Below the pieces are notes generated by a model. It was not told where the DNA came from, made no database searches, and saw only the letters and a list, made by a program, of their open reading frames with translations. A DNA stretch of 64,000 nt, taken from Emticicia sp. C21. GTDB taxonomy: Bacteria; Bacteroidota; Bacteroidia; Cytophagales; Spirosomataceae. Location of the stretch: contig NZ_QVMT01000002.1 of NCBI RefSeq assembly GCF_003418935.1, positions 372,001 through 436,000 on the forward strand. The letters are read 5' to 3'. The translations under genes were made by a program, and so were the position numbers. This document shows, piece after piece, positions 1 through 64,000 of the stretch (position 1 is its first letter; the number at the start of each line of letters is the position of its first letter).

Positions 1-68
1 ACTTAACCAAATCCTAAATTCTAACGAAATTATAATCAGAAGTATCAACTATTCATACTGATATTATA

Positions 69-76
69 TAATTTTG
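69..76 (+). promoter_or_regulatory. Probable -7 box for the ydcF-like gene
   Basis: TAATTTTG matches the Bacteroidota -7 consensus TAnnTTTG and lies 24 bases before the ATG at 100, which would give a leader of roughly 15-20 bases. No clear -33 TTG is seen at the expected distance, so the call rests on one box. Confidence 0.45.
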
Positions 77-99
77 TATAGGGGTAAAAATATTGACAA

Positions 100-768
100 A
101 TGACTGAAACCCTGATTGACGATTACGCGAGGCTTTTGTATGATTACCATTTTTTGCAACAGCCACTTAAAAAAGCTGATTGTATTTTTGTATTAGGTAG
201 CCACGATCCATCGGTAGCCGATTACGCTGCTCAACTGTATAATGAGGGCTATGCGCCTTATATTATTTTTTCAGGCGGGGTGGTTCGGCCGGTAGGTCAA
301 CTGCGAAACGAAGTACCTAAAACCGAAGCAGAAGCCTTTTTTGATATTGCGGTGAGCAAGGGTGTGCCTACTGAAGTAATTTTGTTAGAAAATGAAGCCA
401 CTAATACAGGCGCGAATTTTATATTGACAAGAAAGCTGCTAGCAGATAAAAACTTAGATTTTAAGAGTTTTATACTGGTACAAAAGCCTTATATGATTCG
501 TCGGACTTATGCTACGGCCATGGTACAGTTCAAAGACTTTGATTTTATTGTTTCGGCTTTGCCTGATACCTACGACTCTTATGTGGAACGTTGTCTGGCA
601 GGAGGTATCAGCAAAGAACGTGTAATTAGTAATATGACCGGAGATTTACAACGGTTGAAGATTTATCCGGCGAAAGGCTTTCTGATAGAAATGGATATAC
701 CTGAAGAAGTCTGGTCGGCTTATGAGAGACTTCTGGACTTAGGATTTGAGGGACGTATGGCAACCTAA
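100..768 (+). CDS. YdcF-like DUF218 domain protein
   Basis: This 222-residue protein resembles the DUF218/YdcF family, small Rossmann-like proteins of uncertain biochemical role; some bind S-adenosylmethionine and others (SanA, ElyC) act in envelope biogenesis. Visible family signs are the CIFVLGS strand near residue 28, the FSGG turn near residue 58, a conserved acidic stretch around residues 75-83, and the LLENEATNTGAN segment near residues 95-106 that corresponds to the family's E-x-x-S/A-x-N-T-x-x-N motif. There is no signal peptide or membrane segment, so it should be cytoplasmic, unlike SanA or ElyC. It stands alone: the next gene faces it on the other strand about 70 bases away. The family call is fairly firm; the function is unknown. 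Confidence 0.8.
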   Translation: MTETLIDDYARLLYDYHFLQQPLKKADCIFVLGSHDPSVADYAAQLYNEGYAPYIIFSGGVVRPVGQLRNEVPKTEAEAFFDIAVSKGVPTEVILLENEATNTGANFILTRKLLADKNLDFKSFILVQKPYMIRRTYATAMVQFKDFDFIVSALPDTYDSYVERCLAGGISKERVISNMTGDLQRLKIYPAKGFLIEMDIPEEVWSAYERLLDLGFEGRMAT

Positions 769-838
769 GTACAGTTGCCATTTAATAAATAATTCGGATG
801 AAAACCGTTTGTTTTTCGGCTAAAGTAAGAATCGCACA

Positions 839-1201
839 TTAATATTGCCCTGTAGAAAGCATAACCAATGTACAAGCGTGTAACGGTTCTATCTTATTTT
901 TAGCGAGTAATGACTCAAATTCAGGATTTTCGGTGCCTGGGTTAAAGATGACTCTTTTAGGCTTTAATCCTACAATGTAATCATAATATTCGGGCTGGCG
1001 TTTGGGGCTGATATACATCGTTACAGTGTCCACACCCTCTAGTTCAGACTTAGTTACTTGTATTTCTTTGCCACCAATTTTTCCTTGATCTCTACCTATG
1101 AGTTCAATTTCATGACCGTGATTTAATAATCTGTTGGCAGCTAAAAAAGCATAACGTGTTGGGTCGGTGGATGCTCCTATTACTAAAGTTTTCTTCGACA
1201 T
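839..1201 (-). CDS. CoA-binding domain protein (YccU-like)
   Basis: A 120-residue single-domain protein with the CoA-binding Rossmann fold of the YccU/succinyl-CoA-synthetase-alpha type. The N-terminal TLVIGASTDPTRYAF stretch (residues 5-19) is the usual nucleotide/CoA-binding loop. It is followed by a GHEIELIGR strand, and near the end by NPGTENPEF, the equivalent of the family's PG-x-x-N/E loop. Length matches the stand-alone family (about 120-140 residues). Members bind CoA but no reaction is established. It is transcribed toward the ydcF-like gene, with no partner gene on its strand. Confidence 0.8.
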   Translation of the reverse strand: MSKKTLVIGASTDPTRYAFLAANRLLNHGHEIELIGRDQGKIGGKEIQVTKSELEGVDTVTMYISPKRQPEYYDYIVGLKPKRVIFNPGTENPEFESLLAKNKIEPLHACTLVMLSTGQY

Positions 1202-1420
1202 CTCTTTGTTGTGTTATTTAGTAGTAAAACATTTACTTAAACGGGTTTTGTTCCTTAGTTTTAGATTAAAACCACAATTTAAAAACAATTTTTTGCCAAT
1301 AATGTTGTTATAATGCGAAGATAATCCTGACTGTTGAGAGTAATACTCATTTTGCTGCTGGCATACTTTTTTAGCTAAATCTGACAATAGTTTGAGATTA
1401 AAAACTAATATAATTTTGTG

Positions 1421-2002
1421 ATGAATAGAGGACTGAATAGTGAAAAAAATGCTCTTTGGGCAGAACGATGGACACCTGTTGTCATTGAAGTAGAAGGAGT
1501 GGAGAATCCGCCTCGTTATGAGGTCTCGAATTTTGGTCGCCTCCGTAGTTTGCAGAACGATGCCAAAGGTACAATTATCAAAGGCTCGGTTATTCAGGGT
1601 TATCGATCGTTGAATGTAAGATTACCTAAAGGAAAAACATTCAATCGCTATATTCATAAATTAGTTGCCGAAGCATTCGTAAAAAAAGATAGCCCCGATC
1701 ATAAGTTCGTTATCCACCTTGACTACGACAAAGTGAATAACCATTTTGAAAACCTGAAATGGGTAACAAAAGATGAAATGGTAGAGCACAACCGCGAGAA
1801 TCCTGCCGTGAAGAATAAGCCGATTCCGAGAAATACAAAGAACTATAAGTTGACTGAAACCAAGGTTAGAATGATAAAGAAGATGCTTCAGAACGAAAAT
1901 ACCCGTCTGAAAATGATTGCGAAACAATTTGGTATTACTCACACACAATTGAATCGTATACGCTCAGGCGAAAACTGGGGCTATCTGAAAACTGAAGAAT
2001 AA
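1421..2002 (+). CDS. NUMOD4/HNH homing-endonuclease-like protein
   Basis: About 193 residues with the modular layout of free-standing HNH homing endonucleases. A NUMOD4 segment (residues 12-45, with YEVSNFGRLRSL) is followed by an HNH_3-type core (residues about 70-120, with HKLVAEAF, then IHLDYDKVNN and ENLKWVT). The C-terminal helix-turn-helix of NUMOD1 type (about 143-187) would read DNA. In the core the usual N-H-x-D start is I-H-L-D, so the first Asn is replaced while the metal-site His is kept. A GTG three bases upstream (1418) is an alternative start; the ATG is preferred. No intron or intein boundary is visible around it and neither neighbour is interrupted, so it looks solitary. Nicking or cutting activity is an inference from the family. 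Confidence 0.75.
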   Translation: MNRGLNSEKNALWAERWTPVVIEVEGVENPPRYEVSNFGRLRSLQNDAKGTIIKGSVIQGYRSLNVRLPKGKTFNRYIHKLVAEAFVKKDSPDHKFVIHLDYDKVNNHFENLKWVTKDEMVEHNRENPAVKNKPIPRNTKNYKLTETKVRMIKKMLQNENTRLKMIAKQFGITHTQLNRIRSGENWGYLKTEE

Positions 2003-2078
2003 TTGCTTGCTAATTGATGTGAACAGAATACTTATATTTGTGCCTGAAGTATTCGAATCTTCTCTAAGTACCGCTTCT

Positions 2079-2111
2079 GAAAACAAAACAGGAACGACCT
2101 GTGCCGCTCCT
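2079..2111 (-). terminator. Terminator after the LytTR gene
   Basis: On the minus strand a 9-bp stem (two G-U pairs, loop ACAG) at 2090-2111 is followed by a T-rich run (GTTTTGTTTTC). It lies 27 bases beyond the stop codon of the LytTR gene, as expected for an intrinsic terminator. Confidence 0.6.
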
Positions 2112-2137
2112 GCAAAATCTGTAAACTCTGAAAAAGT

Positions 2138-2896
2138 TTACCTTAGTGTTATTTTGCCTAACTCGGTCAGAAAATCTTCTTTTCTGCGACGGGCTACTTC
2201 CACTTCGTAATTGTCTGACATAATAGCAAATCCACCCTCGCCTTTTACGTATTTCTTAACGTGGCGCAGGTTGATTAAGTGTTGATTATGTACCCTACAA
2301 AAATTATAAGGGGTCAATAATTCCTCATATTCTTTCACGTTTTTCGAAACAATGATTTTCTTTTTATCGGCTAAATGAAAAACAGTATAACTACCATCGG
2401 ACTCGCACCTGAGAATTTCTGAAATCGGAATATAGAAAACCCCCTCCTGTGTAGGAAGCGCCAGTTGCATATTCTCGTTTTTAGGCGTACGGATATTCTG
2501 CAATAGCAACTCAATGCTATGATTGGTGTCTTTCTTTTTAATGCGGTCTATTACTTTCTCTACAGAGTAGTCAAGATCGTCAATATCAACAGGCTTCAAC
2601 AGATAATCTATTGCCCCAAATTTAAAAGCTTGAATAGCGTATTGGTCATAGCCTGTTACAAAGATTACCTCAAACTTTACTTCGGGCATGGCATTCAGCA
2701 TATCAAATCCGGTTTTACCCGGCATCTGAATATCCAGGAACACCAGATCAGGTTTCAGTCGTTGAATAGTAGCAATGCCGTCATCAGCAGAGTGAGCCGC
2801 ACCTAAGAGTTCTATTTCAGGATAACGTTCCAATAGTTTAGCAAGAGCTTGGCTTCCTCTTACTTCATCGTCAATAATCAGGGTTTTAATTTTCAT
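2138..2896 (-). CDS. LytTR-family response regulator
   Basis: A 252-residue two-domain regulator. The receiver domain (residues 1-120) has the acidic pair D9-D10, the phosphoacceptor D55 in LVFLDIQMPG, a VTGY switch region and the YLLKP lysine motif. The LytTR DNA-binding domain (about 145-250) shows RCESDGSYTVFH, then FCRVHNQHLINLRHVKKY and a final ARRRKEDFL segment. Such proteins normally pair with a membrane His_kinase-type sensor, but none is adjacent. It lies 27 bases downstream of the class D beta-lactamase gene on the same strand, so the two may be co-transcribed. An intrinsic terminator follows. Family assignment is secure; the signal and target genes are unknown. Confidence 0.9.
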   Translation of the reverse strand: MKIKTLIIDDEVRGSQALAKLLERYPEIELLGAAHSADDGIATIQRLKPDLVFLDIQMPGKTGFDMLNAMPEVKFEVIFVTGYDQYAIQAFKFGAIDYLLKPVDIDDLDYSVEKVIDRIKKKDTNHSIELLLQNIRTPKNENMQLALPTQEGVFYIPISEILRCESDGSYTVFHLADKKKIIVSKNVKEYEELLTPYNFCRVHNQHLINLRHVKKYVKGEGGFAIMSDNYEVEVARRRKEDFLTELGKITLR

Positions 2897-2923
2897 TGGG
2901 GTTTTCGGTAGCGTTTTTGGGTT

Positions 2924-3712
2924 TTAAATAATACCTAATTTCTTCAATATTTTTTGGGTAATTTCAAGTCTGTCTGCGGCAAAAGCGGGCATCTGCTTCC
3001 CTACTGGTTTGTAGATTCGGGTAGCAAAAAAATACAAATGGTCTTTCTTTTGCACATATCCTACATACCAGCCTATATCTTTAGGCGGCGTATCGGCCCA
3101 GCCTGTTTTCGCTCTTAAGATATATTCAGGTGTTTCTTCCTGAATCATGATTTTCTTTACGATTTCAAATGTCCTTTTCGAAAACGGTAGTTTCTCTTCA
3201 TGCAGTTTTACTAAAAATTCAAGTTGGTTTTTAGGTGAGATAGTCAGACTTGAACCTAGCCAGAAAGTGGTTAGTCCGGCGCTTATGTCTTTATTGCCAT
3301 AATCGCAACTTTTCAGGTATTGTTGATAGTTTTTCTCACCTATCCTGCGGGCTAGTTCCTGATAAAACCAGACTGTTGAGTTTTTATAAGCGTGCTTTAA
3401 ATCATGTTCGGCATTCCAAACCTCGCGCGACCGTTTCTGTCCATCCCATTTAACTAATTCATTTTCATCCTTAATAACGCCTGTTTCCAAAGCTATCAGC
3501 GAGTTTGGGATTTTAAAAGTTGAGGCGGGAGAAGTGAGTTTTACCAACTCGGCTTTATTGCTAATTGTATATTCTTTCTTTTTATAATCGTACAAAAAGA
3601 AGCCTCCTTCTAAATCTTTCTCTTTAAAATACTCACTGAAATCTTCAACTTTTTGCGAGAAAGTATCTGGCAAACAACCAAGAATAAAAATAAAAGTGAG
3701 TAGTTTTTTCAT
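2924..3712 (-). CDS. Class D (OXA-type) beta-lactamase
   Basis: The 262-residue protein carries all the class D signatures in order: the catalytic S64-T-F-K67 tetrad, S112-T-V114, Y138-G-N140, the FWLGSSL stretch (150-156), and K202-T-G204 followed by Trp. The family hydrolyses beta-lactams through an acyl-serine, with a carboxylated Lys (here K67) as general base. Length is normal for OXA enzymes. The N-terminus is an export signal (residues 1-19); a Cys at 13 after Leu-Gly makes a lipoprotein possible but the lipobox is weak. A TAnnTTTG box sits about 40 bases upstream. A response regulator gene follows 27 bases downstream. Whether the enzyme gives resistance, or is closer to BlaR-type sensors, cannot be judged from sequence; it lacks the sensor's membrane domain, so an enzyme is more likely. 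Confidence 0.92.
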   Translation of the reverse strand: MKKLLTFIFILGCLPDTFSQKVEDFSEYFKEKDLEGGFFLYDYKKKEYTISNKAELVKLTSPASTFKIPNSLIALETGVIKDENELVKWDGQKRSREVWNAEHDLKHAYKNSTVWFYQELARRIGEKNYQQYLKSCDYGNKDISAGLTTFWLGSSLTISPKNQLEFLVKLHEEKLPFSKRTFEIVKKIMIQEETPEYILRAKTGWADTPPKDIGWYVGYVQKKDHLYFFATRIYKPVGKQMPAFAADRLEITQKILKKLGII

Positions 3713-3750
3713 TCTAATGTAGCACGAAGTAAATTTGGTCTGATTTCTAA

Positions 3751-3758
3751 CAAAAATA
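3751..3758 (-). promoter_or_regulatory. Probable -7 box for the beta-lactamase gene
   Basis: Read on the minus strand this is TATTTTTG, a perfect TAnnTTTG match ending 38 bases before the ATG of the beta-lactamase gene. It lies in the 159-base divergent spacer shared with moaD. No -33 TTG was identified. Confidence 0.45.
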
Positions 3759-3871
3759 GGTAGCAGGTAATAAATTATTGATGAAACGGTCTGTTTTTTT
3801 GCAAAGATTTTTATCTAAGGAAATTCAATAAAGGTTTTTAGTGTTGTAGTTGAAAAACACCCATTGAAAGA

Positions 3872-4114
3872 ATGAATTTAAAAGTATTGTGTTTTGGTAT
3901 TACCCGTGACATTATAGGGCAGTTTGAATATAAGCTTTCACTTCCCTCAGAAGCAACAGTTGCGGATCTGAAAAATCAGCTCTCGACACAGTTTCCTAAA
4001 TTTGCTACTTTAAAGTCGTTGCGAATTGCTTTGAATGAGGAATATGCAGAAGATGCCATGACATTAAAAGAAAACGATGAAATAGTGCTGATTCCACCTG
4101 TAAGTGGGGGATGA
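3872..4114 (+). CDS. moaD: Molybdopterin synthase sulfur-carrier subunit MoaD
   Basis: An 80-residue ubiquitin-fold protein ending in PPVSGG, the Gly-Gly tail that becomes a thiocarboxylate and donates sulfur to precursor Z (cPMP) in molybdopterin synthesis. The N-terminal LKVLCFG strand and the ENDEIVLIPPVSGG end are characteristic. It sits directly before moaE, its structural partner. The MoeB-type adenylyltransferase that activates the tail is not in this window. It is divergent from the beta-lactamase gene. Confidence 0.92.
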   Translation: MNLKVLCFGITRDIIGQFEYKLSLPSEATVADLKNQLSTQFPKFATLKSLRIALNEEYAEDAMTLKENDEIVLIPPVSGG

Positions 4115-4141
4115 TTGAGAAGTAAGCAATTTGATATAAAT

Positions 4142-4558
4142 ATGATTGACATACAACTATTACATACATCACTTTCAGAACAAGCATGCCTTGATTTTGT
4201 GAAAACAGATGATACCGGAGGAATTGTGGTTTTTGTAGGAACCGTACGTAACCAGACCAAAGGTAAGTCCGTAATAAGACTGGATTTTGAAGCCTACGAA
4301 CCCATGGCAATTTCAGAAATGCGAAAAATTGCTGTGCAGGCTGTTGAGCAATTCTCTCTCAAAAAAATTTCCGTACATCATCGGGTGGGTATTTTAGGTA
4401 TTGGTGAAGCTCCGGTGGTAATAGCAGTATCATCAGCCCATCGCAAAGCCGCATTTGATGCCTGCGAATATGTAATTGATACCCTGAAGGAAACAGTACC
4501 TATCTGGAAAAAGGAGGTTTTTGAAGATGGAGAAGTGTGGGTATCGGCCACGCCTTAA
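4142..4558 (+). CDS. moaE: Molybdopterin synthase catalytic subunit MoaE
   Basis: The large subunit of molybdopterin synthase, which inserts two sulfurs delivered by MoaD into cyclic pyranopterin phosphate. Family landmarks are FVGTVRNQT, the HRVG stretch, SSAHRKAAFDAC and the PIWKKE motif with the catalytic-site lysines, ending in EVWV. An in-frame TTG at 4115, directly after the moaD stop, would add nine residues. The ATG at 4142 gives 138 residues and starts where the homologous MIDIQLL strand begins, so it is chosen. It converges on mobA with only 14 bases between the stop codons. Confidence 0.92.
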   Translation: MIDIQLLHTSLSEQACLDFVKTDDTGGIVVFVGTVRNQTKGKSVIRLDFEAYEPMAISEMRKIAVQAVEQFSLKKISVHHRVGILGIGEAPVVIAVSSAHRKAAFDACEYVIDTLKETVPIWKKEVFEDGEVWVSATP

Positions 4559-4572
4559 TATCAAAGAAAAGA

Positions 4573-5127
4573 TTACTTAGCCTTTGTCTGATACTCATCA
4601 AACTCAGCCTTTGTATTCACATTCTTCAAAAAGCTTTTCTCTTCTTCTTCTATTAATTGTACATCATTGTTCTGTAGAAAAACCTTGGGACTTTTGTTAC
4701 CTGACTCAATATACTTGACTAGCAAAGGATAAGCTTTAGGTTCGTAGATAGTAATGAGTGGCTCAGGCGCATTGATTTCTGGATTATAAAAGGCTGTGGC
4801 CCTTTTCTCCGGATTCCGATGTTCGATTAGTAATTTGAGGACGTCTTCATTAACTAAAGGCATGTCACAAGCTAATACCAACCAAGCAGTTTGTGGATTA
4901 TGCTCAAAGGCTGAAAGAATGCCACTAATAGGGCTAATAGCAAGTTTATCAAGGATAAAATTATCTGAAAGTTCCTGCTCTTCTCGGGAAGAGAAATAGA
5001 CTTCTGAGCAAAACTTACTCATTAACTGAAACAGATATTCTCTTTGGGATAAGCCATGATAATTAAGCAGACTTTTGTCTGTACCCATACGCGAGCTTTT
5101 GCCACCTATCAGAATCAGTCCGTTCAT
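4573..5127 (-). CDS. mobA: Molybdenum cofactor guanylyltransferase MobA
   Basis: At 184 residues it has the MobA nucleotidyltransferase start LIGGKSSRMGTDKSLL (residues 5-20), the family's LAGGxSxRMGxDK GTP-binding signature. A later VLACDMPLV segment (about 102-110) supplies the metal-binding Asp. MobA attaches GMP to molybdopterin to make the bis-MGD cofactor used by DMSO-reductase-family enzymes. The start codon overlaps the end of moaC by four bases (5124-5127), indicating translational coupling. Its presence implies at least one MGD-type enzyme elsewhere, whereas XdhC in this window points to a xanthine-oxidase-type enzyme. A MobA-like MocA (CTP-specific) role is a possible alternative. 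Confidence 0.88.
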   Translation of the reverse strand: MNGLILIGGKSSRMGTDKSLLNYHGLSQREYLFQLMSKFCSEVYFSSREEQELSDNFILDKLAISPISGILSAFEHNPQTAWLVLACDMPLVNEDVLKLLIEHRNPEKRATAFYNPEINAPEPLITIYEPKAYPLLVKYIESGNKSPKVFLQNNDVQLIEEEEKSFLKNVNTKAEFDEYQTKAK

Positions 5128-5606
5128 TCAGTCTCTAATTTAAAGTCTCTTTTTCCTCCTGATTTTTCAATTAACCGAGTTTCTTTAATAACAATATTGT
5201 GCGAAAAGGCTTTGCACATATCATACACAGTCAAGGCTGCAATGCTTGCTCCGGTTAGTGCTTCCATTTCTACGCCAGTTTTGCCCGTAAGCGAGGCAGT
5301 ACATTCGATTACTACTTCTTTTTGCTCATTCAAGGTAATAGTAAGCTGGCAGTTTTCTAGCCCAAGGGGGTGGCAGAGCGGTATTAAATCGCCCGTCTTT
5401 TTGGCTGCCATTACTCCGGCAATAATAGCTATCTGAAATACCGGCCCCTTTTTAGTATGGATTTCATCGTTCTGCAGCTTTTCTAGTATCACTTCATCTA
5501 ATATTAAAATACTTCGGGCTTTGGCTATGCGTTTGGTGACGCTTTTTTGACTGACATCCACCATTGAGGGGTTACCTGCTGCGTCTATATGAGTGAATTC
5601 TGACAT
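5124..5606 (-). CDS. moaC: Cyclic pyranopterin monophosphate synthase MoaC
   Basis: At 160 residues it matches MoaC, which converts the MoaA product (3',8-cyclo-GTP) to cPMP in the first stage of molybdenum cofactor synthesis. Diagnostic segments are MVDVSQKSVTKRIAKA near the N-terminus, the LIPLCHPL motif around residue 77, and VEMEALTGASIAALTVYDMCKA around residue 115. mobA follows with a four-base overlap. recQ lies 88 bases upstream on the same strand, so read-through is possible, although a GC-rich palindrome separates them. moaA, the obligate partner, is not in the window. Confidence 0.93.
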   Translation of the reverse strand: MSEFTHIDAAGNPSMVDVSQKSVTKRIAKARSILILDEVILEKLQNDEIHTKKGPVFQIAIIAGVMAAKKTGDLIPLCHPLGLENCQLTITLNEQKEVVIECTASLTGKTGVEMEALTGASIAALTVYDMCKAFSHNIVIKETRLIEKSGGKRDFKLETE

Positions 5607-5660
5607 AAAATTTTAAATAGTAATTGTCCTGAAATGTCGTTTTTTTCTAAAACTCTCTAA

Positions 5661-5692
5661 TATTACAGCGAGCTGGAAGCTCGCGCCACAAA
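5661..5692. repeat. GC-rich palindromic repeat, copy A
   Basis: A 7-bp perfect inverted repeat (GCGAGCT at 5668-5674, AGCTCGC at 5678-5684, loop GGA) between recQ and moaC. Read on the minus strand, its flanks and arms match the element at 53210-53255: both begin TTTGTG, contain CGCGAGC and TTCCAGCTCGC, and end TGTAAT. A looser relative lies at 33458-33486. It has no T-run on the recQ strand, so it looks like a dispersed palindrome more than a terminator. Confidence 0.6.
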
Positions 5693-5694
5693 GG

Positions 5695-7593
5695 TTATTT
5701 TTTCTGTAAAATGCCTAATTCGCTATACCATATTTCTTCGTTTTCTATCATTTTTCTAATTACCTCTGTTACAAAGTCTTTGTTGGTAAAGAAACTATAT
5801 GCTACTACCTGAGTAATATTGGCCGGTAAAATTTCCAGGATTTTTTGCCTATACTTAGCATAAATATCAAAGGGAACTTCACGTTTCTTGTGTTTCAGAC
5901 AATTATCACAAATGCCACAGGTAGCTTCAGTAAATTCATCGAAATATTCCTGTAAAAATTGCATACGGCATCGGCGCTCCTCCTGTGTAAACTGCACTAC
6001 AGCATCCACTCTTTCGGTATCTTTCATTTTTCTCCGATGGTATTCAGCCCGGTCAATAGTCAGATAGTTGGCATCCTGGCGGGCCGTCAGGAAGGTAAGT
6101 TGAGGGATACTTTTTTGTTTCTGATAAGTAGCTATACCCACCTCATTCAGATACTCAAGCATTTTCTCTACTTCAAGATTAGAAGCAAAGTAGTTTCGGG
6201 CTATAGTAGATTCTGAAATGGTTGTGAAGTCGGTAAATAATTGGCCGCCATACATGCGCAAGAGCATTTTTGTAAACTTATCATAGTTCGCATTCTTAAT
6301 CTGAAAATTATATAAGTTGTGATTATCAACCTTAAAAACCAGCTTTGAAGGACTGAAATAAGAATCGCTTAACTGTATCAGACCCTCATCTTCCAGTTTT
6401 TTCAAAGCATTATGTGTATCATTCGCTACTAAACCGAAAGTGCCGATAAATTCCTGAAAGTCGAAATCATAGCTTTCAAAATTCTCTGCCCCAACTGCCA
6501 GTTTAAAGTAATTAGCTAAAGCCTGATATATCCTTTTCAGGTTTTCTATGGGCGGATACTTCTGGTCTATCTGTTTATAAATATCAGTTAAATCAGATTT
6601 AAAGTACAATAGAATGGCATAAGATTTTAGCCCATCTCGTCCGGCACGGCCTGATTCCTGATAATAGGCTTCCAGGTTTTCTGGTAAATCAAGGTGTACA
6701 ACTACCCTTACATCAGGTTTATCAATACCCATTCCAAATGCGTTGGTTGCCACGATTACCCTTACCTGATTTTTAATCCATGCCTCCTGCTTTTTAAAGC
6801 GGTCGTTCATAGCTAAGCCGGCATGGTAAAATTCAGAACTTATTTTATTGCGGTTGAGCCAGTCTGAAATCTCTTTGGTCCTTCTGCGGCTTCTTACATA
6901 GACGATGGCAGAACCCTGTACTTTCTGCAAAATATCAAACAATTTGCGTTCTTTGCTTTCTTCACAAAAGGCAGAGTAGGAGATATTAGGTCGGGCAAAA
7001 CTTTGTTGAAAGATCTTAATATTTCGTAAACCCAGTTTTTGCCGAATATCTATCTTAACATCTTTTGTTGCCGTTGCCGTGAGAGCAATCATGGGAGCAT
7101 TGGGTGCAAACTTTCTAAAATCCGGTATTTTAAGATAAGGTGGCCGGAAATCATAGCCCCATTGCGAGATACAGTGTGCTTCGTCAATAGCCAGTAAACA
7201 TACTTTCATGCGTTTGGTACGCTCCTGCATGATTTCTGTTAGCAAACGTTCAGGCGATACATAAAGAAACTTGTAATCGCCATAAACAAAATTATCCAAA
7301 GTATAATCTATCTCTGTGCGGTGCATGCCCGAATAAATAGCTGCTGCTTTAATGCCTCTTCTTTTCAATTGCTCTACCTGATCTTTCATCAAGGCAATAA
7401 GCGGAGTAATCACAATGCAAACTCCTTCCATTTGCATAGCAGGCACCTGGAAACAAATCGATTTCCCGCCTCCGGTTGGCAGAATAGCCAACGTATCGTT
7501 TCCGGCTAATACAGAGTTGATGATATCTTCTTGTAAAGGCCGGAATGTATCATACTTCCAATATTTTGATAATATTTCTTTTGATGCTTGCAT
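5695..7593 (-). CDS. recQ: ATP-dependent DNA helicase RecQ
   Basis: A 632-residue superfamily 2 helicase. It has a RecQ motif 0 (YDTFRPLQEDII), Walker A TGGGKS (40-45), the DEAH box at 137-140 followed by CISQWGYDFRP, motif III TATAT, and the motif VI segment YYQESGRAGRDG. The RecQ-C-terminal zinc site follows, with Cys residues in CRMQF and CGICDNC around 541-566, then a winged-helix region. The chain ends near there, so a C-terminal HRDC domain appears to be absent, as in many Bacteroidota RecQ proteins. It unwinds 3'-5' in recombination and repair. A perfect TAnnTTTG box lies 30 bases upstream. Confidence 0.95.
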   Translation of the reverse strand: MQASKEILSKYWKYDTFRPLQEDIINSVLAGNDTLAILPTGGGKSICFQVPAMQMEGVCIVITPLIALMKDQVEQLKRRGIKAAAIYSGMHRTEIDYTLDNFVYGDYKFLYVSPERLLTEIMQERTKRMKVCLLAIDEAHCISQWGYDFRPPYLKIPDFRKFAPNAPMIALTATATKDVKIDIRQKLGLRNIKIFQQSFARPNISYSAFCEESKERKLFDILQKVQGSAIVYVRSRRRTKEISDWLNRNKISSEFYHAGLAMNDRFKKQEAWIKNQVRVIVATNAFGMGIDKPDVRVVVHLDLPENLEAYYQESGRAGRDGLKSYAILLYFKSDLTDIYKQIDQKYPPIENLKRIYQALANYFKLAVGAENFESYDFDFQEFIGTFGLVANDTHNALKKLEDEGLIQLSDSYFSPSKLVFKVDNHNLYNFQIKNANYDKFTKMLLRMYGGQLFTDFTTISESTIARNYFASNLEVEKMLEYLNEVGIATYQKQKSIPQLTFLTARQDANYLTIDRAEYHRRKMKDTERVDAVVQFTQEERRCRMQFLQEYFDEFTEATCGICDNCLKHKKREVPFDIYAKYRQKILEILPANITQVVAYSFFTNKDFVTEVIRKMIENEEIWYSELGILQKK

Positions 7594-7622
7594 CGTTCAA
7601 ATCGCAGTTTCCGTCTATAGTG

Positions 7623-7630
7623 CAAAGATA
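7623..7630 (-). promoter_or_regulatory. Probable -7 box for recQ
   Basis: On the minus strand this reads TATCTTTG, a perfect match to TAnnTTTG, 29 bases before the recQ ATG. No clear -33 TTG is present. Confidence 0.45.
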
Positions 7631-7874
7631 AGCTTTCGGTTTGTTAATTTGATAGTTTATCTAAGCCTATCATCATTAGTTTAAAGAAAATTAGGTTGCT
7701 CTGGAAACTCAGCCGATAAATAATACTTTCGGGATTATTTCTAATATTCGCCCAATAAAAACGTTATTATATTCGCTAGAATGTATACCTTGTACAAAAA
7801 TTCAAAGCAACCTTGACCCATTGGATTACGTATATTTTTAAGACCCTCGAAAACAGGAATTGACGCTAAAGATT

Positions 7875-10562
7875 ATGAGAAAAATTTACCTTTCTGGCTT
7901 ACTATCTTTTTTGGTAATGTCAGCGATTGCCCAGAAAACTATTAAACCACGCCACGAAGAGCTTGCAAAGACCAATCCCTACAAGATTGAATTCATGAAG
8001 GGAAAGATGATTGTGTGTCCGGGCAATTTTGTTGATGCTAACACTTATATTCCTCCTGCCAAAGAAGTGCAAGATGCTTTAAATGGGAAATTTGCGCGTT
8101 CAACAGCCAAAGCTACTTTTATTGTAACTTATAATGGTTTCTCTCCGGCTGCACAAAAGGCTTTTCAATTGGCAGTAGACATCTGGTCTAATCTGATTAC
8201 TTCACCTGTTCCTATTCGTATTAATGCCATTTGGCATCCGATTGATAGCGATGGTGTTTCTGGTACGATCTTAGGACAAGCCAGTCCTGGAGATTTTACA
8301 AGAAACTTTCCGGGTCAGCAAAAAGCTAGTACGTGGTATCCCATTGCGTTAGCTGAAAAAATAGCCGGACAGGAACTGAACTCAGTAAATGAACCAGATA
8401 TTACGGCAGAGTTTAATAGTTCAGCTCCCTGGTATTTAGGTACAAGTACTCCGGGCCGTAATGAGTTCGACTTTGCTTCTGTAGTTTTGCATGAGTTGTG
8501 CCACGGTTTAGGATTTACGTCGTCATTTCGCTCGACAGCTAATTCAACTACGGCAACGTGGGGGTATGATACAGGCTCACCTTTTGTTTTCGATGAATTT
8601 GTTGAAAATGGCACAGGCCAACAGTTGCTTAATACAAGCGCTTTTCCTAATCCATCATCAGCATTACGTCAGCAATTAATCGGTAATAATCTATTCTTTA
8701 ATAGCCCTACTTCTGCCGCTAAAGGTGAAGAAAAACCACGCTTATATGCACCTAGTACTTATCAACTTGGATCAAGCACATCGCACCTAGATGACAATAC
8801 TTATACGTCAGGTAACCCGAATTCCCTGATGACTTCGGCTGCCAGTTTAAGAGAAGTAATTCGTGACCCGGGTCCTTTAGTAAAGAATATGTTTGCTGAC
8901 ATGGGCTGGAAAGGTACATCAATCTTGCATACACCAATTAAAAGTATCGAAGGCGCTGTTAAAAGTGTGACTGTAAAAGCTACTATTGTCAGTGATACAA
9001 CCCTGGTGGCAGGAACTGCAAAAGTGTTTTATGCTGAAAACGATACGATTACTAAAGCAAAATCTATTAACCTGACACGCGTAGGTACTTCTAACGACTA
9101 TACCGCTGTTATACCAGTTACTGCTTCAAGTTCTATTATCAGATATTATATTGTTGTAGAAGATAATTTCAAACGTAAAAACACTGTTCCTGCCGAAGCA
9201 CCTCTGGCGGGTTATTATGGATTCCAGATTGGCGAAGCCGACGTTTCATCACCTTTTATCTCAACTATTCCACCTACATTTGTCTCTTCAACAGCTAAAC
9301 CTGATGTTTTCCTGAATGCAGAAGATGACTTTGAACATGGAGTAGATACGGTTTATGTAGAATATATGATAAACGGGCAGGCAAAGAATCCTATCGGCCT
9401 GAAAAAGTATAATCCTGCTACCGATGATAAATCTTATTCACAAGGCAGAAATGATGATATCGCTTATTTAGGAAAGGGTATTTTTGGGGATTTGAAAAAG
9501 GGTGACCGTGTGCAGTATCGCATTGTAGCGGTTGACAACTCAAAAAATAAGAATACTACCAGATTACCTGCATATCTGAAAACACCTGGTACTAATGTAA
9601 CTGTTACACCAGATTATTTTGAGTTTTTAGTAACTGATTTAACTACGCAGGAACCTATCTTGTCTTACAGTACAGACTTTAATACGACTAACGAGGATTT
9701 TGCCGGGATAGGCGGTTGGGGTATTTCGCAACCATCGGGTTTTAATGATGGGGCTTTGCACTCAGCTCACCCATATAAAAATGGTGGCGACGAAAACCTC
9801 GAGACTAGCACGATGGCCTTGTTCTTAAAACCTATCGAGCTGAAAATGGATGAAGATTCGGCTAATATTAGTTTTGATGAAGTTGTATTGGTAGAACCGG
9901 GTGATGATAACTCAGTATTTGGCGACGCTGATTTCTATGACTATGTAGTTGTAGAGGGATCTTATGACGGCGGTGCTTCCTGGATACCTTTTGAAGATGG
10001 GTATGATGCAACCAGCAATAGTACATGGGAAAAAGCTTTTACAGGTAATACGGTAAATGGCACAGTAATGGGAGCAGATGGCGAGCCTTTTACCAGTGTA
10101 GACTCTAAAGGAGTAGGTACATCTGCCATGTTTAAACGCAGAACCATCAAAATGTTAAGTACCGATAATTTTGTAGGCGGAGATATCGTACTGATTCGTT
10201 TCCGTTTATTTGCCGACCAATTAACCTACGGTTGGGGTTGGGCCATTGATAACCTGAAAATACAGTTGCCACCGCCACCGCCAGTATTGGCAGTAGAGCC
10301 GGGTTTGGAAAAGGCAGTGACTTTATCACCAAACCCATCGCCGGATGAAATACAAATCAGCACTACTCTGGCAAGACCGGGTCGTGTAAAAATGGAAGTA
10401 TTTGGCGCGAATGGTAAAAAAGTAATGGACAGAGAATTTATTGCCGATATAAATACTTTCTACCAGAAAATTGATGTAAGTAATCTGGCAGCAGGTAGCT
10501 ATCTTGTTCGCTTACATACCGAAACCGGATCGGTAGTGAAAAGATTTGTAGTAAACAGATAA
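7875..10562 (+). CDS. Secreted zinc-protease-like protein with T9SS C-terminal domain
   Basis: About 895 residues starting at the ATG at 7875 (an in-frame TTG at 7860 would add five residues before the signal peptide). A signal peptide ends after SAIAQ. The N-terminal third has the metalloprotease helix H206-E-L-C-H210-G-L-G-F. Middle segments look like beta-rich modules (VKSVTVKATIVSDTT; DGGASWIPFEDG). The last 75 residues (PNPSPDEIQIS to the end VKRFVVNR) are a type A type IX secretion sorting domain, so the protein should be exported by T9SS and attached to or released from the cell surface. The HExxHxxG pattern is of metzincin style, but the expected third ligand (H or D three residues after the Gly) is Ser. 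Activity is therefore inferred, not certain. It ends in a strong terminator. Confidence 0.8.
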   Translation: MRKIYLSGLLSFLVMSAIAQKTIKPRHEELAKTNPYKIEFMKGKMIVCPGNFVDANTYIPPAKEVQDALNGKFARSTAKATFIVTYNGFSPAAQKAFQLAVDIWSNLITSPVPIRINAIWHPIDSDGVSGTILGQASPGDFTRNFPGQQKASTWYPIALAEKIAGQELNSVNEPDITAEFNSSAPWYLGTSTPGRNEFDFASVVLHELCHGLGFTSSFRSTANSTTATWGYDTGSPFVFDEFVENGTGQQLLNTSAFPNPSSALRQQLIGNNLFFNSPTSAAKGEEKPRLYAPSTYQLGSSTSHLDDNTYTSGNPNSLMTSAASLREVIRDPGPLVKNMFADMGWKGTSILHTPIKSIEGAVKSVTVKATIVSDTTLVAGTAKVFYAENDTITKAKSINLTRVGTSNDYTAVIPVTASSSIIRYYIVVEDNFKRKNTVPAEAPLAGYYGFQIGEADVSSPFISTIPPTFVSSTAKPDVFLNAEDDFEHGVDTVYVEYMINGQAKNPIGLKKYNPATDDKSYSQGRNDDIAYLGKGIFGDLKKGDRVQYRIVAVDNSKNKNTTRLPAYLKTPGTNVTVTPDYFEFLVTDLTTQEPILSYSTDFNTTNEDFAGIGGWGISQPSGFNDGALHSAHPYKNGGDENLETSTMALFLKPIELKMDEDSANISFDEVVLVEPGDDNSVFGDADFYDYVVVEGSYDGGASWIPFEDGYDATSNSTWEKAFTGNTVNGTVMGADGEPFTSVDSKGVGTSAMFKRRTIKMLSTDNFVGGDIVLIRFRLFADQLTYGWGWAIDNLKIQLPPPPPVLAVEPGLEKAVTLSPNPSPDEIQISTTLARPGRVKMEVFGANGKKVMDREFIADINTFYQKIDVSNLAAGSYLVRLHTETGSVVKRFVVNR

Positions 10563-10582
10563 CCAGAAAAAAAGTATAAAAT

Positions 10583-10623
10583 GAGAGAGCCATTCCTGAG
10601 GTAGAAATGGCTCTCTCGTTTTT
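10583..10623 (+). terminator. Intrinsic terminator after the T9SS protease gene
   Basis: A 12-bp perfect stem (10583-10594 with 10606-10617, loop 11) is followed by GTTTTT. It lies 20 bases after the stop codon. Confidence 0.85.
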
Positions 10624-10637
10624 ATGCCAGTTTACTT

Positions 10638-11126
10638 TCAGTGTTTCTTTATTAATAAGGCTAGCTGGCCTCTGTGATAACTTAGATGATTGGTACGGCT
10701 AAATAATACATTCAAGCGGTTTCTTTGCGGTTCTTTCTCAAAGTTTTCTTCTGAAATATTGTTATGACGGGTAAACCATTCTTCAACGGGTAAATTGTTT
10801 ATATGCGCTGTGAGGCTATCATTTACTTCTTTCCACTGGGCTTTCAGTTGGTGAATGGGTGGAATTTCTGCAATTGTTCTATCAGCGGCTTCAACAAAAA
10901 GAGGGTGTAATTCAGGATGGACCGCATCTCCAAAACGCAAAAGCGGTAGCATTAAATCGTGCACAGCTGTTGAATGCCCTAAAAGATACACACCTCTGTT
11001 TCTACCCGGTGCTATTTCACACATGAGTTGATCGTCAGAAAGTTTATCAAGTACACTATTGAAAGCGTTTATTTGTAATTGCCAGTTATTAACCGCAATT
11101 TTTATAGATAAGTCCAGATAATTCAT
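10638..11126 (-). CDS. DinB-like four-helix protein
   Basis: A 162-residue protein of the DinB/YfiT superfamily, four-helix-bundle metal-binding proteins often acting as small-thiol-dependent transferases. The three expected histidine positions are visible: H51 in LLGHSTAVHD (with a second His at 56), and the C-terminal LSYHRGQLALL motif typical of the family's last helix. No signal peptide. It is convergent with the upstream protease gene and divergent from the dacB-like gene. Substrate unknown. Confidence 0.7.
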   Translation of the reverse strand: MNYLDLSIKIAVNNWQLQINAFNSVLDKLSDDQLMCEIAPGRNRGVYLLGHSTAVHDLMLPLLRFGDAVHPELHPLFVEAADRTIAEIPPIHQLKAQWKEVNDSLTAHINNLPVEEWFTRHNNISEENFEKEPQRNRLNVLFSRTNHLSYHRGQLALLIKKH

Positions 11127-11307
11127 AGTTGATAGGTTTAAGAGTTAAAAACAGACTGTCGATAATAAAAATCTCCTGGTTGATAAGGGCAAAACGGAAC
11201 AAAAAAAGAAATACTTCTGTCAGAATTTGTGGGAATTTAAAAGGAAAAAATAAAGCCGAAAAATCAGAAAATCTTGCATATTTTCCTCAAATACGCTTTA
11301 TTAAGCA

Positions 11308-11338
11308 TTGAAATCCTGACAATCTTGATGTAAATTCG
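11308..11338 (+). promoter_or_regulatory. Probable promoter for the dacB-like gene
   Basis: TTG at 11308-11310 and TAAATTCG at 11331-11338 (one mismatch to TAnnTTTG) are 20 bases apart, the normal Bacteroidota -33/-7 spacing, and end 17 bases before the ATG. Confidence 0.5.
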
Positions 11339-11354
11339 CAAAAAAATAAAAAGT

Positions 11355-12659
11355 ATGCAAAAATTGATTGTACTATCCCTATTAGCTTTTATTGGCATCT
11401 CTTGTACTACCTCGCAGAAATTATCAAAAAGGAAACCTTATGCTACATTGATTGATACCTCACGGGTATTTGCTCAGAATTTTACGGGCATGGCTATTTA
11501 TGATCTGGATACGAAAAAGACCCTGTTTGAAAGAAATGCTGACAAATATTTTACCCCTGCCTCTAATACTAAATTGTTTACATACTATGCCTGCATCAAA
11601 ACTTTAGGCGACTCGATTCCTGCTTTGCGCTATACTATTAAAGGAGATTCATTAATTTTCTGGGGTACAGGCGATCCTACTTTTTTTCATCACGACTTAA
11701 AGAATACCCGAGCATTTGAATTTCTGAAAAGCCATAGAAGTAGCAAGCGCCTTTTTTACTCTGATGGCAATTTTACTAATACCTCAATGGGCACAGGCTG
11801 GGCATGGGATGATTTTAATGATTATTATTCGGCAGAAATTTCACCTTTACCTATGTACGGAAATGTAGTTAGAGTAAATATTGATAAAGAAACGTTTAAA
11901 CTACAACCTACTATTTTTGATAATAGCTTCTATAAAAAAGATGAAGGCAGTACTATCACCCGTCTGCAAACGGATAATATGTTTTTTTTACCAAAAATCA
12001 TGTTAAAGAAAAATGGCTATACGCAGGATATACCTTACAAAACTTTTACCGGGCTAACCCAACAATTATTAATGGACACACTCAAAAGAAACGTGAGTGT
12101 GCTACATATTCCTGTATCAAAAGACGCTCAGACTCTCTATAGCATGGCATCAGAGGATGTATACCGCCCAATGATGCAGGAAAGTGATAATATGTTGGCT
12201 GAACATTTACTATTGCTTTGTGGAGCTATTTTAAAAGATTCGATTAATTCTTCTTTTGTGATTAAATCTATTACTGAAAAATACCTGCAGGATTTACCCG
12301 ATGCACCTAAATGGGTAGATGGCTCTGGTTTATCGAGATATAATCTTTTTACTCCCCGTTCCATAATAAAACTCCTGGAAAAGATACATGCAGAAGTACC
12401 TCAACAAAAACTCTTTTCGATTTTGCCTATAGGAGGGCAATCGGGTACGCTCAAGAACGGCTATAAAAATACTGATAAATCTTTTATTTTTGCTAAAACA
12501 GGCTCTTTTAGTGGCGTTTATAACCTGAGTGGCTACTTAGTAACCAAGAAAGGAAAAACCTTATTAGTGAGCTTTATGAATAATAATTTCAACCAGTCAA
12601 CAACTAAGGTTCGTAAAGAAGTAGAGAAAATCCTGACTTGGATTTATGAGAATAACTAA
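11355..12659 (+). CDS. dacB: D-alanyl-D-alanine carboxypeptidase/endopeptidase (PBP4 family)
   Basis: At 434 residues it is a class C low-molecular-weight penicillin-binding protein (peptidase family S13). The three active-site motifs are present in order: S70-N-T-K73, S277-D-N279, and K381-T-G383. The family removes terminal D-Ala or cuts DD-crosslinks in peptidoglycan in the periplasm. The N-terminus is a short hydrophobic export signal with Cys17 (preceded by Ile-Ser), so a lipoprotein is possible but the lipobox is not canonical. It lies 144 bases upstream of anmK on the same strand, which fits a cell-wall turnover theme. The symbol is by family resemblance. Confidence 0.88.
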   Translation: MQKLIVLSLLAFIGISCTTSQKLSKRKPYATLIDTSRVFAQNFTGMAIYDLDTKKTLFERNADKYFTPASNTKLFTYYACIKTLGDSIPALRYTIKGDSLIFWGTGDPTFFHHDLKNTRAFEFLKSHRSSKRLFYSDGNFTNTSMGTGWAWDDFNDYYSAEISPLPMYGNVVRVNIDKETFKLQPTIFDNSFYKKDEGSTITRLQTDNMFFLPKIMLKKNGYTQDIPYKTFTGLTQQLLMDTLKRNVSVLHIPVSKDAQTLYSMASEDVYRPMMQESDNMLAEHLLLLCGAILKDSINSSFVIKSITEKYLQDLPDAPKWVDGSGLSRYNLFTPRSIIKLLEKIHAEVPQQKLFSILPIGGQSGTLKNGYKNTDKSFIFAKTGSFSGVYNLSGYLVTKKGKTLLVSFMNNNFNQSTTKVRKEVEKILTWIYENN

Positions 12660-12759
12660 TAGCCCCTAAAGGGGAATTTTACAAAGGTAGATACGATACT
12701 ATTTCCTGAATTTGCATTATAGTAGGCATGATTAATATTTATGTTTCAATCTAATTGGT

Positions 12760-12767
12760 TATTTTTG
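12760..12767 (+). promoter_or_regulatory. Probable -7 box for anmK
   Basis: TATTTTTG matches TAnnTTTG exactly and ends 36 bases before the anmK ATG. No -33 TTG was identified at the usual spacing. Confidence 0.4.
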
Positions 12768-12803
12768 TAAAGAGAAAGGCAGGTCTATCAGAAAAAAATA
12801 GAT

Positions 12804-14021
12804 ATGAATCAAAACATAGAAAAACTTTACAGCATTGCGCAGAGCGAAGAAAGATTGATTATCGGATTGATGTCGGGCACTTCGATGGATGGTTTAGATG
12901 TAGCTTTGTGCAAATTCAGAAATAGTGGAGGAGATACGGAAATAGAATTACTGAATTTTGATACTGTTAGTTTTTCGGAAGAGATAAAAGATGAGATAAG
13001 AAAGGTATTTGCCAAAAAGGAAATAGACTTTCAGCAACTATGTGTATTGAATCCGTGGATTGGGAATTTACATGGACAGATAGTGAGTGATTTATTGGAA
13101 AAATGGGAGATTCCAACAGAGACAGTAGCTATAATAGCTAGTCACGGACAAACGGTCTTCCACTCACCTAAAATTCTTCATGGGCTCGATAAATTTCCGA
13201 ACGCTACCCTCCAGATTGGTGATGGAGACCATTTAGCAGTAAAGACAGGTATTATTACCTTATCTGATTTCCGTCAGAAACATTGTGCGGCCGGAGGAGA
13301 AGGCGCCCCTTTAGCAGTATATGGAGATTATCTGATTTTTTCTAAGCGCGGAGAAGACAGGATTCTGCTCAATATGGGCGGTATAGCTAATTTTACCTAT
13401 CTGGCGGGCAATTTAGATGCCAATGAAGTTTTTGCCACAGATACTGGCCCTGGCAATACGATGATTGATGCCTATATGAAAAAATACTTCGATTTGCCTT
13501 ATGATGAAGATGCCAGAGTTGCCAGTCAGGGAGAGTTAAATCAGGCATTGCTAAAAATCTTGAAACAAGATAGTTTCTTTGAAAAGCCTTTCCCGAAAAC
13601 AACAGGCCCTGAATTATTTAATCTGGAATACCTGGCAAATGCACAGAAAAAAAGTAATACACAGTCCCTTTCAAGCGAAGATATCTTAGCCACCCTATGC
13701 AGGTTTTCAGCAGAGACTATTGCTGAAGCTATTCAAAAACTGATTACTCAGTTACCTAAATATGCAGCTAATCCACAATCATTTAAGATTTATGGGAGCG
13801 GCGGTGGAGTTCACAACCCGTTGATTATGCAGTTTCTGAAAGAATTGCTTCCTGATTTTGATTTTCATAGAACTGATGATCTGGGTGTTTCGGGCGATGC
13901 CAAGGAAGCCGTCTTGTTTGCTACGCTTGCTAACGAAGCGTTGGTTGGTGGTAAAACAGATTTCGGTTCCCGCAAAGGAGTACCGAGCGTATCGATGGGC
14001 AAAATTTCATTTCCACAATAA
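12804..14021 (+). CDS. anmK: Anhydro-N-acetylmuramic acid kinase
   Basis: A 405-residue AnmK-family sugar kinase (hexokinase/ASKHA fold). The start IGLMSGTSMDGLDVALC (residues 21-37) is the family's phosphate-binding signature. ASHGQTVFH, the DFRQKHCAAGGEGAPL segment, NMGGIANFTYL, the ATDTGPGNTMIDAYM motif and the YGSGGGVHNPLIM segment follow in the normal order. The enzyme opens and phosphorylates 1,6-anhydro-MurNAc to MurNAc-6-phosphate in peptidoglycan recycling. The slightly longer N-terminal extension (20 residues) is seen in other Bacteroidota. The MurQ etherase partner is not in the window. Confidence 0.93.
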   Translation: MNQNIEKLYSIAQSEERLIIGLMSGTSMDGLDVALCKFRNSGGDTEIELLNFDTVSFSEEIKDEIRKVFAKKEIDFQQLCVLNPWIGNLHGQIVSDLLEKWEIPTETVAIIASHGQTVFHSPKILHGLDKFPNATLQIGDGDHLAVKTGIITLSDFRQKHCAAGGEGAPLAVYGDYLIFSKRGEDRILLNMGGIANFTYLAGNLDANEVFATDTGPGNTMIDAYMKKYFDLPYDEDARVASQGELNQALLKILKQDSFFEKPFPKTTGPELFNLEYLANAQKKSNTQSLSSEDILATLCRFSAETIAEAIQKLITQLPKYAANPQSFKIYGSGGGVHNPLIMQFLKELLPDFDFHRTDDLGVSGDAKEAVLFATLANEALVGGKTDFGSRKGVPSVSMGKISFPQ

Positions 14022-14116
14022 TTTTTCCTTACATTTGTATACTGTTACAACCTAAACGGTAAGCTTACCGTCAAGGTGTTCAAGTCTTAGCAACTTTATA
14101 AGCCCCTATAATTGAT

Positions 14117-16003
14117 ATGTTATTTAATCGCATCTTTGTCAGAATTTGTGTAGCCATTGTGTTTTTAAGTTTTAAAAGCATGGCTCAAATTGTACTTTCT
14201 CACCCAATGGAACGCATGGTGTTCCAACGTAATAATTCTAATCAGGGAACAATCATCATTGCAGGCACTTATCTATCGGCAGTTGATAGAATTGAGGCAC
14301 GGGTTGTACCCAAATGGGTTGGCTCCGGTACTTCCACCAACTGGATAGTTATTCAGAATAATCCTTCTAATGGTTATTTTTCAGGTACGTTAACTGTGCA
14401 GGCAGGCTGGTACCAACTAGAAGTAAACGCTTTCAAAAACAATAACCTGGTCGATGGGAAAATTATCCAGCGGATAGGTGTAGGAGAAGTTTTCGTAATA
14501 GCAGGGCAATCAAATGCGCAGGGCGGGGCAGGCGTGAGTACCTCAGCAGAAGACGATAGAGTAAGCACCATTGATTATACAGAGGCTTACTCAGACTATA
14601 ATAAATTACCCATCGGTTTTTCTAAATTGGCCGGAGATTCAACCGCTATAGGACCTTTTCATTATGTGCCTTGGGCGTGGGGAAGATTAGGAGATTTATT
14701 AGTACAGAAACTCAATGTACCTGTCCTGTTTTACGGTGCGGCACATGGTGGAACCTCGAGTACCCAATGGGGAAATTCGTCTCAGGGCCTGCCCTTTGAT
14801 GGGCCTGACTGGATAAATCGGGCACACGGAGCACCTTATCGTGCCTTAGAAAACTCGGTAGCTATTTATGCAAGTCTGACAGGACTAAGAGGCGTACTAT
14901 GGCATCAGGGCGAAAGCGACCCTGATACAGACCCGGGAACGTATTATACGAATATGGTAAACGTTATTAACGAAACCAGAGAAAATTCTGAATTTCCTGA
15001 CTTAGCCTGGGTAATTGCACGAGCTTCACGAAATCCTGATGAACATCCAAACCCAATAGCCGGACAAAATGCCTTGATTAACAATGATGCAGGTCTGCCT
15101 TATGTATTTCCAGGACCTGAAACAGACCCGATTTTTGGAGGGGATAAACGAACCGACGGTATCCATTTTGATACTTATGCAGGGCAGGCTGAATTTGCTA
15201 ATGTCTGGAATGCAAGTCTGGATAATAATTTTTTCTCTAACTCAAACCCAATGATGCCATCACCCTTATTGGCGTTAAATTTAGCCTGTAATCCCAATAA
15301 TCCATCACAGCCTATTACTTTATCTGTACCTGGCTCGTATGCCCAGTATTATTGGTCAAACCGGAATAATACCGATAATGAAGCCAGAGGCCGTAACTCA
15401 AGCGGTTGTTGTACTTATACATTCTTACCTCCGGCAGGCTATGAACGCCTTAACTGGACGGCGATAAATAATAATACTAACACTTTGACAACGGCTCCTG
15501 CGCGTTTGGCAGCTTCTGTCAGAAAGTCTTCGAAAAAGACTTTCTTTAGCCCTATTGTCAACTTATCGTCTTTCCCTTTGCCCTCTACTCCAACTTTCGT
15601 TACTTCAGCCACAACAATACGACCGGGCGAAAGTGTTACCTTGACGGGGTCTGGGTGTAATGCCTCTTATGCCTGGTCAACCGGTGCTACAAATAATCCG
15701 CTTGTGGTAAGCCCTCTTACATCAACCTCTTATTATGTGCAATGTAAAACCCTGAATTGTTATATTAACTCTACGCCCAAAAATATTACTGTTACTACGT
15801 GCAGCCCGAATAGCTTGTTTTTACAAGGGTCGGTAACTAATACACAATATCCATATCAAAGTAAACAGACAGTTCAGAGTACTCAGAAAATACAAGTAAG
15901 CGGTAAGGTGGATTATACTGCTAAAAACAAAGTAGAGTTACTCCCGGGTTTTGAATCTAAAAATGGGTCTGTGTTTAAAGCTACTATTCAGGATTGTAAT
16001 TAG
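14117..16003 (+). CDS. Secreted sialate-O-acetylesterase-like SGNH hydrolase
   Basis: At 628 residues it has a signal peptide (to SMAQ), then an SGNH/DUF303-type esterase domain with VIAGQSN (Ser132 as nucleophile), WHQGESD (262-268) and DGIH (Asp347, His350 completing the triad). The C-terminal half carries an Ig-like SprB-type module (SGCNASYAWSTGATNNPL, near residue 515) and ends in a 3-coathanger-stack-like segment (VELLPGFESKNGSVFKATI), a common surface-display module in Bacteroidota. The likely role is removal of acetyl or acyl groups from an extracellular carbohydrate. No classic T9SS sorting domain was recognised. Octamer repeats follow the stop codon directly. Confidence 0.8.
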   Translation: MLFNRIFVRICVAIVFLSFKSMAQIVLSHPMERMVFQRNNSNQGTIIIAGTYLSAVDRIEARVVPKWVGSGTSTNWIVIQNNPSNGYFSGTLTVQAGWYQLEVNAFKNNNLVDGKIIQRIGVGEVFVIAGQSNAQGGAGVSTSAEDDRVSTIDYTEAYSDYNKLPIGFSKLAGDSTAIGPFHYVPWAWGRLGDLLVQKLNVPVLFYGAAHGGTSSTQWGNSSQGLPFDGPDWINRAHGAPYRALENSVAIYASLTGLRGVLWHQGESDPDTDPGTYYTNMVNVINETRENSEFPDLAWVIARASRNPDEHPNPIAGQNALINNDAGLPYVFPGPETDPIFGGDKRTDGIHFDTYAGQAEFANVWNASLDNNFFSNSNPMMPSPLLALNLACNPNNPSQPITLSVPGSYAQYYWSNRNNTDNEARGRNSSGCCTYTFLPPAGYERLNWTAINNNTNTLTTAPARLAASVRKSSKKTFFSPIVNLSSFPLPSTPTFVTSATTIRPGESVTLTGSGCNASYAWSTGATNNPLVVSPLTSTSYYVQCKTLNCYINSTPKNITVTTCSPNSLFLQGSVTNTQYPYQSKQTVQSTQKIQVSGKVDYTAKNKVELLPGFESKNGSVFKATIQDCN

Positions 16004-16011
16004 GGGAAATT

Positions 16012-16043
16012 GAGTGATTTAGCGATTTTGTGAATGAGTGATT
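16012..16043 (+). repeat. Four degenerate copies of the GAGTGATT octamer
   Basis: Four consecutive 8-bp units (GAGTGATT, TAGCGATT, TTGTGAAT, GAGTGATT) begin nine bases after the stop codon of the SGNH esterase gene. They are of the same family as the 71-copy array at 31059-31627 (unit TAGTGATT on its minus strand) and the four units at 53065-53096. Confidence 0.65.
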
Positions 16044-16113
16044 AAGAGTACAATTAGATTTTATCAGGCAAAATAGATTTATAGGTATAAATGGATCATA
16101 AATAGTCTAAAAC

Positions 16114-16935
16114 TTGATTTTTAAAAGGCATATACCACAGTATCCTATGTCACAGTACATAGAGCATATCATATATGCTAAGGGTTCTCAGCCCATGCCT
16201 TATCTCATGGAGTTGCCTGATGGCAGGATAAATCTCATCATTGAGCTTGAAGAGAAAAGTATAAATACTTTATATTCTGAGAGTAATTTTGAGGGTAAGC
16301 GTACCATGAAACATGGCTGGGTGTCTGGTGCAAATGCCAAAGCTATTACCTATCAGAACAATAATAATTCGGCTATTATCAGTATTCGATTTACGGTAGG
16401 GGGCTTTTATGCACTTACAAAAATTCCGATGTCTGAATTAATCTATCCCGGTTTAGAAATTGAATTACTATTGGGCAGTTCGTTTAACAGACTCTATCAA
16501 ACTCTGATTAATGAAGAAGAGATTGAGAATAAATTTCAGCATATCCAGCATTATTTTCAAAAGTATATAACTGACAATAGTTTCAACACGTCAGTTGTAA
16601 AGTTTATTGATAAAAACATAGATAAGCCGATTGACTGGCTGGTAAATAAGTCGGGGTACTCACAAAAACATCTGATTCATATTTTAAAGAAACAAACCGG
16701 ATTTTCTCCAAAATATCTGCAACGACTACAGCGGTTTCATAAAGTAATTAATGCCATTCAACAAGCAAAGGGGCAGGTATATTGGTCATCTATTGTATAT
16801 GATCACGAGTATTTCGACCAGGCTCATTTTATTAAAGAATTTATACATTTTACTGGCATCAGCCCTCTCGAATATTTCAAAATCAATAATTCTTCCGAAC
16901 ATCATAAAGTCCTTACTGATATTATCTTATTCTAG
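16114..16935 (+). CDS. AraC-family transcriptional regulator
   Basis: A 273-residue regulator with an N-terminal sensing domain of the DUF6597/cupin-like type and a C-terminal AraC helix-turn-helix pair (about residues 165-265: KHLIHILKKQTGFSPKYLQRLQRFHKVINAI, then YDHEYFDQAHFIKEFIHFTGISPLEYF). The start is a TTG. The next ATG (16147) would drop the IFKRHIPQYP segment, which matches the conserved beginning of this subfamily, so TTG is preferred. It lies 67 bases upstream of an epoxide-hydrolase-like gene on the same strand and may control it. Confidence 0.82.
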   Translation: MIFKRHIPQYPMSQYIEHIIYAKGSQPMPYLMELPDGRINLIIELEEKSINTLYSESNFEGKRTMKHGWVSGANAKAITYQNNNNSAIISIRFTVGGFYALTKIPMSELIYPGLEIELLLGSSFNRLYQTLINEEEIENKFQHIQHYFQKYITDNSFNTSVVKFIDKNIDKPIDWLVNKSGYSQKHLIHILKKQTGFSPKYLQRLQRFHKVINAIQQAKGQVYWSSIVYDHEYFDQAHFIKEFIHFTGISPLEYFKINNSSEHHKVLTDIILF

Positions 16936-17002
16936 TTGGTAAATTTTTTACAATGGCAGGTGAGCAGCTATGCCGATCTTTGTCATATAAACAAAAACAA
17001 AT

Positions 17003-18118
17003 ATGACAGCAATTAAGAAATATACTATCAACGTTCAACAAGAGGTATTGGACGATCTATCAGTAAGACTAAAAAATACTCGTTGGACAGAAGAACCAGA
17101 AGGTGCCGGATGGGGTTATGGAACTAATTCCCGTTACTTAAAAGAATTGGTAGATTACTGGCAGAATAGCTATAACTGGCGCAAACAAGAGGAAGCATTG
17201 AATCAGTTTCCCCAATTTACAGCGGAAATAAAAGGAACTACAATTCATTTTATTCACGTAAAAGGGAAGGGCACTGCCAACAAACCTTTATTATTAATAC
17301 ATGGCTGGCCGGATTCTTATTATCGATTCTACAAATTAATTTCATTATTGACTGAAAATGAAAACTCATTTGATCTGGTAATCCCTTCCATTCCGGGCTT
17401 TGGATTTTCGAGCCATCATGCGGTAAATAGTGACGTGACGGCTGAAATATTCAATCAATTAATGGTTGAAGTACTTGGCTATAAGCAATATTTTGTGGCA
17501 GGTGGTGATATGGGGAGTGTGATTGCCAAATCAATGGCCAATCAGTTTCCCAATCAGGTGAATGCCATTCATATTACTGATGTGGGTTATCCTGATGGAA
17601 CCGAAGATTGGAGTACGATGTCAGAAGCTGAACAACAATTTGGTCAGATGATTCAGGGTTGGTTTTTCAGCGAAGGCGCTTTTAATATGATTCAATCAAC
17701 CAAACCTCAATCTTTAAGCTATGGATTGAATGATTCACCTGTTGGATTGGCGGGTTGGATACTGGAAAAATTCAACTCATGGAGTGATAATAATGGTCAT
17801 ATTGAGAATAGCTTTACTAAGGATGAGTTAATTACCAATATCATGATTTATTGGGTGAGCCAGACAATCAATAGTTCAATTAGAACATACGCTGAAAATG
17901 CAAGAGCGGGAGGCTTAAAGTCTTCTCAAAAGGTAAGTGTACCGACGGGTGTTTCATTATTCCCGAAAGAAGCGCAATTCCCGCAGGAATGGGCGGAGAG
18001 AATGGTAAACTTAGTAAGCTTCAATAAATTGGAAAAAGGCGGGCATTTTGCGCCTATGGAAGTTCCTTATGTGTATGCTGTTGAGCTAAGCAATTTTTTT
18101 GAGAAGTTTGAGATATAG
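17003..18118 (+). CDS. Epoxide-hydrolase-family alpha/beta hydrolase
   Basis: The 371-residue protein has the epoxide hydrolase N-terminal domain (VLDDLSVRLKNTRW to about residue 95) and an alpha/beta-hydrolase core. Landmarks are H100-G-W-P-D-S105, the oxyanion region PSIPGFGFSS, and the nucleophile elbow G-G-D169-M-G, where Asp (not Ser) is the nucleophile as in true epoxide hydrolases. A late KGGHFAPMEVP supplies the catalytic His. Usual family length is 370-400. No signal peptide, so it is cytoplasmic. The substrate is unknown; juvenile-hormone-type epoxides and other xenobiotic epoxides are typical for the family. It ends at an unusually long hairpin shared with the convergent ppc gene. 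Confidence 0.85.
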   Translation: MTAIKKYTINVQQEVLDDLSVRLKNTRWTEEPEGAGWGYGTNSRYLKELVDYWQNSYNWRKQEEALNQFPQFTAEIKGTTIHFIHVKGKGTANKPLLLIHGWPDSYYRFYKLISLLTENENSFDLVIPSIPGFGFSSHHAVNSDVTAEIFNQLMVEVLGYKQYFVAGGDMGSVIAKSMANQFPNQVNAIHITDVGYPDGTEDWSTMSEAEQQFGQMIQGWFFSEGAFNMIQSTKPQSLSYGLNDSPVGLAGWILEKFNSWSDNNGHIENSFTKDELITNIMIYWVSQTINSSIRTYAENARAGGLKSSQKVSVPTGVSLFPKEAQFPQEWAERMVNLVSFNKLEKGGHFAPMEVPYVYAVELSNFFEKFEI

Positions 18119-18131
18119 ATTAGATGTCTGA

Positions 18132-18188
18132 TATAAGCAAATAAGTCTGGTAAGTGCATTAAACACTTACCAGACTTATTTGCTTATA
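18132..18188. terminator. Bidirectional terminator, 25-bp perfect hairpin
   Basis: Two perfectly complementary 25-base arms (18132-18156 and 18164-18188) with a 7-base loop lie between the convergent epoxide hydrolase and ppc genes. Both sides are A/T-rich, so it can stop transcription from either side. The stem is far longer than usual. Confidence 0.8.
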
Positions 18189-18205
18189 GACGAACTTATT
18201 CAAGA

Positions 18206-20761
18206 TTACGCCGAATTCCTACTGGCATTAATATTACCGAATAATGAGCGGGTAACCATTTTTTCATAAACCAATCTTAATTGCTCGTCGGTTGTCTCTT
18301 CAATTTTCTGCAGGGCATATTGTTGAATTGTCAATAATGGCAACACGATATGCTCACGATAATCTATCGATAGTTTGCTTAGTTTTTCATTCTCCATTAG
18401 CTTCTTCTGCCCGGAAACAAGAAGCATATTTTCCACGGTCAGCTTATATTCATCAAAAAGGATTTGCCAGAACTCGCCATATTCCGGATCTTTTTTCATG
18501 TAATAAGTCAATGGGAAATAGGTCTTCGTCAATCCCATCATACTGTTCTCCATTAAGGTTTTAAAGTATAAGGAGTTTTCAAAAAGCAATTTCAAATCTT
18601 CCAGACGCCCCTCGTCTATTACTTTTTGCAGGGCAGTGCCGAAACCAAAATAACCAGGTACATTCTGTTTTAACTGACTCCAAGAACCCACAAACGGAAT
18701 CGCTCTTAAATCGGATAAAGTCAGTTTTTTGCCTGAACTTCTCTTGCTTGGGCGACTACCGATATTAGTTAAACCATAGTATTTCAGAGGACTTTTATTT
18801 TCAAGATAAGGCACAAAAAGCGGATGTTCTTTCAGCTCAAAATATTTCTTTACACCTTCCTCTGCCAGTTCTTCAATCAGGTTGCGTTCTTGCTTATTGA
18901 TAATCGATTTATCGTCCTGGAAAACATCATTGATGATACCTGCCGACAACAATTGCTCGAAATTATACATAGCCTGCGAACGGGAACCATACATAGAGGT
19001 AATCGTTTGCCCCTGAATGGTTATCTGAATTTCGTTGTTAGCAATAGTTGGCCCCTGTGAGGCATAAAACTGATGGGTTTTACCACCACCACGAGCAGGA
19101 GGACCACCACGACCATCAAAGAAAATTACTTCTATCTGATTCTTTTTCGAGATACGGGTTAGTTTCTCTTTCGCCTCGTAAATCTCCCAGTTAGCTTTTA
19201 CATAACCACCGTCTTTAGTACCATCAGAAAAACCTAACATAATTGTCTGATGGTTTATTCTGTTTTCAAGGTGGTTTTTGTAGAAAGGTAATTGATAAAG
19301 ATTGGTCATGGTTGCCTGTGAGTTATCTAAGCCTTCTATGGTCTCAAATAATGGTACAACATCAACCTTGATTTCTGATGCTTTGTAACCACAGAAACGG
19401 AATAAGGCCAGTACCTCTAATACCGAAAACATAGAAGTAGAGTTACTGATAATGTATCTATGACAGGCTTTTTCGCCATTCAATGTCTGTATTTCTTTAA
19501 TAATACGAACTGTCCTGAAAGTGTCTTTCGTTAGCACATCTTCAAAATCATCTTCGTTTATCAGTAATTCATGTTCAGTTAAAAACTGTAGTTTTTCAGC
19601 ATCGCTCCATTCGGTATAAGGCTTGTCAGAAATACCATATTTCTGATTAATCTGCTCCATTACACTTTCGTGAATGCTACTATCTTGTCTTATATCGAGG
19701 CAGGCAAAGTGCAAACCAAATATTTTTACTTGTTGAATAAATCTGTCTAATAAATCGAGGAAAATTCCTTTATGTTTGGTTATCAGAATCTGTCTTACTT
19801 CGTCCAAAGAAGTCAATAATTCCTGTAAGGTCAAATCATGCTTTAAGCCATTCATATTGGTATAAATGCGATTACTAATGGCTGTAAGTAAAGGCATAAC
19901 ACCCTTGAATGTAAGGCGACGACAAATGATTTTGAAGTCGTTGTAATAGCATTTCAGGATACTGGTCCGAAGTTCTATTGATACCTTTTTAGAGATTTCG
20001 GCGGTTACAAAAGGGTTACCATCACGGTCGCCACCCGGCCAGAAACCTAATTCTAATACAGGGTTGAAGCCTCCGCTACCATTCTGAAAATAAGCTCTTA
20101 GCTTATCATGAATCTCGCCGATAACCTGATAGTATACATGGCGCAGATAGAAGATAATACTTTGCGCTTCTTCTAATGGAGTTGGTTTTTGTTCATTTAT
20201 AAAAGGCGTTTTACCTAGCTGCTGTAGCAGGGAGTCAATACCATTAATATCGTTTTTAGGAATCAGTTGCTCTAAGTCCTGAATAATGCGCAGTACACTG
20301 CTTGGGTAAAACTGCGTTGGGTGAGCCGTGAAAACTATACGTACCTTGAAATTCTTTAACTTCTGATGTACTTCTTCCAATTTATTCTGTTGCAGAGCCA
20401 GATCAAGTGTACCTTGCAGCGTTCCTTTACCGTTCAAAGGATACATTTTTTCAAAGGCCGAATCCTCTACACTGTCAAATAATACCACCTGGCGTTCGAT
20501 ATAGGTAATAAACCGAAACAAAAGGTCTATTTTTTCCTTTTCTTCTTTAATGGAAGTATATTGCTTGAAAAATAACTCAATGATTTCTTTGGGTTCTTTG
20601 CCTTCATCAAAACCGCTTTCTGACATATCATGCAAAAAAGGCATTAACTGACCAATTTTGGTCATCTTATCATAAGGCAGCCTTGAAAAAAGGGTGTTAA
20701 ATACAAGATATTTGTTATGAATTTCTTGTGTAAAAACCGAATCAATAGAATTTCCTAGCAT
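18206..20761 (-). CDS. ppc: Phosphoenolpyruvate carboxylase
   Basis: At 851 residues it has the PEP carboxylase landmarks: TAHPTQ (145-150, catalytic His), the FWPGGDRDGNPFVT segment (about 245-258), LGFSDGTKDGGY, FDGRGGPPARGGG (about 545-557, the bicarbonate/PEP loop), and a C-terminal end INASRNSA in place of the usual NTG. It carboxylates PEP to oxaloacetate, refilling the citric acid cycle. Length is typical for Bacteroidota forms, slightly shorter than the E. coli enzyme (883). It is a single gene. Confidence 0.95.
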   Translation of the reverse strand: MLGNSIDSVFTQEIHNKYLVFNTLFSRLPYDKMTKIGQLMPFLHDMSESGFDEGKEPKEIIELFFKQYTSIKEEKEKIDLLFRFITYIERQVVLFDSVEDSAFEKMYPLNGKGTLQGTLDLALQQNKLEEVHQKLKNFKVRIVFTAHPTQFYPSSVLRIIQDLEQLIPKNDINGIDSLLQQLGKTPFINEQKPTPLEEAQSIIFYLRHVYYQVIGEIHDKLRAYFQNGSGGFNPVLELGFWPGGDRDGNPFVTAEISKKVSIELRTSILKCYYNDFKIICRRLTFKGVMPLLTAISNRIYTNMNGLKHDLTLQELLTSLDEVRQILITKHKGIFLDLLDRFIQQVKIFGLHFACLDIRQDSSIHESVMEQINQKYGISDKPYTEWSDAEKLQFLTEHELLINEDDFEDVLTKDTFRTVRIIKEIQTLNGEKACHRYIISNSTSMFSVLEVLALFRFCGYKASEIKVDVVPLFETIEGLDNSQATMTNLYQLPFYKNHLENRINHQTIMLGFSDGTKDGGYVKANWEIYEAKEKLTRISKKNQIEVIFFDGRGGPPARGGGKTHQFYASQGPTIANNEIQITIQGQTITSMYGSRSQAMYNFEQLLSAGIINDVFQDDKSIINKQERNLIEELAEEGVKKYFELKEHPLFVPYLENKSPLKYYGLTNIGSRPSKRSSGKKLTLSDLRAIPFVGSWSQLKQNVPGYFGFGTALQKVIDEGRLEDLKLLFENSLYFKTLMENSMMGLTKTYFPLTYYMKKDPEYGEFWQILFDEYKLTVENMLLVSGQKKLMENEKLSKLSIDYREHIVLPLLTIQQYALQKIEETTDEQLRLVYEKMVTRSLFGNINASRNSA

Positions 20762-20985
20762 TTTTCTTAGGAGTATTAATGTTTTGATGGAACAAACTAC
20801 GTAAAAATCTACTGTATTTTGATTATTTTGCCGAATAAAGTTTGGTTTTTCTTGAAAAAGTTAAAATTTATCAAAAGATAAAACAATTCTATAGAAAGAC
20901 ATATCTTTTTGGGCTTCAATAATCTATAAAATCAGTAATTTTACTCCTTCAAAAATAAGAGCTAACACCTGTTTCCGGCCAACTG

Positions 20986-22137
20986 ATGAAGTACCCTATT
21001 TATATGGATTACAACGCAACTACTCCTCTTGATAAAGAGGTGTTGGAAGCCATGCTGCCATATCTGACAGACCATTTCGGGAACGCGGCAAGCAGGTTTC
21101 ATGCCTATGGCTGGAAAGCTGCCGAAGCAGTGGATCTAGCTCGCCAACAAGTGGCCGGCTTATTGGGTGCTTCTGAAAAAGAAATTGTTTTTACAAGCGG
21201 TGCAACTGAATCGGTTAATCTGGCTATTAAAGGAGTATATGAGGCTTTTAGCCGAAAAGGTAATCATATTATTACTGTTGCAACAGAGCATAAAGCAGTT
21301 TTAGATACCTGTCAGCATTTAGAGAAATCAGGGGCTGAAATTACCTATTTACCAGTTGACAGTGAAGGCAATATTGATTTAACATTACTGGAAGCTAGCA
21401 TTCGCCCGACGACTATTCTGATTTCAGTAATGGCGGCGAATAATGAAATCGGGGTTACTTATCCACTGAAAACTATCACCGAAATAGCGCATCGCCACCA
21501 GGTATTATTTCATACCGATGCCACGCAAGCTGTAGGGAAATTGCTCATTGATGTGATAGCTGATGAAATAGATTTATTGAGCATGTCTGCTCATAAGCTC
21601 TATGGCCCTAAAGGCGTAGGTGCTTTATATATCAGAAAAAAACTGAACATTGTTGCCCAGCAAGATGGCGGAAAGCATGAAAGAGGCTTGCGTTCAGGAA
21701 CATTAAATGTGCCCGGAATTGTTGGCTTAGGAAAAGCCTGTGAAATCTGCCAGCAAAGAATGACAAGAGAGGCTATTCGACTAGGTGCTTTAAGAGATTC
21801 TTTGGAAAATGGTATTTTAGGAGCTATACCTGAAACGAAAATAAATGGTAACATCACTTATCGTCTGCCGAATACAAGCAATATCTGTTTTGGGAGAATC
21901 GATGGGGAACAACTATTAATGAGCCTGAATGAGATAGCAGTATCCAATGGGTCAGCCTGTAATTCAGCATCTACTGAGCCCTCCTATGTCTTAAAAGCCC
22001 TGGGTTTAGATGATGATTCGGCCTATGGGTCTATAAGGTTTAGTTTAGGAAGAATGACAAAGCCAGAGGATATTGATTTTGCTATTAAGCATATCATAGA
22101 GGTTGTAAATCGTATGCAAAAAGTCAGGGTATTTTAG
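20986..22137 (+). CDS. Cysteine desulfurase (NifS/IscS family)
   Basis: A 383-residue PLP enzyme of aminotransferase class V. It has MDYNATTPLD at the start, the PLP-contacting H102, HTDATQAVGK, the Schiff-base Lys K204 in SAHKLYGPKG, and the catalytic Cys C325 in SNGSACNSASTEPS. It takes sulfur from L-cysteine as a persulfide. No iscU or iscA lies nearby. Instead guanine deaminase and xdhC follow, with moeA 2.8 kb downstream. In Rhodobacter capsulatus a NifS-type protein working with XdhC sulfurates the molybdenum cofactor, and this neighbourhood suggests the same role, but iron-sulfur or tRNA thiolation remain possible. Confidence 0.9.
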   Translation: MKYPIYMDYNATTPLDKEVLEAMLPYLTDHFGNAASRFHAYGWKAAEAVDLARQQVAGLLGASEKEIVFTSGATESVNLAIKGVYEAFSRKGNHIITVATEHKAVLDTCQHLEKSGAEITYLPVDSEGNIDLTLLEASIRPTTILISVMAANNEIGVTYPLKTITEIAHRHQVLFHTDATQAVGKLLIDVIADEIDLLSMSAHKLYGPKGVGALYIRKKLNIVAQQDGGKHERGLRSGTLNVPGIVGLGKACEICQQRMTREAIRLGALRDSLENGILGAIPETKINGNITYRLPNTSNICFGRIDGEQLLMSLNEIAVSNGSACNSASTEPSYVLKALGLDDDSAYGSIRFSLGRMTKPEDIDFAIKHIIEVVNRMQKVRVF

Positions 22138-22169
22138 CATTACAAACATGAATTTTACATACAACTATA

Positions 22170-22649
22170 ATGGAAGAGCAACAAAAAGAATTTATGCATA
22201 AGGCCATTCAACTTTCTTTATTAGGTAGTCAGGATGGTATTGGTCAAGGGCCTTTCGGGGCGGTAATTGTTAAAGATGGTAAGATAGTAGGACAGGGGCA
22301 TAATATGGTAATAACCAATAACGACCCTACAGCCCATGCCGAAGTTGTGGCTATCAGAGATGCCTGCAAGAATTTAGGTACCTACGAATTGCAGGATTGT
22401 GAGATTTACACCTCCTGCGAGCCGTGCCCGATGTGCTTAAGCGCCATTTATTGGGCAAAGTTAAGAAAGATATATTATGGCAATACCCGGAACGATGCCG
22501 CCGAAATAGGTTTCGATGATGCGTTTCTCTATCAGGAAATACCTTTACCACTTTCGGAACGAAAAATTGCTATTGAACCTTTAGGAAGAGAGGAAGCTCA
22601 GGAAGCATTCAAGCTTTGGGCGAAGAAAGAAGATACAAATAATTGTTAA
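22170..22649 (+). CDS. guaD: Guanine deaminase-like nucleobase deaminase
   Basis: A 159-residue cytidine-deaminase-fold enzyme with the zinc motif H56-A-E58 and P85-C86-P-M-C89. The segment KIYYGNTRNDAAEIGFDDAFLYQEI matches bacterial guanine deaminases of the YknE/GuaD type rather than TadA. These convert guanine to xanthine and ammonia. It sits 33 bases after the cysteine desulfurase and 31 bases before xdhC, consistent with a purine-degradation operon feeding a xanthine dehydrogenase. The structural genes for that enzyme are not in this window. Confidence 0.85.
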   Translation: MEEQQKEFMHKAIQLSLLGSQDGIGQGPFGAVIVKDGKIVGQGHNMVITNNDPTAHAEVVAIRDACKNLGTYELQDCEIYTSCEPCPMCLSAIYWAKLRKIYYGNTRNDAAEIGFDDAFLYQEIPLPLSERKIAIEPLGREEAQEAFKLWAKKEDTNNC

Positions 22650-22679
22650 ATTGCTATTATGCCCTTTTTCAGGATATAT

Positions 22680-23792
22680 ATGAAAGAAATTAAGCAAATT
22701 GTTGAAGCCTATCAGAAAATTGATTTTAGTCAGAATCGGGCAGCTTTGGCAACTGTTGTACGTGTTGAGGGTTCATCCTATAGAAGAACAGGCGCAAGAA
22801 TGTTGGTAATGGAATCTGGTGAATGGATTGGAGGTATTAGTGGAGGTTGCCTGGAGGGAGATGCTTTAAAAAAGGCAAGGTTGGCTATGTCGCAAAATAA
22901 AGCTGCTTTGATTACCTACGATACTTCCGACGACGACCCTTATCAGATAGGTGTGGGCTTAGGCTGTAATGGCATCATTGATGTGTTGATTACTCCGCTT
23001 GACCCACAAAACGAGCTAAATGCTGTGTTACAAATGAGGCATTGCCTTGACCAACGTAGCCCCAATGTAATAGTTACTGTTACTGCCTTAAACAAGACTA
23101 ATGAAACTATTCAGCTAGGACAGGTTTTCAGATTTGATTCTCCTGAATATTTTAGCGCTATTTTTCCTTTAGAGGCTATTAAAGGACAAGTGATAGAAGA
23201 GATTCAGGCGGCTTTGGCAAATACCAAATCTGTCTCACAAACCTATACTTTAGCTGATGATTTAACTATCAGTTTATTCATTGAGGTTATCCCTCCTGCT
23301 ATACAGCTCTACGTATTCGGTAGCAATTATGATGTATATCCGATGGTGCGCATGGCAAAAGAATTAGGATGGAAAGTGATAGTGATATGTAATCCTAACA
23401 AAATGCATCCTTCGCTCTTTACCACTGCTGATGGCGTAATGCCAAAAGACTACGTGCCTGTTATTGATAAATACACGGCCGCTATTTCGATGTGCCACGA
23501 TTATGAAACCGATTACCGTAATCTGCAAACGCTTTTGAAAACGGATATTTCATACATTGGCTTGTTAGGCCCAAAGAAACGAACCATAAAAATGTACGAC
23601 CGGATGCAGGAAGAGGGTGACCCGATTACTCCTGAAAATGAAAGTCGTATTTACAGCCCCGTTGGCTTAGATATTGGTGCGAATACCCCTGAAGAAATTG
23701 CTTTGTCTGTTTGCGCAGAAATCCGTACAAATTTTTCTGGAAGAGATGCTATTAAGCTGAAATTCAGAAATAAACCAATTTATGATAATTAA
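22680..23792 (+). CDS. xdhC: XdhC/CoxI-family molybdoenzyme maturation factor
   Basis: About 370 residues from the ATG at 22680 (an ATG at 22659 would add seven residues; MKEIKQIVEAYQ is the usual family start). The N-terminal XdhC_CoxI domain has ALATVVRVEGSSYRRTGARMLV and GISGGCLEGD with its conserved Cys. The C-terminal Rossmann-like XdhC domain contains YVFGSNYDVYPMVRMAKELGW, where the family normally has a GAGHD loop, then SYIGLLGPKKRT and PVGLDIGANTPEEIALSVCAEI. XdhC binds the molybdenum cofactor, supports its sulfuration and inserts it into xanthine dehydrogenase. The changed nucleotide-binding loop is notable. xdhA and xdhB are absent here. Confidence 0.88.
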   Translation: MKEIKQIVEAYQKIDFSQNRAALATVVRVEGSSYRRTGARMLVMESGEWIGGISGGCLEGDALKKARLAMSQNKAALITYDTSDDDPYQIGVGLGCNGIIDVLITPLDPQNELNAVLQMRHCLDQRSPNVIVTVTALNKTNETIQLGQVFRFDSPEYFSAIFPLEAIKGQVIEEIQAALANTKSVSQTYTLADDLTISLFIEVIPPAIQLYVFGSNYDVYPMVRMAKELGWKVIVICNPNKMHPSLFTTADGVMPKDYVPVIDKYTAAISMCHDYETDYRNLQTLLKTDISYIGLLGPKKRTIKMYDRMQEEGDPITPENESRIYSPVGLDIGANTPEEIALSVCAEIRTNFSGRDAIKLKFRNKPIYDN

Positions 23793-23913
23793 AATTTGGT
23801 TTTTTATCAGAAGTAAAATATTATTGTCCTCCCATATTCACATCTATCTGAAATTCCTTATCTGAAAAAGCCTTTGCTATTGAGTTTTGTATAACTGCTG
23901 TTATTAGATTATG

Positions 23914-23921
23914 TACGTTTG
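23914..23921 (+). promoter_or_regulatory. Probable -7 box for the membrane protein gene
   Basis: TACGTTTG is a perfect TAnnTTTG match ending 21 bases before the ATG at 23943. Confidence 0.45.
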
Positions 23922-23942
23922 CTTTTGTAAAATACTATTTGC

Positions 23943-24719
23943 ATGTCATTTAAATTTGTATCCTTGTATGGGGTAGTTGTTATTTTAACTTCCCTGTTTT
24001 TTCAGTTTGTGCCTTTACCTAAAATGCTTTCGTGGGAAGAACTACTGTTGTCTAAATTATTAAATCAGGCTCCTGCACTATTATGTATGGGTTATTTGTG
24101 GGTTCAGCGGGAGAGAATAAAGAAAGCCGGTATTTTTTATCTCTTAATGGCCTTTCTTTTCTTCAATGTTTTTTCTGAAATCTATTACTATTTCGTAAGT
24201 GATAATTATTTACTAATTTCCAGTATTTTCAATAATATCCTTATGTATCTGGTATTGATAGTATTATATCTTAAGCAACGGGTACAAATACCAGAGGAAG
24301 TGGCAATTCCTAAAAATATTTTCTATGCAGTATCGACAGGCTTACTTTTTCTGGTAGGCTTTAGTTTTTCTTTAATTCAAACTTATGAGGAGTATTTTGT
24401 TGCTAACAAGCTGTTTTTCTTCATCGTCTTGTTGGGTATGCTTACAACTACTATTACCGTCTGTATAAGTTTTTTTGTTGATAAACCCTTTTCAAAGAAT
24501 TGGTACAAAATAGTATTTGGTACTATTGGCGTGGGTGTACTTGATGTTTATGTATACATGAGTATTTTTGTGTTGGGTGGTTATTCTACTTTTACTTATA
24601 CCGTCGGCAAGCTTATTTTCTCGGTAGGTATTTTATTAATTGCAGATAGAACCATGAGGAAATGCCTGAGCAAAGCTCCATTGAAAATAACTTATAAGAA
24701 GGTTTCTAAAACTACTTAA
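23943..24719 (+). CDS. Multi-pass membrane protein of unknown function
   Basis: A 258-residue, very hydrophobic protein with about eight predicted membrane segments (approximately residues 5-25, 38-55, 62-82, 88-108, 124-145, 155-177, 187-208, 213-233) and a basic C-terminal tail (KAPLKITYKKVSKTT) likely in the cytoplasm. The eight-helix layout recalls YhhN-type lysoplasmalogenases, but no diagnostic motif was recognised and no function is claimed. It has its own promoter box and a terminator after it, so it is probably monocistronic. Confidence 0.7.
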   Translation: MSFKFVSLYGVVVILTSLFFQFVPLPKMLSWEELLLSKLLNQAPALLCMGYLWVQRERIKKAGIFYLLMAFLFFNVFSEIYYYFVSDNYLLISSIFNNILMYLVLIVLYLKQRVQIPEEVAIPKNIFYAVSTGLLFLVGFSFSLIQTYEEYFVANKLFFFIVLLGMLTTTITVCISFFVDKPFSKNWYKIVFGTIGVGVLDVYVYMSIFVLGGYSTFTYTVGKLIFSVGILLIADRTMRKCLSKAPLKITYKKVSKTT

Positions 24720-24737
24720 TCATTTACTTTTAGAATC

Positions 24738-24780
24738 AACAACCTCAATTGCCTGGAGTTTAGACAATTGAGATTGTTTT
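24738..24780 (+). terminator. Intrinsic terminator after the membrane protein gene
   Basis: A 14-bp stem with one mismatch (24738-24751 with 24765-24778, loop 13) runs into TTTT. It lies 19 bases after the stop codon. Confidence 0.75.
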
Positions 24781-24869
24781 ATTCTGGATATCCTCAATAA
24801 AAACATGGCATATATATTTCTCTTATTAAGAGACATTTCTTAATCAGAACTTATCTTGCGTAAAAAACA

Positions 24870-24877
24870 TACCTTTG
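24870..24877 (+). promoter_or_regulatory. Probable -7 box for moeA
   Basis: TACCTTTG fits TAnnTTTG exactly and lies 38 bases before the moeA ATG. A -33 TTG at the normal distance is not evident. Confidence 0.45.
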
Positions 24878-24915
24878 TATAGGTATAAATAACAACCTGA
24901 CTTACATTAGCAGCC

Positions 24916-26106
24916 ATGACAACCGTTGAACAAGCCGAAGAAATTATTCTGAATAACAAGATAAATATTGCTACCGAAAAATTAGCTATAGCGGAGGTAT
25001 TAGGTAGAGTTTTAGCTGAAGACCTAAAAGCCGACCGGGATTTCCCTCCTTTTGACCGAGTATCTATGGATGGTATTGCGGTAGCCTACGCCCAGATAAA
25101 AAAAGGCCAAACCAGTTTCTCTATTGCCCAAACTGCAGCCGCAGGTAAACCACAGACTATTTTAGATAATCCTGAGCATTGTGTAGAGGTAATGACAGGA
25201 ACTATGCTGCCTGTGGGTACCGATACGGTGATTCGTTATGAAGACATCAGTATTAAAGATAGAGTAGCAACCATAGAGCTTATACCAGCTAAAGCAGGTT
25301 TGAACATTCATGGGAAAGGAATAGACAAAAAGCAGAATGAACTTATAGTTGCTAAAGGAAGAAAAATAAGCCCTGCCGAAATTGGTATAGCAGCTACTAT
25401 TGGTAAGAATGAGATTCTGGTTCAAAAGCGGGTAAAGGCTATTGTGATTTCGACGGGAGAAGAAATTGTGCCTGTTACTACTACGCCCTTGCCACATCAG
25501 ATACGAACATCAAATAGTTATGCATTGCAGGCTTGCCTGAAAAACTGGGGCGTTGAAGCAGATACAGTTCTATTGCCGGATAGCCAGGAAATAATTGAAC
25601 AGAAAATAGGGGAGTATCTTGATAGGTATGATGTATTGATTTTAAGCGGAGGTGTATCTGCAGGGAAATTTGATTTTGTACCACAATCATTAGAAAATCA
25701 GGGTGTTCTTAAATTGTTTCACAAGGTTTCACAAAGGCCGGGTAAGCCATTCTGGTTTGGAGTAAAAGGAGAAAAAGCAGTCTTTGCTTTGCCGGGTAAC
25801 CCTGTTTCAACCTTTATGTGCCTACGTCGCTATTTCAAGCCTTGGTTAGATGCTTCACAAGGATTAGAAACCGAGCGTATTACTGCCGAATTGGGCAAGG
25901 ATTTTGTCGTAAGATTTGAGTTGACTTTTTTCTTGCAGGTAAAATTGGAAAAATCTGAAACAGGTAATTGGAAAGCGATGCCTATTGAAGGTAATGGCTC
26001 AGGTGATTTGGCAAGTCTGGTAGAAGCAGATGCCTTTATGGAGTTACCTTTAGGAAAAGAACTATACAAAGCAGGAGAAAAGTATAATGTTTGGTTGTAT
26101 AGATAG
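24916..26106 (+). CDS. moeA: Molybdopterin molybdenumtransferase MoeA
   Basis: At 396 residues it matches MoeA, which inserts molybdate into adenylylated molybdopterin. It has the N-terminal substrate-recognition part (ADRDFPPFDRVSMDGIAV, residues 39-56) with the catalytic Asp in SMDG, then VEVMTGTMLPVGTDTVIRYED. The MogA-like domain shows VISTGEEIVP, the LSGGVSAGKFDFVP loop and ALPGNPVSTFM. The last about 90 residues form the family's domain IV. Together with moaC, moaD, moaE and mobA at 3.9-5.6 kb it shows an active cofactor pathway. moaA, mogA/moaB and moeB are outside the window. Confidence 0.94.
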   Translation: MTTVEQAEEIILNNKINIATEKLAIAEVLGRVLAEDLKADRDFPPFDRVSMDGIAVAYAQIKKGQTSFSIAQTAAAGKPQTILDNPEHCVEVMTGTMLPVGTDTVIRYEDISIKDRVATIELIPAKAGLNIHGKGIDKKQNELIVAKGRKISPAEIGIAATIGKNEILVQKRVKAIVISTGEEIVPVTTTPLPHQIRTSNSYALQACLKNWGVEADTVLLPDSQEIIEQKIGEYLDRYDVLILSGGVSAGKFDFVPQSLENQGVLKLFHKVSQRPGKPFWFGVKGEKAVFALPGNPVSTFMCLRRYFKPWLDASQGLETERITAELGKDFVVRFELTFFLQVKLEKSETGNWKAMPIEGNGSGDLASLVEADAFMELPLGKELYKAGEKYNVWLYR

Positions 26107-26315
26107 TCTTATTCATATTCTGCAAGAAAGCTAATAATTCAAAAATTAGCCTTAAAAACCGAAACTTTTGTATAGGTACCGAAGTTTAGTATTGAAAGGA
26201 AAGGTTGGTTCGTATAGGCTATCAAAAAATCGTATACTATTCATTTGTTTATTGCGTTTTAAAGCTTAAATTGCTATAAACAGGTAGCAATCTTTCTTTT
26301 TTTAGCATTTTTGAA

Positions 26316-26323
26316 TAATTTTG
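26316..26323 (+). promoter_or_regulatory. Probable -7 box for the pcrB-folK operon
   Basis: TAATTTTG matches TAnnTTTG and ends 20 bases before the GTG start at 26343. The -33 position is T-rich without a clear TTG. Confidence 0.4.
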
Positions 26324-26342
26324 AACAAAAATCTGTGGGATA

Positions 26343-26753
26343 GTGAAAAATCAGAGAGAAAACTTAACAGGAGTGCCGATCGTACCACCAAAGACGAATC
26401 GTGAAGAACGCAAAGAATTATTGCAAGAATCTATAGATAAGTATTTAGGAGCCATTGAAACCCAGATAGGAGACTTGAAAAAAGTAGGTAAAAATGCTTT
26501 GGTAATCGGAGGAATCATTGTTGCAGTATATGCAATAACAGAATTGCTTTTACCTGACGGAAAAGAGGAAAAACAATCGGACGAGCCTTTGTTATTGACC
26601 GAGCCTGAACCTGCGAAAGAAAAAGAAGGTGATTCATTATTATGGGGTGCTTTAAAAGGTGCTGCTACCTCAGTTCTGCTGGCTGTTGCAAAAGAAAAAT
26701 TGATGGAATTGATAGACCACCTCACAACAAAAGATGCCGAAGCAACTTCTTGA
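26343..26753 (+). CDS. Small membrane-associated protein of unknown function
   Basis: A 136-residue protein starting at GTG. It has a charged N-terminal half, one clear membrane segment (NALVIGGIIVAVYAITELLL, about residues 49-68), an acidic Pro/Glu linker, and a second amphipathic or hydrophobic segment (LLWGALKGAATSVLLAVA, about 100-117). No family was recognised. Its last 20 bases overlap the start of pcrB, so the two are translationally coupled. Membrane location next to a lipid-biosynthetic prenyltransferase suggests an envelope role, which is inference only. Confidence 0.65.
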   Translation: MKNQRENLTGVPIVPPKTNREERKELLQESIDKYLGAIETQIGDLKKVGKNALVIGGIIVAVYAITELLLPDGKEEKQSDEPLLLTEPEPAKEKEGDSLLWGALKGAATSVLLAVAKEKLMELIDHLTTKDAEATS

Positions 26754-27492
26754 TAAAATATTACTAAACAAACAGCAAAAGAAAAAAGCTTTGGCTGTTT
26801 TACTCGACCCTGATAAAGTTGAGACCACCGCTTTTAATCATTTCTTATACAATTGCGTCGAAAATCGGGTAGATTTCTTTTTTGTGGGCGGTAGCCTGAT
26901 TACCAATAATATTATGGCTGAAATGGTTGGAAGCATTCACAGCCAGACCAATATTCCGGTTATCATTTTTCCGGGTAATAGCCTGCATATCGAACCCTCT
27001 GCTGATGGTATCTTACTACTCTCATTGATTTCCGGTCGTAATCCTGATTATCTGATTGGTCAGCATGTGATTGCTGCACCTATCCTGAAACAAAGTGGTT
27101 TAGAAATCTTATCAACAGGATATATTCTGGTAGATAGCGGTCGCCAGACTACGGTTTCTTATATCAGCAATACAACACCTATTCCTCATGATAAGCCCGA
27201 CATTGCTGCCTGCACAGCTATAGCAGGAGAGTTATTAGGCTTGAAGCTGATATATCTTGATGGGGGTAGTGGAGCGATGTATCCGGTATCACCTAAGATG
27301 ATTCGTCGGGTAAGCGAAAATATTGATGCCCCACTCATTGTAGGTGGAGGCATTAATTCTGCCGAAAAAGCACATGATGCTTTAGAAGCAGGAGCTGATA
27401 TTATTGTTATCGGTAATGCTTTTGAGAAAAATCCTACTTTACTCCCTGAGATAGCGGAGGTTATCCAATCTTTTAATTTAACTACCGTTTAG
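26734..27492 (+). CDS. pcrB: Geranylgeranylglyceryl phosphate synthase family protein (PcrB-like)
   Basis: The 252-residue TIM-barrel prenyltransferase has ALAVLLDPDKVE (20-31, metal/phosphate site), FFVGGSLITNN, the IFPGN loop, YLDGGSGAMYPV, and the C-terminal phosphate-binding loop IVGGGINSAEKAHDALEAGADIIVIGNAFE. The family joins a polyprenyl diphosphate to sn-glycerol-1-phosphate to make an ether lipid precursor. Bacteroidota have their own branch of the family, whose physiological product is poorly known. No araM-type glycerol-1-phosphate dehydrogenase gene is nearby. It overlaps the preceding small membrane-protein gene by 20 bases and folK by one base. Confidence 0.88.
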   Translation: MPKQLLDKILLNKQQKKKALAVLLDPDKVETTAFNHFLYNCVENRVDFFFVGGSLITNNIMAEMVGSIHSQTNIPVIIFPGNSLHIEPSADGILLLSLISGRNPDYLIGQHVIAAPILKQSGLEILSTGYILVDSGRQTTVSYISNTTPIPHDKPDIAACTAIAGELLGLKLIYLDGGSGAMYPVSPKMIRRVSENIDAPLIVGGGINSAEKAHDALEAGADIIVIGNAFEKNPTLLPEIAEVIQSFNLTTV

Positions 27493-27980
27493 TGAAAATC
27501 AATCAGGTTTATCTTGGCCTTGGGTCTAATCTGGGAAACAGGCAGGAAAACTTGGGCCTGGCTTGTCTGCGCATTTCCGAAAGTATCGGTGCAATAGTAG
27601 CACAGTCCAGTATTTATGAAACAGCCGCCTGGGGCTTAACCGAGCAGAATGATTTTCTGAATCAAGTCATTTGTGTTGCAACCGATTATGAAGCACCAGA
27701 GGTATTGGCTATGATTCTGGCTGTTGAACAATCAATGGGTAGAATACGGGAGGTAAAATGGGGTGCGAGAATTATAGACATTGATATTCTATACTATAAC
27801 GATGCCATTATTAAGCTTGATAATCTGGCTATTCCTCATCCATTTATCCAGGATCGTCGGTTTGTTTTAGCACCATTAGCAGAAGTCGCTTCTGATTTTG
27901 TTCATCCAATATTACAACAAACAAATGGCACTTTATTAGCTAATTGTGCTGATACCAGCGAGGTGATAAAAAAACAATAG
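27492..27980 (+). CDS. folK: 2-amino-4-hydroxy-6-hydroxymethyldihydropteridine pyrophosphokinase
   Basis: A 162-residue HPPK of folate biosynthesis, which transfers pyrophosphate from ATP to the pterin. It starts at a GTG whose G is the last base of the pcrB stop codon. Signatures are YLGLGSNLGNRQENL (7-21), QSSIYETAAWG, FLNQV, the WGARIIDIDILYYND motif with two magnesium-binding Asp, and IPHPFIQDRRFVLAPL. Length is normal. It is the last gene of the overlapping trio and converges on the TolC-like gene. Confidence 0.94.
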   Translation: MKINQVYLGLGSNLGNRQENLGLACLRISESIGAIVAQSSIYETAAWGLTEQNDFLNQVICVATDYEAPEVLAMILAVEQSMGRIREVKWGARIIDIDILYYNDAIIKLDNLAIPHPFIQDRRFVLAPLAEVASDFVHPILQQTNGTLLANCADTSEVIKKQ

Positions 27981-28000
27981 CTACGACAATGCGCCGTAGC
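27965..28000 (-). terminator. Terminator for the ABC/TolC operon
   Basis: A 6-bp stem (GCTACG at 27980-27985 with CGTAGC at 27995-28000) is followed on the minus strand by TATTGTTTTTTAT. It lies 23 bases after the TolC stop and overlaps the end of folK. The stem is short, so confidence is moderate. Confidence 0.5.
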
Positions 28001-28022
28001 CAGTTTCAAAAAATTGTATTTA

Positions 28023-29351
28023 TTAATTAATTTTCCATTCTCCGTCTTTATAGAAATCCAGGATTTTTTGTTGCAATAACACTTCGTATTTTGCCTGAAC
28101 CAAATTGCTTCTTGCACGGTCGAAATTGGTTTTGGCTAAAACATATTCTACCGTATTTACTGTACCTGCACTGATTTTGCTTTCTACAGCTTTCACATTT
28201 TCCTGATTGATATTTACCTGATCGGTGGCTACTTTATATCTTTCAGAAGCTGCATCAAATGCCTGAAATGATTGCTCAATAGACTGGCGCAATTGGAGCT
28301 TAGCTGTGTTTAGTGTATTTTCTGTGAGTTGTTGCTGTACTTTTACAGCCGCAATACGTGGTCTGTTTTGTAGCCCACCTAGAATCGGAATACTTAAGTT
28401 TAGAGAAAGCGAACCGTTACGCGTACCATTAATCTGCTGTACATAGGTTTCTGCTTTATTTGAAGTCGAATAAAAAGCACCATAGCTGGCAGATAATGAA
28501 ACGTTTGGCATTACATTAGCTTTAGTAGCTTTTATCAGGTTATTATAGCTTCTTAGCTGTAATTCAGCTCTTTTAACAGATGGGAAATTAGCCAGAGATT
28601 GGTCGTATAACTGATTTACAAAATCGTTATCCAGCTTGTAAATATTTACTTCATCACCTATTGGCGTAAAAGTAATATTATTAGTTGGCGTCATGTTCAT
28701 TAACTGAAATAACAGTAAACGGTTAGTTTTAAGTGTATTTCTTGTAGTGACGTAAGAAAACTCATCGTTAGCCAATTGAGACCTGATTAAGAAAGATTCT
28801 GCTTGTCCTACTATTCCGGCACTTACCATTTTATTTATTCTTTCAACTTGTGCTTTAGAGGTTTCTACTTGTTGGCGAGCTACTTCAACTAACTCTTGTG
28901 AAGCTAACACCTGTAAATAAGCCTGTAAAAGGTTAATCGTAACTAAATTACGGGTTGCTTCAATCCCCTTTACTCCGGCTTCCTTTAATAACTGGTTTTG
29001 TTGAATCTGGTTTTTTATCTGAAAACCATTGAAAACCGTAACGATGGCATCAAGCCCAAAACCATTAGTACTATAAACTTCTTCAATATAAGAGTTGGTA
29101 AAACGGTCTATACTTCTACCAATACGTAAGTCTTGCCCAACACCAAAACCAATTCTTGGGTATTGCAAAGACTTGACTCTCATTAATTCAACATTCGCTG
29201 CTTCGGCCTGTATCTGACTTTCTCTGTAAGTTAAGTTGTTTTTGATAGCCACATCAAGACATTCTTTCAGGGTCATTTGGTTTTGAGCAAATGTACCCGA
29301 AAAGCTCAGGGTAATCGAAAAAAACAGTAAGTATTTGGTTAAATTCTTCAT
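28023..29351 (-). CDS. TolC-family outer membrane efflux channel
   Basis: About 442 residues from the ATG at 29351 (a GTG at 29369 would add six residues before the signal peptide). A signal peptide ends at FAQ. The sequence then has two OEP-type repeats: MTLKECLDVAIKNNLTYRESQIQAEAANVEL near the N-terminus and the PSVKRAELQLRSYNNLIKATKANVMPNVSLSASYG region in the second half, with long heptad-rich helices (periplasmic tunnel). These trimers form outer membrane exits for efflux or type I secretion. It lies 39 bases downstream of an ABC ATPase gene, so they form an operon. The membrane-fusion and permease partners are missing here. Confidence 0.88.
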   Translation of the reverse strand: MKNLTKYLLFFSITLSFSGTFAQNQMTLKECLDVAIKNNLTYRESQIQAEAANVELMRVKSLQYPRIGFGVGQDLRIGRSIDRFTNSYIEEVYSTNGFGLDAIVTVFNGFQIKNQIQQNQLLKEAGVKGIEATRNLVTINLLQAYLQVLASQELVEVARQQVETSKAQVERINKMVSAGIVGQAESFLIRSQLANDEFSYVTTRNTLKTNRLLLFQLMNMTPTNNITFTPIGDEVNIYKLDNDFVNQLYDQSLANFPSVKRAELQLRSYNNLIKATKANVMPNVSLSASYGAFYSTSNKAETYVQQINGTRNGSLSLNLSIPILGGLQNRPRIAAVKVQQQLTENTLNTAKLQLRQSIEQSFQAFDAASERYKVATDQVNINQENVKAVESKISAGTVNTVEYVLAKTNFDRARSNLVQAKYEVLLQQKILDFYKDGEWKIN

Positions 29352-29390
29352 TGTATTGATATAAATCACTGATTTCTAAACTTCTTCTGA

Positions 29391-30053
29391 TTATTCCACC
29401 CAGCCGTCTTTCAGTCTGATAATTCTATTACCGAAACTGGCATTCTCTTCTGAGTGTGTTACTTGTACGATGGTTACCCCATCTTTTTCATTTAATTCTT
29501 TAAATAGCTCCATAATTTGTCTGGCTTGTTCAGAGTGGAGGTTTCCGGTAGGTTCATCAGCAAAGATGATTTTTGGTTCGGCTACAATCGCTCTGGCAAT
29601 ACCTACTAGTTGTTGTTGCCCACCCGACAGCTGTGTTGGGAAAAGGTCTTTTTTAGCTACCATATTAAAACGATCTAATACGTCAGCTACTCTGCTTTTA
29701 CGTTCAGAACTCGATTGTCCTTTATACAAAAGCGGTGTTTCTATGTTTTCATAAACAGTTAGTTCGTCTATCAGATGATAAGCCTGAAATACAAAGCCGA
29801 TGCTGGTTCTGTGCAATTCAGTACGTTTTTTCTCTGATAGTTTTTGTACAGGTACCTCTTCAAATAAATATTCACCTTCTGATGCTTCCTCTAATAAGCC
29901 AAGGATATGTAGCAAGGTGGATTTGCCTGAGCCTGATGGGCCCATAATAGATACGAATTCGCCCTGATTGATAGTAAGATTGACGTTTCTTAATACATAA
30001 ATTTTTCCGAAGCCTGCCGGGTAGTATTTAGATATGTTTTTTAATTGAATCAT
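29391..30053 (-). CDS. ABC transporter ATP-binding protein (MacB/LolD type)
   Basis: At 220 residues it is a stand-alone nucleotide-binding domain. It shows Walker A G38-PSGSGKST46, a Q-loop in IGFVFQAYHL, the signature LSGGQQQLVGIARAI, Walker B IIFADEPTGNL and the H-loop VTHSEE. The FQAYHLIDELTVYENIETPL region is typical of the LolD/MacB/FtsE subfamily that partners FtsX-like permeases. It should energise export or mechanotransmission through a permease, yet no permease gene adjoins it; the next gene is a TolC-like channel. A divergent or distant permease is the simplest explanation. Confidence 0.9.
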   Translation of the reverse strand: MIQLKNISKYYPAGFGKIYVLRNVNLTINQGEFVSIMGPSGSGKSTLLHILGLLEEASEGEYLFEEVPVQKLSEKKRTELHRTSIGFVFQAYHLIDELTVYENIETPLLYKGQSSSERKSRVADVLDRFNMVAKKDLFPTQLSGGQQQLVGIARAIVAEPKIIFADEPTGNLHSEQARQIMELFKELNEKDGVTIVQVTHSEENASFGNRIIRLKDGWVE

Positions 30054-30132
30054 TTTGATTAAATTGATTAGTTCTATGCGTTAAGATACTATTTCCTAGC
30101 CGATTTTCAGGTTTAAATTCTGTATACATAAG

Positions 30133-30149
30133 TGCCAAAGTTTATGCCA
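30133..30149 (-). promoter_or_regulatory. Weak sigma-54-like promoter before the ABC gene
   Basis: On the minus strand TGGCATAAACTTTGGCA resembles the sigma-54 consensus TGGCAC-N5-TTGCA, with the -12 element as TTGG instead of TTGC. It is 80 bases before the ABC ATPase ATG. The mismatch falls on a critical base, so this is tentative. Confidence 0.2.
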
Positions 30150-30194
30150 TTAAATTTAATTTGCTTATAGTCAATACTTTATGTTGATTTTTGT

Positions 30195-30220
30195 GAAATA
30201 AAAATGTCCGAAAACGGACA
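30195..30220 (-). terminator. Terminator after the pentapeptide-repeat gene
   Basis: On the minus strand a 6-bp GC-rich stem (30205-30210 with 30215-30220, loop TTTT) is followed by TTTTTATTT. It is 49 bases beyond the stop codon. Confidence 0.65.
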
Positions 30221-30268
30221 AGATTTGTACGCCTTCGGACAAGGGATAGGGTTATAAAAAAGGTGCTG

Positions 30269-31033
30269 TCAGTTCATGTATTTTTTACCGTTCGAGTACT
30301 TCATATCAATTCCTGATTTGAATTTTGTATTATCAAAATTGCCTGAATCTTTAAATTCAGCATATTTGAAATCTGCATGCTGATTAAAAGAAGAGCCTTT
30401 AAAAGTGACACGCTCATTGAAATTAGCATATTTAAAATCGGCATAATCTCTGAATGCTACACTGTAAAAATCAGCATCGTATTTAAAGTTTGAGTACTTG
30501 AAATTAGCGTATTCGCCGAAAGTACAATTAGCAAAGTTTGATTCTCTTTTGAAGTCAGCATACTTGAAATTAGCCTCTTTACCAAACTTTGTTCCATTAA
30601 ACACAGCTTTCTCTGCAAAATCAGAGTATTTGAATTCGCTCTTGCCTTCAAAAGTACAGTTTTCAAAAACTACACTCTTTTCGAAATCGGTGGTATATGT
30701 TTCACCATCACCCATGCTGATGCTCCAATTCTTACCGCCTCTTTTATCTTCATTGTTTTTATAAGCAATGAAATCATCCTTGAAAGTGCAATTTTTGAAA
30801 GAAACAGGTACTTCTACTGTGCTTTTGTACTCTTCGTAGTCTCTGTTTTGTTTCACACGCTTTTTGTTAGAAAGTTCGGTCAGGTCTAATACTCCAGTGA
30901 TGGTTGCACCCTCATAACTAACGGCTTGTCCTTTATCAATGGCATCAAAAATAGCCTTTGCTGAAACTTCTTTTTGAGCCGATGCTGTGCTGATCATACC
31001 AGCACAGAAAAAGAAAATAAGTAGTTTTTTCAT
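30269..31033 (-). CDS. Secreted pentapeptide-repeat-like protein
   Basis: A 254-residue protein with a signal peptide (ends SASAQ) and, from about residue 75, repeats with Phe at regular steps as in pentapeptide-repeat (right-handed quadrilateral beta-helix) proteins. The C-terminal half is five units of exactly 22 residues, each starting FKYxxF and with Phe at positions 1, 6, 12 and 17, so steps of 5 and 6 alternate instead of the normal 5. It is therefore an unusual pentapeptide variant. Location is predicted to be periplasmic or outside the cell; cytoplasmic pentapeptide proteins such as Qnr are not secreted. Role unknown. Its ATG is only 25 bases from the 569-bp octamer array, which separates it from the upstream DUF4097-type gene on the same strand. 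Confidence 0.75.
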   Translation of the reverse strand: MKKLLIFFFCAGMISTASAQKEVSAKAIFDAIDKGQAVSYEGATITGVLDLTELSNKKRVKQNRDYEEYKSTVEVPVSFKNCTFKDDFIAYKNNEDKRGGKNWSISMGDGETYTTDFEKSVVFENCTFEGKSEFKYSDFAEKAVFNGTKFGKEANFKYADFKRESNFANCTFGEYANFKYSNFKYDADFYSVAFRDYADFKYANFNERVTFKGSSFNQHADFKYAEFKDSGNFDNTKFKSGIDMKYSNGKKYMN

Positions 31034-31058
31034 ATTATATGTCTTTTACTAATATTTT

Positions 31059-31627
31059 AATCACTAAATCACTAAATCACTAAATCACTAAATCACTAAA
31101 TCACTAAATCACTAAATCACTAAATCACTAAATCACTAAATCACTAAATCACTAAATCACTAAATCACTAAATCACTAAATCACTAAATCACTAAATCAC
31201 TAAATCACTAAATCACTAAATCACTAAATCACTAAATCACTAAATCACTAAATCACTAAATCACTAAATCACTAAATCACTAAATCACTAAATCACTAAA
31301 TCACTAAATCACTAAATCACTAAATCACTAAATCACTAAATCACTAAATCACTAAATCACTAAATCACTAAATCACTAAATCACTAAATCACTAAATCAC
31401 TAAATCACTAAATCACTAAATCACTAAATCACTAAATCACTAAATCACTAAATCACTAAATCACTAAATCACTAAATCACTAAATCACTAAATCACTAAA
31501 TCACTAAATCACTAAATCACTAAATCACTAAATCACTAAATCACTAAATCACTAAATCACTAAATCACTAAATCACTAAATCACTAAATCACTAAATCAC
31601 TAAATCACTAAATCACTAAATCACTAA
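31059..31627. repeat. Perfect 8-bp tandem repeat array, about 71 copies
   Basis: The unit ACTAAATC (TAGTGATT-type on the minus strand) repeats without any visible deviation for 569 bases. The array fills nearly the whole spacer between two minus-strand genes. Its right end supplies the TAG stop codon of the DUF4097-type gene (31624-31626) and its left end is 25 bases from the ATG of the pentapeptide-repeat gene. Eight is not a multiple of three and the unit contains TAG and TGA, so every frame on that strand is closed. There are no spacers, so it is not CRISPR. The perfect sequence implies recent expansion or an active slippage tract, and copy number is likely to vary between isolates; assembly collapse is also possible. 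Confidence 0.97.
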
Positions 31628-32661
31628 TTAATATGTATTCCACCAGAATTAGCATCCATCGTTACCGGAATACCACCGCCGTTTACTGTGCCTTTCACAC
31701 GGTCTTTTTCCATTCTTCCACTAAAGTTTCTGATTTCAGGCACACGCACACGGTTAGCATCCAAATCAAGGTCTAAACCTTTGTCTAATGGCATTCTTAC
31801 ATTAATGCTACCTGCGCTGGTTGATAGAGAAAGGTATTTACCAAATGATTTAATATCTGCATCAATACCGCCACCACTGGTTGAAGCTTTTACACTTGCT
31901 CTGATATCATCAAGGTGAATAGAACCGCCCGAAGTTGAAGTAACCAATTCACCGGTGATTTCTTCTGCTCTTACGCCACCACCACTGGTTGTTGCTCTGA
32001 TTGTGCCATCAAGACCTTTCAAACGTAATCCGCCGCCGGAAGTACTTAGTCTGATATCGCCTTTGCAATTATCAGCGCCAATGCCACCACCGCTGGTGCT
32101 AACATCAATTACATCACGACAGCCTGTTAAATCAATACCACCGCCAGAGGTTCTTCCTTTGATATTGCCACCTAAGTTAGCTAATTTCAAACCACCACCG
32201 CTTGTAGTGAAATTTAGGTTTCCTGTTAAGTTTTTCAGGTTTATTCCTCCACCGCTGGTTTCTAAATCTGTTGAAACTTTTTCAGGAGAATAGATTTTGA
32301 AAGTAATGTTCAGCGATTTTTTCCAATCGTTCCAGTTGCTATCGCGTTTTCTTTTGGCTAAGCAATATACGGTGCCACCTTCTTTTTTTACACTTAATTC
32401 ATATTCTTCCAGACGCTCTTCAATTTCGGCTTTGCTGATTGTGCTTCCGTTCCAGTTATTAGGTCTGATATACACCTCAACACGGGTTTCGTTGCCAGGC
32501 TGGCCTGTTACGGTGATACCACCACCAGAAGTGCGTACATTCAGATTCTGAACTTCAGATGATTGATAAGTTTTTACTAAATAAGGAGTTTCTTTGTCTT
32601 GTGCGAAAGAAATACTGACTGTTGATAATCCTAAAATAAATAATGAGAGTAGCTTTTTCAT
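31624..32661 (-). CDS. DUF4097-type secreted beta-helix protein
   Basis: A 345-residue protein with a signal peptide (to SFAQ) followed by a beta-rich domain of the DUF4097/adhesin-like kind. From about residue 134 it has seven consecutive units of exactly 18 residues, each beginning TSGGG (one TSGGS), with further TSGGG/TSAGS copies before and after, as expected for a one-coil-per-repeat beta-helix. Family members are widespread in Bacteroidota, often near membrane stress genes, and none has a firm biochemical role. The stop codon is formed by the first unit of the octamer array. Upstream lies a degenerate repeat region and no clear promoter box. Confidence 0.8.
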   Translation of the reverse strand: MKKLLSLFILGLSTVSISFAQDKETPYLVKTYQSSEVQNLNVRTSGGGITVTGQPGNETRVEVYIRPNNWNGSTISKAEIEERLEEYELSVKKEGGTVYCLAKRKRDSNWNDWKKSLNITFKIYSPEKVSTDLETSGGGINLKNLTGNLNFTTSGGGLKLANLGGNIKGRTSGGGIDLTGCRDVIDVSTSGGGIGADNCKGDIRLSTSGGGLRLKGLDGTIRATTSGGGVRAEEITGELVTSTSGGSIHLDDIRASVKASTSGGGIDADIKSFGKYLSLSTSAGSINVRMPLDKGLDLDLDANRVRVPEIRNFSGRMEKDRVKGTVNGGGIPVTMDANSGGIHIN

Positions 32662-32853
32662 AAATTAAGTATAGTTTATAATCGATAATTTTGATGCTTT
32701 GAAAATAAGATGCAAAAAAACTTTTGTGCGTTGCATAAATAAGACAATTATTTTTCGTGCTGCCCTCATTTTGGGAAATAAAGTTTTTTAAACCAGAAAA
32801 TCCCTTTCTACAAATCACGAAAGGGATGTTAATACATTCATTGTCTCCGTTCA

Positions 32854-33215
32854 AAAAGGTAGTCACCGTAGCACCTACCTTTCCCGATTCCATTTATTCG
32901 TTAATACTTGAACCTATCGTTGTCTTCATTTAAAAAGGTTCCCACTATATTGGTAACCTTTTCTGGCTCCGTTTTAATGGTTGGTATTCGGAAACCATCG
33001 CTGTCCTTGCCCTAAAAGGTTTCCACTGTATTGGTAACCTTTTCTGCCCCCATTTTAATGGTTGAATACTTGGAAACTATAGATGTCTTTTTCAAAAAGG
33101 TTCCCCCATATTGGTAACCTTTTCCGATTCCGTTTTAATGGCGGTTACCTTGATAATCTGGAAACTACGCTATTCTTATTTAAAAAGGTTCCCTCCGTAT
33201 CGGTAACCTTTTCCG
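32854..33215 (-). repeat. Five degenerate ~81-bp repeats, possibly decayed coding
   Basis: Units begin (as AAAAGGT on the plus strand) at 32854, 32933, 33014, 33095 and 33183, giving steps of 79, 81, 81 and 88 bases. Each has complementary AAAAGGTT and AACCTTTT arms about 30 bases apart that could form a hairpin. Read on the minus strand, every unit translates to a version of E-K-V-T-N-x-V-G-T-F-L-N-x-D, and 81 bases equals 27 codons. In-frame stops (TAG in the third unit) and a one-base deletion (fourth unit) break the frame, so this looks like the remnant of a tandem-repeat gene; a hairpin array is the alternative. Confidence 0.7.
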
Positions 33216-33457
33216 GCTCTGTTTTCGTATTTTGTACTCCAATATCTTCCATGGCAATAGTTATTATATATATGGTAGTGAAAGACTGGGTTTCCTCAAC
33301 TGGGCGTCTCAACTAGGCGTCCCCCTAAATTTCTGACTTAGAATTATGTTTTCAAAGTGTTTAAGGAGGTTTCTGGTAAAATCGTACTGTTGTGTTATTC
33401 TTTGCGCTGTGGCGGCTCCAAATCGGACAATGGATAGGGAAATTAGTTAATTATATT

Positions 33458-33486
33458 GTGGTGCGAACGCTCGACAGTCGCACCAC
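33458..33486. repeat. GC-rich palindromic repeat, copy C
   Basis: A perfect 9-bp stem (GTGGTGCGA at 33458-33466, TCGCACCAC at 33478-33486, loop 11). The core resembles the elements at 5661-5692 and 53210-53255 (TTGTG followed by GCGA and GTCGC), so it is a likely diverged member of the same dispersed family. Confidence 0.5.
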
Positions 33487-33677
33487 GCCTTATATATCAA
33501 AGAAAAAATTCTTTCTTTTTACCTGATTCAATTGTCTCTAGAAGGTTAATATATAGACTCCTTATATTGGCTTTAGCCAAACGTTTATTTGTGACAACCT
33601 AATAAGTCTGGCTATGGATGTAGTTATTACTTGTTTTATCTTACACAACGAAGCTATTCTGTTAAATTTAGTGAAAA

Positions 33678-35117
33678 TCAGGGCTTTCGCTCCAGTTCCT
33701 TCAACCTATTTTTAGGCTCTTCATTATTCGGATTAGCAACTATGGCTTTCTTATAATATTCAATCGCCTCGTCCTTACGCTTCAATACTTCATAGGTTTT
33801 GGCAATACTAATCAACACTAAATCCCGTTGAGGAAACTCCTTCGCATTATTCTCAAAAATCAAAAGCGCATCATTGTAGCGTTTATCGGCAAATAGTTGA
33901 TTACCCAATTGGTCCATCGCCAGCCAGTCTATATAATAATTGGCAGTATCTTTTTTATAAACGGGGTAGGCTTTCACTGCCTCGGCTGTGCCTTTGGTGG
34001 CAATAACTGTCTCCATAGCCTTGTGGGCAGGTTGTTTCAATTGCACAGGTTTATTATAAAGAACTCTTAGTAGACTCTGGGTGATTCCAAAGAAATGCGT
34101 AGGAGAGCTATTGCATAAGAATACAACCAGACTATTGGTAGAGGGGATACGAATCAGAAACGAAAGAAAGCCCTCGGTCATGCCCAGATGATAATTGGCA
34201 AATACACTATCTTTTGGCGTATACCTGAATTGCTGATTAAACCATCCAAACCCGTACCGCCACGGACGGATACCCGGTTTAAACATTTCATCTGTCAATT
34301 GCTGATTAATCAAGCTATTATTACTGATACCAATATGCAGTTTAAAAAGGTCTTCCACAGTCGAGTAAATATCCCCCGTCCCCATCGTATTCGATTGGTC
34401 TCTGAAATCGGAGCTTGTATAACCGCCAATGATATAGTCGTATCCTGTGGCTCTTTTGGGGACAATCCGGGTATGGTAATAGGAGCCCGAACTATTCATT
34501 TGTAACTTATCAAAAATATCTTCTTTCATCAATTGCGAATAACTTTTGCCTGATACTTTTTCCATAATATAGCCTAGAGTATAATATCCCCAACTGCTAT
34601 AGTAATAACTCTTACCCGGCTCAAAGACAAGCGTAGAATCCATATACAATTTGATATAATCTTCTCTGCTATAATTCTGCCGGCTAATTCTTGGGAAAAA
34701 ATCTTTGATGATGTCATAATTGGGTATGCCGGAAGTATGGCTCAACAACTGGCGTATAGTGATTCTGCTACCATTTTTCTTTGAATATTCAGGTAAATAG
34801 TCGGATATAGTTTTATCCAAATTAACCAAACCCTTTTGCACTTGTATCAGCATCAGCATGGCTGTTAGCGGTTTTGACACCGACCCAATCATGAACTTAG
34901 TATCGACTGTATTCGGAATATCCCACTCACGGTTAGCCATGCCGAAAGCACCTTTATAAATTACTTTCCCATTTTCTGCCACTAGTACACTTCCATCAAA
35001 CATATTAAACCCATGATAAGCTTTCATGACTTCTGCAAGCTTTTCGGCTTTGCTTTGAGCTATGCCTTTCAAAATAGTGAAGGCAAACAAAAGGGTAAGA
35101 ATCAGATAATTTTTCAT
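33678..35117 (-). CDS. Serine hydrolase (class C beta-lactamase/PBP4* family) with TPR tail
   Basis: At 479 residues it has a signal peptide (to GIAQ), a beta-lactamase-family (S12) domain, and a C-terminal tail. The S79-V-S-K82 motif carries the acyl-enzyme Ser. The second motif is Y173-S-S175, where Tyr is kept but the usual Asn is Ser. A late YHLGMTEGF supplies the H-x-G equivalent of KTG. Residues about 395-475 form TPR-type helices (LFADKRYNDALLIFENNAKEFP, DEAIEYYKKAIVANPNNEEP). Family members are D-amino-acid peptidases or esterases acting in the periplasm; a true beta-lactamase is less likely given the tail. It is probably a single gene. Confidence 0.85.
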   Translation of the reverse strand: MKNYLILTLLFAFTILKGIAQSKAEKLAEVMKAYHGFNMFDGSVLVAENGKVIYKGAFGMANREWDIPNTVDTKFMIGSVSKPLTAMLMLIQVQKGLVNLDKTISDYLPEYSKKNGSRITIRQLLSHTSGIPNYDIIKDFFPRISRQNYSREDYIKLYMDSTLVFEPGKSYYYSSWGYYTLGYIMEKVSGKSYSQLMKEDIFDKLQMNSSGSYYHTRIVPKRATGYDYIIGGYTSSDFRDQSNTMGTGDIYSTVEDLFKLHIGISNNSLINQQLTDEMFKPGIRPWRYGFGWFNQQFRYTPKDSVFANYHLGMTEGFLSFLIRIPSTNSLVVFLCNSSPTHFFGITQSLLRVLYNKPVQLKQPAHKAMETVIATKGTAEAVKAYPVYKKDTANYYIDWLAMDQLGNQLFADKRYNDALLIFENNAKEFPQRDLVLISIAKTYEVLKRKDEAIEYYKKAIVANPNNEEPKNRLKELERKP

Positions 35118-35207
35118 ACAGTTTCAGGTTTGTTGGCGAGATGTGAGATACTTGTAGGCTTGTATACAAATTTATAAAATTAATGGATGAAGCATAGTGA
35201 AGAGCCA

Positions 35208-35747
35208 TTAATCTCTTATATACTTCACCATAATAATAGTATCGGCATAATCAGGAACAAAGTTTGGTGGCGCTGCAGTGGTTTCAACAAAGCCTGCTTT
35301 TTGATAAGCTTTTACTGCACCAATATTTTGTCGGGCAGGGGCGATGATAAATTTTTGACAGCCTAAATCCTTATGCAAGAAATGGCAGAGCGTTTTTAAG
35401 GCATCTGTTCCATAGCCCTTATGAGTATATTCACTACCTGCCATCCAAATGTCTAATTCTGTAAATCGAAGTCCTGATGCTTCTTCATATATATTGTTAT
35501 AATTTACCTGTCCGATAGCTGTATCACCTAATTGAATGATAAAACAACGTCCTGATTCCGGTTGAGAGCCATCAAAAAAATATTCGTAATAGTCATCTAT
35601 ATACTCTTCCCAGGTAGGCACAGGGTTTTCGGGGAAATTGGGTGGGCCAAGCATAGCAGAAGTCAAATCAGAATGTGCCAGCCATTCAAAAATCTGTCTG
35701 CGATCCTGTGGAATTGATGGTCTGAGGGTGATTAAGTCTCCTTTCAT
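35208..35747 (-). CDS. GNAT-family N-acetyltransferase
   Basis: A 179-residue acetyltransferase of the RimJ/RimL-like group. It has the N-terminal ITLRPSIPQDRRQIFEWL, the central LDIWMAGSEYTHKGYGTDALKTL segment with the acetyl-CoA pyrophosphate loop (G-Y-G-T-D), and NIGAVKAYQKAGF with the usual C-terminal motif. Related proteins acetylate ribosomal protein N-termini or aminoglycosides (AAC(6') type); the substrate here cannot be set from sequence. No signal peptide. It lies 90 bases upstream of the serine hydrolase gene on the same strand. Confidence 0.85.
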   Translation of the reverse strand: MKGDLITLRPSIPQDRRQIFEWLAHSDLTSAMLGPPNFPENPVPTWEEYIDDYYEYFFDGSQPESGRCFIIQLGDTAIGQVNYNNIYEEASGLRFTELDIWMAGSEYTHKGYGTDALKTLCHFLHKDLGCQKFIIAPARQNIGAVKAYQKAGFVETTAAPPNFVPDYADTIIMVKYIRD

Positions 35748-35800
35748 TTTTGGTGATGGATAGGAGTAAAGTTAGCAAATAATTAGTTTCGGGATTCTCA

Positions 35801-35837
35801 TAAACAAAAAAACAGAGCTACCTAAGCAGCTCTGTTT
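35801..35837 (-). terminator. Intrinsic terminator after the OmpA-family gene
   Basis: On the minus strand a perfect 10-bp stem (35810-35819 with 35828-35837, loop 8) is followed by TTTTTTTGTTTAT. It is 23 bases after the stop codon. Confidence 0.85.
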
Positions 35838-35859
35838 CGTTCATTCAATCGCTTCTAAA

Positions 35860-36765
35860 TTATTTATTAGCACTTAATAAATCATAGAATTGATTCAATT
35901 TTGGCATTAAGATGATACGGGTACGACGGTTAGCAGTACGTCCTTCGGCTGTATCATTACTTGTTAATGTATTAAATTCTCCACGACCCGCCGCAATCAA
36001 TTTGTTAGGATCTACCTTAAATTGTCCTTGTAGCGTACGAACTACTGAAGTGGCACGTTTTACACTCAAATCCCAGTTATCCGAAATACATTCGTTTTTA
36101 ATCGAAACATTGTCTGTATAACCCTCAACCATTACTTCAAGCTCTGGTCTTGACTGGATGATTTGTGCAATTTTGCCTAACACTTCGTTAGCTCTTGAAG
36201 AAATTTTAAAGCTACCACTGCTGAATAACATTTTATCAGAAATATTAATCATTACCACAGTTTTGTCAACTTTTACTTCAATGTCTTTGTCTTCAATACC
36301 ATCTTTCAACACGCGCGTCAGATTAAATGCTAAAGCTAAGTTCATCGAGTCAGCTTTGGTTCTTGCCGCGTGTAAACGGTTGATATATTGGTCTTTTTGC
36401 GCCATCTGTGATAATGTATTATCAATATTACTATTGGCGGCTTTAGATAATACCGTTAAATCACCAACTTGTTCTAACTGACGGTCACGCACTTTTCTCA
36501 AGTCATTTAACTGATCTTTCATATCGTTCAACTGTTGATCACGTTGTTGAATCGTATTCTGAGCAGTTGAGATTTGCGCATCAGAACTCGTTTGTAGTTT
36601 AGCTAAGCGGTCTTTGTAGTCTTGTACTTCATCGCCGCATTTTACTAAGTTTGCTTGTACACGTTCGTGTTCAGTTTGTAATGCTACATACTTCTTTTTT
36701 GCGACGCAGGAAGCTAATGATGTAACTGCAAAAAAGATAACCAGAGGTTTAACAAAAACTTTCAT
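35860..36765 (-). CDS. OmpA-family peptidoglycan-binding lipoprotein
   Basis: At 301 residues it has a lipoprotein signal with the lipobox LASC (Cys20). A long charged coiled-coil stretch (about residues 25-125, rich in Gln/Asp/Leu heptads) follows. The C-terminal OmpA domain (about 165-290) contains MLFSSGSFKIS, VMVEGYTDNVSI, the DNWDLSVKRATSVVRTL helix and GRGEFNTLTSNDTAEGRTANRRTRIIL with the peptidoglycan-binding Asp and Arg. It should be anchored in the outer membrane and grip the cell wall. A terminator follows. It is likely monocistronic. Confidence 0.92.
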   Translation of the reverse strand: MKVFVKPLVIFFAVTSLASCVAKKKYVALQTEHERVQANLVKCGDEVQDYKDRLAKLQTSSDAQISTAQNTIQQRDQQLNDMKDQLNDLRKVRDRQLEQVGDLTVLSKAANSNIDNTLSQMAQKDQYINRLHAARTKADSMNLALAFNLTRVLKDGIEDKDIEVKVDKTVVMINISDKMLFSSGSFKISSRANEVLGKIAQIIQSRPELEVMVEGYTDNVSIKNECISDNWDLSVKRATSVVRTLQGQFKVDPNKLIAAGRGEFNTLTSNDTAEGRTANRRTRIILMPKLNQFYDLLSANK

Positions 36766-36983
36766 GAGATTGTGTGTTTTATTTAGTATGACATAAGTTT
36801 CGGCCGACAGGAATAGTTATTATATTTTCCTCAATGCCTGTTTTATGTGTCAGAAGTCAAAAAAAGTATGCCACGAAATAGATTAAATAGTTAGTTCCGG
36901 ATTAAAAATAAGTGGCAAACGTAGGATTATATGTTATTAAGGTTTCTGAAAATAAGCACGAATTTAAAATTCAACAATTCTGG

Positions 36984-37009
36984 TAGAGACGACATGCATG
37001 GCGTCTCCA
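36984..37009. repeat. GAGACG-ATGCAT palindromic repeat, copy 1
   Basis: GAGACG and CGTCTC arms flank a CATGCATG centre. It resembles the short GTAGAGACG...CGTCTCTAC palindromes scattered through many bacterial genomes. A more diverged copy lies at 37087-37112. Confidence 0.6.
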
Positions 37010-37086
37010 GAGGCATCAGCAATCCGATAAATCTAATCTGTAGAGTTAAAATTAGCAGATAATTTAAAGTGTAGTTATATATCTTT

Positions 37087-37112
37087 GGAGACTACATGCA
37101 TGGTGTATCTAC
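37087..37112. repeat. GAGAC-ATGCAT palindromic repeat, copy 2 (degenerate)
   Basis: The same layout as the copy about 100 bases to the left (GGAGACTACATGCATGGTGT then ATCTAC), with the right arm decayed. Confidence 0.5.
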
Positions 37113-37309
37113 GAAAGAAGCAATGAATTATCCACGCTAAATCTTATGTATAATTAGATTTCCCTGCTTGTATATAGCAACTTTTAAATTTGTAGAGGAC
37201 GAAGGGGAAAAAAATCCCCACATTTGCTATGGAATGGTAGTAGTTATTATCAAAGCGGAAAATATTCCGGAAATTATGTGGAATAAGAATTTATATATTC
37301 TGTTTTACT

Positions 37310-37341
37310 TTGATTTGTTGAACTTTTATGATTTATATTTG
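37310..37341 (+). promoter_or_regulatory. Promoter of the PAS/GAF histidine kinase gene
   Basis: TTG at 37310-37312 and a perfect TATATTTG -7 box at 37334-37341 are 21 bases apart. The predicted transcript has a leader of roughly 130 bases before the ATG at 37481. Confidence 0.6.
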
Positions 37342-37480
37342 CACTGTGCCTTCAACAAAACTTACCTACCAAAAAGAATCCTATAAACTCATACTTAAGA
37401 AGCTTGGCCTCCTTCTGACGAAATCCTAGATACAAACATGCCCGTGGCCTGATTATTTAATTTAAATAAATAACAGGAAT

Positions 37481-40400
37481 ATGAACGGAAACGCAGGTAA
37501 TAAAACAACGCCTGAAAAAACATTTGCTGGTAGTGATGAGAAATCTTCTTTATTAAAGCATGTATTCATTGAGTTAAACAAAGCGTATGAAATAAAATAT
37601 CTCAATGCCAGTGCAGTGCATTTTTTTAAAAAAGAGAAGAAAAAACTAATTGGTAAGCCACTCGTACAGGTTTTCCCAAAAATTAGATTTACACAGGGAT
37701 ACGAAGCCATCATTCAGGCCAATACAAAAAAGCTTGAAGTGGAAGTAACTTATACAGAACCTCCCGGTAATCAGGTACTGAATTTATTAGCCCAGCCTAC
37801 CGCTGACGGTGTTTGTGTTTTTTTTAGCTATAGTCTTCCCCTTACTTCCGAAGAACAACCATTTAATTTAGAAGACCAATACAGAAGCCTTGTTGAAAAC
37901 ACACCTGATATTATCACCCGCTGGAGTAAAGACCTCAAACTTCTGTATGCCAATAAAGCATTAGGCGCAAAAACTGGCATAGAAAATGAGTTTGCTATTG
38001 GAAAGAATATTCATGAATTAGGCGAACCCGATGAAATAACTATACCCTGGACGCAAACCTTACAAAAAATATTTGCCACTGGAGAGCCTTCTATACACCA
38101 TACTTCACTTCTCACTGCCAACGGGCTCAAATCGTTTCAATCTTCACTGGTACCTGAGAGAAACGCCGTTGGAGAAATACAAACTATTTTATCTATTGGC
38201 AGAGATATTACGGAGCTAAAAAAAGCAGATGATGATTTAAGAGCACAACTCAATCTTACTAAAACACTTACTGAGACCATACCTGATGTTGTTACAATCA
38301 TTGAATTGCCTTCCAGAAAAATACTTTACATAAATAAAGATTCATCAATAATTTCCGGCTTCACTGAAGAGGAAGTTAAAAGCATGAGTTTTGAAGAACG
38401 TAACAATTCTCTTGTACATCCGGAAGACAGACTGTGCTTAGCGGACTATTATAATCGAATGGATTCGATGTCAGACGACGATATCAATGAAGTAGAATAC
38501 AGATTTAAGCATAAAGACGAATCTTGGCATACCCTATCGGTAAGAGGCAAAATTCTCAAACGGGATGAAAAAGGTTTGCCTGTTCAGGCTATACAGACAG
38601 GTAATGACATTACAGCTCGTGTAAAAGCAGAACAGGAGCTATTAAGAGCCAAAGACGAATTAGCTAAGCAGGCAACCAGTAAGTATCTGTCACTTTTCAA
38701 TGCCATTGATGCAGGTTTTTGTATTCTGAAAGTGATTTTTGATAAGGACGGTAAGCCTGTAGATTTTCAATACGTTGAAACTAATCCCGTTTTTGAAAAG
38801 CAAAGTGGAATAACAAACGTAATTAACAGAACTTTTCGGGAAGTACTCCCTGAGGCAGAGCCACTATGGATAGAGATATATGGGAGAATTGTACAGACAA
38901 GGGTAGCGGAGCGTTTTGAGGGATTTGTAGAACAAGTGGATAAATGGTTCGAATTATATGCTTTTTGTATTGATGAGCTGGAGGATAACCATATAGCTGT
39001 ACTTTTTAACGACATAACAGAGCGCAAAAGAATTGCAGAAACCCTAAGAAAAGATAATGAAAAACGGGCATTCCTGTTAAATTTGATTGACGCATTAAGA
39101 CCACTCCGTGACCCTGTTGCCATACAAGAAACGGCTATGGGGTTATTAGGGTCGTATCTACAGGTGAATCGTGCCTACTATGCAGAAGCTCAACCGGACG
39201 ATAATACATTAACAACGCAAACCGGCTATTGGAAAGATGTCTCTCCTATGTTTGGGCCAAGAAAGTTTTCAGATTTTAGTCTGAAGATGCGCGAGACATA
39301 TCTTGCCGGAAAAACCATTGTGGTTAATGATTTATACACAGACCTTGAACTGGATCAAAAAGGTATAAAAGCCTTTGAGAACATACAGTTTCGGGCAGGA
39401 ATAGGGGTGCCTTTGGTAAAAGAGGGAAAGCTTATTGCCATCGTAGCAGTTCACCAGTCAGTTCTCCGCCAATGGAAAGAAGAAGAGATAACATTGCTGG
39501 AAGAAATAGCCGAACGCACCTGGGCAGCTGTTGAAAGAGCCAAGGCAGAATCTGCCGTGCGAAAATCAGAAGAACACCAGAGGTATCTATTACACCTCAA
39601 CGATGCTATTCGCCCAATAACCGACCCGGTAGAATTAGAAGGAGTCGCTACCTTAACGGCCATGAATTATTTTGATACAGACAGATGCTATTATTGTGAA
39701 GTTGAAGGTGACAACGCCATCATCAAACGTGATGCATCTAAAGGGGATTTACCATCTGTTGCCGGAACGTATCCACTTAGCAGCTTTGCCATATTTAAAA
39801 AAGTAGTTGATGAGGGTCTGCCTTTCGTTGTGCATAATGCCAGCACTTCTGATATTCTTGATGAGCCATTGCGGGCATTATGTCTGGCCTTACAAGTGAT
39901 TTCATTTGTTGATATACCCGTGGTAAAAAATGGGAAAGTCGTAGGGGTGCTTTGTTTAGTCCAGTCTACTCCAAGAAACTGGACAGAGACAGAAGTTGAA
40001 TTGGCAGCAGAGACTGCAGAACGTGTCTGGGCTGCTGTAGATAAAGCAAAAATAGTAGAAGAATTACGCCGCCGGGAAGCAGAGTTGAGTACTGTGCAGG
40101 AAATAGGTGGTGTAGGTGGTTTTGATGTGGATGTAGTGAACAGTTTACGTAGCTGGCGTTCAGCAGAGTATATTCGTTTACACGGCTTACCAGCCGATAC
40201 AACTCTGGAGCAACACGAAGATTGGTTGAATCGCCTGCATTCCGAAGATAGAGAGCGGGCAAATACCACCCTGCAAGAAGCATTGGCAAGCGGAAGTAAT
40301 ATGTATATAAGTGAATATCGGATTATCCGCCCAAATGATAAGCAAACCCGATGGATATTAGCCAAGGGCCATATTCAAAGAGATGAAAACGGAAAAGCCA

Positions 40401-43354
40401 TCCGATTAATGGGGGCGCATATTGATATTACTACCCGCAAGATAGCTGAAGAAGTATTACGCCAAAGTGAGGAAGAAAAAGCATACCTTCTGAAACTGAG
40501 CGACGCTATCCGTTTGCTTGATAATCCTGACGAAATCCGGCTTGGGGCGGCGTTTGTGCTTGGGGAACATCTGAAGGCTGACAGGGCATTTTACATGGAG
40601 ATTATCAGGCAAAACCAGGTAGAATATTATGTAATTAATGAGACATATCATACCGAAAAAGCCCCTAGACGTATAGGGCAATTTCCGACAGAGAATTTTG
40701 GCCGTATTGTAGATAAACTCCGCCTGGGGCATAATATAGTAGTTAATACAATTGAAAATGACCCACTGGTTAGTGCCGGAGAGATGGCTAAATATGCGAC
40801 TATCAGTACTTATGCCTTTGTGATAATACCGCTTATAAAAAATGGTCAGTTGATTGCTGCTCTGGCAGTACACCAGGCTACACCACGTGTCTGGAAAGAC
40901 TCAGAAATAAAACTCATTGAAGAAACCGCCGAACGCACCTGGGCATCGGTAGAGCGTGCACGTGCTGAAGAAGCTTTGCTTGAAGCCAAAGAAAGCTATC
41001 TGACTCAACTGGAACAAGAGGTGAACGAACGTACTGCTGAATTAAAAGAAAGTCAATCTTTGCTTCAATCAGTATTTGATTCTTCCCTGAATGCGATAAA
41101 TGTTGCTAAGGTTGTACGTGACAAGGCAGGTAAAATCATTGATTTTGAATGGGTACTGGTCAATTCAAAAGCAAATGAGTATGCGCCGGATGTTGATTTT
41201 ATAGGCAGGAAATATACTGAAATATATCCTGGCCTTAAGTCAAGTCTGGCATTTGAACGATATAAAAAAGTAGCAGAAACTGGTAAATCAGACGATTTCG
41301 AAAGTTATTATAAAGGCGAGGGATTAAAAGGCTGGTACCGGAATATAGTTGTAAAATTTGGCGATGGTCTTCTGATTACCACAGAAAATATTACTGAAAG
41401 GAAAAAAGCAGAACTGGAGATTAAGGAGAATAAGAATCTTTTGCAGTCTATAATGCACAACACTTCCAGCAGTATCATGGCACTAAAGGCTGTTCGTGAT
41501 AACGAGAATAAAATTATCGACCTTGAATATGTATTTACCAATAGCCAAACCCTGATCAGTGTTAACAGAGCATCACTGGTAGGTAAACGCTTTCTGAAAG
41601 AATTTCCGGATGAATCGACAGATTACTTATTTAAACAATATGCTTATGTAATAGAAAACGGTAAAGACTGGCGAGGCGAAGTTCGTGTTGATGTAGATGG
41701 GTCAGATGTATGGGCGCAGGTATTTGCTACAAGATTGAATGGATGGTGTCTGGTTACTTATTCTGATATTACGCTCATCAAAAAAACAGAACAGGAATTT
41801 AAAAGAAATAGGGACTTATTTCAGGCTACGCTTGAAAGCTCTTTAAATCTGGTTCAGGTATTTGAGGCTGTCAGAAATAAAGAGGGGACGATTGTCGACT
41901 TCCAATGGATGATGATTAGCCGTTTCACTGAAGATATTCTGGGAAAAGTTACAGGAAGAAAATTATTACAGCTATTCCCTGAAGCTAAAGAATCCGGCTT
42001 ATTCAAAAAATTAGTAAACGTGTTGTATACCGGTAAGGCCGACTTCTTTGAAATGTATTTTGATGGCAATAAAAATTTACGTGGTTGGTATGAGAGTGTA
42101 GCTGTACAACTGAATGATGGCGTAGTGCTTACCTCGCGTAATATTACCGAGCGCAAAATAGCAGATGAAGAAATAAGAAAAACGCTGGCTATTTTACAGC
42201 AATCAGAGAAAATAGCGCAGATGGGCAGTTGGGAGTACAATATAGCTTCAGGAGATTTTATTTGGTCTGATGGCATGTACGAGTTATTTGGCCTTGAAAA
42301 AGGAGTAAAAGTAACGCCTGGTATCTATCGCCAATATGCTATTGAAGAAGACTCTGATATAGCTGAAGATTTAATTGACAGCATTGCATATAGTCATAGA
42401 GGAGTTGACAGAGTTCTTAGAATTAACAAAAATGGTAGTACCCAAATTCTGAAAATCAACTCTGTCGTTTTAGTCGATACACTCGGTTTACCAGAAAAAA
42501 TTCTGGGAGTAGATTTGAATATTACAGAGCTCATTCGTTCAGAAGAGCAACTCAGACTATTAAATTCATCGATTACTCAACGTAATAAAGAATTGGAAGA
42601 CAAAAATGCTGAGCTGGCCTCATTCGCTTTTATTGCCAGCCACGATTTAAAAGAACCTCTCAGGAAAATAACAGTCTTTAGCAATATGCTCGATACAAAA
42701 GAATCACAATCTTTATCTGTGATGGGCAAAGAGTATCTGACCCGAATAAAGAGCGCTGTAAAAAGAATGGATTTATTGATTGAGGATATTCTCTCTTTGT
42801 CAAGGCTACAATCAAGATCTCAGCTACTTGAACAAGTAGACCTGAATGATGTATTACAAAAAACCAAAGACGAATATGCCGAGCAGATGGCTAATGTAGA
42901 AGCAACTATCGAATCAGATAAATTGCCGACTATTCAGGGAGCGGCTTCACCTTTATTCTATTTGTTCAATAACCTGATAAGTAATGCACTGAAGTTTCAG
43001 CGGGAGGGGAACAAACCTTATATCCGGATTTCTGTTTCTCTCGCAAAAGGTAGTGATATTGTTGAGTTGAGCGACAGGCAGGAGGAAGAGTTTTACAAAA
43101 TTTCTTTTGCCGATAATGGCATCGGCTTTGATAATGTACATGCCCGGCAGATATTCCAGATTTTTAAACGATTGCACGGGCAAAGTGAGTTTCCGGGTAC
43201 TGGTATAGGATTGACCATCTGTAAAAAAATCATGGATATTCATCATGGGTATATAGCCAGCCATAGTCAAATAAACAATGGCACTGTTTTTACCTGTTAT
43301 TTCCCAGTAAATTTTCAACCGGTATCTGATGCTGAAAGAGATGGTGAAGAATAG
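37481..43354 (+). CDS. Giant soluble multi-PAS/GAF sensor histidine kinase
   Basis: A 1957-residue kinase without signal peptide or membrane segment, so cytoplasmic. Approximate order: PAS (25-120), PAS (130-250), PAS (260-385), PAS (400-510), GAF (525-690), GAF (697-855), PAS/PAC (870-985), GAF (997-1155), a coiled coil (QEVNERTAELKESQ), PAS (1194-1305), PAS (1320-1440), PAS (1445-1560), PAS (1580-1690). HisKA follows with FIASHDLKEPLRK (phospho-His H1721), then HATPase_c with NNLISNALKF, FADNGIGFD and GTGIGLTICKKI. The four PAS units containing VRDxxGKIxDFxW and the three GAF units are mutually similar, indicating internal duplication. No receiver or regulator gene is adjacent. A multi-input small-molecule or redox sensor is likely; ligands unknown. 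Confidence 0.92.
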   Translation: MNGNAGNKTTPEKTFAGSDEKSSLLKHVFIELNKAYEIKYLNASAVHFFKKEKKKLIGKPLVQVFPKIRFTQGYEAIIQANTKKLEVEVTYTEPPGNQVLNLLAQPTADGVCVFFSYSLPLTSEEQPFNLEDQYRSLVENTPDIITRWSKDLKLLYANKALGAKTGIENEFAIGKNIHELGEPDEITIPWTQTLQKIFATGEPSIHHTSLLTANGLKSFQSSLVPERNAVGEIQTILSIGRDITELKKADDDLRAQLNLTKTLTETIPDVVTIIELPSRKILYINKDSSIISGFTEEEVKSMSFEERNNSLVHPEDRLCLADYYNRMDSMSDDDINEVEYRFKHKDESWHTLSVRGKILKRDEKGLPVQAIQTGNDITARVKAEQELLRAKDELAKQATSKYLSLFNAIDAGFCILKVIFDKDGKPVDFQYVETNPVFEKQSGITNVINRTFREVLPEAEPLWIEIYGRIVQTRVAERFEGFVEQVDKWFELYAFCIDELEDNHIAVLFNDITERKRIAETLRKDNEKRAFLLNLIDALRPLRDPVAIQETAMGLLGSYLQVNRAYYAEAQPDDNTLTTQTGYWKDVSPMFGPRKFSDFSLKMRETYLAGKTIVVNDLYTDLELDQKGIKAFENIQFRAGIGVPLVKEGKLIAIVAVHQSVLRQWKEEEITLLEEIAERTWAAVERAKAESAVRKSEEHQRYLLHLNDAIRPITDPVELEGVATLTAMNYFDTDRCYYCEVEGDNAIIKRDASKGDLPSVAGTYPLSSFAIFKKVVDEGLPFVVHNASTSDILDEPLRALCLALQVISFVDIPVVKNGKVVGVLCLVQSTPRNWTETEVELAAETAERVWAAVDKAKIVEELRRREAELSTVQEIGGVGGFDVDVVNSLRSWRSAEYIRLHGLPADTTLEQHEDWLNRLHSEDRERANTTLQEALASGSNMYISEYRIIRPNDKQTRWILAKGHIQRDENGKAIRLMGAHIDITTRKIAEEVLRQSEEEKAYLLKLSDAIRLLDNPDEIRLGAAFVLGEHLKADRAFYMEIIRQNQVEYYVINETYHTEKAPRRIGQFPTENFGRIVDKLRLGHNIVVNTIENDPLVSAGEMAKYATISTYAFVIIPLIKNGQLIAALAVHQATPRVWKDSEIKLIEETAERTWASVERARAEEALLEAKESYLTQLEQEVNERTAELKESQSLLQSVFDSSLNAINVAKVVRDKAGKIIDFEWVLVNSKANEYAPDVDFIGRKYTEIYPGLKSSLAFERYKKVAETGKSDDFESYYKGEGLKGWYRNIVVKFGDGLLITTENITERKKAELEIKENKNLLQSIMHNTSSSIMALKAVRDNENKIIDLEYVFTNSQTLISVNRASLVGKRFLKEFPDESTDYLFKQYAYVIENGKDWRGEVRVDVDGSDVWAQVFATRLNGWCLVTYSDITLIKKTEQEFKRNRDLFQATLESSLNLVQVFEAVRNKEGTIVDFQWMMISRFTEDILGKVTGRKLLQLFPEAKESGLFKKLVNVLYTGKADFFEMYFDGNKNLRGWYESVAVQLNDGVVLTSRNITERKIADEEIRKTLAILQQSEKIAQMGSWEYNIASGDFIWSDGMYELFGLEKGVKVTPGIYRQYAIEEDSDIAEDLIDSIAYSHRGVDRVLRINKNGSTQILKINSVVLVDTLGLPEKILGVDLNITELIRSEEQLRLLNSSITQRNKELEDKNAELASFAFIASHDLKEPLRKITVFSNMLDTKESQSLSVMGKEYLTRIKSAVKRMDLLIEDILSLSRLQSRSQLLEQVDLNDVLQKTKDEYAEQMANVEATIESDKLPTIQGAASPLFYLFNNLISNALKFQREGNKPYIRISVSLAKGSDIVELSDRQEEEFYKISFADNGIGFDNVHARQIFQIFKRLHGQSEFPGTGIGLTICKKIMDIHHGYIASHSQINNGTVFTCYFPVNFQPVSDAERDGEE

Positions 43355-43463
43355 AGGGGAGTTAAATAATGGAAAGTTTAGAATGACCCCAATAGCTTTG
43401 CGAAATACTGTTTTAACATAATAGGATTTTTTTGAGATAATGTTTTCTTTTAATAATTAATCA

Positions 43464-43471
43464 TAATTTTG
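43464..43471 (+). promoter_or_regulatory. Probable -7 box for the ECF sigma gene
   Basis: TAATTTTG matches TAnnTTTG and ends 20 bases before the TTG start at 43492. The -33 region is T-rich but has no clean TTG. Confidence 0.4.
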
Positions 43472-43491
43472 CTACAAAAATCAGGTAAGCA

Positions 43492-44088
43492 TTGAGTAGC
43501 GATAGTAAAGATATAGCTCTATGGCAGGCGTTTAAGAATGGAGACAGAGATGCCTTTGCTAAAATCTATAATCTGTTCATTGAGGATTTGCTAAGCTACG
43601 GGTACAGAGTAACCAACGACCGCCAGTTGATTCGGGATAGCATTCAGGACCTTTTCCTGCATCTATGGCATACCCGCGAAAACCTGACCGATACCGACTC
43701 TATTCGCTTTTATCTCTATGTATCTCTCCGCAACCGCATTCTTCGCAATATAGAGAAGCATAACCATACCTCTATTGATACCCAGGATTTATTTGAGAAT
43801 ATCATTGGCGTACTATCAGTAGAAGATGAGTTGATTACCACCGAACAATACAGCGAGCAGATTATTCAGCTCAAAAGAGCCATCCAGCAACTACCTAAGC
43901 GCCAGCAGGAAATCATTCAATTACGCTATTACCACGATTTCAGTTTTGAAGAAATCGCCGGAATGATGCAGATTAATAACCAGTCTGTCCGCAATCTTCT
44001 ACACAGAGCTATCACCGAATTGCGCCAGTATTTTACCCCATTTTTGCTTCTATTCATAGCTTTCTTGATAAGTTCCAAAAAAAATTAA
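43492..44088 (+). CDS. ECF-type RNA polymerase sigma factor (FecI-like)
   Basis: A 198-residue sigma-70-family protein. Region 2 spans DIALWQAFKNGDRDAF to LFLHLWHTRENL (8-67), and region 4 contains LPKRQQEIIQLRYYHDFSFEEIAGMM followed by the DNA-reading helix NNQSVRNLLHRAITELR (130-178). The start is TTG; no nearer ATG gives the conserved N-terminus. The hydrophobic C-terminal end (FTPFLLLFIAFLIS) is common in Bacteroidota SusC/D-linked ECF factors. It heads a FecI/FecR/SusC/SusD locus and probably drives the receptor genes when the receptor binds its ligand. Confidence 0.9.
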   Translation: MSSDSKDIALWQAFKNGDRDAFAKIYNLFIEDLLSYGYRVTNDRQLIRDSIQDLFLHLWHTRENLTDTDSIRFYLYVSLRNRILRNIEKHNHTSIDTQDLFENIIGVLSVEDELITTEQYSEQIIQLKRAIQQLPKRQQEIIQLRYYHDFSFEEIAGMMQINNQSVRNLLHRAITELRQYFTPFLLLFIAFLISSKKN

Positions 44089-44154
44089 AAATAATTCAAT
44101 TTTAATGAGTACAAACCGCACTATGGCTGATTTAGGGTATAGAAACCAAAAACC

Positions 44155-45243
44155 ATGACTAAAAACTACGAAACATACACACTTGAGGAGTTCATCACAG
44201 ACGAAGACTTCATTCGTTGGGTAAAATACCCTACGCAGGAGTCTGAACAATTTTTTCAGGCACTTATCCAGAATACGCCTTCTCTCGCTAAACAAATCCA
44301 CACAGCAAAATTAGCCGTTCAGCAATTAGTCATTGCAAGCAAACAAGATGCCCCAGCTAATGAAATACCATTTATCTGGACCGACATTGAAGAGCACCTT
44401 ACACAGGTGCAAACTCCTCGGGCAGGGCTTCAAATCTCATGGAGATACTGGGCTGCTGCCGCATCTGTTATCCTGATGGTAGGAGTACTCTTTTGGGTAA
44501 ACAAAAATGTATGGGTTAAGCCAACCAGTGTTTATACGCAACTGACAACCACTAGCTCAAAACCTATTAAAGAAGTAATTAATACTTCAGCAGGCACTAT
44601 GCCAGTGAGCATGCCTGATGGCAGCGAAGCAGTACTCCAACCTAATAGCCGCTTAAGCTATAATGAATCTTTCAACGGCGATTTAAGAGAGGTATATCTA
44701 TCTGGCGAAGCTTTTTTTGAAGTAAAGAAAAATGCCAAAATACCCTTTGTAGTCTATGCCAATGGCTTGGTTACGAAAGTATTAGGCACCAGTTTTTCAA
44801 TAAAAGCATACGAACAGGATAAACAGGTATCGGTCGATGTAAAAACGGGTAAGGTATCAGTATACGCCCAGCAATCGAACCAAACTCCTGACCCTGAAAC
44901 AAAAGGGGTAGTACTAACGCCTAATCAGCAAGTAGTATATAGTAAAGAAAACGAACAACTGACACGCACGCTGGTAGCCAAACCCACTATATTATTAAAT
45001 ACGCAGGAGCTCCAAAAGTTTTCGTTCAAAAATGCGCCTGTTGATGAGATTTTCTCTGCCCTACAAAAGGCCTATGGCGTAGAGATTATCTACGATAAAG
45101 AAGTGATGTCAAACTGCCGTCTGACTACATCGCTCACAAATGAGACATTATTTGAAAAACTGGATATTATCTGTGCCGCGCTCGATGCCACTTATAAGCT
45201 GATAGATGCACAGGTAGTGATTACCAGTAATGGATGCAATTAA
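44155..45243 (+). CDS. FecR-family anti-sigma factor
   Basis: A 362-residue single-pass inner membrane protein. The cytoplasmic N-terminal part (1-95) should bind the sigma factor, one membrane segment lies at about 98-118 (YWAAAASVILMVGVLFWV), and the periplasmic FecR domain follows (about 140-260, with SMPDGSEAVLQPNSRLSY and LSGEAFFEVKKNAKIPFVVYA). The DUF4974 secretin/TonB-like C-terminal domain is at about 283-355 (FSFKNAPVDEIFSALQKAYGVEIIYD), which contacts the receptor's STN domain. It is 66 bases after the sigma gene and 193 bases before susC, the classical surface-signalling arrangement. Confidence 0.92.
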   Translation: MTKNYETYTLEEFITDEDFIRWVKYPTQESEQFFQALIQNTPSLAKQIHTAKLAVQQLVIASKQDAPANEIPFIWTDIEEHLTQVQTPRAGLQISWRYWAAAASVILMVGVLFWVNKNVWVKPTSVYTQLTTTSSKPIKEVINTSAGTMPVSMPDGSEAVLQPNSRLSYNESFNGDLREVYLSGEAFFEVKKNAKIPFVVYANGLVTKVLGTSFSIKAYEQDKQVSVDVKTGKVSVYAQQSNQTPDPETKGVVLTPNQQVVYSKENEQLTRTLVAKPTILLNTQELQKFSFKNAPVDEIFSALQKAYGVEIIYDKEVMSNCRLTTSLTNETLFEKLDIICAALDATYKLIDAQVVITSNGCN

Positions 45244-45314
45244 TTCAACCAAACCCCTATACACTATTTTATTTATGGATAAAAAAAAGTCAAACTCCCT
45301 TAAATAAAGAAAAA

Positions 45315-45349
45315 CCGATAACGATTCCGGCGTTATCGGCTCTGTTTTC
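45315..45349 (+). terminator. Terminator between fecR and susC
   Basis: A 9-bp perfect stem (45315-45323 with 45331-45339, loop 7) is followed by CTCTGTTTTC. It would separate the regulator transcript from susC. Confidence 0.55.
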
Positions 45350-45372
45350 CCCTCATAGTTTTCGAAGAACTG

Positions 45373-45390
45373 CACCCAGAATTCTGGGTG
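45373..45390. promoter_or_regulatory. 18-bp perfect palindrome before susC
   Basis: CACCCAGAATTCTGGGTG is a perfect palindrome 46 bases upstream of the susC ATG. It could be an operator for a dimeric regulator or part of a transcript hairpin; no binding protein can be named. Confidence 0.35.
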
Positions 45391-45436
45391 GGAGGGATTG
45401 TTTTTGCTCCTTATCTAACAAAAACTTTTAAATTAA

Positions 45437-48400
45437 ATGAAAAAAAGACAACAAATCAAAAAAAAACTACTCTACCTCATGAAACTATCGCTCCTACATT
45501 GTTGCATTGCGATGATTTTTACGGGTATCACGTTGGCAAAAGATGCTGAGGCGCAGGAATTGCTCAACCGTAAGGTGAGTGTTCAGATTGAGAATCGCAA
45601 CTTTGAAGACGCTATCACAATCATAGAAAAGCAGGCGGATGTAAAGTTTACATACCGACCTAAATTATTGGCAATACCCCAGAAAGTATCACTGAATATC
45701 GTCAATCAGTCCCTCTCGCAGGTATTAGATAAATTGTTGACTCCTCTTAAAATCAAATATAAAGTAGTTAATAACCAGATAATTCTGTCCCGGCTGATAA
45801 CGCTGGCCTTACCGGAGACATTACCTAATACTGTTATTTATTCGCCAAATGAGATAAACACAGCCGATATTAATATAAAAGGGACAGTGAGTGACGAAAA
45901 AGGAGAAGGTCTGCCGGGTGTAAGTGTAACCGTAAAAGGCACCACACGCGGAACCGTAACAGGAGTAAACGGAGAATATAGTATTTCAATACCAGATACC
46001 GAGGCAATTCTGGTTTTCAGTTTTGTAGGGTATCAGGCACAGGAATTACTCGTTGAAAACCAGTCGGTACTGAATGTAACGCTACAAACAGATACGAGAG
46101 CATTGGAAGAAGTAGTAGTAGTAGGTTATGGCGTACAGAAAAAGAAAGACTTAACCGGAGCGGTATCTTCTATTAACTCAGATGTTTTTAAGGAGCGTAA
46201 AGAAACGCAGGTTTCTCAGGCTTTGCAAGGAGCTATGTCTGGCGTCATGGTAAGTCGTAATGCTTCTCAGGGCTCAATGGGTAGTGCCAATATTCAAATC
46301 AGAGGCATAACGACTATTGGTAATTCTAACCCTTTGGTAATTGTAGATGGCGTACCGGTGAGTGATGTGAATCAGGTAAACCCGAATGATATTGATAACC
46401 TTTCGGTTCTAAAAGACGCTGCTTCGGCTTCTATCTATGGCTCTCGCGCAGCGGCAGGGGTAATTCTGATTACCACCAAAAGAGCCAAAACTGATCAGGC
46501 GTCATTCAACTATAGTTACGAAAGAGGTTTTGATACCCCAACCCAATTGCCCGACTATATGGGGGCAGTTCGCTACATGGAATTGCAAAACGAATTACGC
46601 TGGAATGATGCAGGTAATGGCGCCAACAAATTTCCGGCATTCATTCAGGATTTACTGACAGATTATGCGCAGAAACACGCTACAAATCCAGATAAATATC
46701 CTGATACCCACTGGATGGATATGACATTGAAGAATATGGCTCAACGTGAAGCGCATAGTGTAAGCGTAGTAGGGGGCTCAAAATTCGTAAAGTCTAACGC
46801 TTCGGTTCGTTATGAAAAAATCGGAGGGTTCTATGATAATAAAAACTATGGTCGTGTATTTGTGCGTTCGAACAACGATTTCACTATTAATAAAATAGTA
46901 GGTGGCACAGTTGACTTTAACTTTAAAAGAACCAATACGGTTGACCCGACTGCCACTGACCCTCTTTATCGTACCAGAATTGCCGCACCAATTTATCCGG
47001 CTCTTTGGGCTGATGGCAGAATTGCCGATGGTAAAGCAGGAGAGAATGTATATGCCAAAGTAAGATATGGCGGTACAGACAAATACACTTATAATCAGGT
47101 TGGTGGTCGTATTGCCTTAGACCTGAAACCAATCGAAGGCTTAAAGATTTCCGGTATTCTGGCTCCCATCTTTGATTTTATAGACCAGAAGAAATTCAAT
47201 AAAAAAGTAGACGTTTATGCGGCTGATAATCCTAACCAATATATCACTTCTTTGATTGGCGGAGGGCTTACTACCCGTCTGGACGAAAACCGTTGGAGCA
47301 ATTATAGCTTAACTACCCAGTTTCTGGCCAATTATGCCAAAACCATTGGAAAGCATGATTTTACGGCCCTGGTGGGTTATGAGAATTATTATTACAAAAG
47401 TGAATCAATCGGAGCTTCCCGCGACCAGTATCTATTTGATACTTATCCTTATCTCGACCAGGGCCCGACAGCTTTAAGAGATAATTTTGGTACGGCTTTT
47501 GAAACAGCCTATCGTTCCTATTTCGGTCGCCTGACCTATAGCTTTCAGGATAAATATCTGATTCAGGCCAATGTTCGTCGCGATGGTTCTTCCCGTTTCA
47601 ATGCTGCCTATCGTTGGGGTACATTCCCTTCTGTTTCGGCAGGTTGGGTAGTGAGCGAAGAAGAATTCTTCAAACAACAAAACCTGATTTCTTTCCTGAA
47701 ACTTCGTGCTTCATGGGGAACATTAGGTAACGAGCGTATCGGAAATTACCCGTCAGTCGGTATCATGAATTTCAGTAATGCCCTGTTCTATCAGAATAAT
47801 GTGGTGGTTTCGCAACAAACAGCGGCACAATATCAATATGCTATTAAAGATATTTCGTGGGAAAAAACGTCATCAGTTGATTTAGGTTTAGATGCGTATT
47901 TCTTGAAAAACAAGCTCCGTTTTACTGCTGATGTGTATCGTAAAGAAACGAAAGATATGCTATTGGCCTTGCAGATACCCATATTCGTAGGCTTCGAGAA
48001 TCCGAACCAGAATACAGGTATCATGACAACCAAAGGCATCGACCTTGACTTAGGCTGGACAAGCACCGTAGGCAAACTCAGATATTCGGCCTCATTCAAT
48101 ATCTCACAGTTCAAATCAACAATGGGTGATTTGGGCGGTACAGAGTTTATCGGCGATAAAATCAGAAAAAAAGGAAGCCAGTTTGACGAGTGGTATGGCT
48201 ACATAGCACAAGGAATTTATCAGACACAGGAAGACGTAAACAACTCACCAAAACTGAGCAGCAATGTAAAAGTTGGAGACTTAAAATATATGGACATCAG
48301 TGGCCCTACTGGCGTACCGGATGGCAAAATATCACCTGAATATGACCGCGTTCTTTTGGGCAACTCTCAACCACAATGGATGTACGGTGGCAATTTCAGA

Positions 48401-48841
48401 TTAGACTACAGAGGCATAGATTTAGGCATCAGCATTCAGGGCATCGGTTATCAGCGTAGTTCATTGCTTCCTTATACCGATTACAATGCTGAAAACTTCG
48501 GCGCTTTCCCAACTTATCTGGATGGCAATACCTGGAGCATGAACAATACAGCCGAGCAAAATTTGGTAGCCAAATATCCAAGATATACCGAAACCAACAA
48601 ATCATTGAATCGTAGTTTATCAGATTTCTGGTTGTTTAATGGTGGCTATTTCCGCTTAAAAAACGTAACGTTGGGCTATACAATACCGCAGACTATTACC
48701 AAGAGAATCATGGCAAACAGTATTCGTTTTTATGTAACCGGCAGCGATATTTTCTCTTTCAACAAGTATCCAAAAGGCTGGGACCCTGAGGGTATTGGTA
48801 TCGTATCGACTTATATTGGTGGATTTTCTATTGGTTTCTAA
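45437..48841 (+). CDS. SusC/RagA-type TonB-dependent receptor with STN domain
   Basis: A 1134-residue outer membrane transporter. It has a long basic signal region (to about residue 38, DAEAQ), then an STN/secretin signalling domain (about 45-115, matching the FecR partner). A carboxypeptidase-like CarboxypepD_reg domain follows (about 150-230, IKGTVSDEKGEGLPGVSVTVKGTTRGTVTGVNG), then the SusC signature EEVVVVGYGVQKKKDLTGAVSSI, a plug, and a 22-strand barrel. A SusD partner follows 15 bases downstream. It imports oligomeric ligands across the outer membrane using TonB. The ligand is not evident; the adjacent hydroxycinnamate genes suggest an aromatic-ester-decorated glycan. Confidence 0.93.
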   Translation: MKKRQQIKKKLLYLMKLSLLHCCIAMIFTGITLAKDAEAQELLNRKVSVQIENRNFEDAITIIEKQADVKFTYRPKLLAIPQKVSLNIVNQSLSQVLDKLLTPLKIKYKVVNNQIILSRLITLALPETLPNTVIYSPNEINTADINIKGTVSDEKGEGLPGVSVTVKGTTRGTVTGVNGEYSISIPDTEAILVFSFVGYQAQELLVENQSVLNVTLQTDTRALEEVVVVGYGVQKKKDLTGAVSSINSDVFKERKETQVSQALQGAMSGVMVSRNASQGSMGSANIQIRGITTIGNSNPLVIVDGVPVSDVNQVNPNDIDNLSVLKDAASASIYGSRAAAGVILITTKRAKTDQASFNYSYERGFDTPTQLPDYMGAVRYMELQNELRWNDAGNGANKFPAFIQDLLTDYAQKHATNPDKYPDTHWMDMTLKNMAQREAHSVSVVGGSKFVKSNASVRYEKIGGFYDNKNYGRVFVRSNNDFTINKIVGGTVDFNFKRTNTVDPTATDPLYRTRIAAPIYPALWADGRIADGKAGENVYAKVRYGGTDKYTYNQVGGRIALDLKPIEGLKISGILAPIFDFIDQKKFNKKVDVYAADNPNQYITSLIGGGLTTRLDENRWSNYSLTTQFLANYAKTIGKHDFTALVGYENYYYKSESIGASRDQYLFDTYPYLDQGPTALRDNFGTAFETAYRSYFGRLTYSFQDKYLIQANVRRDGSSRFNAAYRWGTFPSVSAGWVVSEEEFFKQQNLISFLKLRASWGTLGNERIGNYPSVGIMNFSNALFYQNNVVVSQQTAAQYQYAIKDISWEKTSSVDLGLDAYFLKNKLRFTADVYRKETKDMLLALQIPIFVGFENPNQNTGIMTTKGIDLDLGWTSTVGKLRYSASFNISQFKSTMGDLGGTEFIGDKIRKKGSQFDEWYGYIAQGIYQTQEDVNNSPKLSSNVKVGDLKYMDISGPTGVPDGKISPEYDRVLLGNSQPQWMYGGNFRLDYRGIDLGISIQGIGYQRSSLLPYTDYNAENFGAFPTYLDGNTWSMNNTAEQNLVAKYPRYTETNKSLNRSLSDFWLFNGGYFRLKNVTLGYTIPQTITKRIMANSIRFYVTGSDIFSFNKYPKGWDPEGIGIVSTYIGGFSIGF

Positions 48842-48856
48842 AACAACGACAACAAA

Positions 48857-50569
48857 ATGAAAGTAAAAATATATAGTGCAGTATTGAGCTTATTGTTATT
48901 AGCTTCCTGCCAGAACTCACTTGATTTATATCCTTTGGCACAGCCATCGGCCGAAAAATGGTATTCTAACGAAACAGAAATTCAGTTAGCTTTAAATGAC
49001 CTGTATCGCCTGGACTGGTGGCAATGGGACGAAGACAATACCAGTGTCAACTATATTTCAGATGATGGTTTTTATCGTCAGACTCTGACCCCTATTAAAT
49101 CAGGAACAGTAACCAGTCAATGGGATTTTTCAACAGCTTTCTGGCGCAATGGCTACAAGGCAATTGCCCGTGCCAATCGCGCGATTGTAGCGCTAAACAG
49201 TGCTGAAACCAAAGCCAAAGTGAGTCAGGCAAAACTAGATGTATATCTGGCCGAAGCCCGTTTCCACCGTGCGGCACAGTATGCCAAACTGGTAGATAAA
49301 TTTGGTGATGTAGTATATACCGATGCCGTAGTGACGATTGAAGAGGCTTATACAGTAGGCAGAACCGACAAGAAAACCGTTATCACAAAAATCTACGAGG
49401 ATTTCGATTTTGCCATTACAAACCTGCCTGCTTCTTATGCGGTATCGGCAGTGAAACGTGTAACTAAAGGCGTGGCATTGGCCTTGAAAGCCCGTTTTGC
49501 CTTGTATCAGAAAGATTATAGCATCGCCGTCACTGCAGCAAAAGCCTGCATGGATTTGAATCAGTACAGTTTGCATCCTGATTACGCTAATCTGTTTTTG
49601 CAAACTACTAAAAACTCAAAAGAGGTTATTTTCTCAATTCCACGTTCTTTAGAGCAAAAGATTACCTTAGGACCAACTTCTGATAAGATTACCCGTAACT
49701 CAGGAGGCTTTGCGGCTACCAATCCAAGCTGGGATTTATTCTGTGCTTACCTCTGCACCGATGGTAAACCCATTGATAAATCGCCACTTTATGACCCTCG
49801 CAACCCGTTTAAAAACCGCGACCCGCGTTGTACGGCTTCAATCGTAGAATTTGGTCAGGCACACTTAGGCTTTATTTACGATCCAAATCCTTATGCTGTA
49901 CAGGTATTAAGATTAAGCAGCAATTCATTGGTTACAAATAATGATAATCGGGTTAATGCGCAATTCGCTTCTTTCAACGGCTTGGTGTGGAAAAAAGGCA
50001 TTGATGATTCATGGTTAGCCAATGGTCGTCTGGTTGAACCTGAGCAGATTATTATCCGCTATGCTGATATTCTTTTAATTTATGCAGAAGCTAAAATTGA
50101 GCAGAATCAGATTGATGCTTCGGTATTAGATGCCATTAATACAGTAAGAGCCAGAGCCTACAAAGTAGCCACAAGTGCTACTACACTTTATCCGGCTGTT
50201 ACCGAAACAAATCAGGCAGAATTGCGCAAAATACTTCGCATGGAAAGAAGAATGGAATTAGCCAACGAAGGACTCAGATACATGGACATTGTACGCTGGA
50301 GAATTGCCGGAAAAGTATTGAACCGCCCGATTTATGGTATGCTTGACCCGGTTGATTTAAAAGCTAAAGTAGTAGACAAAGGCCTATGGTTCTTCGCCGG
50401 AACACCGACGATTGATGAAGACGGTACGCCAGATTTCAGCGCAATGGCTGCTACGGGTCTCATCAAAAACTTGGTTCCAACCTCATGGAACGACCGTCAG
50501 TACCTATGGCCTGTTCCAACTGCTGAAATTCAGATTAACCCGAACATGAAACAAAACGATGGGTATTAA
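48857..50569 (+). CDS. SusD/RagB-family surface lipoprotein
   Basis: A 570-residue SusD-like protein with a lipoprotein signal (LLLASC, Cys18). The N-terminal SusD-like part (LDLYPLAQPSAEKWYSNETEIQLALNDLYRL) is followed by TPR helices (YLAEARFHRAAQYAKLVDKFGDV), and the C-terminal RagB/SusD domain contains IIRYADILLIYAEAKIEQNQ, LRKILRMERRMELANEGLRYMDIVRW, and the terminal LWPVPTAEIQINPNMKQNDGY. It forms the extracellular lid on the preceding SusC barrel and captures ligand. It is coupled to SusC by a 15-base gap. Confidence 0.94.
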   Translation: MKVKIYSAVLSLLLLASCQNSLDLYPLAQPSAEKWYSNETEIQLALNDLYRLDWWQWDEDNTSVNYISDDGFYRQTLTPIKSGTVTSQWDFSTAFWRNGYKAIARANRAIVALNSAETKAKVSQAKLDVYLAEARFHRAAQYAKLVDKFGDVVYTDAVVTIEEAYTVGRTDKKTVITKIYEDFDFAITNLPASYAVSAVKRVTKGVALALKARFALYQKDYSIAVTAAKACMDLNQYSLHPDYANLFLQTTKNSKEVIFSIPRSLEQKITLGPTSDKITRNSGGFAATNPSWDLFCAYLCTDGKPIDKSPLYDPRNPFKNRDPRCTASIVEFGQAHLGFIYDPNPYAVQVLRLSSNSLVTNNDNRVNAQFASFNGLVWKKGIDDSWLANGRLVEPEQIIIRYADILLIYAEAKIEQNQIDASVLDAINTVRARAYKVATSATTLYPAVTETNQAELRKILRMERRMELANEGLRYMDIVRWRIAGKVLNRPIYGMLDPVDLKAKVVDKGLWFFAGTPTIDEDGTPDFSAMAATGLIKNLVPTSWNDRQYLWPVPTAEIQINPNMKQNDGY

Positions 50570-50599
50570 ACCCGCTTAATTACCAAAATTTTATTAGAA

Positions 50600-53062
50600 A
50601 TGAGACATTCAAAAGCAATGATAGCAGTTGCTCTGCTATTGGCATGCCAAACCTTAAAGGCACAAATCAAAACTTCTTACCGACAGATAAGCGGTATCTA
50701 TCCACACCTGGCCTATTACAATAACGAAGGCGAATGCGGTACTGGTGCAGTAGTGCCGTGGGCAGGTAAACTCTGGGTAATTTCTTATGGCCAACATTTT
50801 CCGTTTGGTTCCTCAGATAAATTGTATGAAATAAGCAATAACCTTGATCGCGTGGTGCGTCCTGAAAGCATCGGTGGTACACCCGAAAACCGCATGATTC
50901 ACAAAGAATCTAATCAGCTATTTATCGGGCCTTATGCCATTTCAAACAAAGGAAATGTGCGTACGATTCCTTATACAAAAATGCCGGGTCGACATACAGG
51001 TAATGCCCGTCACTTGTTCGACCCTGCCAATAAGATTTATTATGCTACCATGGAAGAGGGTTTTTATGAGGTAGATGTACATACCCTTGAGCCTAAAATG
51101 TTGTATAAAGACGGTAACGTTGACCGCAAAAAAGGCGAAATGGCTCAGGAAGCTCAACTATTGGTAGGCGCGCATGGCAAAGGTGTTTATTCTGGTCAGG
51201 GCGTAATGGTCTATTCGAATAATGGAGAAGCCAGCCAGTTAGCCATGAAACAATTTGATATTGAATCGGGGCTATTGGCTGAATGGAATGGAAAAGACTG
51301 GAAAAATGTTCGTCGTAACCAATTTGTAGAAGTAACCGGGCCGGGTGGAATTTATGGAAATGCTAACCCTGAAACTGACCCGATCTGGTCGACAGGTTGG
51401 GATCATAAATCTGTATTGGTAAGTGTGCGTGATGGTGGCAAATGGACATTCTTCCGCCTGCCTAAAGCCAGCCATAGCTACGATGGCGCACATGGATTTA
51501 ACACCGAATGGCCACGTATCAGAGATATCGGTACTCCCGAAAAACCTGATTATCTGATGACCATGCACGGCATGTTCTGGCGTTTCCCGAAAACCTTTAC
51601 TTCTAAAAATACAGCAGGTATTCGTCCACGTTCGGCTTATCTGAAAGTAATCGGTGATTATAGCCGTTGGCAGAATATGCTGGTATTAGGTTGTGATGAT
51701 TCAGCACAAAAAGAGTTTCTGAACAAACGCAGAGCCAAAGGAAACATCGAAGGCCCGGGACAATCAAACTCTAATTTATGGTTCACCTCAATCAATACAC
51801 CTGATTTACTAGGACCAAACACAGCACAAGGAGCAGTGTGGTTGAATGAAAAAGTTGCAGCCAATACCACGTCAGAGCCTTTCCTTTTTGCAGGTTGGAA
51901 AAAACGTATGGCATGGGTCAACAATGCCGGGAGCGAAGACGTCACCTTTAGCTTTGAAGTAGATGCCAATGGTACAAACATCTGGAAAACTTTACGTTCA
52001 GTATCAGTAAATGCAGGACAATCAGCTTCAATCACTTTTGCAGCTACCGAAGTAGGAGAGTGGATTCGTGTGAAAACCAATAAAGCTACTACGGCAACGG
52101 TCAACTTTAACTATACAGATGATAGCCGCTATACCCCTGCAATGGATAAAATGTTTACAGGATTAACTCCTGCCAATAGCACTAGCTACAAAGGAGGACT
52201 TTTATACGGCTTAGGTAATAACCGCCATAAATTAGGTGTACTAGCGGAAGATTTTTCTAATGGTAAATTCACAGAAACAGGCTATTATGAATTAGATAGC
52301 GCGATGAATCTGGTGAAAAAAGATGATTCTGAAACAGCTAAGTTTATCCGTGAAAAATTTGCCGTACCAAGTAATATCCTGACTATTGATGAGGCTTCTG
52401 TTCTGATCACAGACGATGCCGGAAGAAGATGGAGGCTACCTAAAGGCAATAATGCTTTAACCTCAAAAACCAATAGTGCATCTCTAAGAATTTGCAGAGA
52501 AGTAGCCACCGAGCGCGATTTAATGAACGCCCACGGCACCTTCTATGAATTGCCTGCTGAAAACGCAGATGGCTATGCTAAAATCAGACCGGTGGCTTCT
52601 CATACGTTAGCTATTCACGACTATGCTTCTTATCGTGGCTTATTAGTGATGACGGGTTTAAATAACCAGACTGCTGCCAGCGAACATATCATTACCTCAA
52701 CTGATGGCAAAGCCAAAATATGGGCAGGAACCATTGACGACCTCTGGAAGTTAGGCAAACCAGTCGGACAAGGCGGCCCGTGGAAAGATACCCAGGTAAC
52801 AGCCAATACTGCCTCTGACCCGTACCTGATTGGGTTTTATGACAAAAAGAGCTTAAAAATTTCTCATAAATCAAACCAACCCGTAACATTCAGAATTGAA
52901 GTAGAGTCAATCGGTCATGGCCCTTGGATGTTGTATAAAGAAGTAACAGTAAAGCCCAACGAAACATTCGAGCATACTTTCTCTGATTCGTTTCAGGCTC
53001 GCTGGATTCGCTTTGCCACAGACAAAGATTGCCAGGCTACTGCGTGGTTGACTTATAAGTAA
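50600..53062 (+). CDS. Unrecognised 820-residue secreted protein of the SusCD locus
   Basis: It has a signal peptide (to LKAQ) and then a mostly beta sequence with repeated short Trp/Gly-rich strands (AVVPWAGKLWVISYGQHFPFGSSDKLYEI, PENRMIHKESNQLFIGPY, MHGMFWRFPKTF), which looks like a beta-propeller. Two related modules of about 110 residues are visible, one near 395-510 and one at the C-terminus (about 700-820). Both run from a Trp-containing start through ANTxSxPxL to a beta-sandwich-like segment ending in WIR. I do not recognise the family, and no glycosidase, lyase or sulfatase motif could be picked out. Sitting 30 bases after susD, it is probably the locus's surface-exposed ligand-binding protein or enzyme. 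Confidence 0.75.
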   Translation: MRHSKAMIAVALLLACQTLKAQIKTSYRQISGIYPHLAYYNNEGECGTGAVVPWAGKLWVISYGQHFPFGSSDKLYEISNNLDRVVRPESIGGTPENRMIHKESNQLFIGPYAISNKGNVRTIPYTKMPGRHTGNARHLFDPANKIYYATMEEGFYEVDVHTLEPKMLYKDGNVDRKKGEMAQEAQLLVGAHGKGVYSGQGVMVYSNNGEASQLAMKQFDIESGLLAEWNGKDWKNVRRNQFVEVTGPGGIYGNANPETDPIWSTGWDHKSVLVSVRDGGKWTFFRLPKASHSYDGAHGFNTEWPRIRDIGTPEKPDYLMTMHGMFWRFPKTFTSKNTAGIRPRSAYLKVIGDYSRWQNMLVLGCDDSAQKEFLNKRRAKGNIEGPGQSNSNLWFTSINTPDLLGPNTAQGAVWLNEKVAANTTSEPFLFAGWKKRMAWVNNAGSEDVTFSFEVDANGTNIWKTLRSVSVNAGQSASITFAATEVGEWIRVKTNKATTATVNFNYTDDSRYTPAMDKMFTGLTPANSTSYKGGLLYGLGNNRHKLGVLAEDFSNGKFTETGYYELDSAMNLVKKDDSETAKFIREKFAVPSNILTIDEASVLITDDAGRRWRLPKGNNALTSKTNSASLRICREVATERDLMNAHGTFYELPAENADGYAKIRPVASHTLAIHDYASYRGLLVMTGLNNQTAASEHIITSTDGKAKIWAGTIDDLWKLGKPVGQGGPWKDTQVTANTASDPYLIGFYDKKSLKISHKSNQPVTFRIEVESIGHGPWMLYKEVTVKPNETFEHTFSDSFQARWIRFATDKDCQATAWLTYK

Positions 53063-53064
53063 TT

Positions 53065-53096
53065 GAGTGAATGAGTGATTGTGTGATTTAGTGATT
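53065..53096 (+). repeat. Four degenerate copies of the GAGTGATT octamer
   Basis: Units GAGTGAAT, GAGTGATT, GTGTGATT and TAGTGATT begin two bases after the stop codon of the 820-residue protein gene. The same octamer family occurs at 16012-16043 and in the 71-copy array at 31059-31627. Confidence 0.65.
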
Positions 53097-53175
53097 ATGG
53101 ATTGTGTGAATTATTCATCGTTCACTTAGCAAAGACCTGATATTTAGTATTGTTGTTAATAAATAATTTTGTTTT

Positions 53176-53208
53176 AAATCCCCGAAAGCTTTTTCGGGGA
53201 TTTTTTTA
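53176..53208 (+). terminator. Intrinsic terminator after the SusCD locus
   Basis: A perfect 12-bp stem (53176-53187 with 53192-53203, loop 4) continues into a run of T. It lies about 115 bases after the stop codon of the 820-residue protein gene. Confidence 0.85.
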
Positions 53209-53209
53209 T

Positions 53210-53255
53210 TTGTGACGCGAGCCGAGCGACGGTCGCTTCCAGCTCGCACTGTAAT
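53210..53255. repeat. GC-rich palindromic repeat, copy B
   Basis: The outer arms GCGAGC/GCTCGC and inner arms AGCGAC/GTCGCT are nested. The ends (TTTGTG at the left, TGTAAT at the right) match the minus strand of copy A at 5661-5692, which lacks the inner arms. Confidence 0.6.
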
Positions 53256-53257
53256 TA

Positions 53258-53397
53258 TCTGAACTATGATTTACCTGATTGATTTGATTTCACTGACAAA
53301 GAGTTTTATAAGTGTTATCTGAATTGAGAAGACTGGAACTCTTATTATTCAAATAAAATCAGTGTAATCACAAAAATCAGATAAATCATAGTTCAGA
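53258..53397. repeat. 140-bp imperfect palindrome, MITE-like
   Basis: Left arm TCTGAACTATGATTTACCTG and the reverse complement of the right arm TCTGAACTATGATTTATCTG differ by one base, and the similarity continues inward for about 40 bases with gaps. Inner arms (AAGAGTT and AACTCTT) extend the fold. No coding capacity and no obvious target-site duplication, so a MITE or RNA-hairpin element is suggested but not proven. Confidence 0.6.
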
Positions 53398-53432
53398 CAA
53401 AATACCACAATGGTTTCCACAAAAATTCCTCC

Positions 53433-53440
53433 TACTTTTG
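53433..53440 (+). promoter_or_regulatory. -7 box eight bases from the AraC start
   Basis: TACTTTTG is a perfect TAnnTTTG match. It ends only seven bases before the ATG at 53448, so if used it would give a leaderless or almost leaderless transcript. Confidence 0.45.
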
Positions 53441-53447
53441 TCATACC

Positions 53448-54353
53448 ATGGAAAAAACAAACCCATCAAAAATACCCTTACTAAACCCTTCCCAGTTCGA
53501 TGATTATATCTTCGCCGACTGGAAACCCACGGTATCGGGTTTTTATGATAAGTTTCACATTGCGCGGGTAGAAACCTACAAAGACCACTTGCGTATTCCT
53601 ATGCAACCGCACCGCCGTTCGGTTTATTTCTTTGTATTCATTACCAAAGGTTCGGTTATCAGAAGCAAAGGTCTCTCTTTATATGAAATAAAATCCAATA
53701 ATTTTTTCTGTTTACCTTCCAATGTGATTACGTCAATAGAAAAAGCGGATGCAGATGCCGAAGGGTTTTATTGCCATTTTTCGCCTGACATTTTCAATCA
53801 ATCATTTATTAAGATTGATATTGCCAGAGATTTGCCCTTTTTTCAATTTACAGACGAACCTCTGATTTATGTACAGGAATCTGAACGCATTGTCAGCATT
53901 CTGGAAATCCTGGAGAAGGAATACCAGGTAGGTGACAATAAAAGGTTTGAAATGATTCCTATGTACCTGATGTCTCTTTTTTTGGAAATAAAGCATCTGG
54001 CGCAGCCTGCCTCTCAAAATGCCAAAAATGCAGCTACATTTATTACCCAACGTTACAAGAATGCCCTGTCAGAATTTATCTACGAGAAAAAGTCAGTACA
54101 GGAGTTTTCAGAGTACCTGGCTATCTCTCCCAATCATCTCCATAAATGTGTAAAAGCTACAATCGGCAAATCTGCACATGAACTATTAGAAGATATGCGT
54201 ATTCTGGAAGCCAAAGTATTACTAAAGCAAACTTCTATGAGCATTGGCGAAATTGCTTTTAAATTGGGTCGGTTCGACCCTAGTGATTTCAGCCGTTTCT
54301 TTAAATCCAAAACAAACCTTACTCCCCGAGAATACCGTCAATTAGAAAATTGA
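53448..54353 (+). CDS. AraC-family regulator of the hydroxycinnamate cluster
   Basis: A 301-residue regulator with an N-terminal cupin-like sensing part (MQPHRRSVYFFVFITKGSVI to about 190) and the AraC DNA-binding pair at the C-terminus (KSVQEFSEYLAISPNHLHKCVKATIGKSAHELLEDMRI, then MSIGEIAFKLGRFDPSDFSRFFKSKTNLTPREYRQL). It is the first gene of the plus-strand series that includes the crotonase and feruloyl-CoA synthase, so it is the likely activator. The effector is presumably an aromatic acid or its CoA ester, by inference from the neighbours. Confidence 0.85.
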   Translation: MEKTNPSKIPLLNPSQFDDYIFADWKPTVSGFYDKFHIARVETYKDHLRIPMQPHRRSVYFFVFITKGSVIRSKGLSLYEIKSNNFFCLPSNVITSIEKADADAEGFYCHFSPDIFNQSFIKIDIARDLPFFQFTDEPLIYVQESERIVSILEILEKEYQVGDNKRFEMIPMYLMSLFLEIKHLAQPASQNAKNAATFITQRYKNALSEFIYEKKSVQEFSEYLAISPNHLHKCVKATIGKSAHELLEDMRILEAKVLLKQTSMSIGEIAFKLGRFDPSDFSRFFKSKTNLTPREYRQLEN

Positions 54354-54460
54354 TTGATTTTGCATAGTATCAGTGAGTTATTGCCTATAATTTACGCACC
54401 TTATTTATTCAAATTTGTATGGTAAAATTCCGATATAAAATTGTATAAATAATAGATATT

Positions 54461-55255
54461 GTGTACAAGGAAATCTTTCACTCTTTTCTGCCCCAAACAT
54501 TACAAGTCGAGATTCAGGGAGACATCTTAATGGTAGGTCTAAACCGACCTGAAAAGCGAAATGCTTTCAACGATGAATTGATTCTGGCTATTGAGAAAGT
54601 ATTCGATAACCTGCCGCCATCCATCCGTTGCGTAGTCATTTATGGTATCGGCGACCACTTTTCTGCAGGACTTGATTTGTCAGAATTAAAAGAACGAAAT
54701 GCCGTTCAGGGTATTCATCATTCCCGAATGTGGCACAGAGCATTAGATAAAGTGCAGTTTGGTACTGCCCCTGTCATTGCCGTATTGCATGGCGCAGTAG
54801 TAGGTGGTGGATTAGAATTAGCAGCAGCCTGTCATATCCGGGTATCAGAACCAAGCACATTCTATGCATTGCCGGAAGGACAGCGGGGAATTTTTGTAGG
54901 AGGTGGCGCATCAGTCAGATTACCTAAACTGATAGGCATAGCCCGCATGACTGATATGATGATGACAGGCAGAGTCTACAAAGCCGAAGAAGGAGAACGA
55001 ATTGGTTTGGCACAATATCTTGTAGCACAGGGTGAGGGATTAACAAAAGGCAAAGAATTAGCTCAAAAAATAGCCAAAAATGCAGAAATGACAAACTACG
55101 CCCTGATGCACGTATTACCAAGAATAGCAGATTCTTCACAAACCGAAGGATTAATGCTTGAAAGCATGATGGCCGCAATTGCCCAAAGCTCGCCGGAAGC
55201 CAAGCAACGATTGAATGATTTTCTGGAGGGGAGAGCAAAAAAGATAGGCGAATAA
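54461..55255 (+). CDS. Enoyl-CoA hydratase/isomerase (crotonase) family protein
   Basis: A 264-residue crotonase starting at GTG. Oxyanion-hole segments are HFSAGLDL (66-73) and HGAVVGGGLELAAACHIRV (110-128); the acidic residue E139 in ALPEGQRGIFVGGGASVRL is in the catalytic region. The stop codon overlaps the ATG of feruloyl-CoA synthase by one base, so it should act on that enzyme's product, adding water to feruloyl- or coumaroyl-CoA. The LPEGQRG segment differs from the SEINWGIPPG type I recall for the Pseudomonas hydratase/lyase, so whether it also cleaves to an aldehyde is open. Confidence 0.85.
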   Translation: MYKEIFHSFLPQTLQVEIQGDILMVGLNRPEKRNAFNDELILAIEKVFDNLPPSIRCVVIYGIGDHFSAGLDLSELKERNAVQGIHHSRMWHRALDKVQFGTAPVIAVLHGAVVGGGLELAAACHIRVSEPSTFYALPEGQRGIFVGGGASVRLPKLIGIARMTDMMMTGRVYKAEEGERIGLAQYLVAQGEGLTKGKELAQKIAKNAEMTNYALMHVLPRIADSSQTEGLMLESMMAAIAQSSPEAKQRLNDFLEGRAKKIGE

Positions 55256-57057
55256 TGCAGGCAGGCTATAAAAATATCGCTTTCGGCCCGACCCGTACAC
55301 ATAAACTGGTACGGGAAAATGGTATTATTCATTTTCGCCTGGAACAAGACTTAGCACCAACACCAGAAAAACTAACGCAAAAGTTAATAGAGTGGGCCAA
55401 AAAAACGCCTGATAAAACTTTTCTGGCGCGTAGAGACAAAACAGATGAATGGCAAAAACTGTCTTATGCTGAAACACTAAGCAAGGTACAATCTATTGCT
55501 CAATACCTCCTGAACCTGAATTTCACGAGTGAGGAAACCATAGTTATTCTCTCAGAAAATAGCCTGGAGCATGCTTTACTGGCTTTAGCTGCTATACATA
55601 TCGGCATTCCCTACTCACCTATATCTCCCCCATATTCTTTGATTTCACAGGATTTTGGGAAATTAAAACATTGTCTGGAATTAATGACGCCCAAAGTCAT
55701 TTTTGCCCAAAATGGCAGGCAATATCAAAAGGCACTTGAATTAGCCGCAGGTTTATTTCCAAATGCTGAAATTATCACTGTTAATGATGGTAAAGGAATT
55801 GATTTTGCCCATTTATTGGCTACGGAACCAACACAGGAAGTAGAAGAGGCTTTTGCCAAAGTGAGTGGTGATACAGTAGCCAAAGTATTATTTACCTCAG
55901 GTTCCACAGGTTTGCCAAAGGGTGTCATTAATACCCAGCAAATGTGGTGTACCAATCTCCAACAGATTACTCAGGTTTTTCCGTTTATGTCGGCTACTCC
56001 ACCTGTATTTATAGACTGGCTACCCTGGAACCATACCTTTGGAGGCAATCATAACTTTGGTTTAGCGCTTTATAATGGAGGTATACTCTATATTGACGAT
56101 GGCAAACCAACTCCCCAGGGTATAGAAACAACGATTCAGAACCTGAGAGAAATCTCTCCAACAGCCTATTTTAATGTGCCTAAAGGGTTTGAAATGCTGA
56201 TACCTTATCTGGAAAAAGAACCGGATTTACGCCAGAATTTCTTCAAAAACCTGAACATGCTTTTTTATGCAGGAGCTAGTCTGGCACAACCTGTATGGAA
56301 TAGATTAGAAGAGTTGGCAGTAGAAACTATTGGAGAGAAGATACCTATTATTACAGGCTTAGGCTGTACCGAGTCTGGCCCATCGGCTATGTTTGCTAAT
56401 TGGGGAGGGGCTTTTTCCGGACTTCTGGGAGTGCCTGTAGCAGGAATGGATGTAAAAATTGTGCCTGATGGTGATAAACTGGAAGCTCGTTACAAAGCCC
56501 CGAATGTGATGCGTGGCTACTGGCGGAATGAAGAGGCAACCCTCAAAGCATTTGATGAAGAAGGCTATTATAAGACCGGAGATGCCGTAAAGTTTTTAGA
56601 TGAAAATTACCCGGATAAAGGGCTGGTATTTGATGGGCGAATAGCTGAGGATTTCAAACTATCAACAGGCACCTGGGTAAATGTGGGTGTGCTAAAAGCT
56701 AAATTGATTTCGGCAGGTTCGCCTATTATGCAGGATGTAGTGCTGGCAGGTTTAGACAAAGAATATGTCAGCGCTATTCTGTTTCTGAATGCGGAAGCTT
56801 GTAGAAAACATGCCGATTTATCAGCAGAAATTCATAATCGGGATGTTTTTCAGCATGAAGCCATTTCCGACTATTTGAATAATGTTTTAAACGAATTTAA
56901 TCAGTCAGCTACAGGTAGTGCCAATCGGGTAGAGAAAATTATAATAGCCCTAGACCCTCCCTCCATTGATTTGGGAGAAATTACCGATAAGGGCTCATTG
57001 AATCAGCGCATAGTGCTGAAACATAGGGCACATCTGGTAGAACAATTGTATCAGTAA
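55255..57057 (+). CDS. fcs: Feruloyl-CoA synthase (AMP-forming)
   Basis: A 600-residue ANL-superfamily ligase. It has the P-loop TSGSTGLPKG (214-223), IDWLPWNHTFGGNHNF (the Fcs-like acyl-pocket motif), the aromatic/adenine segment ITGLGCTESGP, the YKTGDAVKF motif, FDGRIAEDFKLSTGTWVN and a C-terminal EITDKGSLNQR whose Lys is the adenylating residue. The HTFGG block and the GEITDKG ending match feruloyl-CoA synthases rather than generic fatty acyl ligases. It activates ferulate, p-coumarate or related acids with ATP and CoA. Translation is coupled to the crotonase by a one-base overlap. Confidence 0.85.
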   Translation: MQAGYKNIAFGPTRTHKLVRENGIIHFRLEQDLAPTPEKLTQKLIEWAKKTPDKTFLARRDKTDEWQKLSYAETLSKVQSIAQYLLNLNFTSEETIVILSENSLEHALLALAAIHIGIPYSPISPPYSLISQDFGKLKHCLELMTPKVIFAQNGRQYQKALELAAGLFPNAEIITVNDGKGIDFAHLLATEPTQEVEEAFAKVSGDTVAKVLFTSGSTGLPKGVINTQQMWCTNLQQITQVFPFMSATPPVFIDWLPWNHTFGGNHNFGLALYNGGILYIDDGKPTPQGIETTIQNLREISPTAYFNVPKGFEMLIPYLEKEPDLRQNFFKNLNMLFYAGASLAQPVWNRLEELAVETIGEKIPIITGLGCTESGPSAMFANWGGAFSGLLGVPVAGMDVKIVPDGDKLEARYKAPNVMRGYWRNEEATLKAFDEEGYYKTGDAVKFLDENYPDKGLVFDGRIAEDFKLSTGTWVNVGVLKAKLISAGSPIMQDVVLAGLDKEYVSAILFLNAEACRKHADLSAEIHNRDVFQHEAISDYLNNVLNEFNQSATGSANRVEKIIIALDPPSIDLGEITDKGSLNQRIVLKHRAHLVEQLYQ

Positions 57058-57088
57058 ATATTCAACACGAACATAAAATATAATACTA

Positions 57089-58195
57089 ATGAACCCTCCT
57101 TTCAGAGCCGACCATGTAGGTAGTTTATTACGGACTCCTGCCGTTAAAGAAAATCGTTTAAGATGGAAAAAAGGTGAGATTTCTGCCGAAGAACTACGTG
57201 CTATTGAAGATGCTGCTATTCTGGAAACAGTAAAGAAACTGGAGTCAACAGGTATGAAATCAATCACAGATGGCGAGTTTCGCCGTGATTATTTCCACCT
57301 TGATTTCCTGAAAGAATTAGCAGGTGTTTCGGTAACTGGTGGAATAGAAGCAAATCCAAATGCTAAAGTGGCTGAAGACGGTTTCAAACCCCCGGTATTA
57401 AGTGTAACAGGTAAACTAAAACACGTAAAAGATATCCAGGTTGATGATTTTAATTATCTAAAATCAATTGTTACCCAAACGCCAAAGGTAACAATTCCAT
57501 CGCCTACCATGATTCATTTCAGAGGTGGTAGAAAATCAATAGATATTAATTCTTATCCTGATATGGATGAGTTTTTTCATGATTTATCAACAGCTTATCG
57601 TGAAGAAATTAACCATCTTTACAAAGCAGGATTACGCTATCTGCAATTAGATGATACGAATCTGGCTTACCTCTGCGACCCAAAAATGCGAGCTGCCGCT
57701 GCTGAAAGAGGAGAAGACCCGAATGCTTTGCCAAGAACTTATGCCGCTTTAATCAATTCAGTGATTGATGGCCGCCCGGAAGATTTAACTATTGGTATAC
57801 ACCTATGCCGTGGTAACTACCGTAGTACCTGGTTTGCCGAAGGAGGTTATGAGCCTGTGGCTGAAATTCTTTTCAACGAAATCAATGTAGATGCCTACTT
57901 CCTTGAATATGATGATGAGCGCAGTGGAGATTTTGCTCCTTTACGTTTCGTTCCTAAGAACAAAAACGTAGTTTTAGGTATTGTTTCGTCAAAGCAGAAA
58001 GAATTAGAGAATATCGATGATTTATGCAAGCGCATTGATGAAGCTGCCCGATATATGCCTTTAGAGAATATGTGCGTGAGTCCGCAATGCGGTTTTTCAT
58101 CTACCCATCACGGCAATGACATGACCCACGATGACCAATGGCGTAAAATTGAATTGGTAGTAAATACCGCCATTAAAGTTTGGGGAGAGTCGTGA
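57089..58195 (+). CDS. MetE-like cobalamin-independent methyltransferase
   Basis: A 368-residue protein equal to the C-terminal barrel of MetE, as in YxjG/YxjH-type proteins. It begins RADHVGSLLRTPAVKENR and carries TDGEFRRDYFHLDFL, YLQLDDTNLAYLCD, and the zinc ligands in IHLCRGNYRSTW (His, Cys), LEYDDERSG (Glu) and VSPQCGFSS (Cys). All four ligands are present, so it should activate a thiol as a methyl acceptor. It lies 31 bases after fcs and 150 bases before the first hydrolase. In a ferulate cluster it could receive methyl groups released by O-demethylation (indirectly through a folate), or it may be an unrelated methionine synthase. No demethylase is in the window. Confidence 0.82.
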   Translation: MNPPFRADHVGSLLRTPAVKENRLRWKKGEISAEELRAIEDAAILETVKKLESTGMKSITDGEFRRDYFHLDFLKELAGVSVTGGIEANPNAKVAEDGFKPPVLSVTGKLKHVKDIQVDDFNYLKSIVTQTPKVTIPSPTMIHFRGGRKSIDINSYPDMDEFFHDLSTAYREEINHLYKAGLRYLQLDDTNLAYLCDPKMRAAAAERGEDPNALPRTYAALINSVIDGRPEDLTIGIHLCRGNYRSTWFAEGGYEPVAEILFNEINVDAYFLEYDDERSGDFAPLRFVPKNKNVVLGIVSSKQKELENIDDLCKRIDEAARYMPLENMCVSPQCGFSSTHHGNDMTHDDQWRKIELVVNTAIKVWGES

Positions 58196-58230
58196 ATGCA
58201 GAGGGGTAAGGGCAGAGGGTGTCTAAAAAT

Positions 58231-58277
58231 TCCCCCTTTTCAAGGAGGGAGGCAAAATCCTGACGAAGTCGGATTTT
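58231..58277. repeat. Two adjacent imperfect hairpins
   Basis: TCCCCCTT/AAGGAGGGA (58231-58250) and AAAATCC/GGATTTT (58254-58277) lie in the spacer between the MetE-like gene and the esterase gene. Similar C/G-rich hairpins occur between genes of many Bacteroidota. A transcript-processing or stability role is possible. Confidence 0.35.
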
Positions 58278-58345
58278 GACGGGATGGTTTAAGACCTTTT
58301 AAGCTCTAAAATCTATATTATAACCAACATTATTCAACCAATCTC

Positions 58346-59281
58346 ATGAAAAAAATCCTCCTTCTTATGCTCATTTCAACGTTTGCATGGGCTCAATCAA
58401 AAGAGATAGATGCAGAAAAAACAGCCATTTCTTCATCGAAGTATTGGTTGGATATTGATTATGTAGGCGACAGAGCCATTGGGCATAAGCTGGATATTCA
58501 TCTACCTAAAAATGGAAAAGCTCCCTATCCCATCATTATCGCCATTTATGGCAGTGCCTGGTTTTCCAATTCATCGAAAGAAACAGTATTTACAGAAGGT
58601 TTAGGACAGAAATTACTGGAAAGTGGCTTTGCTGTAGTCAATGTCAACCATCGTTCGAGTGAAGATGCCAAATTTCCTGCCCAGATTCAGGACGTAAAGG
58701 CGGCTATTCGGTTCATAAGAGCCAACAGCGCAAAATTTTCTTTAGATAACTCTTTCATTGGCGTAACAGGCTGGTCTTCGGGTGGGCATTTGACGGCTTT
58801 GACAGGCACAACCAACGCTATCAAAACAGATAAAATTGGTGGTCTTGATATAGATATTGAGGGGAATTTGGGTAAGTATACTGACCAAAGCAGCAAAGTA
58901 AATGCTGTTGTAGATTGGTTCGGACCAACTGATTTTTTGATTATGGATCAATGTGGCAGTTCCTTTGCTCATAATGAAGCCAAATCTCCGGAATCTTCCT
59001 TAATTGGTGGAGCTATTCAGGAAAATCCCGCTAAAGTTGCCTTGGCCAATCCTATCAGCTATGTCAATAAAAACAACCCTCCATTCCTGATTTTTCATGG
59101 AGATAAAGACCCTTTAGTGCCCGATTGCCAAAGCAAAAAATTGTATGAAAAATTACAAAAAGAGGGGGTACCAAGTGAATTGGTCATTGTCGCCGGAGGT
59201 GGACACGGGCCAGGTGTGATGATTGATAAATACTACAACCAGATGCTAGCCTTTTTTGAGAAGGAGATGAAGAATAATTGA
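58346..59281 (+). CDS. Secreted feruloyl/acetyl-xylan esterase-like alpha/beta hydrolase
   Basis: A 311-residue protein with a signal peptide (to WAQ). It has an alpha/beta-hydrolase core with the nucleophile elbow G-W-S144-S-G-G, an acid residue in FHGDKDPLVPD and His in GGGHGPG. The oxyanion segment is IYGSAW rather than HGGGW, seen in the BD-FAE group of bifunctional feruloyl and acetyl-xylan esterases that this sequence resembles. It probably frees a hydroxycinnamate or acetate from a polysaccharide side chain in the periplasm. The next hydrolase starts 21 bases downstream. Confidence 0.78.
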   Translation: MKKILLLMLISTFAWAQSKEIDAEKTAISSSKYWLDIDYVGDRAIGHKLDIHLPKNGKAPYPIIIAIYGSAWFSNSSKETVFTEGLGQKLLESGFAVVNVNHRSSEDAKFPAQIQDVKAAIRFIRANSAKFSLDNSFIGVTGWSSGGHLTALTGTTNAIKTDKIGGLDIDIEGNLGKYTDQSSKVNAVVDWFGPTDFLIMDQCGSSFAHNEAKSPESSLIGGAIQENPAKVALANPISYVNKNNPPFLIFHGDKDPLVPDCQSKKLYEKLQKEGVPSELVIVAGGGHGPGVMIDKYYNQMLAFFEKEMKNN

Positions 59282-59302
59282 ACCTGTATAAACAAATTCA
59301 AT

Positions 59303-60418
59303 ATGAAAAATATCATTTTTCTGATTCTTTTCACAAGCATTGGAGCCTTAGGGCAAACTATCGTTAAGATTGATTCTGGTAGTATCAATGGGGCACGCTA
59401 TAGAATCCTGTTTCCACCTAATTGGCGATGGAAATTAGTGATGTATGCGCATGGATACGAATTTAATGGAAGCCCTTTGCAAAGTCAAAGTCCTCAGTTT
59501 CTCAAATCCATGAGTCCGTTTTTAGAAAGAGGTTTTGCCGTGGCAGCCTCTGACTATCAATTCCAGGGATTGGCTTTGGCGCAGGGAGTAGACGATACCG
59601 AAGCTTTGCGTAGATACTTTTTCGATAAATATGGCAAACCAGATTCTACTTTTATGGTAGGGGGCTCGATGGGCGGAGGGGTCACTTTAGCCATCATGGA
59701 AAATTACGATACCAATTATCAGGGAGCTTTGCCACTTTGTCCGCTTTCGAGTAGAATCTATCTGCAATGCCGCAAAGAGTTTGATATGTACGCTACTTTC
59801 AATGGCTTGTTTCCGGGGGTTGTTACGCCATTAAGTACTATATTTGATTTGAAAAGCCCTTATCAGGCACAGGATTCAAGAAAAATGATGGCTAAGGCCA
59901 TGGATATTAAAAAAGCTATTATGGCTAAAGATTCAGCCTTAGCACTCGCCTTTGCCAAACGCTTTGATTTGAAACTAGACGATTTGCCGTTCTCGCTGTT
60001 TTTCAATGAAAATGTATTAAGAGATATTGCACAAAAAGCCGGAGGAAACCCATTTGATAATACTAATACGGTTTATTCGGGCTTTCCTGATAATCTATTA
60101 GTAAACCAAAAAGCTGAGCGTTTGGCAGCAACAGTGAATCCTGATGTGGTTTTTAGTAAATACGACCGTTCGGGCAATATCAATAAGCCAGTATTATTAG
60201 TTCATACCATTTATGACCAGTTGATACCGCCTACTTATGGGGTGGTAAATTTTGAAAATATGGTTCATCAAAAAGGTAAAGACCAATACTTTACGGTAAA
60301 ATATACCAAAGGGCAGGGGCATTGTGCTTTCTCACCTCAACAAATAGCATTGGCCTTTGATGAGTTAAGAAACTGGACAAAAACCGGAGTAAAAGCTAAG
60401 GCTGGATTTATGGAGTAA
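59303..60418 (+). CDS. Secreted alpha/beta hydrolase, possible aromatic-ester esterase
   Basis: A 371-residue protein with a signal peptide (to ALGQ). The nucleophile elbow is G-G-S122-M-G-G-G; VLLVHTIYDQLIPP and GQGHCAFSPQ supply Asp and His. The AHGYEF segment is the oxyanion region. A cap-like insertion (about 140-270) follows the nucleophile strand and may define the substrate. No exact family was recognised. Position beside the feruloyl-esterase-like gene suggests a second ester specificity, for example a dimeric or smaller ester. The next gene follows 59 bases downstream. Confidence 0.72.
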   Translation: MKNIIFLILFTSIGALGQTIVKIDSGSINGARYRILFPPNWRWKLVMYAHGYEFNGSPLQSQSPQFLKSMSPFLERGFAVAASDYQFQGLALAQGVDDTEALRRYFFDKYGKPDSTFMVGGSMGGGVTLAIMENYDTNYQGALPLCPLSSRIYLQCRKEFDMYATFNGLFPGVVTPLSTIFDLKSPYQAQDSRKMMAKAMDIKKAIMAKDSALALAFAKRFDLKLDDLPFSLFFNENVLRDIAQKAGGNPFDNTNTVYSGFPDNLLVNQKAERLAATVNPDVVFSKYDRSGNINKPVLLVHTIYDQLIPPTYGVVNFENMVHQKGKDQYFTVKYTKGQGHCAFSPQQIALAFDELRNWTKTGVKAKAGFME

Positions 60419-60477
60419 GCGCTTGTTGTTTTACCACAGAGTTTTTTGAGAGTATCAAATTTAAGATTTTAAGAAGA

Positions 60478-61344
60478 ATGATTGATATCAACAAAATAGT
60501 AGCGATTGACGTACATACACATGCCGAGGTTTCTTGTCAGCAACCCCATGATGACTATCGGTCTGAATTTGATGTAGCATTTGCTAAATATTTTAAGTCT
60601 GACAAACGCCCGACCATTCAGGAAACAGCCGATTATTATCGTGAGATGAATATGGCATTTGTGATGTTTACTATCGATTCAGAATTTAATGTAGGCAAAA
60701 GGAGAATACCTAATAAAGAAGTAGCAGAGGGAGCCTTGAAAAACTCTGATGTCATGATTGCTTTTGCAAGTATTGACCCACATAAAGGAAGAATGGGTGC
60801 CAGAGAGGCCCGTGATTTGATTGAAAATTATGGGGTAAGAGGTTTCAAGTTTCATCCTACAGTGCAAGGATTTTATCCACAAGATAAAATGGCTTATCAT
60901 TTATATGAAGTCATTGCCGAATACAAATTACCTATGCTCTTCCATTCCGGTCATTCGGGTTTTGGCAGTGGCGTACGCGGGGGTGGCGGCTTGCGTTTGG
61001 AATATTCAAACCCGATGCATTTGGACGATGTAGCGATTGATTTTCCTGATTGTCCGATTATCATTGCACACCCAAGCTGGCCCTGGCAGGATGAAGCGCT
61101 CTCAGTAGCTATGCACAAACCTAATGTGTATATTGATTTGAGTGGCTGGTCGCCGAAGTATTTTCCGAAACAATTAGTTCAGTATGCCAATACCTTATTG
61201 AAAGACCGGATGCTGTTCGGAACAGACTTCCCGTTGATTACGCCGGAGCGCTGGATAAAAGATTTTGATGAAGCAGGTTTCAAACCGGAGGTAAAACCAT
61301 TAATTTTAAAGGAAAATGCAATCCGACTATTAGGATTGCAATAA
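60478..61344 (+). CDS. Amidohydrolase-superfamily (amidohydrolase_2) enzyme
   Basis: A 288-residue TIM-barrel metal enzyme without signal peptide. Metal and active-site positions are IDVHTHAE (residues 10-17, H-x-H), FKFHPTVQGF, MLFHSGHSGFG, IIIAHPSWPW, and LFGTDFPL. The layout fits the ACMSD / resorcylate-decarboxylase / 4-oxalomesaconate-hydratase branch, which acts on aromatic acids or their ring-cleavage products. In this cluster it could decarboxylate a benzoate derivative, or cleave a beta-keto thioester as the amidohydrolase of a Rhodococcus coumarate pathway is thought to do (from memory). Reaction unproven. Confidence 0.8.
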   Translation: MIDINKIVAIDVHTHAEVSCQQPHDDYRSEFDVAFAKYFKSDKRPTIQETADYYREMNMAFVMFTIDSEFNVGKRRIPNKEVAEGALKNSDVMIAFASIDPHKGRMGAREARDLIENYGVRGFKFHPTVQGFYPQDKMAYHLYEVIAEYKLPMLFHSGHSGFGSGVRGGGGLRLEYSNPMHLDDVAIDFPDCPIIIAHPSWPWQDEALSVAMHKPNVYIDLSGWSPKYFPKQLVQYANTLLKDRMLFGTDFPLITPERWIKDFDEAGFKPEVKPLILKENAIRLLGLQ

Positions 61345-61378
61345 AACATCTATTTGATACCTGATAATCATTCATCCT

Positions 61379-61909
61379 ATGAAAAAAGTTTGCCTTAGCC
61401 TTTCACTAATGCTCCTATGCATATTTAATAGTTACGCACAATCCACACCTGAAGCCCCTCAGTTAGAATTTGTCTGTGAATTAAAAGTGAAACTGAACCC
61501 TGCTATAGTGGTAGGAGAAACACCTCATGGTGTCCGCCGCATTATTCCTATTATTGGAGGTACGGTTGAAGGGCCGAATATTAAAGCCGAAATACTGAAT
61601 GGCGGTGCCGACTGGCAGGTAGTAAGAGCTGATGGTGTGGCAGAATTGGAGGCACACTACCAGATGAAAACCGAAGACGGAGTAATTATTTACATCAAGA
61701 ACACAGGCATTAGAGCCGCAACTCCCGAAGTCGCCGCGCGTATTGCCAAAGGCGAACAGGTAAATCAGTCAGAATATTATTTCAGAGCTATTCCAAAGTT
61801 TGAAGCGCCTAAAGGCAGTAAGTATGAATGGCTGAATAATGCCATCTTTATTTGCAAAGCTCAAAGAAATCCCGATAATGTAGCCATTCAGGTCTGGAAA
61901 GTGAAGTGA
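61379..61909 (+). CDS. Secreted DUF3237-family protein
   Basis: A 176-residue protein with a signal peptide (to SYAQ) followed by a DUF3237 beta-barrel-like domain: LEFVCELKVKLNPAIVVGETPHGVRRIIPIIGGTVEGPNIKAEILNGGADW in segments, then YQMKTEDGVIIYIKNTGIR and FRAIPKFEAP. Members often occur in aromatic-compound degradation clusters, but no activity is established. It lies 35 bases after the amidohydrolase and 32 bases before the transporter, so it is part of the run of genes. Confidence 0.8.
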   Translation: MKKVCLSLSLMLLCIFNSYAQSTPEAPQLEFVCELKVKLNPAIVVGETPHGVRRIIPIIGGTVEGPNIKAEILNGGADWQVVRADGVAELEAHYQMKTEDGVIIYIKNTGIRAATPEVAARIAKGEQVNQSEYYFRAIPKFEAPKGSKYEWLNNAIFICKAQRNPDNVAIQVWKVK

Positions 61910-61940
61910 GTATCTGTCAAACTATTCAACCGCTATAACT

Positions 61941-63239
61941 ATGCTATTCAATACTAAAAACCTAATTGATAACTCGCCAATATCTCGATTACAATATGCT
62001 ACATTGATCGTTTGTTTCTTCATGAACATGCTTGATGGCATGGATGTACTCGTTATCTCTTATGCAGCACCTGCTATATCTCAGAATTGGGGCGTAAGTC
62101 CACAAGCTTTGGGAGTTGTATTTAGTTCGGGCTTATTCGGTATGACATTCGGTGCTTTGTTTCTGGCACCCTTTGCAGACAGCATCGGTAGAAAAAACAT
62201 GATTTTACTAAGTGCGGCTTTGATGGGTACTACTGTTTATCTCACGTCTTTTGCCACGTCTATTTACTGGTTAGTTGCTGTAAGGTTTGTTAGTGGCCTG
62301 GGTGTGGGCAGCATGTTAGCAAGTACCGCGGCATTAGCAGCCGAGTATACCCCTCATAAAACCAAAGATTTCTGGGTAAGTTTTGTTATATCCGGCTATC
62401 CGGTAGGCGCGGTTTTGTCAGGTCTGGCATCAGGCAATATAATTGTGCGGGATGGCTGGCAGAGTATGTTTGAAATTGCAGGAATCATCACCATCATTTC
62501 ATTACCTGTTATCTACTTTTTTCTGACCGAATCTTTAGATTTCTATATTAAAAAACAACCACGCGACGCATTAGAAAAGATTAATATAATTCTGATAAAA
62601 ATGGGTTTTGAAGCTATTGAGAAGATTCCCTCCGAATCATCAGAAAAGAATAAGGGATCTATCCAATCATTATTCAATAAAGACTTCCGGACACCGACAT
62701 TGCAACTATGGATAGCTTTATTTTTTGCCTTTGCCACTTTGTATTTTCTCACCAGCTGGATACCCAAATTGGCTACCAATGCAGGTTTATCAATGAAGTT
62801 AGCCATTTATACAGGAACCGTATTTAATGCAGGAGCCTGGTTTGGTATCATGACACAAGGCTACTTTTCGAGTAAGTATGGTCTTAAAAAAACGATTGGC
62901 GTTATATTTATTCTGACGGCAGTCTTAATGGCTATCTTCAAAATGTTTATTGGCTCCGATGCTATTCTCTATGTATTTGGTTTGTTAGGTTTTGGTATAC
63001 AAGGGGGTTTTGTAGGCTTATATGCGGTAGCCGCCCGCATGTATCCTACCGAGTTTAGAACAACAGGTGTAGGTTGGGCCATTGGTGCCGGTAGGCTTGG
63101 GGGTATAATTGGTCCCGCCGTGGGTGGTATTCTCATTGGTATGGGCTTGTCTCTAAGTACTAACTTCCTGATTTATGCTATTCCGACTGTTTTGGCTGGA
63201 GTAATGACTTTGTTTATTTCTTCAAGAGAGGTGAGTTAA
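61941..63239 (+). CDS. MFS permease, aromatic acid:H+ symporter type
   Basis: A 432-residue major facilitator with 12 predicted membrane segments. The first helix has MLDGMDVLVISYAAPAI, matching the AAHS-family DGxD motif. The loop 2-3 signature is FADSIGRKNMI, and helix 4 has RFVSGLGVGSMLASTAALAAEY. A matching later-half segment is GVIFILTAVLMAIF. AAHS permeases (PcaK, VanK, FerC-like) import aromatic acids such as 4-hydroxybenzoate, vanillate or hydroxycinnamates with protons. It closes the plus-strand run; its stop codon overlaps that of the convergent AraC-type gene. Confidence 0.85.
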   Translation: MLFNTKNLIDNSPISRLQYATLIVCFFMNMLDGMDVLVISYAAPAISQNWGVSPQALGVVFSSGLFGMTFGALFLAPFADSIGRKNMILLSAALMGTTVYLTSFATSIYWLVAVRFVSGLGVGSMLASTAALAAEYTPHKTKDFWVSFVISGYPVGAVLSGLASGNIIVRDGWQSMFEIAGIITIISLPVIYFFLTESLDFYIKKQPRDALEKINIILIKMGFEAIEKIPSESSEKNKGSIQSLFNKDFRTPTLQLWIALFFAFATLYFLTSWIPKLATNAGLSMKLAIYTGTVFNAGAWFGIMTQGYFSSKYGLKKTIGVIFILTAVLMAIFKMFIGSDAILYVFGLLGFGIQGGFVGLYAVAARMYPTEFRTTGVGWAIGAGRLGGIIGPAVGGILIGMGLSLSTNFLIYAIPTVLAGVMTLFISSREVS

Positions 63240-64000
63240 TTCTTCCTGAAATCAGTAGGAGTTACACCTGTCTCTTTTTTAAATAAGCGAGTAAAATAAG
63301 CAGGGTCTTTGAAATTAAGAAAATAAGACACTTCTGAAACTGAATAGTTTGTATTCAACAGGTACTTCTTTGCTTCGTTAATCAAGTAATCATGTACGAT
63401 TGCTAAAGCTGATTTTTGTACTAATGCCTGACATATCCTATTAAGATGTACACTAGTAATATTTAATTCTTTAGCATACTGATTGATTGATTTTGTTTCG
63501 TGCAGGCTTTGTTTGATACTCTTCTGAAAGCTCTGAAAGTACTGTAAAGTTCGGTTGTCTGATTGAGCTATGGTTTGTTTTTGCAAAAGACTGAACCTGT
63601 ATAAATAAATAAAAAGTAGTTGAAAAAGTGAGGGTATTACGATTTGCTTTTCAAGATTATCATTATACAATTCGCGGATTATTTCATGGATATATTGTGC
63701 TATCTGCTTAAAGGCGGCGGTATGCTGTTCAAATAACAAAAGATTAAACCGATTAATGCCGAGTAATATTTTAGGCGTAGGCTTAAAAATATTTTCCAGA
63801 AAAGATTCTGAAAAAGTGATAACCTCACCATTGATATCAGGTTGAAAAATGAAGCCATGCAAAGAATTGGTCGGGATAGTAATAATACATGGCCCAACGA
63901 GTTTCAATTCTTTATTTTCAGAAATAATAATGCCCTCCCCTTTCTTAATAATAAATACCTGGAAAAGCTCGGTATGCAGATGCTCCTTTATTTCCCAGTC
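63236..64000 (-). CDS. PobR-like AraC-family regulator (partial, runs off right edge)
   Basis: The frame is open to the right end of the window. Beyond an internal TTG (63907) it continues upstream as a cupin-like segment with EHLHTELFQVFIIKKGEGII, so the N-terminus lies outside. The cupin is followed by LVGPCIITIPTNSLHGFIF, and the C-terminal AraC pair (NITSVHLNRICQALVQKSALAIVHDYLINEAKKYL, then SVSEVSYFLNFKDPAYFTRLFKKETGVTPTDFR). The H-x-H-x-x-LFQ and HGF pattern is that of the AraC-type PobR activators of 4-hydroxybenzoate hydroxylase. It probably responds to an aromatic acid; effector unknown. At least 254 residues are present. Confidence 0.82.
   Translation of the reverse strand, partial: DWEIKEHLHTELFQVFIIKKGEGIIISENKELKLVGPCIITIPTNSLHGFIFQPDINGEVITFSESFLENIFKPTPKILLGINRFNLLLFEQHTAAFKQIAQYIHEIIRELYNDNLEKQIVIPSLFQLLFIYLYRFSLLQKQTIAQSDNRTLQYFQSFQKSIKQSLHETKSINQYAKELNITSVHLNRICQALVQKSALAIVHDYLINEAKKYLLNTNYSVSEVSYFLNFKDPAYFTRLFKKETGVTPTDFRKN

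Follow-up and report, generated by a model that had tools for sequence, protein, structure and literature searches.

Amongst described systems for hydroxycinnamate breakdown, the SpG8-1b cluster of Agrobacterium fabrum (Atu1415-1422) encodes a feruloyl-CoA synthase, a hydratase, a hydroxyacyl-CoA dehydrogenase and a beta-keto cleavage enzyme, after which O-demethylation leads on to protocatechuate (PMC7797058, in excerpt). The route predicted for the Emticicia sp. C21 locus described here has the same steps, but A. fabrum uses a folate-dependent vanillate demethylase that shares 56% identity with Sphingobium homologues, its regulators are HcaR (MarR) and Atu1419 (GntR) where the Emticicia cluster has AraC proteins, and a MetE-like gene is not mentioned in the available part of that account (PMC7797058). 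The cou system of Rhodococcus jostii RHA1 offers a second parallel, in that CouO, an amidohydrolase-superfamily enzyme yielding an aromatic acid, performs the last deacetylation step (PMC4737184, in excerpt). This actinobacterium uses the MarR repressor CouR, whereas no MarR-type repressor is encoded in the Emticicia cluster, which has AraC regulators instead, a difference not essential to the chemistry. In the Pseudomonas-type Fcs/Ech pathway, too, the first step is CoA ligation. To our knowledge, the enzyme classes that remove lignin methoxyl groups are Rieske, P450, folate and corrinoid enzymes. VanAB, a Rieske oxygenase that releases formaldehyde, which is not a methyl donor, and the folate-dependent LigM act once the side chain is gone and before the ring of protocatechuate is opened. 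O-demethylation frequently limits the conversion of lignin (PMC6021390, in excerpt).

The window (the whole stretch of DNA analysed, 64,000 nucleotides) contains a cluster with which one Bacteroidota family probably breaks down hydroxycinnamates. The apparently complete pathway leads from esterases through a permease and a CoA-dependent route, with a proposed demethylation by a MetE-like protein, to a pob-pca operon; its genes, their order, their conservation and the key residues were observed, and from these every reaction is deduced. It would allow this family to feed plant hydroxycinnamates into central metabolism, a predicted ability on which no earlier paper was found among the matches listed in the open-licence literature.

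Gene content and surroundings of the cluster

All ten genes of the run are present as intact ORFs in the window and its flanking sequence (Table 1), with the families and order given by an earlier sequence-only reading. Pfam and NCBIfam profile matches lie far above chance for every gene except the second alpha/beta hydrolase, and from the crotonase to the permease adjacent genes overlap by 1 bp or are spaced 21-150 bp apart. When relatives were searched for the same gene set, as that reading had suggested, it was found conserved across 25 related loci in rearranged order.

Table 1. Genes of the Emticicia sp. C21 cluster (positions in the window)
Product	Position	Strand	Profile match and remarks
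AraC-family regulator	53448-54353	+	HTH_18, 71 bits
Crotonase	54461-55255	+	NCBIfam PRK08150, 400 bits (cut-off 232)
CoA ligase, feruloyl-CoA synthase subfamily (predicted)	55255-57057	+	PRK12582, 753 bits (just below cut-off 777)
MetE-like protein, core methionine synthase fold	57089-58195	+	PRK06520, 467 bits (cut-off 313)
BD-FAE-type esterase (predicted)	58346-59281	+	PF20434, 268 bits; signal peptide by eye
Second alpha/beta (serine) hydrolase	59303-60418	+	weak: Peptidase_S9, 32 bits; tannase-like DUF6351, 22.6 (cut-off 22.4)
Amidohydrolase	60478-61344	+	Amidohydro_2, 168 bits
DUF3237 protein	61379-61909	+	PF11578, 173 bits; signal peptide by eye
AAHS aromatic acid permease	61941-63239	+	TIGR00895, 358 bits (below cut-off 419)
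AraC-family PobR-like regulator	63236-64108; start (L008:14108) beyond window end at 64000	-	HTH_18, 69 bits

Just past the end of the window lies the operon pcaH-pcaG-pcaB-pcaDC-pobA-pcaIJ-pcaF, with the minus-strand AraC protein, its PobR-like regulator, encoded divergently before pcaH. Six of the seven gene products exceed a curated NCBIfam cut-off, and the operon is one for the conversion of 4-hydroxybenzoate through protocatechuate into the beta-ketoadipate pathway. As this operon is invisible in the window, the case for hydroxycinnamate catabolism is stronger than the sequence-only reading could know; that part of its interpretation is well supported by the adjoining pobA-pca genes, by the set kept in 25 loci and by the same four-enzyme set in Proteobacteria. 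It is extremely improbable that the substrates are other acids (fatty acids or other aryl-propenoates) and that the pca operon adjoins the ligase cluster incidentally: enzymes of the related Pip pathway accept fatty acids too (PMC12753220, in excerpt), but the cluster has pob or pca neighbours in several genera and the permease belongs to an aromatic acid family.

Secreted esterases would act on plant esters to release p-coumarate, ferulate or caffeate, which the AAHS permease would take up. The BD-FAE-type protein, a predicted secreted carbohydrate/hydroxycinnamoyl esterase with PDB matches 6mly, 6tkx and 6xyc, is present in six of the 25 related loci. The second hydrolase, a probable hydroxycinnamoyl esterase, is found in 22 of them, with S122, D305 and H340 invariant and a signal peptide recognised by eye; its structure model (mean pLDDT 77) returned general, poorly superposed alpha/beta-hydrolase matches, feruloyl esterases among them, which are therefore not counted as evidence of specificity. 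Permease members occur in 19 loci (14 of these have a copy at least 57% identical), and the plus-strand AraC protein, which probably regulates the cluster, has an orthologue in 13. The DUF3237 protein matches the PDB entries 3g7g and 3c5o (RPA1785).

A SusC/SusD pair directly precedes the cluster on the same strand, as had been reported, and the sequence-only reading suggested that glycan uptake and aromatic catabolism may be joined in one system, which would serve feruloylated arabinoxylan. The adjacency and orientation of the pair, the STN domain of SusC, the BD-FAE esterase of the cluster and the linkage kept in the close relative G001 (L038) all fit such a system. However, orthologues of SusC, SusD and the 820-aa protein encoded at 50600-53062 (no Pfam or NCBIfam match) lie beside the cluster at only one of the 25 related loci, as judged from the 9 kb preceding the ligase, and in G008, another close relative with the entire cluster, no SusCD locus lies in the 9 kb plus 13 kb upstream. 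In addition, the two are separated by 385 bp and by the AraC gene that belongs to the cluster, and the SusCD locus has sigma-like and FecR-like genes of its own upstream (identified by eye). The combined system is thus very unlikely, and on conservation SusC/SusD was rejected as a component and is regarded as a chance neighbour. The earlier interpretation is well supported for hydroxycinnamate catabolism and unsupported for the single system; it did not bring out the beta-oxidative chemistry or the importance of the MetE-like gene. A more distant SusC homologue is present at four other related loci.

Side-chain removal

The ligase would form the CoA thioester, which the crotonase would then hydrate. 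At 41.5-46.9% identity to plasmid proteins annotated as feruloyl-CoA synthase (nine among the matches listed), the ligase is, judged by homology, a predicted hydroxycinnamate:CoA ligase of that subfamily; both it and the permease score below their NCBIfam subfamily cut-offs. In the classic, non-beta-oxidative route, the crotonase would be a hydratase/lyase producing an aldehyde and acetyl-CoA by retro-aldol cleavage. Its closest PDB match, 3hin, which we take to be the R. palustris protein RPA1786, speaks for this. RPA1786 is a hydratase to which retro-aldol cleavage has been assigned, its knock-down having little or no effect on growth (PMC12366328, in excerpt). Against it, the crotonase fits PRK08150, and the hydratase/lyase family PRK09120, for which L155 served as positive control (459 bits, cut-off 276), is absent from its best 25 of 72 families and best 25 of 33; unlike the Pseudomonas-type pathway, the cluster genes in the window include no aldehyde dehydrogenase, and the conserved amidohydrolase and the SDR dehydrogenase found in related clusters would have no work. 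We consider this route unlikely; a classic hydratase/lyase is disfavoured and Fcs/Ech chemistry is probably not that used here.

Given a crotonase of another subfamily and a CouO-like amidohydrolase, the preferred interpretation is a beta-oxidative deacetylation like that of Rhodococcus RHA1 and A. fabrum, in which the crotonase would be a hydroxycinnamoyl-CoA hydratase in the role of CouM or Atu1417. The beta-hydroxyl would next be oxidised by the SDR dehydrogenase. No hydroxyacyl-CoA dehydrogenase gene lies in the window's cluster; the SDR gene is in the cluster at 14 of the 25 related loci (immediately after the ligase in 13), and a 64% homologue is encoded elsewhere in the Emticicia sp. 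C21 genome, unlinked. The amidohydrolase would then cleave the beta-keto thioester into acetyl-CoA and a free benzoate, for which PobA and the pca operon would provide the path from 4-hydroxybenzoate or protocatechuate to central metabolism. Orthologues of the amidohydrolase are present in 23 of the 25 loci, and it shares 59% identity with a Rhizobium Q54 protein that carries the annotation 4-hydroxyphenyl-beta-ketoacyl-CoA hydrolase and whose gene adjoins ligase, hydratase and dehydrogenase genes. Some relatives lie next to feruloyl-CoA synthase and others in clusters with a carboxylase and an acetoacetate-CoA ligase, and both contexts would yield aroylacetyl-CoA, its proposed substrate. It is thus a proposed CouO-type aroylacetyl-CoA hydrolase, the comparison being with the annotated Rhizobium protein rather than with CouO or Atu1421 themselves. 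The ligase-crotonase-SDR-amidohydrolase set is also found in Proteobacteria.

The MetE-like protein and O-demethylation

Methoxylated substrates would require ring demethylation. Neither a VanA-type nor a second GcvT/LigM-type protein was found in the Emticicia sp. C21 genome, and the MetE-like protein is proposed for this slot. The search for VanA used PF19112, PF00848 and the VanA of the family genome G029 (P450s lay outside it), and the sole GCV_T protein, a 399-aa frame, is taken as the glycine-cleavage T protein. At 368 aa, the MetE-like protein consists of Meth_synt_2 only, the N-terminal folate-binding barrel of MetE being absent, and is a methionine-synthase barrel with zinc ligands, distinct from both VanAB and LigM. 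It shares its fold, zinc ligands and homocysteine residues with MesA-MesD and MetE (PMC7857596, in excerpt) but differs in subfamily (PRK06520), in its aromatic gene context and in its genome having a full-length MetE (771 aa). With the residue list taken from the same source and positions set by alignment (E273 by motif), the zinc ligands H238, C240, E273 and C334 and the homocysteine residues S12, E63 and D188 are invariant in 19- and 29-row alignments; the zinc ligands and D188 are kept in 80 of 80 rows, and S12 and E63 in all 79 rows covering them.

The zinc would activate a thiol, that of homocysteine according to the conserved site, to take the methyl group of vanillate or of a feruloyl intermediate, in a reaction independent of oxygen, corrinoid and folate. 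We tentatively suggest that this may be a new class of aryl O-demethylase, standard in the hydroxycinnamate/protocatechuate clusters of this family (perhaps in Chloroflexota too) and swapped for vanAB in one lineage. It is a candidate for another way of removing methoxyl groups from lignin and is testable with a single purified protein. One objection is that making a methionine for each ferulate consumed would give the cell far more than it requires. Another comes from weak VanA_C proteins (24-61 bits, above the Pfam cut-off) in nine further genomes of 118, amongst them five of the 25 having both ligase and MetE-like gene (G003, G004, G007, G009, G040). These are taken to be other Rieske oxygenases, as the G029 VanA query reached only two of the nine, at 30-31% identity, and the G003 copy adjoins a ketoacyl-synthase-like gene (L112, by eye); together with DmtS, a 27% VanA homologue that genetic evidence makes a demethylase elsewhere (PMC8091115, in excerpt), they count against the proposal.

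It is also possible, though on balance doubtful, that another, unrecognised demethylase releases the methyl groups and that the MetE-like protein uses them, as an accessory methionine synthase independent of folate or as a C1-salvage enzyme. The core fold and homocysteine site (PMC7857596), the weak VanA_C proteins of some relatives, the coexistence with vanA in Proteobacteria and the proximity to canonical metE (L168, L170) or metH (L160, L163) at four of 64 loci outside the Bacteroidota agree with this, but the genome already encodes MetE, the searches above yielded no methyl supplier, and VanAB would supply formaldehyde. Since the MetE-like gene adjoins vanA in Hydrogenophaga and Sphingomonas, the demethylase we propose is not simply a VanA substitute.

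The MetE-like gene is co-inherited with the CoA ligase: across 222 family genomes both occur in 50, the ligase alone in two and the MetE-like gene alone in five, counts that ignore shared ancestry. One of the two is G029, the sole genome of the 222 with a VanA more than 31% identical to G029's own. Beside its vanAB lies an IclR regulator whose homologues adjoin the MetE-like gene in G032 (73% identical), G024 and L128 (69% and 71%). In other phyla, vanA, pcaGH or ferulate genes are frequent immediate neighbours of the MetE-like gene. A core aromatic marker was present at 19 of the 64 non-Bacteroidota loci, with vanA within 200 bp in eight, and none was seen at the other 45; relatives in Sphingobium SYK-6 (L178) and Phytohalomonas (L131) have no aromatic neighbours, and those on Klebsiella and Roseinatronobacter plasmids no clear aromatic context, whilst a Pantoea relative has VanB-family, ring-hydroxylating-oxygenase and gallate genes nearby. 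A chance neighbourhood was rejected on the co-occurrence, the shared IclR regulator, the aromatic contexts elsewhere and G530, a genome without the ligase in which a complete pca operon ends in a pcaF gene that converges with the MetE-like gene to within about 10 bp.

The cluster and the adjoining pob-pca operon

The sequence-only reading had described ten genes in the window, and ORFs together with family matches showed all ten to be intact and in the order proposed. The minus-strand AraC gene is truncated at the window end and has a full length of 290 aa in the genome (6.64 Mb in 33 contigs). Divergent from it are pcaH, pcaG, pcaB, a pcaD-pcaC fusion, pobA, a pcaI-pcaJ fusion and pcaF. With these genes past the window end, the cluster borders on a predicted pathway for 4-hydroxybenzoate and protocatechuate. 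A contig of a named Emticicia (L124) aligns over 10.9 kb, at 91.9% DNA identity, with the locus of G009 (L042), which belongs to the same genus as the window genome, and that genus is probably Emticicia. The 174-aa product of the second gene had no family among the Pfam and NCBIfam matches listed, and we take it to be PcaG from gene position and a motif.

Using an E-value threshold of 1e-50, the hydroxycinnamate:CoA ligase was found in 27 of 118 relatives, and neighbourhoods of up to 20 kb were extracted from 25 of these 27 genomes, leaving out the window's own and that of G004 (a 4-kb contig). Gene content was defined by clustering of ORFs. The same reading had proposed a search of relatives for the gene set, which does recur across the 25 loci, its order being freely reshuffled. 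SusC, SusD and 820-aa protein orthologues adjoin the cluster in one of them. The 820-aa protein is 94% conserved in one relative (L038) and has no match in Pfam or NCBIfam. By eye, DUF3237 carries a signal peptide, and in two relatives it is fused to a hydrolase-like part; its structure match, R. palustris RPA1785 (PDB 3c5o), has a number adjacent to RPA1786.

Features of the cluster and of the pob-pca operon, with window positions (window, G000:C12:372001-436000), family scores and occurrence among the 25 related loci
Feature	Position	Family match, bits (cut-off)	Related loci
820-aa protein, 3' of SusD	50600-53062		
Ligase			25/25
Crotonase		PRK08150, 400	24/25
Amidohydrolase			23/25
Second hydrolase			22/25
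MetE-like protein	57089-58195		20/25
AAHS permease			19/25 (at least 57% identical in 14, only 35-41% in the other 5)
SDR			14/25
DUF3237	61379-61909		14/25, plus 2 as a fusion with another hydrolase
DUF3237 fusion (example)	L054:11769-13103		
First AraC			13/25
Second AraC			10/25
BD-FAE			6/25
PcaH		NCBIfam, 347 (296)	
PcaB		NCBIfam, 370 (356)	
PcaDC		NCBIfam, 478 (390)	
PobA, 4-hydroxybenzoate 3-monooxygenase		PRK08243, 552 (351); stricter TIGR02360, 494 (below 539)	
PcaI/PcaJ domains		NCBIfam, above cut-off	
PcaF		NCBIfam, 611 (597)	

Side-chain chemistry

PRK09120, the hydratase/lyase family of the retro-aldol route, was not among the families listed for the window crotonase; as a positive control, a genuine hydratase/lyase (in locus L155) scored 459 bits for it. 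The amidohydrolase is 59-66% identical to plasmid-encoded proteins of Terrarubrum, Rhizobium Q54 and Paraburkholderia, the genes for which adjoin feruloyl-CoA synthase. The Q54 protein is annotated as a 4-hydroxyphenyl-beta-ketoacyl-CoA hydrolase, and a ligase, hydratase, dehydrogenase and acyl-CoA dehydrogenase are encoded nearby. Further plasmid-borne relatives in P. putida YC-AE1 (72.5%, L063) and R. leguminosarum (61%, L067) are found amongst biotin-carboxylase-type genes, a HAD hydrolase and an acetoacetate-CoA ligase, clusters which, in the light of work on acetovanillone, we presume to encode acetophenone carboxylation. The product common to the ferulate-type and carboxylase-type contexts would be aroylacetyl-CoA, and the occurrence of relatives in the L063 and L067 clusters suggests that one aroylacetyl-CoA hydrolase family is common to the ferulate and acetophenone pathways.

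By description, the window amidohydrolase can be likened to CouO of RHA1. CouO is described, in passages of PMC4737184, as an amidohydrolase-superfamily enzyme yielding an aromatic acid, and the order given in part of PMC7797058 for A. fabrum is synthase, hydratase, dehydrogenase, keto-cleavage enzyme and folate-dependent vanillate demethylase. The deacetylation pathway itself is already known; no report of it in Bacteroidota with pob-pca was found among the matches listed from the open-licence literature. Judged by gene context, the dehydrogenase missing from the window cluster is probably the SDR, exemplified by L086:6949-7716, which lies immediately 3' of the ligase gene in 13 of the 14 related loci that hold it; the window genome has an SDR of 64% identity, encoded on a different contig and flanked by unrelated genes.

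Inheritance and context of the MetE-like protein

The MetE-like protein and the amidohydrolase are the most slowly evolving products of the cluster, with identities of 83-97% (the 20 loci holding the former) and 80-98%, respectively; those of the ligase are 50-90% (25 loci). The MetE-like protein comprises the catalytic barrel only, and alignments revealed that the positions of the zinc ligands and homocysteine-binding residues defined for E. coli MetE (in passages of PMC7857596) are invariant. Its predicted structure (mean pLDDT 87.5) best matches Listeria 1ypx and MetE structures. The window genome also encodes a full-length MetE of its own.

Of 222 family genomes searched for both, 52 hold the ligase, 55 the MetE-like protein and 50 the two together (Fisher p 2.5e-41, in a test that ignores shared ancestry); by genus, they occur in 14 and 12 of 36. 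Two genomes hold the ligase without the MetE-like protein. In one, G053, only the crotonase and ligase of the cluster set were seen; in the other, G029, vanA and vanB (Pfam) have the pob-pca operon and an IclR gene for neighbours, and this IclR is 73, 69 and 71% identical to those encoded divergently from the MetE-like gene in G032, G024 and L128. With the G029 VanA as query, 3 of the 222 genomes passed a threshold of 1e-20; besides G029, these were G004 and G005, whose matches are 30-31% identical to the query.

All five genomes with the MetE-like protein and no ligase were inspected. In G530 its gene is convergent with a pcaHG-B-DC-pobA-IJ-F operon, at no more than roughly 10 bp. In G012 and G047 its neighbours are malonate-type genes and the genes for an AAHS permease and a P450, and pcaHGB lies some 17 kb off. 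The G497 contig, apparently the same as L128, ends at the MetE-like gene, with IclR, SDR, DUF3237 and second hydrolase genes nearby. In G276 (L199) the entire hydroxycinnamate cluster has decayed: the MetE-like gene is split over two overlapping frames, the ligase and amidohydrolase are fragments and the second hydrolase frame is still open.

A scan with the MetE-like alignment returned at least 560 relatives, of which the best 80 were kept on MetE-like similarity alone. A ligase or amidohydrolase accompanies 15 of the 16 Bacteroidota loci and 10 of the 64 others. A core marker (ligase, amidohydrolase, VanA, VanB, PcaH, FerA-type ligase or hydratase/lyase) was found in 19 of these 64, at 5 kb or less in 17; VanA accompanies 10 of the 64, 8 of them at 200 bp or less, and canonical MetE or MetH was found in four. 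In a Chloroflexi MAG, a 72% identical protein is encoded after pcaH-pcaG. In Sphingomonas panni, the MetE-like gene lies divergently beside an aromatic permease gene, in a cluster for a different ferulate route, with a PRK09120 hydratase/lyase and a ligase whose matches are NDP-forming acyl-CoA synthetases. Aromatic contexts are spread over several separate clades of the MetE-like tree.

Candidate role of the MetE-like protein

The MetE-like protein tends to accompany methoxylated-aromatic metabolism irrespective of side-chain route; within the family it goes where the protocatechuate genes go, and it swaps with vanAB beside one regulator. Methyl removal is the simplest account, and direct aryl O-demethylation is a candidate role that we put forward tentatively. 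The protein would strip the methyl group and pass it to homocysteine or another thiol. No MetE-like aryl demethylase was reported among the literature matches listed.

Several points stand against direct O-demethylation. More methionine would be made than the cell needs, which would call for recycling or for a different acceptor. The MetE-like gene and vanA coexist in Hydrogenophaga and Sphingomonas, and most non-Bacteroidota loci of the best 80 are without an aromatic marker (no core marker seen in 45 of 64, short contigs among them). For some MetE-like relatives the only context is one of methionine synthesis genes. A role as an accessory enzyme of C1 or methionine metabolism, which we consider somewhat less likely than the demethylase role, has to be weighed alongside it. 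Weak VanA_C proteins also occur in some relatives: ten of the 118 exceed the Pfam cut-off, G029 at 163 bits and the other nine at 24-61 bits, and five of these nine carry both ligase and MetE-like protein. By analogy with DmtS, described in part of PMC8091115, the weak matches could be demethylases of another kind.

In two ligase-less genomes (L105, L106, L200, L201), P450, ferredoxin reductase and aldehyde dehydrogenase genes, possibly another demethylation system, lie between the MetE-like gene and pcaHGB, in L105 with an additional MEDS/BTAD-domain protein. Malonate transporter genes and a malonyl-CoA-synthase-like ligase recur in or beside hydroxycinnamate or MetE-like clusters (L048, L051, L058, L059, L062, L105-L107; MadM in L105, TIGR00808, 357 bits), and the connection may lie in malonyl esters of plant phenolics.
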